Below are positions 1-31,924 of a stretch of 31,924 bases of DNA, in pieces. The stretch's first letter is position 1. Every line of letters begins with the position of its first letter. Location: positions 1 to 31,924 of IMG/VR virus record IMGVR_UViG_3300044802_000010; one strand, given 5' to 3'. Made by a program: the position numbers and the translations under genes. The notes under the pieces were generated by a model that saw only the letters and a program-made list of their open reading frames with translations, did not search any database and was not told the origin of the DNA. Origin of the DNA: a virus.

Positions 1-2
1 TT

Positions 3-476
3 ACTCATGCTTTCAGAGGACACAATGACTTGGAGAGATACGAAATTCTCGGAGTTCGCTACACATCGAATCATCCAATATGGACTACACGTGGGTATAT
101 TCCAACCTCGGAATTAAAACCTCTTGGCGTTGTGAAGGTCATAGGATGTAGTGGACTCAAGGAGAAAGCCAATGGAACGAAAATGCTCATGGTGCAAGAA
201 GTTATTCGACGCGGATATTATCTCAAGAAAGTTTTGCTCAAGGAGTTGTGCTTCACGTCATCTGCACTCTCAGCCGCACATAAAGAAAAAGATGAGGGGA
301 GTCATGTTGGACGAAAAGAAAACGGGTCTTCTTTTTACTCTTGGGTGGAGACTCATGCGCAAAAAGAACTCCCAGATAATGCGGGATTTGGACAGAACGG
401 TACGGGAAGTAATATCGTTTGCAATATCGAAACCGGAACAGGAAACTACATAGCGAATGGGTTGCTGGTGCATAAT
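3..476 (+). mobile_element. Intein (C-terminal part) splitting helicase motif II
   Basis: The reading frame begins with an intein block-B-like stretch (VRYTSNHPIW, with the T..H pair). It ends with a textbook C-terminal splicing region, NIETGTGNYIANG followed by LLVHN, immediately before Ser (TCG, 477-479). Asn at 474-476 is the expected cyclising residue and Ser the +1 nucleophile. The host sequence after the junction is SHKIKS, so the insertion falls inside the DE|SH Walker B box. The N-terminal block A is outside the window. The central part in this frame does not look like a LAGLIDADG endonuclease; a different frame there encodes a zinc-finger ORF (172-453). Confidence 0.88.
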
Positions 477-1436
477 TCGCACAAGATAAAAAGTCACTCA
501 AGCGTTGTATCAAAGCACTTCGGTAAGTTAAATAGACAAAGCAAAAAGAGAGTTTGTCTCACTGGCACCCCGATGAGTCACTCGCCTCTGGATGTGTTTG
601 GTCAGTTCAGATTCTTAAATCCGGCAATTTTCGGATACTCATTTCACCAGTTCAAGATGAGGTACAGCATTCTCGGAGGATACAAGCAAAAGGAAGTCGT
701 GGCGTATAAAAACATGGATGAGTTGCATAGAAAATTCTACTCCATTAGCCAGCGTGTTCTCAAGGATGATGTGCTCGATCTGCCTGAAGAGGTGGATGAA
801 AATATCGAGGTCATCCTGTCGCCGAAGACGCTGAAGCATTACAAGGAGCTGGAGAAGAACTTCATTACGGAGATCGAGAGTGGCGTCGTGACGGCTTCTA
901 ACGCGCTGGTAAAACTTTTGAGGTTACAACAACTCACAGGAGGGCATCTTGGCTACGGTACAGAGGGGGAAGTCGAGGAGATTGGAGACGAGAAGCTCAA
1001 CGCGCTCTCGGAAGTCATCGAGGGAATCGGAGACAATCCCGTCGTGGTGTTCGCTCGTTTCACTTCAGAGATTGATGCCATCCAGAAACGGTTTGGCGAT
1101 ATGGAAATTTCATCTTGCAGAATTGACGGACATAAAAAAGAGCTTGACATATTCGTGTCGGGAGCCGCGCAAGCCGTTGTCGTACAAATCGCAAGTGGTG
1201 GTGTCGGTATTGACCTCACAAGGGCGGCTTATGCGATATACTTTTCCACTGGCTTCTCTCTCGCAGATTACTTGCAGTCTAGAGCACGAATACATAGGCC
1301 TGGGCAAACGAGGAAGGTGACATATATCCACATGCTCGCGAAGGACACGGTGGACGAGGACATAGCGGACGCGCTCGTGAAAAAGAAGAATGTTATTGAT
1401 CATGTACTTGAAGGAATGCGAAAGGGGGCGAGATAG
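3..1436 (+). CDS. SNF2-family (SF2) DNA helicase, 5'-truncated, intein-containing
   Basis: The gene is open from the window edge, so its N-terminus (Walker A and the first half of motif II) lies outside. After the intein ends at position 476 the extein resumes with SHKIKS, the second half of a DE(S)H box. Then come the SNF2 landmarks in order: LTGTPM (motif III), VVVFARF (motif IV), ASGGVGIDL (motif V) and QSRARIHRPGQ (motif VI with arginine finger). The family uses ATP to translocate on duplex DNA and is common in phage replication blocks. The stop directly abuts the next ATG, suggesting one operon. A TTG at 30 could be read as a start, but the intein motif extends upstream of it, so I treat the gene as partial. 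The helicase identity is firm; the exact substrate is unknown. Confidence 0.9.
   Translation, partial: THAFRGHNDLERYEILGVRYTSNHPIWTTRGYIPTSELKPLGVVKVIGCSGLKEKANGTKMLMVQEVIRRGYYLKKVLLKELCFTSSALSAAHKEKDEGSHVGRKENGSSFYSWVETHAQKELPDNAGFGQNGTGSNIVCNIETGTGNYIANGLLVHNSHKIKSHSSVVSKHFGKLNRQSKKRVCLTGTPMSHSPLDVFGQFRFLNPAIFGYSFHQFKMRYSILGGYKQKEVVAYKNMDELHRKFYSISQRVLKDDVLDLPEEVDENIEVILSPKTLKHYKELEKNFITEIESGVVTASNALVKLLRLQQLTGGHLGYGTEGEVEEIGDEKLNALSEVIEGIGDNPVVVFARFTSEIDAIQKRFGDMEISSCRIDGHKKELDIFVSGAAQAVVVQIASGGVGIDLTRAAYAIYFSTGFSLADYLQSRARIHRPGQTRKVTYIHMLAKDTVDEDIADALVKKKNVIDHVLEGMRKGAR
172..453 (+). CDS. Nested zinc-finger ORF inside the intein, alternate frame
   Basis: This 93-codon ORF lies entirely within the intein but in another frame. 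It starts at an ATG preceded by AAGGAG with a 7-nt spacer, a very good ribosome-binding site. The product begins MERKCSWCKKLF and contains CX2C-X13-CX3C followed by ASRH, the treble-clef-like finger commonly found at the N-terminus of phage HNH/NUMOD homing endonucleases. A basic stretch (KKKMRG) follows. The remaining ~50 residues show no HNH motif. It may be an independent overlapping gene, or the true intein insert exposed by two compensating frameshifts (natural decay or sequencing indels). The finger motif is seen; the endonuclease link is inferred. Confidence 0.5.
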   Translation: MERKCSWCKKLFDADIISRKFCSRSCASRHLHSQPHIKKKMRGVMLDEKKTGLLFTLGWRLMRKKNSQIMRDLDRTVREVISFAISKPEQETT

Positions 1437-1760
1437 ATGTCGATTCAAGCGATGGATGAACAAGCCATGCCACGGTTTCTGTTGAAGACAGACCAGGGAC
1501 AGTGGCGGAGCGATAATCTGGCAGAGCTGAAGCACTACCTACGTTCGGAGTTTGGTAAGCGTCAGTTCCTGTATGCGGAGATCGTGGACACAGCGAATAG
1601 CAAGGTTCTGCTCAACGTGGACAGGGCTGGGATGGTGCAGTGGACTGACGATAACTTCAAGCAGTTTAAGGGAGCTGCACAGATGCAAGATCCAAGAGGT
1701 GAGTACGCGCATTTCATGGCAAATCAACCCAAGATGTTTGACGGTGGGGATCAACCATAA
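1437..1760 (+). CDS. Hypothetical phage protein, 107 aa
   Basis: The ATG follows the stop of the SNF2 gene with no gap, and the preceding AAAGGGGGCGAG supplies the ribosome-binding site. The product (starting MSIQAMDEQAMPRFLL) is soluble, with no signal peptide, membrane segment or recognisable catalytic motif. It has several Trp and Asp residues and a polar C-terminus ending DGGDQP. I do not recognise the family. Position between a helicase and an HTH protein suggests an early replication or regulatory accessory role, by context only. Confidence 0.7.
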   Translation: MSIQAMDEQAMPRFLLKTDQGQWRSDNLAELKHYLRSEFGKRQFLYAEIVDTANSKVLLNVDRAGMVQWTDDNFKQFKGAAQMQDPRGEYAHFMANQPKMFDGGDQP

Positions 1761-1790
1761 CGAACCACTTTTTGAAAGGGGGTGAGTGAG

Positions 1791-2036
1791 ATGTCAGTAG
1801 AAGACTTCAACAAATGGCGCGGAGAGTGCCCGATTTACGTAGCTCGAAAGGAACGCAAGTACACGAGTGTTGACCTTGCGGGATTCCTTGATGTGAGTCG
1901 CCAGCTCCTGAATGACTGGGAGGATGGACGGCGCCCGACCGACGCGCAGTTCGTGAGGCTGGTCGGAGTATTCGGAAAGGGCATTGAGAAGGAGTATGAC
2001 GCTTGGTTGGCTAAACGTCCAGTCGTGAAAGGATAA
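1791..2036 (+). CDS. Cro/XRE-like helix-turn-helix protein
   Basis: An 81-residue protein with a pattern typical of XRE/Cro DNA-binding domains: YTSVDLAGFLDVSRQLL (recognition-helix region) then NDWEDGRRPTDAQFVRLV. The family binds operators as a dimer. I chose the ATG at 1791, not the GTG at 1782, because AAAGGGGGTGAG sits at proper distance from the ATG and overlaps the GTG. The next gene starts one base after its stop. It could regulate early genes, but no lysogeny module (integrase, CI/Cro divergent pair) is visible, so its target is unknown. Confidence 0.75.
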   Translation: MSVEDFNKWRGECPIYVARKERKYTSVDLAGFLDVSRQLLNDWEDGRRPTDAQFVRLVGVFGKGIEKEYDAWLAKRPVVKG

Positions 2037-2037
2037 C

Positions 2038-2448
2038 ATGAACACCGAAAATATTAAGAAATTCGTCTCGTTAATTAAAGCGAAGAAACATACGGAGGCA
2101 AATCTTGACGCAATAAAAGATGAGCTGAAATCGCTCGAAGATGGTATAATGACCGACTTCGAAAAAAGCGGGATGAAGAATTGTTCAGTGGATGGCATGA
2201 CTGTCTATATCCACCGAACGCTGGGAGTCCAGCCGAAGGTGGATAAGGCGGATGTCGTCCGCGCCCTCAAGGCCTGTGGCATTGGGGACGAGTACGTGAA
2301 GGAAGACTACAACACAAACTCATTAGCCGCGTATATTCGGGAGGCAGCAAAGGAGGAACGTGAACTCCCGGTTCCATTACGAGATGCGATAAACGTCGTC
2401 GAGGTATTCTCAGTCCGTGCAACCACTGGTTCTAAGGGAGGAATCTAA
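2038..2448 (+). CDS. Conserved-type phage protein with N-terminal coiled coil, 136 aa
   Basis: The start ATG is preceded by AAAGGATAAC. The first ~45 residues are rich in Lys, Glu and Leu with heptad character (ANLDAIKDELKSLEDG), suggesting a coiled coil. They are followed by a small alpha/beta part (MTVYIHRTLGVQP) and a segment ending SLAAYIREAAKEE. From memory, this coiled coil plus AYIRE layout recurs in small phage proteins encoded near replication genes, but I know of no established function. The stop overlaps the next start (TAATG), implying translational coupling. Confidence 0.7.
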   Translation: MNTENIKKFVSLIKAKKHTEANLDAIKDELKSLEDGIMTDFEKSGMKNCSVDGMTVYIHRTLGVQPKVDKADVVRALKACGIGDEYVKEDYNTNSLAAYIREAAKEERELPVPLRDAINVVEVFSVRATTGSKGGI

Positions 2449-2774
2449 TGTCTGACGAGATGGTAAAGCAACTCGCTGACAGAATAGGAATTATCGAGAT
2501 AATGAAATCGCAAGCGGGGGTCCAGATCGTAAGCGATACGATTTTCATTATTGTCACGATTCTCATGGTGGGAATCTCCATTGCATCATGGGCAATGCTT
2601 CGAAGATTTCGTGAGAAGTATGGTGAGATTGTTGTTTTCGCTCCAATCGTCACCACTGTTTGCGCCGTTGTGCTTCTTATTGGAATGCTTTCAGGATTCG
2701 ATCTTTATCTGACGGCAATTTTCAATAAAGATGCTTACGCTATAATGAAAACCATTTCACTGTTAAAACATTAA
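2448..2774 (+). CDS. Small membrane protein with two TM helices
   Basis: A 108-residue protein whose start overlaps the previous stop (TAATG), with GGGAGGAATCTA as ribosome-binding site. Two hydrophobic helices are evident: about residues 26-50 (IFIIVTILMVGISIASWAML) and 61-86 (IVVFAPIVTTVCAVVLLIGM). They are separated by a basic loop (RRFREKYG). There is no cleavable signal or lipobox. A two-TM protein inside a replication operon is unusual; it could be a membrane anchor, a superinfection-exclusion factor or a holin-like protein. Nothing in the sequence decides between these. Confidence 0.7.
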   Translation: MSDEMVKQLADRIGIIEIMKSQAGVQIVSDTIFIIVTILMVGISIASWAMLRRFREKYGEIVVFAPIVTTVCAVVLLIGMLSGFDLYLTAIFNKDAYAIMKTISLLKH

Positions 2775-2784
2775 GGAGAAAATC

Positions 2785-3519
2785 ATGAGTGGAGAACTCA
2801 CAGTCGTCAAACCGCAAGACTATGCTATCACGATCTCTTCGGAGCAGGTAACGAAAGCCCTTCGTGAGAATTTGGGAGGGCGTCCCATCGGTAAGTTCGA
2901 TCTGGAACGCGTGAAGGTTCCCAGCCAGGGCTCTACGTTCTTCGCGGTTAACACGCTGGAGGGGGAGCAGAGCGTTAAGGAGTTGAAGGGAATCATTCTC
3001 AACTGGTCAGAGAAGCGCATGTACTGGAAAGATAAAATCGGAACAACGGGTGCTGGAGCTCCGCCGGATTGCGCGAGCGAGGATGGGGACGCTGGAGTCG
3101 GGGAGCCGGGTGGAGCGTGCGCCAAGTGCAAGTATGCTCAGTTCGGATCGGCGGTCAAGGACAACGGAGACTTCGGTAAGGGGCAAGCATGCAAGCTCGT
3201 ACGCTATCTGCTTATCGTGAAGAAGGAAGACATGATTCCTTTCGTCCTGTGCGTTCCGCCAAGTTCGCTTGGACATCTGCGCAAGATGTTCCTTCGCCTG
3301 TCCAGCAAAGGAATGCCTTACTATCAGGTTGAGGTTGCGTTCACACTGGAGAAGGCACAGAGCGGGGACGGCATTACGTACAGCACCATCATGCCGAGGG
3401 TGAGTGGCGTGCTGGACAAGGACACCATAACCGCTATCGAGAAGTACCGTGAGCAGGTTCGTGGAGCTTTCGAGAACGTCGATGTTCAAGAGGAGGATTA
3501 TCATGCAGTCAATCAATAA
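2785..3519 (+). CDS. Conserved phage protein with putative zinc site, replication block
   Basis: A 244-residue protein starting after TAAGGAGAAAATC ATG. The middle carries APPDCASEDG, then GGACAKCKYAQFGS and GKGQACKLVRYLL, that is Cys residues spaced to bind a metal. Then come VLCVPPSSLGHLRKM and a beta-rich part (YYQVEVAFTLEKAQ). This arrangement resembles, from memory, a widespread family of phage proteins encoded beside primase and helicase genes whose role is unproven; an ssDNA-binding or recombination role is often suspected. The C-terminus is acidic (VQEEDYHAVNQ), a feature shared with ssDNA-binding proteins. It overlaps the next gene by 17 nt. Confidence 0.75.
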   Translation: MSGELTVVKPQDYAITISSEQVTKALRENLGGRPIGKFDLERVKVPSQGSTFFAVNTLEGEQSVKELKGIILNWSEKRMYWKDKIGTTGAGAPPDCASEDGDAGVGEPGGACAKCKYAQFGSAVKDNGDFGKGQACKLVRYLLIVKKEDMIPFVLCVPPSSLGHLRKMFLRLSSKGMPYYQVEVAFTLEKAQSGDGITYSTIMPRVSGVLDKDTITAIEKYREQVRGAFENVDVQEEDYHAVNQ

Positions 3520-3847
3520 CGTTCAGGATTTGGGAATCTTTCAGAAATTGATTTTTGGAAATGGCAAGGGGCATACGGTCGAGGTTCACGTCAGCAAGAT
3601 GGGGGACTCGTACTTTGGTATTGCTCTTGACCAACTCGGAAGAGGACATGCGTTCCCTATCGAGGGGGTGCGCACCGTTGATGGTGCGTTCTCTGAATTC
3701 GAGACGGCGTTCGAGGCATTCAGGAAGGGCGTTATCGCTCGGGAAGAGGCGGCTGAGAAGGAGAAGGCCGCTAAGGAATATGCGGAAGCGACAAAGAAGC
3801 CAGAAGTCGTTGTCGCGACGAAGATTCCCGAGGTGAAAAAGAAATGA
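3503..3847 (+). CDS. Hypothetical protein with Lys/Glu/Ala-rich tail, 114 aa
   Basis: I chose the ATG at 3503 because AAGAGGAGGATTATC is an excellent ribosome-binding site; the frame is open further upstream only as an overlap with the preceding gene. The N-terminal ~75 residues look like a small beta-sheet domain (HTVEVHVSKMGDSYFGIAL). From about residue 75 there is a charged helix (AREEAAEKEKAAKEYAEA) and a tail of Lys, Val and Pro. Function is unknown. It overlaps the primase start by four bases (ATGA), so co-expression with the primase is likely. Confidence 0.7.
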   Translation: MQSINNVQDLGIFQKLIFGNGKGHTVEVHVSKMGDSYFGIALDQLGRGHAFPIEGVRTVDGAFSEFETAFEAFRKGVIAREEAAEKEKAAKEYAEATKKPEVVVATKIPEVKKK

Positions 3848-4533
3848 ATACCAAGGAGTTCTTCGACGCCATCTTTGAGTGGAAGGAAAAGGATGAGTAC
3901 ATACTCATCTGGAGTATCACCCAAGGCAAGAAGATCTCAAGGTACTTTAAGGATACGGAGGGGGCAGCGCAGTACGCGCTGTCCCTCCGTGATAAGTCGG
4001 AAGTGTACTTTGGGCTTTGCCCTGGAAGAGAAGAGAAAACAAAGTACGAAAGATACACAGCAAACGAAGTGTCGTCACTCCATTGCGTATGGCTGGACAT
4101 AGACCTATACAGTCCAGCGCATAGCAAGAGAAGGCTTCCGGTGGACATGAATGACGTGAGTAAAGTTTTCGAGAGAATCAGGTTTAATCCAGACATCGTA
4201 GTGGACAGTGGTCACGGGTTGCACTGCTACTGGTTACTTAAAGAGCCCGTACCCATACATAACGTGACGGACAATATCAACGTGGGTGATACCATGCACG
4301 ATTGGATGGATCACATGAAGGACGTATTCGCAGAATTTGGCTGGGAAGTAGATTCAACATGCGACTTGTCGCGTGTGCTGAGAGTACCGGGGACACTCAA
4401 CCATAAACTCAATCCTGTTAAAGAGGTAAGGGTGCAGAATGTCGATCAGCTACGAGGAATTCAAGGAGTATCTCAGCCAGGTAGTGACGCCAAGAAAGAG
4501 ATCAGCGTCATCGAAGGCGATAGTAACGTTTGA
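3844..4533 (+). CDS. AEP-type DNA primase, catalytic domain (RepB-like primase)
   Basis: The catalytic signature of archaeo-eukaryotic-type primases is present. It comprises WLDIDLY at residues 83-89 (metal-binding D85 and D87), SGHGLHCYW at 122-130 (the sGxGxHxYW motif), and LSRVLRVPGTLNHK at 175-188. The family makes RNA/DNA primers for replication. Conserved similarity ends near residue ~198; the last ~31 residues overlap the next gene in another frame and look uncharacteristic. The expected primase C-terminal domain continues in that other frame, so this is either a naturally split primase or one interrupted by a frameshift near 4430-4440. The gene starts within the ATGA overlap with its upstream neighbour. 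Confidence 0.88.
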   Translation: MNTKEFFDAIFEWKEKDEYILIWSITQGKKISRYFKDTEGAAQYALSLRDKSEVYFGLCPGREEKTKYERYTANEVSSLHCVWLDIDLYSPAHSKRRLPVDMNDVSKVFERIRFNPDIVVDSGHGLHCYWLLKEPVPIHNVTDNINVGDTMHDWMDHMKDVFAEFGWEVDSTCDLSRVLRVPGTLNHKLNPVKEVRVQNVDQLRGIQGVSQPGSDAKKEISVIEGDSNV

Positions 4534-5485
4534 CTGGAGCAAAGAACCTCCGATTCTGGAAAAGCAATTAAAAGCTATCCAAATAAATGATAGGAGATTC
4601 GGCCAGCTCTGGAGTCATTCCATACAACTTCCACGAGATAACACGCTGAGTGGGTTCGACAGTGCCCTGGCGTGCCTCCTCGTGAAAGCAAACTGGGATG
4701 ACGAGTGCATCGCTCACGTCCTATGGCAACACAGAACGCACTGGCGAAGTAACAAGATGCACGAGACGGATGATTACTATAGCCGTACAATAAATAACGC
4801 GAGAGCCCTAACTGGACATGATGAGAATACAAGTGAGCACAATGAAGAAATAGATAACATCATAACAAGTCCAGGGTCAGATGAGGAGAAGTCGGAAGCA
4901 CTTCTCAATACATTCTCTAAGATGTGGGGAGTCAAGTTATTCTCTCTCACGCGCTACTTAACGTCACCGCCATCGTTCTGCCTATCCACTGAACATGGGA
5001 AGGTAATGCTCAGTAGCATGAAGGAGTTGCACGACCAGACGGAGTTTAGGAGAGCATTGGGTGGCATGGCGAAGGTGATGATTAAGCAGGTTCCGAAAGA
5101 TGTATGGGAAGAACGGGTAGTGCAGATACTCCTGAAGGCAAGCGTGGACGCGCCTATCGTCGATGATGCCACGGTGCAGGGGCAGGTGAAGATGGGGATA
5201 AGGGATTACTTGAGAGAAGTTCCTGCGACAGAAAGCAAGAGCGAGGCGGGAACCGATGGAACTCCATACAAGAAGAATGGCAAGGTCTGGTTCTCCTCAA
5301 AGAAATTCTATCAGTGGTATCAATCGAAAGGTGGAGACAAGATAAGCGAAGCGAAGTTGATAAGCTGTCTGCAGATTGCTGAGTTCGAACACAAGCCACT
5401 CTGGCTCGCGGGACATTCTGAAAAGAGATGGGCGCTTCCGGAAGGATTTAAGATTGAGGAGGAGGTGTCAGATGAAGGAGATTAG
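4439..5485 (+). CDS. Primase C-terminal (PriCT-like) protein, split from the AEP domain
   Basis: A 348-residue protein overlapping the AEP gene by 95 nt. It begins MSISYEEFKEYLS, the kind of linker that in fused phage primases directly follows the PGT.NHK motif. It continues with SGFDSALACLLVKANW, ECIAHVLWQHRTHW and DYYSRTINNARAL, a helical pattern like the PriCT domain fused to AEP primases. The C-terminal half (KVWFSSKKFYQWYQSKGG) may be a winged helix. An AAGG seven to eight bases before the ATG could allow independent initiation. It overlaps the helicase start by 14 nt. Relation to the primase is well supported; whether one or two polypeptides are made is open. Confidence 0.75.
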   Translation: MSISYEEFKEYLSQVVTPRKRSASSKAIVTFDWSKEPPILEKQLKAIQINDRRFGQLWSHSIQLPRDNTLSGFDSALACLLVKANWDDECIAHVLWQHRTHWRSNKMHETDDYYSRTINNARALTGHDENTSEHNEEIDNIITSPGSDEEKSEALLNTFSKMWGVKLFSLTRYLTSPPSFCLSTEHGKVMLSSMKELHDQTEFRRALGGMAKVMIKQVPKDVWEERVVQILLKASVDAPIVDDATVQGQVKMGIRDYLREVPATESKSEAGTDGTPYKKNGKVWFSSKKFYQWYQSKGGDKISEAKLISCLQIAEFEHKPLWLAGHSEKRWALPEGFKIEEEVSDEGD

Positions 5486-7877
5486 AGTATTCGGACCACC
5501 GGGGTGCGGAAAGACAACTACGCTAACGAAGTATGTCAAGCAAGGTGCCGAGAAGTACGGTGCGGACAAACTCATGGTAGCCTCCTTCACTCGCACCGCC
5601 GCGCAAGAGATAGCGGGGCGTGATCTGGGAATACCTGAGAGCAAGGTGGCCACGCTTCACGCTCATTGCTTCAGGGCCATAGGGACTCCGAAGATAGCTG
5701 AGGATTCTAAGAACCTGAAGTTGTGGAATGAGAAACACCCCGGCAAGAGGATAACAGGGGGAGGCGTGAATCTGGACGACCCAGACATGCCATCTCTTGA
5801 TGAGGATGGTGACAGGCTACTCTGCATTGCCAATACGCTGAGGGCAAGGCGCGTGCCCACATCACAGTGGCCAGCGCCAGTGGCCGCCTTCATGGCACAG
5901 TGGTGCGAGTTCAAGAGTGAGAATCACTTCATGGACTTCACCGACCTCATCGAGTATGCGCTGGACAATATCGAGTTCGCTCCAGATATGCCGACTGTGG
6001 GAATATTCGATGAGTATCAAGATTTCACGCCTTTGGAAATTGCCCTGGTAAGGAAGTGGTCTGAGCATATGGAGTATGCCGTTGTTGCTGGAGATGAAGA
6101 TCAACTTCTTTACGGTTTTAAGGGTTGTGATCCAAGGGCATTCCTTGAGCCAGATGTCCCTGCAGAGCAGAAACAGATTCTTCGCCAATCATATAGAGTG
6201 CCACGTGCTGTTCATAGTTATGCGTCCAAAATAACTGGACGCATAAGTTATCGCGAACCCAAAGAATATCGTCCACGTGACGAGGAAGGAGAAGTAAAGT
6301 GCCTCTCGACATCGTATACCAATCCAGACATGGCCGTCCAACTGGCGCAGAAGTTGACCGCGGACGGGGAGACCTGCATGTTCCTGGCATCGTGCGGGTA
6401 CATGCTTCATTCGGTGATGAAGACGTTGAAAGAATCTGGAGTGCCATCCGGAAACAGATACAGGCAGAACAAGAAGCAGTGGAACCCGCTGGATGCAAAA
6501 GCTCGTGACATCATCTTGTCGTTCGCACGCAAGGACAGACTATGGACGTGGAAGGAGCTGACTGATATACTGCCCATCATCTCAGCCGATTACTTGGTAC
6601 AGGGGGCAAAGACACGTATTGATATGGAGACCGTGGAAAATGAAAACGAAGAGCTCAAAGTGTCGGAGTTGCTTGAATACTTCCTCCCACAGACGCTCGA
6701 CGAAATTCTTGGAGAAGCAACAGCTAAGTGGCTACTTGACCACGCTATCGCTTCCCGAAGAGAGTCTCTACGATACGCGGTTGAGGCTTTTACGAATGGA
6801 GGTAGCGATGCGTTGCTTAAAGCGCCACGCTGCACGGTTGGCACAATACATTGCTCTCCGGGAGACGAACTCGTCCTTACGAAAAATAGAGGAGAAGTCA
6901 AGATTGAAGAACTCGATCCAGAAGAAGACAGATTGGTGAGTTATGACAGGAAGTGCAATAGGATTGTTGGAGGGCATGACAGATATAATTCCGATGGTTA
7001 CAAATTCATACGAGAGAAAAATCGCTACTCCGGTGACATGATAACAATAAGGACTGACTCGACTTCCACGAGAGTTACACCGACGCATTTTCTTGAGGTT
7101 AAATTTTCAGAAAACTTCTTTGAAAAATATATTGTATATCTTATGAGAAGGAAGGACTGGTGGAGGGTAGGAATTTGTGTGTCTGGACATAGGCCATATA
7201 AGAGCGGAGGCATTACTGGAAGAATGGCCTCAGAGAAAGCAGATGACGGATGGATATTGAAAGTTTGCGAAACGAGAGAAGAGGCGATTGAACAGGAAGC
7301 CATTATTCAGGGAAGATATGGAATCACTGGGCTCACTTTCGAGGCATCTAAAAATAGGTCGCTTTCAACGGATTCTTTACATAGGGTTCATGATACGATA
7401 CGTGTGGAATCCAATAAGCGAATTATAAAGCTCATGTATGATTTTGGAATAATGATAGACCAACCACTATGCTCTAGGCATACCAAGAGGTCAAACAAGA
7501 GAGGGATGTTCTTGACGTGGGCATCAAATTTTATAAGTGGATATATGGAAATCCCGACATTCGATAAGTCAGGAAGACCGATAATGAAAATCGCGAAGTC
7601 AGAAAGAAAGAATTTCATGGGATTCGTATACAGTCTTGATGTCGAAAGGCATCATCATTATGTGAGCGGAGGAGCCGTTGTTCATAATTCAGTTAAAGGA
7701 GGGGAGGCAGACAACGTCTTCCTCTTCCCAGACATCTCGCAAAAAGCGTCGGCGCAGTGGGTAGGGAAGCGTGAGGAGAAGGACACACTATACCGACAGT
7801 TCTATGTGGGTGCCACTCGTGCGAGGAAACGCCTATTCTTGTGTATGCCAGCAACCAAGATGTTTTTTGAGGTGTGA
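5472..7877 (+). CDS. UvrD/PcrA-like SF1 DNA helicase with intein
   Basis: 801 residues including a 279-residue intein; the spliced protein would be 522. The start ATG follows GGAGGAGGTG. Motif I is GPPGCGKTT (residues 8-16), Ia is VASFTRTAAQEI, II is DEYQD (180-184), III is GDEDQLLYGFKG (from 207) and IV is LRQSYRVP. Motif V is TIH|SVKGGEAD, broken by the intein, and VI is FYVGATRARKRLFL. This is the UvrD/Rep/PcrA layout: a 3'-5' ssDNA translocase and helicase acting in phage replication or recombination. It lies between the primase and a nuclease gene. Without splicing, motifs V and VI are separated from the rest, so activity should depend on intein excision. Confidence 0.92.
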   Translation: MKEIRVFGPPGCGKTTTLTKYVKQGAEKYGADKLMVASFTRTAAQEIAGRDLGIPESKVATLHAHCFRAIGTPKIAEDSKNLKLWNEKHPGKRITGGGVNLDDPDMPSLDEDGDRLLCIANTLRARRVPTSQWPAPVAAFMAQWCEFKSENHFMDFTDLIEYALDNIEFAPDMPTVGIFDEYQDFTPLEIALVRKWSEHMEYAVVAGDEDQLLYGFKGCDPRAFLEPDVPAEQKQILRQSYRVPRAVHSYASKITGRISYREPKEYRPRDEEGEVKCLSTSYTNPDMAVQLAQKLTADGETCMFLASCGYMLHSVMKTLKESGVPSGNRYRQNKKQWNPLDAKARDIILSFARKDRLWTWKELTDILPIISADYLVQGAKTRIDMETVENENEELKVSELLEYFLPQTLDEILGEATAKWLLDHAIASRRESLRYAVEAFTNGGSDALLKAPRCTVGTIHCSPGDELVLTKNRGEVKIEELDPEEDRLVSYDRKCNRIVGGHDRYNSDGYKFIREKNRYSGDMITIRTDSTSTRVTPTHFLEVKFSENFFEKYIVYLMRRKDWWRVGICVSGHRPYKSGGITGRMASEKADDGWILKVCETREEAIEQEAIIQGRYGITGLTFEASKNRSLSTDSLHRVHDTIRVESNKRIIKLMYDFGIMIDQPLCSRHTKRSNKRGMFLTWASNFISGYMEIPTFDKSGRPIMKIAKSERKNFMGFVYSLDVERHHHYVSGGAVVHNSVKGGEADNVFLFPDISQKASAQWVGKREEKDTLYRQFYVGATRARKRLFLCMPATKMFFEV
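6852..7688 (+). mobile_element. Intein splitting SF1 helicase motif V
   Basis: A complete 279-residue intein in frame within the helicase. It starts at Cys1 (CSPGDELVLTK, block A) directly after TIH. It has block B around residues 61-83 (RVTPTHF, T..H) and ends with block F/G (FVYSLDVE, then GGAVVHN) before Ser (+1). Removing it rejoins TIH and SVKGGEAD to give a normal SF1 motif V. The middle has no LAGLIDADG or HNH motif. Instead residues ~93-165 (YIVYLMRR, RVG, WILKV, REEAIEQEAII) have an order reminiscent of GIY-YIG-type folds, which I offer only as a resemblance. A 279-aa size leaves room for such an insert. Confidence 0.93.
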
Positions 7878-7878
7878 G

Positions 7879-8175
7879 ATGAAAACATTTCTTGAAGAAG
7901 CATGCGATGGACGAAGTAGAAGTATGCTTACCATCACGGGGGGGGATGTGTCGGGCTCAGTGATAATAATGACAGATGGTATGAATGGCATAAGAGTTCC
8001 GAGAGAAACTGCTATTCGATTCGCGGTGTGGGCTAACAGAGTAACGGGAGAAAACGAGTTCGAACTTCACCGCGCACTTAGGCAGGTGCATTTCAGCGCG
8101 CGCGACTACGAGAGACTCTTGGAAGCACATATTCTGATGGGGAATCAATGCTTTAGTTATTCGGAGGAATTATGA
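7879..8175 (+). CDS. Hypothetical protein, 98 aa
   Basis: Start ATG at 7879 just after the helicase stop, with GAGGTGTGAG as ribosome-binding site. The in-frame extension upstream overlaps the helicase and is not needed. The product starts MKTFLEEACDGRSR and contains MLTITGGDVSGSVIIM, an alternating hydrophobic beta-like stretch, then a helical C-terminus (ARDYERLLEAHILMG). No known family is recognised. An eight-G run at 7938-7945 lies within the coding region and could be a slippage site. Its place between helicase and nuclease suggests a replication accessory role. Confidence 0.65.
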   Translation: MKTFLEEACDGRSRSMLTITGGDVSGSVIIMTDGMNGIRVPRETAIRFAVWANRVTGENEFELHRALRQVHFSARDYERLLEAHILMGNQCFSYSEEL

Positions 8176-8203
8176 GAACATTCCATATCGAGGGTAATCG
8201 AAA

Positions 8204-8488
8204 ATGTTAGAGAAACAAATACAGAAGAAGATTCTGGACTACCTCAACGCGAGGGGGAAGGCCATCAAAATAATGGAGGCGAACGAAGTGGGGACACCGG
8301 ACATCATATCCGTTGTGGATGGGATACCGTACATCCTTGAAGTAAAACAACCATCCAAATCGGCAACGCCGATTCAGTTGTATCAACTCCAAGAGTGGAG
8401 CAAGACGGGTGCTCATGTCAGGGTAGTGACCAGTGTAGCAGATGTGGAAACGCTTCTTCACGCAACCTTACAAGGAGGTAGACTGTGA
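8204..8488 (+). CDS. VRR-NUC-type nuclease (PD-(D/E)XK fold)
   Basis: A 94-residue protein matching the compact VRR-NUC pattern. It has EKQIQKKILDYLNARG at the N-terminus, then GTPDIISV (catalytic Asp of the PD motif), YILEVKQP (the E-x-K catalytic pair) and PIQLYQLQEWSKTGA at the end. Phage members are thought to act as structure-specific nucleases or Holliday-junction resolvases. The length is normal for stand-alone viral VRR-NUC proteins. GAGGGTAATCGAAA precedes the ATG. The stop overlaps the next gene's GTG start (GTGA). Function as replication-intermediate resolvase is inferred from family and context. Confidence 0.88.
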   Translation: MLEKQIQKKILDYLNARGKAIKIMEANEVGTPDIISVVDGIPYILEVKQPSKSATPIQLYQLQEWSKTGAHVRVVTSVADVETLLHATLQGGRL

Positions 8489-8778
8489 AATACATGGTGC
8501 GGTACAAGGTTGGAGACAAATGGGTAACTGAGTACGAGCTATTCTCTACGAGACGAAAGGCCAGGATGTTTGCTCAGCACATCTACATGAAGTACAAGTA
8601 CGATGTGGTGCTGTTGGGGGTCACGCCTACGATGCGCGTCAAGGGGCGGTCTATGCTCACGCATTCAGATCGTGAGGGCGAAGTTGCGCAAACGCCTTCC
8701 GAGCAATGTAATCATTCGCCTGCTCGTGATTCTGAAACTGACGGCCATCCAGCTGTCCCGTCCGGTTCAGTTGCTTAA
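8485..8778 (+). CDS. Hypothetical protein, last early gene, 97 aa
   Basis: Begins at GTG in a GTGA overlap with the nuclease gene, after AAGGAGGTAGACT. The first ~50 residues (KYMVRYKVGDKWVTEYELF) look like a small, basic, ordered domain. From about residue 57 the sequence becomes low-complexity and polar (THSDREGEVAQ, SPARDSETDGH), and this tail lies antisense to the last late gene (8657-8851). The tail may therefore be dispensable or read-through coding. No family is recognised. Confidence 0.6.
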   Translation: MKYMVRYKVGDKWVTEYELFSTRRKARMFAQHIYMKYKYDVVLLGVTPTMRVKGRSMLTHSDREGEVAQTPSEQCNHSPARDSETDGHPAVPSGSVA

Positions 8779-8851
8779 TATCGTGGCGGGTCATGTTGAC
8801 CGCCTCGTTAAGTTCCTTCATTTTCTCTCTGTAAGCGCCGAACTTTCCCAT
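8657..8851 (-). CDS. Small hypothetical protein, last late gene, 64 aa
   Basis: Starts at 8851 with AGAGGTGACCG before the ATG, a convincing ribosome-binding site. The product (MGKFGAYREKMKELNEAVN and onward) is hydrophilic and helical, with a Q-rich middle (KQLNRTGQLDGRQFQNHEQ). It contains no membrane segment. Its 3' end overlaps the convergent early gene by 122 nt. Function unknown; it is the terminal gene of the late operon, downstream of putative membrane proteins. Confidence 0.65.
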   Translation of the reverse strand: MGKFGAYREKMKELNEAVNMTRHDIKQLNRTGQLDGRQFQNHEQANDYIARKAFAQLRPHDLNA

Positions 8852-8860
8852 CGGTCACCT

Positions 8861-9115
8861 CTATCTTGTGGATATGAATTTTATAAACTCGGGAAGGTAT
8901 CTAACAAACTCCAACAGTGCAGTCACGAGACCGATTGTGAATGTGAGGTACCTTGCCAACTCTTTTTTTGAGTTGGCTTGAACCTCAAGTTCCTTCGTGT
9001 TCGCATCGACTTGAGTGTGCAAAGCCTTCATCTCCACCTTCGATTCAGACTTGAATTCCTTATAGTCTTCCCATCGAGCCTTGCACTCTCCAATCATTGA
9101 CTCATGCGTGCTCAT
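8861..9115 (-). CDS. Putative holin-like or membrane-anchored coiled-coil protein, 84 aa
   Basis: N-terminal ~45 residues form a charged helical, probably coiled-coil region (ESKVEMKALHTQVDANTKEL). A single hydrophobic helix follows at about residues 53-76 (LTFTIGLVTALLEFVRYLP) and a short basic end. The start overlaps the stop of the gene before it (TAATG), with AAAGGCGG upstream. A small protein with N-terminal coiled coil and C-terminal TM helix at the end of the late operon is compatible with a phage lysis accessory or holin, but no endolysin is visible nearby, so the call is tentative. Confidence 0.7.
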   Translation of the reverse strand: MSTHESMIGECKARWEDYKEFKSESKVEMKALHTQVDANTKELEVQANSKKELARYLTFTIGLVTALLEFVRYLPEFIKFISTR

Positions 9116-9303
9116 TAGTAACCGCCTTTCCTTATTCGCTCTACCTTCAAGATTGCGAGCTTGTCCATATTCGGACAGTTAATCACATCTTCCTGCTTAA
9201 TGTAAAAACGCAATGGGCAGTTCTCCCACTCACCTGTTGTTTCACACTCCAATCTTTTTTTGCAAAAGCAGTTTATCTGCTTCGAGTTGCTTAATGAGTC
9301 CAT
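9115..9303 (-). CDS. Cys-rich small protein, 62 aa
   Basis: Begins inside the preceding membrane-protein gene (62-nt overlap) at an ATG with GAGG eight bases upstream, and ends in a TAATG overlap with the next gene, so it appears translationally linked on its 3' side. The product has five Cys residues (INCFCKKRLEC, ENCPLRF, VINCPN) and a basic C-terminus (RIRKGGY). The pattern could bind zinc or form disulfides. No named family is recognised. Confidence 0.6.
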   Translation of the reverse strand: MDSLSNSKQINCFCKKRLECETTGEWENCPLRFYIKQEDVINCPNMDKLAILKVERIRKGGY

Positions 9304-9769
9304 TGTGATGCCTCATAACGTAGATGCTGACCACGCCTGCCGTGACCAGAGCGATGCCTATCTCAATCCATGTCCGGTACGGAACCAACTTCACTGCCAG
9401 AAGACACAGGGACATCCCTGCGATACATAGCCCGCTCGCTTTCAAGGCCACCATTGAGTGCACATAGAAGAACAGGAAAAGGCATCCAACGCAGACCACT
9501 CCAAAAACGATAGCCGCAATTTTGAAGTCTCTCGAAATCTTGTCGTTCACGGCTTGCTTCAGTTGAACTTTTAGGTCAGCCGTCTTCTTTTCAGATGCCG
9601 CTATCTCACTGCGGAGGTCAGTAATGGACGCGGGCTTTCCATTCTGCATCACCACCTTGGTATTAAGGTCAAAGGATTCGGATGGAATCCTTGGGCTCTT
9701 AAGGTCAAGGCAAGCGAAACAAGAAAAGCAAGCCGCCAGCACAAGGGCCAGCAAAAAGAGCTTCCTCAT
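9242..9769 (-). CDS. Putative lipoprotein with coiled coil and TM helices, 175 aa
   Basis: The N-terminus MRKLFLLALVLAAC is a lipoprotein-type signal with lipobox LAAC (Cys14); a second Cys-containing stretch (FSCFAC) follows at once. Residues ~55-85 form a Lys/Glu-rich coiled coil (EIAASEKKTADLKVQLKQA). Then come three hydrophobic helices (about 87-105, 110-128 and 136-152) and a final charged helix (IKQLEADKLLLQKK). It starts in an ATGA overlap after GGAGGAGACTT. It should sit in the host membrane. Position suggests lysis or envelope interaction, but it does not match Rz/Rz1 or unimolecular spanins clearly. Confidence 0.7.
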   Translation of the reverse strand: MRKLFLLALVLAACFSCFACLDLKSPRIPSESFDLNTKVVMQNGKPASITDLRSEIAASEKKTADLKVQLKQAVNDKISRDFKIAAIVFGVVCVGCLFLFFYVHSMVALKASGLCIAGMSLCLLAVKLVPYRTWIEIGIALVTAGVVSIYVMRHHNGLIKQLEADKLLLQKKIGV

Positions 9770-9960
9770 AAGTCTCCTCCAACGATATAAGATGCGTCCG
9801 TTTGAGTTGCGCTCCTGACGACAGGTTGGATGATGCTATTCGATACTGGCACAATAGGGGAGGGCGGACGCGGAGTCGCTCCCCCGGCTCCCCCCCCGAC
9901 CTCAGGGGATAGGCCAGCAAGGCCCATGAGAGTAAGCATTCGTCTCCATACCGTAAGCAT
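9766..9960 (-). CDS. Small Gly/Pro-rich protein, 64 aa
   Basis: Starts at 9960 with GGAGTGACTA before the ATG, ten bases after the stop of the previous gene, and ends in an ATGA overlap with the next gene. The product starts MLTVWRRMLTLMGLAGLSP, a short amphipathic or weakly hydrophobic helix, followed by a Gly/Pro-rich linker (GGGAGGATPRPPSP). No family is recognised. Spacing and coupling argue that it is a real gene. Confidence 0.55.
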   Translation of the reverse strand: MLTVWRRMLTLMGLAGLSPEVGGGAGGATPRPPSPIVPVSNSIIQPVVRSATQTDASYIVGGDL

Positions 9961-9970
9961 TAGTCACTCC

Positions 9971-10816
9971 TTACGCGTTGAAGTGGATGGTGAACGGGGT
10001 CGGGTCGCATCCGGTCGCGGTAGCAACTCCAGCGACATCGTTGTAGTTCGTCTCAGTCTGCGTGAGAAGTAACCGGTAGACGCCGATTCCGACTCCGGAC
10101 TTCGTGATTTCAACAGGGCTATTCGTTGCCGGGGCCGTAGTATTAGCGTCCTTAGCCAGGTCAACTGTGACCGTCTTTCCGATGGCTGGAGAATCCGTCC
10201 CGGTAAGGAACATCGGGATGTTGATATACGTTCCAGTCACGTTCTTCTTGAAGCCTTGCGGGTTTCCAACGGCCGTCTTCATGGCCGCAAGGGCCGTGGC
10301 GTTTGGAGCGTCAACCAGGTCAACCTTGGTTCCAGGGATTGACAACGTAACAGCATGGATGTCCGTAACGATGGAGGTAGTCAGAGGAGTACCCAGAGTA
10401 AGCCCGATGGCATTCACGCCTGAGAAGATGTCTCCAGCGGTCTGAGTTGTTCCGGCGACCTGCACCATATCCGAAGCGTTGATTTCAAATTTAGTTCCGT
10501 TCCAGTACCCCCTGTACGTTCCCATCATGCGGGTAGCGCGGTCGCCAATGTCAGGCGTGGTGGCGGAGCACTTGTAAACGTTGACTCGGTAGAAGCCGAC
10601 AGTCGTGAGGGTGGCAGGCCAGGAGCCGACGTAGAAGTAGGATGCCGACGGCGTCTCCGTCATACTGATGGCGTAGTTCGCCCAGTTCGCCACGGTCAAC
10701 GCCTCAAACCCAGGCGTGCCAGCAGTGCTCCACATCTGGCGGTCGGTCACGCGTTGAATCGTGAAGTACTTGGTAGAGCCAGTCGAGACTCCATCCCATA
10801 CAATTTCGTTTGCCAT
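9971..10816 (-). CDS. Putative virion surface/fibre protein, 281 aa
   Basis: I chose the ATG at 10816 (MANEIVWDG) because AAGGAGAAGTTAAG precedes it; an upstream ATG at 10837 overlaps the preceding gene. The protein is Thr/Ala/Gly-rich and beta-sheet-like throughout, with repeated short strands (YFTIQRVTDRQMW, SYFYVGSWPATLTTVGFYRVNVY). There is no signal peptide. The N-terminal pattern resembles small beta-sandwich proteins encoded among phage tail-fibre genes. It follows a beta-helix protein. Role as a surface or receptor-binding accessory is inferred from composition and context. Confidence 0.7.
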   Translation of the reverse strand: MANEIVWDGVSTGSTKYFTIQRVTDRQMWSTAGTPGFEALTVANWANYAISMTETPSASYFYVGSWPATLTTVGFYRVNVYKCSATTPDIGDRATRMMGTYRGYWNGTKFEINASDMVQVAGTTQTAGDIFSGVNAIGLTLGTPLTTSIVTDIHAVTLSIPGTKVDLVDAPNATALAAMKTAVGNPQGFKKNVTGTYINIPMFLTGTDSPAIGKTVTVDLAKDANTTAPATNSPVEITKSGVGIGVYRLLLTQTETNYNDVAGVATATGCDPTPFTIHFNA

Positions 10817-10817
10817 C

Positions 10818-12266
10818 TTAACTTCTCCTTGCGGCAAGGCCGCCTAAAAATGGAGTAATCGCCGTGGACTCTTCCACCCTCTGAATACCAATATCTGTAT
10901 TGTTCGACATGAGGCCAACGCCAACGCCTTTCAATCCTACGCCGCCAGTCCAATCGAACGCCGCCACGTTTTTGTACTCCGGGTTGATGCTCAGGTCGCC
11001 CGGCTTCGCCGTGAAGCCGTCGTAATTCCCGCTGGTGTTTCCGTAAACGTTGTTGTTTCCCCATTGGGTGATATACGCATCGCATGCCTTGGCGTTCGAA
11101 TGGCCTGTGATTCCATACGTCGCGTTGTTTGTGATGGAACAATTCAAAATCTTCACGTCGATGTCGGATGCGCCAAGCGCCGTATACAGCCAGACGCCGG
11201 GGCCGTTGCGCGTGTTATTCACAACGCAATTTATCACTTCCATCATCTGGCCGGGGGAGAACACCGAATTACAAGCGACGCGGAATCCATATCCGTTGCA
11301 ATTCTCGGCGACGCAATTCCTCGCACTCGCCCGAACCGCCGTCCCAGAGTATGACAGAGAGAATCCGCCCTCGTTGTAATCCTTGACGAAGCAGGATTCG
11401 ATATTCCCTCCGGCGGCGCAGTCAAATCCCCACGTTCCATTCGCGCCAGCGCTGACCGAGCCGGAGTTCTTCACACCGCATTTCTTGTACGAGACGCCAT
11501 ACACGAAAATCCCGTAGTACGTCCCGGCATATCCTCTCGTATCCACAATCACGTTCTCGCAACTGATGTAGGTCAGGGCGTCGGCGCCGGGCGACGAGGC
11601 GGTGTTTGTAGTCAGGAAAAGACGGCTATTCTTGAGAAGGATGTTTCCGCTTCCACTGCTGCCATTGTAACCAACATTGAACACCATGCCGTGATTGCCA
11701 ATCTTCCATCCGAAGTTTCCATTAATTCCTTCGATGGTGATGGTTCCATATCCAGAGATGCCAGATGGCCCAGGAATAGTCCAATACCCGGCGGAGAAAT
11801 CGAAGAGAACTTGCGCGTATGTCGGCTCTGTCAAACCACCGCCATCAATGTAGATGTGGTTGCCAGCGATAACGGGCGTTGCCAGCAACGGCGCGGGAAG
11901 ACCACTTCCGGCCGACGCGAAGTTTCTCCAATCTGCCCACGCGCCACCGACGCGACCAGACACGCCTGAGAAAGTTCCCCACGCGGCATCGCACGTCAGA
12001 TTATTGTCATCGACAACTGCGGTGATTCGTCGGTATCCTTGGCCCGATAACCGAACTGTATTTCCAGCCAGCCCGGTTATGGCAGAAAATCCGCCGGTCG
12101 CAGAGTGCAAATTCGTTGTTCCGGACGCATCGAAATCCGTCAACGAGAGAATCGCGGACGCCGCGTTCGCATAGTTCGTGCCGCCGTAGGCCGGGTCGAA
12201 TCCGCCACCGTTCAGCTCATTTCCGGCCGCAAAGACATACCAATTTTGGGTAGGATTGAAGGCCAT
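10818..12266 (-). CDS. Right-handed beta-helix (tailspike-like) protein
   Basis: 482 residues dominated by short repeated turns with N/C/V ladders (NCVAENCNGYGFRV, VINCVVNNTRNGPGVWL, ILNCSITNNATYGITG). This is the signature of parallel beta-helices such as pectate-lyase-like and phage tailspike depolymerases. The N-terminus (MAFNPTQNWYVFAAGNELNGG) lacks a recognisable P22-like head-binding domain. Catalytic acids cannot be placed by eye. GGAGTG before the ATG supports the start; the upstream stop is four bases away. It likely contacts or degrades host surface glycans. Confidence 0.8.
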   Translation of the reverse strand: MAFNPTQNWYVFAAGNELNGGGFDPAYGGTNYANAASAILSLTDFDASGTTNLHSATGGFSAITGLAGNTVRLSGQGYRRITAVVDDNNLTCDAAWGTFSGVSGRVGGAWADWRNFASAGSGLPAPLLATPVIAGNHIYIDGGGLTEPTYAQVLFDFSAGYWTIPGPSGISGYGTITIEGINGNFGWKIGNHGMVFNVGYNGSSGSGNILLKNSRLFLTTNTASSPGADALTYISCENVIVDTRGYAGTYYGIFVYGVSYKKCGVKNSGSVSAGANGTWGFDCAAGGNIESCFVKDYNEGGFSLSYSGTAVRASARNCVAENCNGYGFRVACNSVFSPGQMMEVINCVVNNTRNGPGVWLYTALGASDIDVKILNCSITNNATYGITGHSNAKACDAYITQWGNNNVYGNTSGNYDGFTAKPGDLSINPEYKNVAAFDWTGGVGLKGVGVGLMSNNTDIGIQRVEESTAITPFLGGLAARRS

Positions 12267-12269
12267 TGG

Positions 12270-12500
12270 TTACACTCCTTTGTAGAACTTCTTCGGATTC
12301 GGGATTTGTTTCGTTGGGTCGAGCGGGTCAGGCACGGTGTCGGACAGCGTGGCATTCTGCACCACGAAAGGAGCATCCACCCAGAAGCTCGTATGCACGG
12401 TTCCGTAGTAGACGCCGTTCGGGATGTTCCGGGTTCCATCGAAAGCAAGAACCTCTCCGGCCGGTACATCGCCTTGCGCTTGGAAAGTTGAGTAGGTCAT
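12270..12500 (-). CDS. Small structural protein, 76 aa
   Basis: Starts at 12500 after GGAGATAACG and lies between the large internal protein and the beta-helix gene with only a few bases on each side. The product (MTYSTFQAQGDVPAGEVLA) is beta-rich with Pro/Asp turns and a basic tail (PTKQIPNPKKFYKGV). No family is recognised. By position it could be an adaptor or chaperone for the following beta-helix protein. Confidence 0.65.
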   Translation of the reverse strand: MTYSTFQAQGDVPAGEVLAFDGTRNIPNGVYYGTVHTSFWVDAPFVVQNATLSDTVPDPLDPTKQIPNPKKFYKGV

Positions 12501-12502
12501 CG

Positions 12503-15500
12503 TTATCTCCTTCCTGTATTATACACCCTGCCTCTACGCCTTGCACGAGAATTTTCCTGCGGCTCCTGTACCGTGCCACCCACCAGCTCCGCAGGCATCA
12601 TAGCTTTCTCGATGTCATCAGAACTCAGCATACCTTTCACGACTCCATCGACTATCATAGGCGAGAATAGGTCGGCAGCCTGCACAACCGTGGCCTTGCG
12701 TTCTGCCACCGTGTAAGCAAGCGAGGGCACTGGGGCAAGTTGTGAGCGTGCGTAGTTCTGCACGATCTCGCGAGGGGTGAAGTTGTGCTCGCCGACCTTG
12801 CCTCCGAATTGAGAGTAGGCAGCCTGCGTAGCCGTACGGATAAGCGGGCCCCACCCACCCATAATATCCAGTTTGGTTCCGTGCTTGTCCACAACCTTGC
12901 CGAAGTTCTGGTCAGTCGGATCCCACGTCACCGTAGAGCCAGTGGCCGCCGCGTAGGCCGTGACGGCACCGAACAGGGTCACGGCTGCGCGCCCGACCTC
13001 CTTAAGTACTATCTTCTGGACGGCGGGGTCTAGCTGGTGGATGTACTTGTTCTCTCCAGTGGCCAGCTTCTCAACCCATCCGGCTGGCATCTTAGCCAGG
13101 TCGCCGACTAAATTAAAGCGTGAGAACATGAGACGAGGGGCGAACACGAGCGTGCCCATCAGCTCATGCTGGTCTTTAAACCGTCCGTAGTCTCCACTGC
13201 CAACCATGTGGTTGGCTTGCACGGCCAGTTCACTCAGGGCCTTGTACTGCTCAGGCGTGATCTTGTTCGGGTTGTAGCTGTCTCCCCATTTCTCCTTGAG
13301 TTGCTTGTATCCGTTCTCGTACCACTCAGACATGATGACGTTCTTGCCGAAGCAGAATACCTTCTCATTCCACGAAGCCACCTTCCCAAGCCATTTAAGG
13401 CCGGGGACTTTCTCAGAGATGCGGGTTATCACGTTGGAGCCCCGCGTGAACTCATTGGCCCCACCTGACTGCCCAGGAATAGACCACCGAAGTGGCGTAT
13501 CCAACTCAGTCCCAACTCGGCTGGACTCTTTCATCTGCAACTCAGTCACGGCTGCTTCGAACGCGCCTGGCTTGCGGGCCACGTCCAGCATCGCCTTGAT
13601 GTTCTTGCCGGCCTGAAGAGGATGGGCCATCGATGGGATAATTCCCTGGCGCATAATGATGTGGAATGGGTTCAGCAAAATCTTCATCGAGCGGGCCACA
13701 TCCATGACCGTGCCAACCTTCTGCATGACATTGAGGGACTTGCTCTCTCCGGAACGAATCTCTATTCCAGAAAGTTGTTTAAGTTGTCCACGTTCTTCCT
13801 TGGATAACTTCTCCTCCTTGCCAGACCACACGTCCCTTATCTGCTTGACGAACTTCAACATATCTTGGGGACTGGAGAACACGCCATCCTTGCTGCGCCA
13901 CGCTGCCTTGGCCCTCTCGTTAATCTCCACCAGGTCGTCCTTCGTGAGCACGCTCTTGAGCATGTCCGTATGTGGCGGGAGCTTTCCTCTGGAGAAGCTG
14001 GGAACTTCCGTCCCCCTCTCGCTCTTAGAGAAGTCAACCGCGGCGGCCTGGTTGGCCTTTTCCTGTTCGAGTCTGCGAGGAGCATCCTCCAAGTTCGCTT
14101 TCTCAACCAGGTCGTTGAAGATGTCCCCCTTAGCCTTTATGGTATCGGTGACGCCACTCTGAGCGTGCTTCCACAGCATCTTCGCGTGAGGGACGGCCTT
14201 CGGGAACTGCTCCTGAAGCTTCGCCTTGAACTCCTCATACGTCTTTACCACGCCGTCCTTAACCCACTGCGCTCCTCGGATAGCTAAGTCTCCGAGGTCA
14301 GCGATTGCTCCAGGGTCTATCCCACTGAACATCTTCCCTCCACGCTCCTTCGCTCTGGCCTCCATACGGGCCTTGGCGCGCTCTCCCATATTCATTGGGG
14401 CGGGCTCAGCCAATCTGGCTTTAGCGATGGCCGCCGACGCCTCCTCCACCGTGGGGGCACGTCCCTCTATCGTGGAGAGTTCTTTCTTGTAGGCCACGCG
14501 CTGTTCAGGCGTGAGTGCCTTGAACTCCTCGTTGACTTTACGCATGGAGGCAGCTGTCGCTTTCATCTCCTTGGTGGGGCCAGTCTTGGGGACGGTGAGA
14601 GACGCACGCTTGGCGGCTATCGCTTCCGAGTTCTTCTGACGTTGTGTCTTTACCTCTTCAGGCATGGGCCCCATAGACGCCGCTTCAGTCGGAGGGCCTT
14701 GGATAACTGGAGGAGGCTCCGGAGGGCCAGCGAGAGCCGCTTCAGTCGGAGGGCCTTGGATAACTGGAGGAGGCTCCGGAGGGCCTTGGAGCTCTGAGGT
14801 TGGAGCAACGACAGGCTCGGGACTGGCAACTTCATCAACCGCTGGTTCGGTCGCGACCGAGGGCCTATCGGCAGCGGGTTCCTTCGTCTCAGGCTTGGCT
14901 ACCTCAGGTTTCAACGCTTCCTCAGTAGCCTTCGCCCGCTCTCTCTCCATCATCGAACCCATCTTGTCAGTCACCTTGGTTGAGAGCGCTGACGGGGCGG
15001 CGAACAAGATTCCGGCAGGAATACCACGTGCTCCAGACTTCAGGACATCCTCAGCGTACTGGCCAAATGTCATATTCGGATCGACAGTGCCAGCCATGAG
15101 CGCATTCTGCGCGGCGGATAGGCTCATATTGATAAGAGGAAACTGGATGAGGTTCTTCTTCACGGTGGGGAGGAATGCCTCCGACTCCTCTCCCAGAAGC
15201 CTCCCAATAGGCATACGCATGAGGGCCACGTTAAGGGCTCCCATACCGATCCCCCCAGCCAGAGCTTGCTTCCCAGACCCGCCACGGGACTGGATGTCGT
15301 AGGCCGCCTCAGAACCGCCCTGAAGGCCAAACGTGGCAGCTCCCATCCATGGGTTGACTGCGCCCATGGCGATACCTGAGCTCGCACTTCCAAGGCCTTC
15401 CATCTGGTGATAGAACTCGTTCAATAGGGGGTTATCAGATTTCGGCATTGCATTGGCCACGTCCTTATCTGACTGTCCAATGTCATGCTGGGCGTTGGCG

Positions 15501-15823
15501 AATGTCTCCGGAGAACCGAACGCTTGGACGACGTTCGCAGCGAGCTTCTTTGTCGTTCCCCACGTCCCCTGCTTCACCCCTTGCCAGAGCGCTTCGGCTC
15601 CACCCTTAAGAACGCCTTGGTCTTCATTTGGCTTGGCGAAAACGTTGCGCTTCGCTTCCTCAGCGTACTCATCCTTCCTGGCCTGGATGTCTTCAAAGTG
15701 GGAAAGCGTGGCCCCCCACTGCTCAGGGGTAAGGTCTGCCCCCATCACATCGGGGGACATGCCCTGGGTGAATGGGTACTTGGCTTGGATGTCGGGAGTG
15801 AGTAGGTCTGATAGCTTTGCCAT
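12503..15823 (-). CDS. Very large internal virion / DNA-ejection protein, 1106 aa
   Basis: The ATG directly abuts the upstream stop. The N-terminal third has Gly/Ala-rich hydrophobic stretches (IAMGAVNPWMGAATFGLQGG). Residues ~345-385 are a Pro-rich repeat (GPPEPPPVIQGPPTEA, two copies), followed by charged helices. The C-terminal third (NPFHIIMRQGI, GTLVFAPRLMFSRFNL, WDPTDQNFGKV, LDIMGGWGPLIR) resembles, from memory, a C-terminal module found in giant internal proteins of podoviruses. It follows two other presumptive ejection proteins, the position P22 uses for gp7, gp20 and gp16. Entry into the host with the DNA is inferred. No peptidoglycan-hydrolase motif was seen. Confidence 0.8.
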   Translation of the reverse strand: MAKLSDLLTPDIQAKYPFTQGMSPDVMGADLTPEQWGATLSHFEDIQARKDEYAEEAKRNVFAKPNEDQGVLKGGAEALWQGVKQGTWGTTKKLAANVVQAFGSPETFANAQHDIGQSDKDVANAMPKSDNPLLNEFYHQMEGLGSASSGIAMGAVNPWMGAATFGLQGGSEAAYDIQSRGGSGKQALAGGIGMGALNVALMRMPIGRLLGEESEAFLPTVKKNLIQFPLINMSLSAAQNALMAGTVDPNMTFGQYAEDVLKSGARGIPAGILFAAPSALSTKVTDKMGSMMERERAKATEEALKPEVAKPETKEPAADRPSVATEPAVDEVASPEPVVAPTSELQGPPEPPPVIQGPPTEAALAGPPEPPPVIQGPPTEAASMGPMPEEVKTQRQKNSEAIAAKRASLTVPKTGPTKEMKATAASMRKVNEEFKALTPEQRVAYKKELSTIEGRAPTVEEASAAIAKARLAEPAPMNMGERAKARMEARAKERGGKMFSGIDPGAIADLGDLAIRGAQWVKDGVVKTYEEFKAKLQEQFPKAVPHAKMLWKHAQSGVTDTIKAKGDIFNDLVEKANLEDAPRRLEQEKANQAAAVDFSKSERGTEVPSFSRGKLPPHTDMLKSVLTKDDLVEINERAKAAWRSKDGVFSSPQDMLKFVKQIRDVWSGKEEKLSKEERGQLKQLSGIEIRSGESKSLNVMQKVGTVMDVARSMKILLNPFHIIMRQGIIPSMAHPLQAGKNIKAMLDVARKPGAFEAAVTELQMKESSRVGTELDTPLRWSIPGQSGGANEFTRGSNVITRISEKVPGLKWLGKVASWNEKVFCFGKNVIMSEWYENGYKQLKEKWGDSYNPNKITPEQYKALSELAVQANHMVGSGDYGRFKDQHELMGTLVFAPRLMFSRFNLVGDLAKMPAGWVEKLATGENKYIHQLDPAVQKIVLKEVGRAAVTLFGAVTAYAAATGSTVTWDPTDQNFGKVVDKHGTKLDIMGGWGPLIRTATQAAYSQFGGKVGEHNFTPREIVQNYARSQLAPVPSLAYTVAERKATVVQAADLFSPMIVDGVVKGMLSSDDIEKAMMPAELVGGTVQEPQENSRARRRGRVYNTGRR
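14679..14785 (-). repeat. 57-nt tandem direct repeat encoding a Pro-rich linker
   Basis: Two identical 50-nt copies, 14679-14728 and 14736-14785, are spaced with a 57-nt period (19 codons, so in frame). They encode two copies of GPPEPPPVIQGPPTEAA in the large internal protein. Likely a flexible linker able to expand or contract by slippage or recombination. Confidence 0.9.
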
Positions 15824-16831
15824 TTAATCCCACGCGAACATTTTCTTTTGGTCTGGGTTACTCGGGATTTCAGAAGCCCCAGTCGTGTCTGGGCTCACAT
15901 CCCAAGAGAACCCAACGGTCTCGTTGGCTTCTCTTCTCATGCGCTCTCTGATTGAAGCTTCTGCTGTTGCGTGTTGGGCAGCAACGGCGTCGTTCTGAGC
16001 TTTATTGATATTCGCAGAGAACTGTTTCAGGAAAGCTCCGCGCATGTCGGAAGGCGTGACATTACCCTCCTCATCGAAATCCCCGTTCGCCACATTGAGA
16101 GCATTATTTATTTTGTCCATATACCCAAGATGCTCTGACACTGCGGAGACATCTTTCGGGTTGTAGGAATTCGGATTGTATGGAATCTTCTTGTTCGTGA
16201 GAGGGTCCAGTTCATCCGTGAGCTTTCCAGATGCGGGGTCGATAATCTGTTTAAAGCCTTTCTCGGTACTGACTCGATGCACTTCCTGAGCAGCCTCTTT
16301 CATCTTCTGGAATTTCTCTCCGGCGGATATATCTGGAGCCTTCCTCGCGCCATGCTTGTTCAAATCCTGTCCCCACGTTCCAACATTAGAGCCAGCCGGA
16401 ACCTCTTTCGATTTCTGTTCCAAGAGATTGATTCTGTCGAACAGAGTCTCACCATCATCACCAACAACGAGATTGGTGACGCCATGCGCGGCGGCTCTCG
16501 CACGAGCAAGATCATACACAGCGGGGTCTCTTGGGTCTTTTTCGATGATGCCAAAAACCTGGTTGGTCGCAAATGCTTGGTGGTTCTTCGATCTCTCTTC
16601 CTGATCGGCCGCCATCTGGTCAAGTCTTATTCCACGCTCCGCCAGCATATTGGCGTGGTAGTCGGCAGCATTCTGGATAGCCTGCGCACGCTCCGCCAGC
16701 TGAGCCTCATGATACTGAGCCATCTGTCTCATCTGAAGCAGATGTGGAACCATGGTAATCAGTTTGTCCATCTCGGAGTTTCCATGATCCCGAGGAACAA
16801 CTTCACCCACCGCTGGCATCGAATAAGCCAT
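15824..16831 (-). CDS. Probable DNA-ejection/internal virion protein, 335 aa
   Basis: Starts after GAGGTGACAA. The protein is almost entirely helical and charged, with a long Ala/Gln-rich helix near the N-terminus (QYHEAQLAERAQAIQNAA) and another at the end (AAQHATAEASIRERMRRE). There is no signal peptide or enzymatic motif. Its place between a Gly-rich glycine-zipper protein and a 1106-residue internal protein matches the second ejection protein (gp20 position) of P22-like phages, but I see no direct sequence resemblance. Confidence 0.75.
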   Translation of the reverse strand: MAYSMPAVGEVVPRDHGNSEMDKLITMVPHLLQMRQMAQYHEAQLAERAQAIQNAADYHANMLAERGIRLDQMAADQEERSKNHQAFATNQVFGIIEKDPRDPAVYDLARARAAAHGVTNLVVGDDGETLFDRINLLEQKSKEVPAGSNVGTWGQDLNKHGARKAPDISAGEKFQKMKEAAQEVHRVSTEKGFKQIIDPASGKLTDELDPLTNKKIPYNPNSYNPKDVSAVSEHLGYMDKINNALNVANGDFDEEGNVTPSDMRGAFLKQFSANINKAQNDAVAAQHATAEASIRERMRREANETVGFSWDVSPDTTGASEIPSNPDQKKMFAWD

Positions 16832-16839
16832 TTGTCACC

Positions 16840-17748
16840 TCAATAAGCCATAATTCCGGGATTGTTTCGCATTGGAGAACCAAACATCTGCGGAATCTGA
16901 TTCATCATCTGCTGACCGAATATCGCATTATTATACGCTCCGGGAATTCCGCCAACCGTGTTCGCCATGCCACTGAAGATGTTTCCGGTATTCACGGCGT
17001 TCTGGGCTCCAGCGCCACCTGCTTCCATCTCGGCATTCGCCATGCCACCGTAGTACTGATTGATGGCATTCGTGCCAGCCTGCTGCATGGGGGCGCCCAT
17101 GTTGTACATCTGGTTCACGAGATTCGGGGCGTACTGCATGGCCTGTCCAGCCATGTTCTGCGCCGCAAGCGAGCGAGTCTGCTCTCCGGAGGTCGAGCCG
17201 AAAAGCGGGTTGCCACCGCCCTGCCCTGAGATTGTTCCTTGGCGAAGCAGGTTATTATACTGCGTCTGCATGAATGCAGGAAGTTGTCCATTCTGAACTT
17301 GATTCATGATTCCTTGGGCATACTGATTTCCCTGGTTGTAAAGAGCTAAGTTCCCCTGCATGTATGGATTCGTGGCCGTCTTCATCTCGCCAAAACCCTG
17401 CGTCATGTAATTCTGCGCGGATTGCTTGGCGGCTTGGAGACGCTGATAGGCTACGTCACTACCATGTTTCGCAAAGAGGCCTCCAACGAGGGAGCCAAGA
17501 GCGGAGCCTACTACTGTTCCGACTGGGCCGAACACGGTTCCAACGCCACCCCCAATCATTGAAGCAGTATTGGAACCGCCTCCTCCGCCGAGCCCGTAAC
17601 TTCCGAAATTCAAAACAGGATTGTCTGAGTTTCCAATCCCAATGTTATTCGACCCGTAATCAGAGCCAACAAACCGAAGCCGTCCATTGCGGAGGCTTGG
17701 ATTGAAGGAGTCAATCGTCCCAAAATTTACTCCGCTTGCTTTACGCAT
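16840..17748 (-). CDS. Glycine-zipper DNA-ejection-like protein, 302 aa
   Basis: The N-terminal part has a Gly run and then, at residues 64-93, a glycine-zipper membrane segment (MIGGGVGTVFGPVGTVVG and onward), typical of phage pilot/ejection proteins that insert into the host membrane. The rest is rich in Asn, Gln, Met and Gly (NQGNQYAQGIMNQVQNGQ), with low sequence complexity. AGGAGGGGGTC before the ATG is a strong ribosome-binding site. It is probably one of three ejection proteins, equivalent by position to P22 gp7. Confidence 0.8.
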   Translation of the reverse strand: MRKASGVNFGTIDSFNPSLRNGRLRFVGSDYGSNNIGIGNSDNPVLNFGSYGLGGGGGSNTASMIGGGVGTVFGPVGTVVGSALGSLVGGLFAKHGSDVAYQRLQAAKQSAQNYMTQGFGEMKTATNPYMQGNLALYNQGNQYAQGIMNQVQNGQLPAFMQTQYNNLLRQGTISGQGGGNPLFGSTSGEQTRSLAAQNMAGQAMQYAPNLVNQMYNMGAPMQQAGTNAINQYYGGMANAEMEAGGAGAQNAVNTGNIFSGMANTVGGIPGAYNNAIFGQQMMNQIPQMFGSPMRNNPGIMAY

Positions 17749-17757
17749 GACCCCCTC

Positions 17758-17961
17758 CTATGTCTTTATTATACCCTTGTCACGCAACATCTGCAACAAT
17801 TTGTTGAGCTGAGCAACGACATCTCCAGACCCCGTTGCATTTGCAATGGGGTCTTCCTGCTTCAACTTCAAGTACACATCGTCAGACCACGCCTGAATGT
17901 CCTTGTCCTTTGACAAGGGGGGCTTCCTGATTGGCCTTTGAACTCCAGAGCCTGTAGGCAT
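17758..17961 (-). CDS. Small hypothetical protein, 67 aa
   Basis: Start ATG overlaps the stop of the gp10-like gene (TGATG). The product is basic at the N-terminus (QRPIRKPPLSKDKD) and helical at the C-terminus (VVAQLNKLLQMLRDKGIIKT), consistent with a short oligomerisation helix. No family is recognised. Coupling to the neck gene suggests a neck or ejection accessory role. Confidence 0.65.
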   Translation of the reverse strand: MPTGSGVQRPIRKPPLSKDKDIQAWSDDVYLKLKQEDPIANATGSGDVVAQLNKLLQMLRDKGIIKT

Positions 17962-19493
17962 CAGCTTGTCATCTCCTGTATGTCAGCCTCAACGCTGATG
18001 AGGTCAAGTTGATATGGAGAGCTGATAGTCCACTCCCACTGTCTCTTCCTAAAAACTCCTCCGATGCCGGGGATGACAACAACGTGACGTCCATCTCCAG
18101 TAGGGCCAAGATGTATTTGCTTATCACCAGACCACTGAATAGCTCCGTCATCCTGCCAGCGGATAGTTAGAAGAGCCTGCTCCGTGGAGGACGCGGGCGC
18201 ATTTCCAAGTCCCCGATGAAGACTGACGTATAACCTATTTATGCGCTTCCTCTTGCTTGTCCCATGGTCAAGGTCAGTCGTTCTGGACGTGGCAACTATT
18301 GGTCTGACGTCGCCCGCAGAAATTGTGTCACGGTAACTCGTCTCGTCCATGAAATACATCATGTCTGACGATCCCGAGGCAAAACAATGTAGATTCCAGT
18401 CTCTCGCGTAAGCATAATACGCCCCATCGAAAATATGCTGTCGATTATCCTTTCCCCATGTTCCCATCTCGAACCACCTCTTCATGATTAGGTCGTACAC
18501 GAATGTCCTATCAAGACGTGGCATATTGATGACATACCAAGCGTTATGATTGAGATACATCGCATACGCTGTCGCTGAGGAAATCAAATCGTAATTCTGA
18601 GACTGCTTCCACGCCTTCGATATGGGCAAGGATACGTTTTCTGTTGAGCGACCATCCAGAATCACTATGTTCTGGTACTTGTCAGCGTACATGAATGCCT
18701 GACCAATGTTTGCCAGAGTTGCTCTCTCTGTGATCCCGCTGTCAATGACAGCTCCGCGTATACGGCTGAATGGAGTCTGCTGGTCGTTCTGCCATAGTTC
18801 AACGTGTCTCCGACTGAAGAAGTAGAGCGTCTCAAGAATCTGTCTGACAGCAATCGCATTATCTATATCGGAATCCAATCTGAAATCTCCATAGATTCCA
18901 GTCGTCGGGTCTTCGAGGCTTTGACCAAGAACGTAATGACCGCTCTGAGTATTCGTCTCGACGAATATGAGATAGTTATCCAGAGATGATACCGAGTTTG
19001 CATTTCTTGACATTGTCGGAGGATTCGATGCCGATGGAGCTATGATTCCAGCTCCATCTCCAGCGTATGTCGTATGGGACTCTTTCAAGTACACCATACC
19101 GAGACCGCTCGTGATAACGAGAGTCGGGTCTCGTCCTGAGGATGGGTCTGAAATTCCATCAACAACTGAGAAGTCAGCCGGTCTTCCCGGAGGAAGTGAT
19201 GCGGCAGAGCCTTGACGAACAAATGGCGCATCGGGGGAAGTCTTCGCGTATACGTTTCCTCCAGAGATGGCGACGAGCGATTGCTCCTCATCCCACCAGT
19301 ACACCCCATCCATATACGTATTACTTCCAGTGCTATGTCCATTCGTGAATGGGGTGAGACCCGGTCTCCTTACGAGATTATCCCTCTTATCCAAGTAGGC
19401 ATTGATAAGAAGTGGGCTCTCCTTCTCATCGAGAGCGTGCTCGTCCACGCTAATATTGAGTGGGCCTGAGAATGGGATTTTAGTAATAGGCAT
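17961..19493 (-). CDS. P22 gp10-like packaged-DNA stabilisation protein
   Basis: 510 residues. The start PITKIPFSGP then NAYLDKRDNLVRRPGLTPF matches the opening of the P22 gp10 (phage_stabilise) family, whose members form the hexameric neck closure below the gp4 adaptor. The body shows repeated beta-propeller-like segments (DNYLIFVETNTQSGHYVL, AFMYADKYQNIVILDG, AWYVINMPRLDRTFVYD). I chose the ATG at 19493, which overlaps the upstream stop (TAATG) and has GGGGAT upstream, over a TTG at 19505. Length is close to the family norm (~470). Confidence 0.85.
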   Translation of the reverse strand: MPITKIPFSGPLNISVDEHALDEKESPLLINAYLDKRDNLVRRPGLTPFTNGHSTGSNTYMDGVYWWDEEQSLVAISGGNVYAKTSPDAPFVRQGSAASLPPGRPADFSVVDGISDPSSGRDPTLVITSGLGMVYLKESHTTYAGDGAGIIAPSASNPPTMSRNANSVSSLDNYLIFVETNTQSGHYVLGQSLEDPTTGIYGDFRLDSDIDNAIAVRQILETLYFFSRRHVELWQNDQQTPFSRIRGAVIDSGITERATLANIGQAFMYADKYQNIVILDGRSTENVSLPISKAWKQSQNYDLISSATAYAMYLNHNAWYVINMPRLDRTFVYDLIMKRWFEMGTWGKDNRQHIFDGAYYAYARDWNLHCFASGSSDMMYFMDETSYRDTISAGDVRPIVATSRTTDLDHGTSKRKRINRLYVSLHRGLGNAPASSTEQALLTIRWQDDGAIQWSGDKQIHLGPTGDGRHVVVIPGIGGVFRKRQWEWTISSPYQLDLISVEADIQEMTS

Positions 19494-20608
19494 TAGTATC
19501 CCCAAAGGATGATTTGAACGCTATGTATCGCAGAAACGTGCAGTGTGTGAGATATAACGATGCTTCCAGAGTTCATTGTTGTTACAATCGAGTGCGGTGA
19601 AATTGATCCCTCTCCACCAACTGCGGTTAAAGTTGATATCTCAATTCCGCTATAATTAGATGATGTTCCGTCGTATTGTCCAGTATAGAAATTATCGTTT
19701 CCATAATAATGCTCCACTGATAATACCTGCATTGAAACTGGAGTAAATCCAAGAGTCCCGCTCCACGTCCACGTTGATCCCCAGGTTGATCCCAAGGGCA
19801 TATCTACCCAAGAACCATCCGAGTTCTTGATGACTTTAGATTTCATCAATGCGGGGACAAGAGAAGATAATGGGTATCCATTTATCGTGAACGCTGGAGT
19901 CGCTCCGCCTGACGCATTTAAATTCATTCCAAGATACGGATCACCAACCTGAAGCGTTCCGATAGCAACTGGCGTGACTGTCGCGTCACAGATGAGTCCA
20001 TTCCTCACAGTTCCACCATTATCCTTTACTGTGAGATTCTGGTTATTATCGAGATTTACTCTTCCAGATGTGATAGTCTGATTTCCGTTTAGGATATTGG
20101 CAACGTCGAGTCTGGCAATCTGCGACGCGACAATCGTACTTGAATGGGAATAAGATACCGCGCCAGAATAAAGTCCATCCGCTTGGAGTCCGAAGTTTCT
20201 CGTGTCGGCTGTGGAAATTGGAACATATCCAGCAGTCGTTGGAGAATTCCTCGCTTGAAGATGCGGGATACTCACGTTCGGATTCTCTACATAGAGTGTG
20301 GCCGCGCTCGCGGAAGAGATTGGAATATAGGACAAGTAATCCTGACTCGATACCTGAACTCCATTTTTATCGAAGTAGACAAACTTATACTCAGAATACG
20401 ATGCGTTTGAAAACAATACTGCCCGTCCATTCGAGTCCAGCTGAATCGGATTCGTCATGTCTCCCGAGCCATTCGAATCAGACGACAACTGAACTGGAGT
20501 TGTTCCTCCAGCCTGATAGACCATCACGGTTCCGTAGGAAAGTGGAAGTCCATTGTATAGGATTCCAGCTCTTAGGACTTCAATCTGCGGTACTGTTCCG
20601 AGTGCCAT
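19493..20608 (-). CDS. Tail fibre with head-binding-like N-terminal domain, 371 aa
   Basis: The N-terminus carries a pattern common in phage fibres and spikes. It includes LSYGTVMVYQAGGTTPVQL, SDSNGSGDMTNPIQLDSNG and YKFVYFDKNGVQVS (residues ~20-85), similar to P22-tailspike head-binding and related particle-binding domains. The middle (LNGNQTITSGRVNLDNN) looks like fibre repeats, and the C-terminus is Ser/Gly/Tyr-rich. Start ATG after AAGGAGATAAC. It lies between the gp4-like and gp10-like genes, an unusual spot for the fibre but consistent with neck attachment. Confidence 0.82.
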   Translation of the reverse strand: MALGTVPQIEVLRAGILYNGLPLSYGTVMVYQAGGTTPVQLSSDSNGSGDMTNPIQLDSNGRAVLFSNASYSEYKFVYFDKNGVQVSSQDYLSYIPISSASAATLYVENPNVSIPHLQARNSPTTAGYVPISTADTRNFGLQADGLYSGAVSYSHSSTIVASQIARLDVANILNGNQTITSGRVNLDNNQNLTVKDNGGTVRNGLICDATVTPVAIGTLQVGDPYLGMNLNASGGATPAFTINGYPLSSLVPALMKSKVIKNSDGSWVDMPLGSTWGSTWTWSGTLGFTPVSMQVLSVEHYYGNDNFYTGQYDGTSSNYSGIEISTLTAVGGEGSISPHSIVTTMNSGSIVISHTLHVSAIHSVQIILWGY

Positions 20609-20609
20609 G

Positions 20610-22253
20610 TTATCTCCTTGGGTAAGCCGACGTAATTTGGTCGAGACTCATTGACTCCCTGTCTTGCCCCTTTGCCATCTCCTTGAGCATGGCTGCCTTC
20701 TGCTCCAGACGGTCACGCTCGGAGATGGGGATGCCATTCTCATACGAGAGTTCGGCGGCCAGCATATACACGAGCGCCATGTTCCATCTGTCCCAGAACG
20801 GAGCGTTGTCAGTTCCGTTCACCATGTCAGGAAGCTTGCGAGTAACAAGCAGTCGAAGGATGTCATTGTACTGAGTCGCCCCCGGTTGGGGGTAGAGACG
20901 TAAGTACGGCTGGAGCCCTTGGTCGAAACAGACGGCGATAGGCATACCCTCGACGTGTTTGTTTACAATCTGGCTGAAGTAGTCAGTTCTGGCAACAAGA
21001 GGAAGCGGGATGTCATTCGTTCCAATGCGCCACAGGGCTCTCTCGATTCCAATGATGCTGGAGTCGATTGGGAAGTGTCCGGCACAATGATACTGCTCGT
21101 TGTTCGACCAAGTTCCACCAACGACCGAGGTGTCAGCAATCCAATACGTCAACCACTTGGAACCGATGCCCGGTTGGGTAGTGAAATCAGATATGTGATT
21201 CGCGATACAACGGTAGTTCACTCCACCAACCTGAACAACAGAAGAAGGCGTAACCGGGATGTCCAGCCACTCTATCGTCCACAAACGGATGCCATCGTTT
21301 TGTAAATTCTTTATGAGAAGATTGAGAGCTTCGTTTCCGAATTGGTAGTAGTTATTCTGCTCGTTCGTTAAGTCGATGTCCTTGATGCCAATCTTCCTGT
21401 AAGCCGAAGCGATAAACTGGTCACGGGTATATCGGAACTCAGCCGTGGGCGCAGTCACTGGAATACTTCTGTTTACGAGAAGTGAATACGGGTCACTGTA
21501 GATTGAGGCGATCTCCGCAGAAGACAACTCGTAGTCCCATGTCGTTACGAGGTCAATGCTTCCAGGAAACGCATAGTTCTGCGTGTAGAGAGTTGTCGGA
21601 GTCCTGTCGCCGATAGAGCACTCAGTAGCAAGCGTAGTCCCTCTCGTTGCCGTCGCGCTGGTCGTCTGGATAGTCCCATTGACGTACATGCGGGCGACAA
21701 GAGTCTTGCTGTTGTACGTCGCGATGACATGATACCACGTATTCGCAGACCACGTGGACGCGTTACTTCCAATGTATGCCGGAGTCGTCGCTGTCTCAAC
21801 GCCAAGCTCAAGGTAGCCAGTCGTGACCGTTGAGGAGTCGTCACTCGTCGCGCCTTTTATTTTCAGGAACACACCATTTGTTGACAAGTCATCATGAAGA
21901 GAAAACATGTAGTGGTCAACGAGATTACTGGAGTCCATTAGAACCGCGGGGCAGAACCAGAACCCGATAGAGAAGCTTCCAGAAGACGGGAACGATGCAA
22001 CAGGGATGTCAATGCGATCACGTATTCCATCGAGGCGCAGGGCGGGGCCGGTGATGCCTTGGTATATATTCGCTCCAGTCAGCCACTGAGGCTCAGGGAG
22101 AACGGTGTTCATCACTCCATGGTTGTAATTTCCGCTGATGTCGTAGATATTCAGTCCGGACGACTCATGAAATGGGAACATCGAAACGACTTGAGCAGTC
22201 TTGACAGACCTGTTGAGGACTGGATATTTCGGCTTGGATGTCAAGGTCAACAT
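20610..22253 (-). CDS. gp4-like neck adaptor fused to N-terminal LamG domain
   Basis: 547 residues with two parts. Residues ~22-256 are a LamG/concanavalin-A-like domain: FPFHESSGLNIYDISGNYN, ALRLDGIRDRIDIP, SIGFWFCP, TWYHVIATYN, RMYVNGTIQ, GSIDLVTTWDYELSSAEI. Residues ~274-547 resemble the P22 gp4 packaged-DNA stabilisation/adaptor family: FRYTRDQFIASAYRKIGI, ALNLLIKNLQNDGIRLW, and a C-terminus with PFWDRWNMALVYMLAAEL. Within it, residues 340-372 (GGVNYRCIANH, GSKWLTYW) look like a small carbohydrate-binding (CBM5/12-type) insert. The protein probably closes the portal and also exposes glycan-binding surfaces. Confidence 0.85.
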   Translation of the reverse strand: MLTLTSKPKYPVLNRSVKTAQVVSMFPFHESSGLNIYDISGNYNHGVMNTVLPEPQWLTGANIYQGITGPALRLDGIRDRIDIPVASFPSSGSFSIGFWFCPAVLMDSSNLVDHYMFSLHDDLSTNGVFLKIKGATSDDSSTVTTGYLELGVETATTPAYIGSNASTWSANTWYHVIATYNSKTLVARMYVNGTIQTTSATATRGTTLATECSIGDRTPTTLYTQNYAFPGSIDLVTTWDYELSSAEIASIYSDPYSLLVNRSIPVTAPTAEFRYTRDQFIASAYRKIGIKDIDLTNEQNNYYQFGNEALNLLIKNLQNDGIRLWTIEWLDIPVTPSSVVQVGGVNYRCIANHISDFTTQPGIGSKWLTYWIADTSVVGGTWSNNEQYHCAGHFPIDSSIIGIERALWRIGTNDIPLPLVARTDYFSQIVNKHVEGMPIAVCFDQGLQPYLRLYPQPGATQYNDILRLLVTRKLPDMVNGTDNAPFWDRWNMALVYMLAAELSYENGIPISERDRLEQKAAMLKEMAKGQDRESMSLDQITSAYPRR

Positions 22254-22262
22254 TGTCCTCTC

Positions 22263-23627
22263 CTATGGTATAATTGAACGGAACGTTGGGGTGACAGATA
22301 TGTTCATCGTCACATTCAATTCTCTCCTCACATTCGTCGCAACCCCATCACTCCATCCTGCGAAAACGAAATTCGGATAAGGAATCACCTCGACCGCAAC
22401 ACCATTCCCTCCGCTCACAACCACCTGCGGAGACACACCAATGATATACCCTCGCTTGTTGGAATCAAGTGAATAGGTTATGGTGTACATGGGAAGAAAG
22501 CTGGCCGTGACCGACAAGTTCGATGTCACGTTGGTATCTGTTCTGGATGCTGTTAAGACGCCATCGCTCCAAGATGAGAACACGTGCGCGGAGTTTGGAG
22601 TCGCCGTAATCGATGAACCACTTGCACCATAATTCACAGTTTGGGGGGATGTTCCAGTAATCGACCCGCCAGCTCCGGCGGAGTATGTCAAGGTGTACGT
22701 ATTAATCGCAAAGGAGGCCGTAACAGAATGATTCGCTGTCACGTTCAACTCTTGCCTGGTAGCCGTTAATACGCCATCGCTCCAACTGGTGAAGTGGTAT
22801 CCGGTGGCGGGGACGGCTGTGACGGACGAGCCATTCCCACCACTCGTCACCGTCTGGGGAGTTGTGCCGGAGATTGAACCATGTGCGCCTGCGGTGTAGG
22901 TCAGGGTGTAGGTTGGATTTGAAAATACCCAGTTAAGATTGCCACCGCCGTCGCTTCCACCAATGGCCCTTATCGCTCCACCTGCAGAAGAATCCACATT
23001 CTCAACATGGAGCCAAGAGGGGGTTGGCGGCATTGACAATGTTTCACCAGATGGAATTGTTATTACCGTTGTTGGGTCAGGAGGTATGAATGTTGTGTAT
23101 CCAATTTGGGATGCCCCAGTGATTCCAGAAACATCCAAAGACGTTATCGTTGACCCACGAGTTATGAAGAAACCGGATAGGCTATTTTCCCCAGACAACT
23201 TCAATGACGATATGATAGAACCGGTCTTTCCAACGATAGCGTATGCCGCAGTCACAGCCGTCATTACTACTTCAATAGAACCAGTGCTTGTTGAAGAAAG
23301 GCTTATGAAGTTTGCTCCTGCTAGAGCATCTGCCGTAGAGTCCAACACAATCTTTCCAGCATTTACGATTCCAGCGAACGGAGTCCCATGTGTTGAGTCA
23401 TTGATGTGACTCGTATTCAAGATTCCGGTTCCACTTATATGAATCTGGTCTGGTTGCCCACCATAGAAAAAGTTTCCAAATACTGGAGTTGCATTCGTGA
23501 TGAGACAGGCGGCCGCAGTATTATTTATTCCAGCCCAATCGCCATCTGAAGGAACAATCCCACCAAGCCAACCCGAGGGGTCGTTGATGTTGGTTGGAAC
23601 TGACGCAATCCAACTGCAAGTTACCAT
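22263..23627 (-). CDS. Surface protein with three InlB-type repeats
   Basis: 454 residues. The C-terminal half holds three ~68-residue repeats (residues 240-307, 311-377 and 381-449), each of the form YTLTYTAG..G.I.G..PQTV...G.....V.A.P...Y.F..WSDG......L.V..N.SVTASF. This matches the divergent InlB B-repeat (Flg_new_2-like) family found in bacterial surface and secreted proteins. The N-terminal part is beta-rich and partly solenoid-like (GTGILNTSHIN, GSIEVVMTA). There is no signal peptide, so it is probably a virion decoration or fibre. GGTGAACG precedes the ATG, a weaker site than most neighbours have. Confidence 0.82.
   Translation of the reverse strand: MVTCSWIASVPTNINDPSGWLGGIVPSDGDWAGINNTAAACLITNATPVFGNFFYGGQPDQIHISGTGILNTSHINDSTHGTPFAGIVNAGKIVLDSTADALAGANFISLSSTSTGSIEVVMTAVTAAYAIVGKTGSIISSLKLSGENSLSGFFITRGSTITSLDVSGITGASQIGYTTFIPPDPTTVITIPSGETLSMPPTPSWLHVENVDSSAGGAIRAIGGSDGGGNLNWVFSNPTYTLTYTAGAHGSISGTTPQTVTSGGNGSSVTAVPATGYHFTSWSDGVLTATRQELNVTANHSVTASFAINTYTLTYSAGAGGSITGTSPQTVNYGASGSSITATPNSAHVFSSWSDGVLTASRTDTNVTSNLSVTASFLPMYTITYSLDSNKRGYIIGVSPQVVVSGGNGVAVEVIPYPNFVFAGWSDGVATNVRRELNVTMNISVTPTFRSIIP
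22281..22910 (-). repeat. Three InlB-like protein repeats
   Basis: The segment encodes three imperfect copies of a ~70-residue beta domain, recognisable by the recurring FxSWSDGVLTA(S/T)R core and the N(V)SVTASF end. The third copy is most diverged (AGWSDGVATNVRR). Protein similarity exceeds obvious DNA identity, so the duplication is not recent. Confidence 0.85.
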
Positions 23628-23642
23628 CGTTCACCAGTAAGA

Positions 23643-23732
23643 AAGGGGGCTCTTTGGGCGGAACGTCGGAGCCGAGCTTTTCAGCAGTATGATTCTGGCC
23701 TCGCTCGACATTCCGACCCGTAGAGCCCCCTT
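23643..23732 (-). terminator. Long intergenic hairpin, terminator-like
   Basis: The outer stem pairs AAGGGGGCTCT (23643-23653) with AGAGCCCCCTT (23722-23732). A second imperfect stem pairs GGGCGGAACGTCGGAGC (from 23656) with GCTCGACATTCCGACCC (ending 23719). On the minus transcript the last arm is followed by CTTTCTT, a weak U-tract. It fills the gap between the Gly/His-rich gene and the InlB-repeat gene. The size, roughly 90 nt with two stacked stems, exceeds a simple intrinsic terminator; it could also protect mRNA ends or act as a structured RNA. Confidence 0.7.
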
Positions 23733-23735
23733 GGT

Positions 23736-24215
23736 TTAATCAGCACCTCGGGCACCGCTTGCACGCTTCACTCCGACATATCCGCCTCCGCCAGAGTTCG
23801 GCTGATGCAGTCCAGCCCTCGTTGAGACGCCCTCTCCACTGCCAGCCTTGCCGCCGCTCGGCATTGCCTTGGAGTATCCATGACCACCAGCATCCGCACC
23901 GTGCGTCTTCGTGCCAGCGTGACCGGAGGTCGGCGTGGGCTTCCCTGTATAACCGTGCCCGCCCGCGTCGTGGCCGTGCTGCCCCTTCGTGGTGAGCGAG
24001 CTTAACCGATGAGCGCCAACCTTTGAACGACTCATCGACTTCGCCATGGCCGCGCCCGCGCCGTGACGAGCAGAACCTTTTGAACCAAACCCGGACATAT
24101 GCGACATGACCGGATGTCCGATGGAGGCGTACTTGTCCCCCGCCTCTACCGGAGCCATCTTCGCCTCAACTCCACGGGCTTTGATGGACTTGTGCGCCTT
24201 CATCTTATATGCCAT
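23736..24215 (-). CDS. Gly/His/Lys-rich low-complexity protein, 159 aa
   Basis: Starts after AAAAGGAGAATCAC. The product is basic and rich in Gly, His, Ser, Lys and Ala, with repeated DAGGHGYTGK/DAGGHGYSK units and several Met-Ser-rich stretches (MSHMSGFGSKGSARHG). It has almost no hydrophobic core, so it is probably disordered. Similar small Gly-rich basic proteins occur near capsid genes of phages and may be internal DNA-binding or head proteins. No enzymatic motif is seen. The stop lies directly beside a long hairpin. Confidence 0.7.
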   Translation of the reverse strand: MAYKMKAHKSIKARGVEAKMAPVEAGDKYASIGHPVMSHMSGFGSKGSARHGAGAAMAKSMSRSKVGAHRLSSLTTKGQHGHDAGGHGYTGKPTPTSGHAGTKTHGADAGGHGYSKAMPSGGKAGSGEGVSTRAGLHQPNSGGGGYVGVKRASGARGAD

Positions 24216-24251
24216 GTGATTCTCCTTTTATACTTGACAGCCATTTACACC

Positions 24252-24821
24252 TCACACAGACATCGACAAATCCGATGTCGAGATAACCGGAGGAGTGCTC
24301 GCTCCACCACTGACCGACATGAGGTCAGCGTAGGTGGCCGTGATTCCGGCCGCGGAGTGGTCAGTCGTTCCAGCCGTGTACGTGTGACTCGAATCCGTCG
24401 CGATCTTGTAATACCCCAGCGGAGCAGAAGCCGCAGGAAGCGCAGGGAGGACGGCGGTGTCAGTCGCAACCGCAGTTCCCTTCGTGGTCGTCACTGTCCC
24501 AGCAGCATTGATGCTGACGAGGTAGAGACAATACGTGCTAACCGCTTGCTGAGCGCACGCTGTGATAGCGATGTTGTCCGTCGCGGTGTACGAATAGAAC
24601 ACGCCCCCGATAACGAACGGAACAGTGCTCGTCGTCTTGATGGTGTGGGCATTCGTTCCTTCCGCGAGTCCACCAGCCGCGAGAGACACATTCAGGGAGT
24701 TCGCTCGGACGAGATTGTAATCCGCTTTGATCTCATTGACCAACGCGTTTACATTCGTCATCCATTGGAAACGACCACCCTGCGACATGCCAGTCGCAGT
24801 CATTGTTTCGCCGTATGCCAT
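24252..24821 (-). CDS. Virion-associated protein, Ala/Thr-rich, 189 aa
   Basis: The start MAYGETMTATGMSQGGRFQW follows AAAAGGAGAAAGT. Residues 20-45 look helical (VNALVNEIKADYNLVR). After this the chain alternates short beta strands rich in Ala/Thr/Ser (FVIGGVFYSYTATDNIAI). A short N-terminal helix plus beta body is common in phage head-fibre or decoration proteins. It lies third after the capsid gene. The gene follows a GC-rich stem-loop. Confidence 0.7.
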   Translation of the reverse strand: MAYGETMTATGMSQGGRFQWMTNVNALVNEIKADYNLVRANSLNVSLAAGGLAEGTNAHTIKTTSTVPFVIGGVFYSYTATDNIAITACAQQAVSTYCLYLVSINAAGTVTTTKGTAVATDTAVLPALPAASAPLGYYKIATDSSHTYTAGTTDHSAAGITATYADLMSVSGGASTPPVISTSDLSMSV

Positions 24822-24840
24822 ACTTTCTCCTTTTCAATGA

Positions 24841-24869
24841 GGCAGGGCGGTTTTTTAGGCCGCCCTGCC
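24841..24869 (-). promoter_or_regulatory. GC-rich perfect stem-loop
   Basis: GGCAGGGCGG and CCGCCCTGCC form a perfect 10-bp stem around a 9-nt loop, in the 55-nt gap between two virion genes. No U-tract follows on the minus transcript, so it is not a classical terminator. It may pause transcription or shield the mRNA upstream of the ribosome-binding site of the following gene. Confidence 0.6.
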
Positions 24870-24876
24870 CATTTGA

Positions 24877-25335
24877 TTACGACTCCGAGTAGTTCTTCAT
24901 GATCGCAAACACAATCGTCACCTCAACCTTGAGGGCCGTCTGCGCATGAGCGGACATCAGAAGCGCGATGCTCTGAGTTCCATCATACAACTTCCCACCA
25001 AGAACCGGGTACGCATCCGCAGGCCGAGAAAGGCCAGTGGTGAGCGCGTCGGCGGTAACGGAGTTATCAATCCATCCGTTGTCGTCGCCAGCCGTGTACG
25101 GAGACGCCGTGAGGCAATCGCCGACTTTGAAGCTGGAGCCGGACGTCCCGGCAGTGAGAACCTTCGTCGCGATGTGCAACACAAGGTCGCCCTTCGCCGG
25201 GGTAGAAACGAGAACCGTGTCACTGGTGGCAGAATTGTTGACAGAGAAATCCAACACAACAGTCTTCGTGAGCACGTCATTGCTGAGTTTCCGAGTCTGG
25301 GTCTGGCCAGTGAGAAAGCCTGTGACAGCTGCCAT
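24877..25335 (-). CDS. Probable capsid decoration/head protein, 152 aa
   Basis: Directly follows the major capsid gene and its terminator. I chose the ATG at 25335 (MAAVTGFLTG) because AAAAGGAGATTACT precedes it; the longer frame begins within the upstream leader. The product is beta-rich with Thr/Ser/Ala (VVLDFSVNNSATSDTVLV, KGDLVLHIATKVLTAG) and ends in VEVTIVFAIMKNYSES. Size and location fit a head decoration or cement protein, but no named family is recognised. Confidence 0.7.
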   Translation of the reverse strand: MAAVTGFLTGQTQTRKLSNDVLTKTVVLDFSVNNSATSDTVLVSTPAKGDLVLHIATKVLTAGTSGSSFKVGDCLTASPYTAGDDNGWIDNSVTADALTTGLSRPADAYPVLGGKLYDGTQSIALLMSAHAQTALKVEVTIVFAIMKNYSES

Positions 25336-25356
25336 AGTAATCTCCTTTTTACACAA

Positions 25357-25389
25357 AAAATAGTTCCCCTCCTACCTCTGTAGGAGGGG
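25357..25389 (-). terminator. Rho-independent terminator after the capsid gene
   Basis: On the minus transcript, CCCCTCCTA and TAGGAGGGG (25366-25389) form a 9-bp stem with a 6-nt loop, followed by AACTATTTTTT (ending 25357). It lies six bases past the capsid stop. Partial termination here would give excess capsid mRNA over downstream genes, as is usual in phages. Confidence 0.82.
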
Positions 25390-25395
25390 TTCACA

Positions 25396-26403
25396 TCACG
25401 CGTCAGAAATCTTGGTACGAGCGCTATGCAACTCCGCATAGCCGTAATCCCGCGCCGTGCCATTGTACGTGAAGTACGGTTTGCCCACAGCGTAGATAAT
25501 GGACATTCCGAACCCGTGTTCGCGTTCGTAGTCGAACTCGACCGGAACGATACGCGGACGTTTGCCCCACGCCCAGCACAGAGCCTGCTGGCCAATCAAC
25601 ATACTCTTGACGCCAGCGATGGTCGATCCCGAACCCCAGTTCGTGTAGATCGGCACATTCTCGTGCTCGTGGATGATGATGCCGTTGTAGAACGCTTTCG
25701 CGCCCAAGAACAACGGATTATCCTTACCGCGGATCTCCGCCTCGCGCATCGCCTGTTGGAACTGCGCACTTTCATACAGGTCGAACAACGCGTCCGGATG
25801 GGTAAGGAAGATGAAGCATTTCACGCCATCGACCATGACAGGCCGAATAGGTGTCTGCTTACGCGCCCAGCCAGTGATGGCGCCAGCTTTGAGTTTCGAC
25901 AACTCTTTCAACGTGAGCGTATCCGAGGCCGTAACGCTGGTGTCGGCAGCATAACTGTTGACCCAGTACAAATTTCGGCTTCCGGTCGCGAGCGCGTTGA
26001 AGCACTGCGCGTCGATGTACTCAGTCATCCAGTCCTGAATACCGATTTGCGCTTCCTCGTCGATGCTGAACATGGCGCGCTGACGATCAAGCGGGCCCCG
26101 GTCGCGCACCGCGTTCGCACGCTCAACCAGCGAGAGCGCAAACGAGGAAGTGTTGAGTTTCGTTTCCTGACCTTCGAGAGCTTCGCCATCGGCAACGCCC
26201 GCGTTGGTAAGACGGAAACGGATACCGAACGCGACGGTATCACCTTGATCTTTGGCCAGTTTCTCATTGACCGTAACCGGATTATCGCTCGTGCTCCCCA
26301 TGAACTTAGAGAAATACGAGGCCTTGATTGTATCGCGAAAGAGTTGCTCTTCCCAAAGTTTTTTGGTCAGGGCATCGCTTGTCGCAAAAGAAGTTTTAGC
26401 CAT
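25396..26403 (-). CDS. Major capsid protein, N4-gp56 family type
   Basis: 335 residues. The N-terminus (KKLWEEQLFRDTIKASYFSKFMG) leads into ITVNEKL-like NPVTVNEKLAKDQGDTVAFGIRFRL, ADGEALEGQETKL, DRGPLDRQRAMFSIDEEA and TEYIDAQCFNALATG. This is the pattern of N4-gp56-type capsid proteins (HK97-fold). Later segments include GVKCFIFLTHPDALFDL and a loop with GKDNPLFLGAKAFYNGIIIHEH. AGGAGAGCCAC precedes the ATG. It follows the scaffold gene and ends at a terminator, the expected layout for the most abundant virion protein. Confidence 0.9.
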   Translation of the reverse strand: MAKTSFATSDALTKKLWEEQLFRDTIKASYFSKFMGSTSDNPVTVNEKLAKDQGDTVAFGIRFRLTNAGVADGEALEGQETKLNTSSFALSLVERANAVRDRGPLDRQRAMFSIDEEAQIGIQDWMTEYIDAQCFNALATGSRNLYWVNSYAADTSVTASDTLTLKELSKLKAGAITGWARKQTPIRPVMVDGVKCFIFLTHPDALFDLYESAQFQQAMREAEIRGKDNPLFLGAKAFYNGIIIHEHENVPIYTNWGSGSTIAGVKSMLIGQQALCWAWGKRPRIVPVEFDYEREHGFGMSIIYAVGKPYFTYNGTARDYGYAELHSARTKISDA

Positions 26404-26417
26404 GTGGCTCTCCTAAA

Positions 26418-27287
26418 TTATCTTCCCTTGAACTCATTTGCCATCCGCCTCTTCAACGTTTCCGTCAAAGTATCGTATGACAAATCTCCAATTTGCTCCA
26501 TGCTCAAATCAGCAGGAACCTCGACTCCTCCGCGCATCGCTGAACCACCACCAACTTTTGCTTTTATGGCTCCACTCTGCACTTTGGCTTTCGGGGCTGG
26601 TGTCGCCTGAGTCTGAGCCGACGCTTCTTTTGTAGCTGCTTTGTAAAGCAACCGGAGGTTAAGCGCTGGCACGACATAGGGATTCTGCTTGAACACAGCA
26701 ATCCTTTCAGGTGTCTCACCCATCTCCTTCGCCAATTCCGCCATCGCGTCGATATGTTTCTCAAAGTCGGGATGCTGGGCATTGATGAACTGGCGGGTCG
26801 TCTCAATCTGCTGCTTCTGTTGGGCAGTAAATTGGTTCGCCTTGTCCTCCATGTCCTTCAACCGACGCTCGAATCGACGGTCGATATACTGATCGAACTT
26901 GTCCTTGCTGTCAATAATATCCAGAGGAGTAACATCATCCTCGGGCTTCTTGACAACATGAGGCGGAGCTGGCGGGGTAGCCGCCTTCTTCCGGTACTCT
27001 CCAAGCTCCTGGGCCTGCCGCTGAATGAACGCTTCCTTTTCAGCGACCTGCTTCTTGAGTTTCTCAAGTTCCGGCTCTTCTTTAGGAGCTTCCGGTTCTT
27101 CAACCGGAGCCTCCTCTACCTCTTCCTTCTTGGGCTCCTCGGTTTTCTGAGAGGCCTTTCCACTATCCAGACGCTTCGAGATTTCCTCGTCGGTCATCGT
27201 CTCAACGTCGGACATCGGAGTGCCTGTGTCCTCAGATGTGTCCTCGTCCTTCTCGAACACCGTCTCCATCGGAATACCCTTACCCAT
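26418..27287 (-). CDS. Capsid scaffolding protein
   Basis: 289 residues directly upstream of the capsid gene. The N-terminal ~75 residues are acidic and Pro/Glu-rich (EEPKKEEVEEAPVEEPEAP). A coiled coil (ELEKLKKQVAEKEAFIQRQ) and further charged helices (FERRLKDMEDKANQFTAQQ) follow. The C-terminus is basic (TETLKRRMANEFKGR), as in scaffolds that bind the coat protein electrostatically. AAGGAGGAAGTC gives a strong ribosome-binding site. No protease is encoded beside it, so the scaffold may exit intact as in P22. Confidence 0.85.
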   Translation of the reverse strand: MGKGIPMETVFEKDEDTSEDTGTPMSDVETMTDEEISKRLDSGKASQKTEEPKKEEVEEAPVEEPEAPKEEPELEKLKKQVAEKEAFIQRQAQELGEYRKKAATPPAPPHVVKKPEDDVTPLDIIDSKDKFDQYIDRRFERRLKDMEDKANQFTAQQKQQIETTRQFINAQHPDFEKHIDAMAELAKEMGETPERIAVFKQNPYVVPALNLRLLYKAATKEASAQTQATPAPKAKVQSGAIKAKVGGGSAMRGGVEVPADLSMEQIGDLSYDTLTETLKRRMANEFKGR

Positions 27288-27365
27288 GACTTCCTCCTTG
27301 CGGCTCGCCGTAGCGAGGTGTTCCGCGCATTCAGTTGCGGCAGCCGAAATTGGCTGGTGTTCCGC

Positions 27366-27644
27366 TTACCTAATCTCTGCGTAGGCAGCTCCTACATAGC
27401 CGCCCGTTTTAACTCCAACACGAACTTCGCAATTTCCGCGAAGCAAAACATTCTGCACGGTATCCGTGGAAGTCGAGTACGCATCCGTTATGTCAGAACT
27501 GAACCCATCATTCGACACCTGGATAACGACCGTGCTTCCACCCGTGCGAATCTTCACCATAGCTCCATCACCAGCGGACAACGCCACAGGCGTCGTGAAT
27601 GTGTTCTCGCTCGTAATGGCTTTCGACTGTGGCGATGGCCTCAT
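27366..27644 (-). CDS. Small beta-rich head protein, 92 aa
   Basis: Starts in an ATGA overlap with a 23-codon ORF, after GGGAGGAATTGT. The product (MRPSPQSKAITSENTFTTP) is all-beta in appearance: GAMVKIRTGGSTVVIQVS, NVLLRGNCEVRVGVKTGGYV. It lies between portal and scaffold. Such small proteins may be decoration or head-tail proteins; I do not recognise a family. Confidence 0.7.
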   Translation of the reverse strand: MRPSPQSKAITSENTFTTPVALSAGDGAMVKIRTGGSTVVIQVSNDGFSSDITDAYSTSTDTVQNVLLRGNCEVRVGVKTGGYVGAAYAEIR

Positions 27645-27712
27645 ACAATTCCTCCCTGCGCCTGATGCGCAATTTGAGTTTTGATGCTCTTCGTTACCGG
27701 ACTTGCGTTCAT
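27641..27712 (-). CDS. Tiny ORF (23 aa) between portal and head protein
   Basis: ATG at 27712 is preceded by AAGGAGGTATCAGC, a near-ideal ribosome-binding site, and its stop overlaps the next start (ATGA). The peptide contains SIKTQIAHQAQGG, which resembles the last residues of the portal protein (VVKTQIAADAKRG). It may serve for translational coupling, or be a remnant of a duplicated portal end. Confidence 0.5.
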   Translation of the reverse strand: MNASPVTKSIKTQIAHQAQGGIV

Positions 27713-27764
27713 GCTGATACCTCCTTCAAATCGTTCTTGTTCACGAGTTTTGGCGAAGATTTCA

Positions 27765-29912
27765 TTATGTATTCCCCTGAGATGGAGCGTTCCCTCTTTT
27801 TGCATCTGCTGCGATTTGAGTTTTAACCACCTCAACGCGCTGTTTGTTCAACTCGTTCTGTTGCGCCGCCTGAGCAGCCTGAGACGATTCTTGGAGAGCC
27901 TGCTTCTTCAACTGCTCAGGCAATCCAGACATCGAAATCAATGTGGACTCTGGGATATTGCATCCCTGTTGTCTCAATGAAGACAAGTCTCTGAAGTTCG
28001 CCTCTCGTACCGACGGAGCCCACGGGCTGATCTCGACAGACACATCGTAATTACTAACGTTGACCGAGTTCAACATCTCGCGAATCTGCTCCTTCAAATC
28101 ATCGGGTATCTGTCCCTGAACTGACTGTCCATTCAAGACAATCTGTTGACGCATGGCTCTGTCTTGTACGATTTTCAATATGCGCTGAGGAGTCATCACA
28201 TGATTGATAAGCGGAAGACAGATGCGCCAAATCCTCTGCTCCATGATGTCAAGATTATTGAAGAGATATTCGTTTCCAATGAGGCCGCTTCTTCGAAACT
28301 CAACAACCTCTCTTCCGCTATTCACATTCTGCGGAATGTCAGGAAGGTTGGTAACCAAGTCCATGCTCTTGAGCTGGAGTTCCTCAAGCATGGCAATCTC
28401 ATTGGGGAACTTACCTCCATCAACCCTGACTGGAGGATGCATTGTGTCGTTGACTTCCGCAACGAACCTTCCACCTGTCGCGTTCTTTTTGAAATTCTCT
28501 CGCTCTGTGGTGCTGACGAATGTTCTCTTGTCCACGAGCCAGCCGTATCCGACGCCATTGATGATGTCTGTCATCTGGCTACGACGCTTGTTGAACTCTC
28601 TCTGCGGGTCTTTGAGATAATGAGCCCAACCGTTCCATCGGTTCCCGCGCTTGATGGCGTAGGCAACGGCGCATTGGAAGTCGGCGCATGGCAAGTTTGG
28701 ATAATAGTCATCGAGAAGAATCTTGCCAGCGAACAGTGTGATCCGCATCCTTGCGCCTGAACGTTCTTCTATAATAAGACCAGCGTTCTCAGCGAGAGAG
28801 TCTGCGCTTTCCCGATCTTCTTTGCTCCAGTTCGTTATATTCTGATGGAAGGAATCTTTCTCACTCACCAAGAAGAATGTCTTCACGTACTCCTTGCGCC
28901 ACGTCTCTACGATCTTTATTTCTTTCCTTGCGATGTCGATAATCTCAGGATCAGTAATGACCATCGCGTTCTTATGAGCATCTTCACTCATGACGTACTG
29001 GCGACCGAAGAACCTCTGGAAGAACGTGGGCTTGAGTTGAACCTCGGAGCCTGCCGTCTGGTCGGTCATGAGAGACATTACCTGCTCCTCATGACCGGGG
29101 AAATACTCTTTCAATTTCGCAATGCTGAACCATTTACATTTGTGAAGATGTTCAAGGTCTGACAGGTCAAGTTTCTCGTGGGGTCCGAATAGGATGTCCT
29201 GCCATGGATACCGCTCGATGACGATACGCCCTTCAGGATTCGCATCGTAATCAACCGACACGTCCATCACTCCACGACCGGGGACGAGCTCATCGTAGAA
29301 TACCTGATGCTTCTCAGCGTCAAGCATATTATCAGCGCTGACCTGCTTCATGACTTGGGTGTACACGTCAGCCGCCAGCTGGTTACCGCCTTCCAGAGGG
29401 ATGTACTTGGGCTCCGTCGGGTTCTGTCTCTCGTAGCCCGAGAGCATGGCCACCTTCGCCTGCATTACATTTATATGAAGGACGGCCCTGTCCTTCGACC
29501 GCATCACCTGCGTGGTGCCAGATTCCCACTGATCAAACCAGCACATCTCCTCGGACTCAGCTGCCGTATTCAGGTTGTCTGCTTCATATTGAAGGTCACT
29601 CTTATACAGCTTCAGGCAAACATTCGCCGCGTCATCAGGCGCATCCTCTTTAGGCGTGTCAGGCATCTCATTGTCAATCTGTTCTTCAGACAACTCATGC
29701 TGGTGATGATCATCTCCCGATGGCTGTATCTGCCATCCGCGATCAACAGGGACAAGCTGTCCTGACTGCGGATCAGGAATAAAGTCGTGTGCCCGCATGA
29801 CTAGATGATGATGACCGGCGTTGTCGGAAGTTGTTCCGCCGCCTCGCTCGCTCAGAAATACTATGTGCGCATGACCGCCAAATTCGGTCGTGCGCCGAAG
29901 TTCCGTTTGCAA
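27765..29912 (-). CDS. Portal protein, P22-like, with His-rich N-terminal extension
   Basis: 715 residues, the size of P22-type portals (~725). Body landmarks include WFDQWESGTTQVMRSKDR, LHINVMQAKVAMLSGYERQN, RYPWQDILFGPHEKLDLSD, EIKIVETWRKEYVKTFF and the long helical C-terminus rich in Gln/Ala (QAAQAAQQNELNKQ). The portal forms the dodecameric DNA entry ring bound by TerL. The start is TTG at 29912 with AGAGGTGA upstream. The first ~75 residues carry GGHAHIVFL, GTTSDNAGHHH and DDHHQHEL, a metal-binding-like extension in front of the usual portal fold. A strong promoter lies just upstream, giving a very short leader. Confidence 0.9.
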   Translation of the reverse strand: MQTELRRTTEFGGHAHIVFLSERGGGTTSDNAGHHHLVMRAHDFIPDPQSGQLVPVDRGWQIQPSGDDHHQHELSEEQIDNEMPDTPKEDAPDDAANVCLKLYKSDLQYEADNLNTAAESEEMCWFDQWESGTTQVMRSKDRAVLHINVMQAKVAMLSGYERQNPTEPKYIPLEGGNQLAADVYTQVMKQVSADNMLDAEKHQVFYDELVPGRGVMDVSVDYDANPEGRIVIERYPWQDILFGPHEKLDLSDLEHLHKCKWFSIAKLKEYFPGHEEQVMSLMTDQTAGSEVQLKPTFFQRFFGRQYVMSEDAHKNAMVITDPEIIDIARKEIKIVETWRKEYVKTFFLVSEKDSFHQNITNWSKEDRESADSLAENAGLIIEERSGARMRITLFAGKILLDDYYPNLPCADFQCAVAYAIKRGNRWNGWAHYLKDPQREFNKRRSQMTDIINGVGYGWLVDKRTFVSTTERENFKKNATGGRFVAEVNDTMHPPVRVDGGKFPNEIAMLEELQLKSMDLVTNLPDIPQNVNSGREVVEFRRSGLIGNEYLFNNLDIMEQRIWRICLPLINHVMTPQRILKIVQDRAMRQQIVLNGQSVQGQIPDDLKEQIREMLNSVNVSNYDVSVEISPWAPSVREANFRDLSSLRQQGCNIPESTLISMSGLPEQLKKQALQESSQAAQAAQQNELNKQRVEVVKTQIAADAKRGNAPSQGNT

Positions 29913-29932
29913 TCTTCACCTCTTGTCGGTAA

Positions 29933-29961
29933 ATAATACAACGTCACAGCATGATTGTCAA
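29933..29961 (-). promoter_or_regulatory. Sigma70-like promoter for portal and downstream late genes
   Basis: On the minus strand a perfect TTGACA (29956-29961), a 17-nt spacer and TATTAT (29933-29938) sit in the 76-nt gap between terL and portal. The likely start is near 29926, giving a 5' leader of about 14 nt before the TTG start codon. This is the clearest promoter in the window. Confidence 0.8.
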
Positions 29962-29968
29962 GAATCAT
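29951..29968. promoter_or_regulatory. Inverted repeat overlapping the -35 box, operator candidate
   Basis: ATGATT (29951-29956) and AATCAT (29963-29968) form a perfect 6-bp dyad with a 6-nt centre that covers the TTGACA box of the portal promoter. A repressor or activator bound here would control the late promoter. The half-site is short, so chance occurrence is possible. Confidence 0.4.
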
Positions 29969-29988
29969 TATACCTATCAACCCTCATC

Positions 29989-31560
29989 CTACGACCGCAT
30001 CCATCCCAATCTGTTATCTGAACTTCCCAACTCATCTTGCTCGTGTCTCTTAAAAGCAGCCCAGTATGCGTCACGGTCCCTTTCTCGCTCTGCTATCTTA
30101 TCTGAAATAAAAAAAGAATACATTAAACTATCCATTTCATCGGGGCTTTCATTCAACTTCAGTCTTTTCATCAAGTCAGTTTTTAACTCAACCCTGACTC
30201 TTCCCTTTGGGTCGGGAATATATCTTACGGCAGATAGTTGAGAAATCAAATCTGCATCATCTGGTATCGAAATTAAATTTCGTTCAAATTGTTCTCTTAA
30301 AATCCAATGAAGTTCAGAACGAAGATTGTAGAACTTCTCTGGACTCCATGCTGCCGACACTCCATTTATTCCATGAACTCTTGGAAAATGTTCCAGGATT
30401 CTCTCCATGATTCCAGCCCCAATACCTCCCGCAATATCAATGCACACAGCCTCCGGGTCGAGCTCGTTGATGGCTTTAAGTATCCAGCCAGCCAGCTCGG
30501 TCTGAGAAAGCTGGCGATATTTTTTAATATCATAGACGATACCACCCTTCCTCACAACGATGACTGATTTATTTGTCCCTTGCCCAGCAACGTCAATTCC
30601 AAGTACGTAAGGCGCTCTTGGGTTCGGCGGGAGCTCTCTCCCCACAGCTCGATATATCCACTCGAACGGGATGAGAGTCCCCTCCTCAGCCTCAGGAGGT
30701 AGTCCATTAACATGGATTCGGAAATAATTAGAGTCTCGTCCATACTTGGCTTCAGCATTTGCGATAGCGATCTTCAGTCCAGGCCTGTCGCTCTTCTCCG
30801 CATCCCAGTGCGGCCTTATCCACTGCTCCCACTCTTTTCCGAAGTGGGTATTGTACGCGTACCCGCTTCGAATGACCGGGTTCCATATGAGGATGGTGAC
30901 GTTGCACTTGTCAGTCTGCGTGCTCTCCAGAGGCTTAAACACATTATCCGACACAGCATTAGCCTCATCCACAATGGTGAGCGTGTAGGGAGCATGAAAA
31001 CCAGCCAGAGCCTGATTCTCACCACTCCCGGCCTCGTCCGCCGAAGTCTTCCACACGATGAACTGCTCACTCTTACCCACCTCCTTCAGATATATAGTAT
31101 CGGCCTCAACCTCAAATAGTTCACGGATGGGTGAGGCGTACACGCCATCAGGCGTTCTCATGTTAAGCCACTTTTGCATTTCGTTCCACAAATTTATTTT
31201 AATATTCTTCCCCGTCGGCGCAGTACACTGCACCCGGGAGTGCTCGAAGCAGAAGATAAACCACAGGGCCGCCCACGAGGACAGGGCGTCCTTACCAAGC
31301 CCATTAGCAGAGCGTATGGAGAGTCCACGCAAGAACGCATATCGCTTCTCCTCGTCGTCAATGGGAGTACCGTGGTACTGGCTCTCATAGAATTTCATCT
31401 TACTGAACACGGTGTTGCGCAACTCCCTCAACGCGTTCGCCTGCTGGTTGGTGATGCGGTTCTCCGCTCTCACGGATGGGTTGCACCCAAGAGCCTCCTG
31501 CACGAACAGCACCGGGTCGTTCTGCCAACGTAAGATGGCGTCCTTAAGGTCTGGTGTCAT
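29989..31560 (-). CDS. terL: Terminase large subunit (TerL)
   Basis: 523 residues. ATPase motifs are SANGLGKD (residues 84-91, a Walker A of the type used by several phage terminases) and LTIVDEAN (194-201, Walker B with catalytic Glu). The C-terminal RNase-H-like nuclease shows GIDVAGQG (Asp323), VCIDIAGGIGAG (Asp375) and a late acidic SPDEMDSLMYS. TerL pumps and cuts concatemeric DNA through the portal. The start overlaps the TerS stop (ATGA) and has AGGAGGTGAAGTC upstream. No intein is present, unlike the two helicases here. Confidence 0.93.
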   Translation of the reverse strand: MTPDLKDAILRWQNDPVLFVQEALGCNPSVRAENRITNQQANALRELRNTVFSKMKFYESQYHGTPIDDEEKRYAFLRGLSIRSANGLGKDALSSWAALWFIFCFEHSRVQCTAPTGKNIKINLWNEMQKWLNMRTPDGVYASPIRELFEVEADTIYLKEVGKSEQFIVWKTSADEAGSGENQALAGFHAPYTLTIVDEANAVSDNVFKPLESTQTDKCNVTILIWNPVIRSGYAYNTHFGKEWEQWIRPHWDAEKSDRPGLKIAIANAEAKYGRDSNYFRIHVNGLPPEAEEGTLIPFEWIYRAVGRELPPNPRAPYVLGIDVAGQGTNKSVIVVRKGGIVYDIKKYRQLSQTELAGWILKAINELDPEAVCIDIAGGIGAGIMERILEHFPRVHGINGVSAAWSPEKFYNLRSELHWILREQFERNLISIPDDADLISQLSAVRYIPDPKGRVRVELKTDLMKRLKLNESPDEMDSLMYSFFISDKIAERERDRDAYWAAFKRHEQDELGSSDNRLGWMRS

Positions 31561-31924
31561 GACTTCACCTCCTGCCTGTCTGATCCAACCGCTTGACGCG
31601 TAGACACCGGAGCCGCCGAGGAGAAGTCCTCAGCCTCCCCATCTCCGTCGTCCAGCAGAGCAGGCGCCCCTCCACGCAGGGCCATCTCGCTCTGCTGGGT
31701 AGCCTGCCCAACCGCCTTCAACAGTGTCGCCACCTCTATATTCTGCGTGCTCTTGTTGTCCTCCAGCCGTCTGTTGTAGTTCAGAGTCCCAATGGCCTTA
31801 GACAGCTCCCCCAGCCCAGCCGCCGCGATCTTCTCGGGCGTCATGGCTGAGAGCATCTTCTGGATAGCCTCGCCCAACTGATGCACGAGCCCCTCCTGGG
31901 TGGGCGGGTCGATGGCGTCGGGGT
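31557..31924 (-). CDS. Probable terminase small subunit, N-terminus off window
   Basis: The frame is open to the right edge; a GTG at 31886 is internal, since upstream codons read DPPTQEGLVHQLGEA. The visible part is helical (EKIAAAGLGELSKAIGTLNY then QNIEVATLLKAVGQATQQ) with an acidic linker (LLDDGDGEAEDF) and a short tail. Location directly before terL with an ATGA overlap, and a helical oligomerisation-like region, support TerS. The expected N-terminal HTH would be outside the window. Confidence 0.65.
   Translation of the reverse strand, partial: PDAIDPPTQEGLVHQLGEAIQKMLSAMTPEKIAAAGLGELSKAIGTLNYNRRLEDNKSTQNIEVATLLKAVGQATQQSEMALRGGAPALLDDGDGEAEDFSSAAPVSTRQAVGSDRQEVKS

Follow-up and report, generated by a model that had tools for sequence, protein, structure and literature searches.

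A putative homing-nuclease remnant nested in the +1 frame of a phage helicase intein, and its full-length relatives

Described systems closest to the nested arrangement

To our knowledge, intein nucleases have been described as domains in the intein's own frame. Nuclease ORFs are common in introns, and the homing endonuclease I-Bth0305I is intron-associated. Fractured genes, which were reportedly described by Dassa and colleagues in 2009, are said to be inteins split in two, their halves separated by a gene for a Vsr-like nuclease. The loci we describe here share with canonical large inteins, which carry an in-frame LAGLIDADG or HNH nuclease, the Hint halves around the nuclease, mobility and the existence of nuclease-free mini-inteins. 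They differ from them in that the nested nuclease is read in another frame than the intein and is predicted to be made as a protein of its own. With I-Bth0305I (PDB 3R3P; Vsr-like homing endonuclease family) the nested nucleases have the fold of the catalytic domain in common (Z 12.4), but they have one or more zinc fingers before the domain and their gene sits inside an intein.

The closest published relatives are the ShiLan out-of-frame HNH insertion, which is not an intein, and the 'fractured' split inteins. The ShiLan domain and the Pacc40 insertion are cases of an out-of-frame HNH in phage DNA methylase genes (PMC11855218). As in our loci, a homing-type nuclease is written out of frame within inserted DNA through which the frame of the host gene stays open, and the distribution among phages is patchy. 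However, the ShiLan insertion encodes an HNH nuclease, lacks a splicing domain and is retained rather than removed, and its authors see no ribosome-binding site (PMC11855218), whereas the nested loci have a predicted Hint intein in the host frame and a Vsr-like nuclease, always at +1 and often with a Shine-Dalgarno (SD)-like site. Here, Hint halves are present and the nuclease is Vsr-like. The fractured-gene work (Dassa et al., 2009; doi 10.1093/nar/gkp095) is cited in PMC10448857. Fractured genes have the same nuclease type beside intein halves, and one of our loci, L115, resembles that layout; the nested loci, in contrast, encode one uninterrupted intein polypeptide, which the nuclease gene overlaps rather than separating the halves. 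Stops between the intein halves are found in L115 and not in the window.

Our literature searches for an intein with an out-of-frame nuclease returned only the ShiLan work and one genome announcement, which reports one out-of-frame HNH in a methylase; they yielded no description of a contiguous intein that a nuclease gene overlaps in a different frame. The title of a preprint by Gosselin, Arsenault and Gogarten (2025; doi 10.1101/2025.01.02.630785), 'Actinobacteriophage Inteins: ... Non-Canonical Architecture', points to unusual actinophage intein layouts that may include a similar arrangement.

The window and its nested ORF

The window, that is, the whole stretch of DNA analysed, is an entire IMG/VR record (IMGVR_UViG_3300044802_000010; 31.9 kb) and a linear fragment. 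The contig starts within the intein, so the 5' part of the intein, including Cys1 and block A, is off the contig; complete relatives have Cys1. A long open frame covers 3-1436; it contains intein splicing motifs as far as 476 and then encodes a SNF2-type phage helicase. The features are:

3..476, + strand: intein reading frame, 5' part cut off (open frame; TIGR01443; alignment with the complete inteins L250, L257 and L007)
about 3-149, + strand: block-B region of the intein frame, with block-B-like TSNHPIWTTRGYIP
about 150-405, + strand: intein-frame read-through of the nuclease gene (open frame)
159..164, + strand: AAGGAG, SD-like, 7 bases before the ATG (anti-SD duplex -8.5 kcal/mol)
172..453, + strand: nested ORF, 93 aa, putative internally deleted Vsr-like/DUF559 homing endonuclease (HE30 profile; PF04480; alignments)
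184..249, + strand: zinc finger CX2C-X13-CX3C, matching profile positions 4-43
307..441, + strand: C-terminal segment of the nuclease domain (D..K...L...GW...R..N), profile positions 158-201
about 408-476, + strand: C-terminal splicing block with VHN at its end, NIETGTGNYIANGLLVHN then S
477..1436, + strand: C-extein, the remainder of the SNF2-type phage helicase (PF00176, phrog_62), with SHKIK directly after the intein

There are no stops in the intein frame between 3 and 476. The C-terminal block scores 16.5 bits against TIGR01443 (intein_Cterm; cut-off 15.6), and frame 3 contains both a block B TxxH motif (TSNHP) and an intein C-terminal end (ANGLLVHN/S, the slash marking the junction). Downstream, the helicase matches PF00176 (E 2.7e-15) and phrog_62 (E 9.5e-87), and intein-free SNF2 homologues read DE/SHRIK at the insertion point. 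Searching GenBank phages with the helicase by blastn gave no match, and helicase scans found no close relatives of the intein, only homologues that are 39-51% identical. A second intein in the window, of 279 aa (6852-7688), interrupts a helicase of UvrD/PcrA type (5376-7877). This intein has an in-frame insert, with 16 and 25 stops in the two remaining frames; the middle of the insert has no Pfam match and looks GIY-YIG-like by eye.

The initial annotation of this DNA had placed, within 145-453, a zinc-finger ORF with a CX2C-X13-CX3C motif and AAGGAG seven bases before its ATG, and this account is accurate to the base. The ORF runs from the ATG at 172 to a TGA ending at 453 in the +1 frame of the intein; its translation begins MERKCSWCKKLFDADIISRKFCSRSC, and the finger cysteines are C5-x2-C8-x13-C22-x3-C26. 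Against HE30, a profile built from 30 nested-nuclease sequences, it scores E 8.2e-9; no other ORF of the window does better than E 0.08. The alignment covers positions 4-43 and 158-201 only: the 114 profile positions between the finger and the C-terminal segment are missing, and 7/7 family-invariant residues after the gap are present. PF04480 (DUF559) matches the second half of the ORF at E 0.0014, below the curated cut-off, and the relatives at 1e-10 to 1e-14. The catalytic residues, D..(n)..ExDG..H, are invariant in the 30 aligned relatives and deleted from the window copy. Judging from these alignments, the window ORF appears to be a remnant, not an active member, of the Vsr-like/DUF559 family; because about 114 residues including the catalytic core are lost, it probably no longer cuts DNA.

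Among the families that the annotation had proposed for a search with the ORF product, the zinc finger held up. HNH and NUMOD did not, since there is no such Pfam match in the window ORF or in seven relatives, and the family found instead is DUF559 (PD-(D/E)XK), which is Vsr-like. A weak PHROG match labelled HNH spans residues 2-60 of the window ORF, mainly the zinc-finger part.

Is the 93-aa product still in use, for example as a small DNA-binding repressor of its own locus? The SD site, the start codon, an intact zinc finger and an open frame are all retained, and another locus, L121, is likewise a shortened yet open copy (3420-3692, 91 aa, in a large helicase-type protein). L121, however, kept a different part, the catalytic core, and lost the middle of the protein, a decay opposite to that of the window copy that fits independent decay better than shared function. 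With the amino acids of the window ORF as given, a mean of 4.1 stops would be expected in the intein frame (P(0)=0.003). In the other direction the test is weak: given the intein frame, the zinc-finger frame is open with P=0.12. Openness alone is thus no evidence for the window ORF, and we rejected it as proof of coding; the evidence for coding in the window copy is homology. Overall, a working zinc-finger protein seems unlikely to us. That the ORF is translated separately, we infer from the relatives and from its own ribosome-binding site.

A family of nested loci

A search with the helicase led to L007, which has an intein at the same point as that of the window, an open intein frame and, in the +1 frame, a complete 207-aa protein with a zinc finger and DUF559. 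Searching with the finger led to L002, with the same layout in a DnaX-type ATPase; L003-L006 have only the finger in common and are not inteins. L007, L250 and L257 are complete and occupy a site of the same kind in SNF2 helicases; the full versions nearest to the window's copy are L250, which also has Ser+1, and L257. Using tblastn, the L007 and L002 nucleases matched 42 and 41 GenBank phage records. In 8/8 annotated GenBank loci that we inspected, a single helicase CDS is annotated across the match, which is in the +1 frame of that CDS; none of the eight has a nuclease annotation. Corynebacterium, Vibrio and Pseudomonas phages are among those with the nested layout under a single helicase CDS. 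In a ninth, unannotated record (L017), a profile scan found no intein.

A profile scan of viral and genome contigs added 160 further loci, namely the best 80 of 347 viral and the best 80 of 143 genome matches. In total, we count at least 108 nested loci, at least 87 of them distinct, from phage and bacterial sequences and all at +1. Among the matches listed, all loci with both intein halves are +1 without a stop, except L115. The intact nested nucleases are about 185-260 aa long and lie in a contiguous intein, and the hosts are ResIII/Helicase_C, SNF2, DEAD and DnaX-type proteins. An endonuclease-type gene overlapping an intein in another frame, one of two readings offered in the initial annotation, is therefore true for the family, with +1 in every classified relative. 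The loci are not independent samples, and our P values rest on distinct loci only. Separately, a close relative of the nested nucleases (L101, 3468-4106) is free-standing just upstream of a P-loop ATPase, without an intein.

The model of the L021 nuclease has a pLDDT of 91, and its domain matches NGO0050 (Z 14.0), I-Bth0305I (Z 12.4) and Vsr (Z 10.0). In the intein-frame model of a relative, both Hint halves are at about 95-98 pLDDT, with about 150 disordered residues (pLDDT 40-50) between them, and the best PDB match is the Mtu RecA intein.

Taking the last ATG before the finger as the nuclease start, SD-like sites occur at 46/80 nuclease starts vs 338/1938 (17%) control ATGs (Fisher p 6e-15), although a fair number of the relatives, if a minority, have only weak ones. 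The 'DEV' codons of the intein itself supply the GAGG in several loci, from Vibrio and others; near the nuclease starts of L011, L012, L013 and L014, these codons (GAY GAG GTN) double as a GAGG ribosome-binding site. The nuclease could instead be reached by ribosomal frameshifting from the intein, yielding an IntN-nuclease fusion. The +1 offset is compatible with this, and in some loci the nuclease frame runs further upstream, but 53/87 loci have a stop within five codons upstream of the first start codon of the nuclease frame. These stops led us to reject a frameshift fusion as the main route and, together with the enrichment of SD-like sites, make it distinctly improbable.

Over 70 distinct loci, the intein frame contains 0 stops, while 507 were expected when synonymous nuclease codons were shuffled. 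The same shuffling test on our controls, 57 ordinary DUF559 genes outside inteins (L122-L178), gave 419 stops observed vs 427 expected. The absence of stops in the relatives, unlike the controls, means that selection holds the intein frame open. Between close relatives, the nuclease frame has a pN/pS of 0.04-0.25 and the intein frame one of 0.8-2.1; substitutions sit at nuclease codon position 3 (e.g. 3/0/32). This bias suggests that the nuclease frame is translated and selected, and that the read-through amino acids are nearly free. On these substitution patterns, the nuclease frame in the relatives is under purifying selection and the intein frame is not.

The other reading in the initial annotation was that two compensating frameshifts conceal a normal endonuclease insert; single-base errors or mutations would then mask an endonuclease domain that is really in frame with the intein. 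Compensating changes would account for a single window with two frame changes, and the model of a relative shows disorder in this part of the intein frame. Yet the +1 relation with an uninterrupted intein frame recurs in at least 108 loci, which amount to about 90 distinct sequences and come from GenBank genomes as well as separate assemblies; this excludes compensating frameshifts or sequencing errors as the general cause in the family. In none of the classified loci is the nuclease in the intein frame, and intein-frame stops are absent far beyond chance. Homologues with the finger in frame with the intein, which the annotation had named as evidence against overlap, were not found either: every classified relative with an intein and a finger is +1. 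For the window itself, we consider compensating changes very improbable. An RNA-splicing intron with an accidentally open frame is extremely improbable: introns do often carry nuclease ORFs, but the Hint fold is predicted with high confidence, Intein_splicing is found in 34/45 host ORFs, the long frame has zero stops, and a check for group I or II intron RNA gave no Rfam match at the gathering score in the window and seven relatives (eight loci).

Insertion sites, empty sites and decayed forms

Among the matches listed, insertion in the nested loci is nearly always within Walker B ('DE/C...HN/CH', slashes marking the insertion boundaries). Near-identical Vibrio phages provide exact empty sites: 234P10 and 1.024.O lack precisely the 1068 bases of K391 and 1.194.O, the 60 bases that flank the site differing at 1-5 positions, and 142E35-1 lacks exactly the 900 bases carried by 159E43-1b. 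Between L011 and L015 the intein is about 96% identical and the exteins about 77%; like the empty sites, this speaks for mobility. At this same site, K389, K459 and PS65A.1 have a mini-intein of 150 aa, which brings the forms seen to three: empty, mini and nested. In Vibrio phage PS65A.1 (L179, 201-3332), one helicase carries two inteins, an in-frame one at Walker A, LAGLIDADG-like by eye, and the 150-aa mini-intein at the Walker B site.

L115, from a Lacinutrix MAG (about 3017-4000), is different. Its intein frame contains 23 stops and is already closed 15 bases inside the nuclease gene; IntC follows the nuclease gene in the same frame, this C-terminal half having possible starts of its own. 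The locus looks like the fractured-gene layout, which suggests that nested forms can turn into split inteins.

Proposed history and its meaning

We consider it very probable that the window holds a decayed representative of one class of mobile inteins, in which the homing endonuclease has its own gene in the +1 frame inside the intein and is not an in-frame domain. In such a locus, the long frame would be translated into a single precursor, made up in order of N-extein, Hint half, disordered read-through, second Hint half and C-extein, from which the intein would splice out. Ribosomes would also start internally, at the nuclease's own SD site, to make a zinc-finger and Vsr-like nuclease. When another phage infects the same cell, this nuclease could cut the intein-free Walker B site of that phage, and repair of the break would then introduce a copy of the intein. 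Changes would survive only if they kept the intein frame stop-free, since the host ATPase depends on splicing. The window copy would have lost its catalytic core through a deletion of about 114 codons, with a length divisible by three, so that both frames stayed open; what is left would be a short intein that is probably no longer capable of homing. On the sequence at hand, such an in-phase deletion is the simplest history of the window copy, though misassembly may also be its source.

It is tempting to speculate that this phage-intein lineage, coding at once for a splicing protein and a +1 homing nuclease, is the stage from which split inteins arise, and we put this forward tentatively, as a possibility somewhat short of probable. 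Once the halves were made separately, stops could accumulate in the intein frame to give a 'fractured' gene, as L115 suggests. A comparison of the nested, decayed, empty and split forms found at a single site would put this origin to the test.

Because the nuclease is unannotated in the GenBank helicase regions that we inspected, intein surveys would read nested loci as 'mini-inteins with long linkers'. The nested arrangement would uncouple the dose of the nuclease from that of the host protein, and the loci offer natural dual-coding alignments for measuring selection on overlapping genes. In these inteins, hundreds of bases appear to encode two unrelated products, with one frame policed by the host gene's need for splicing and the other by a selfish nuclease.
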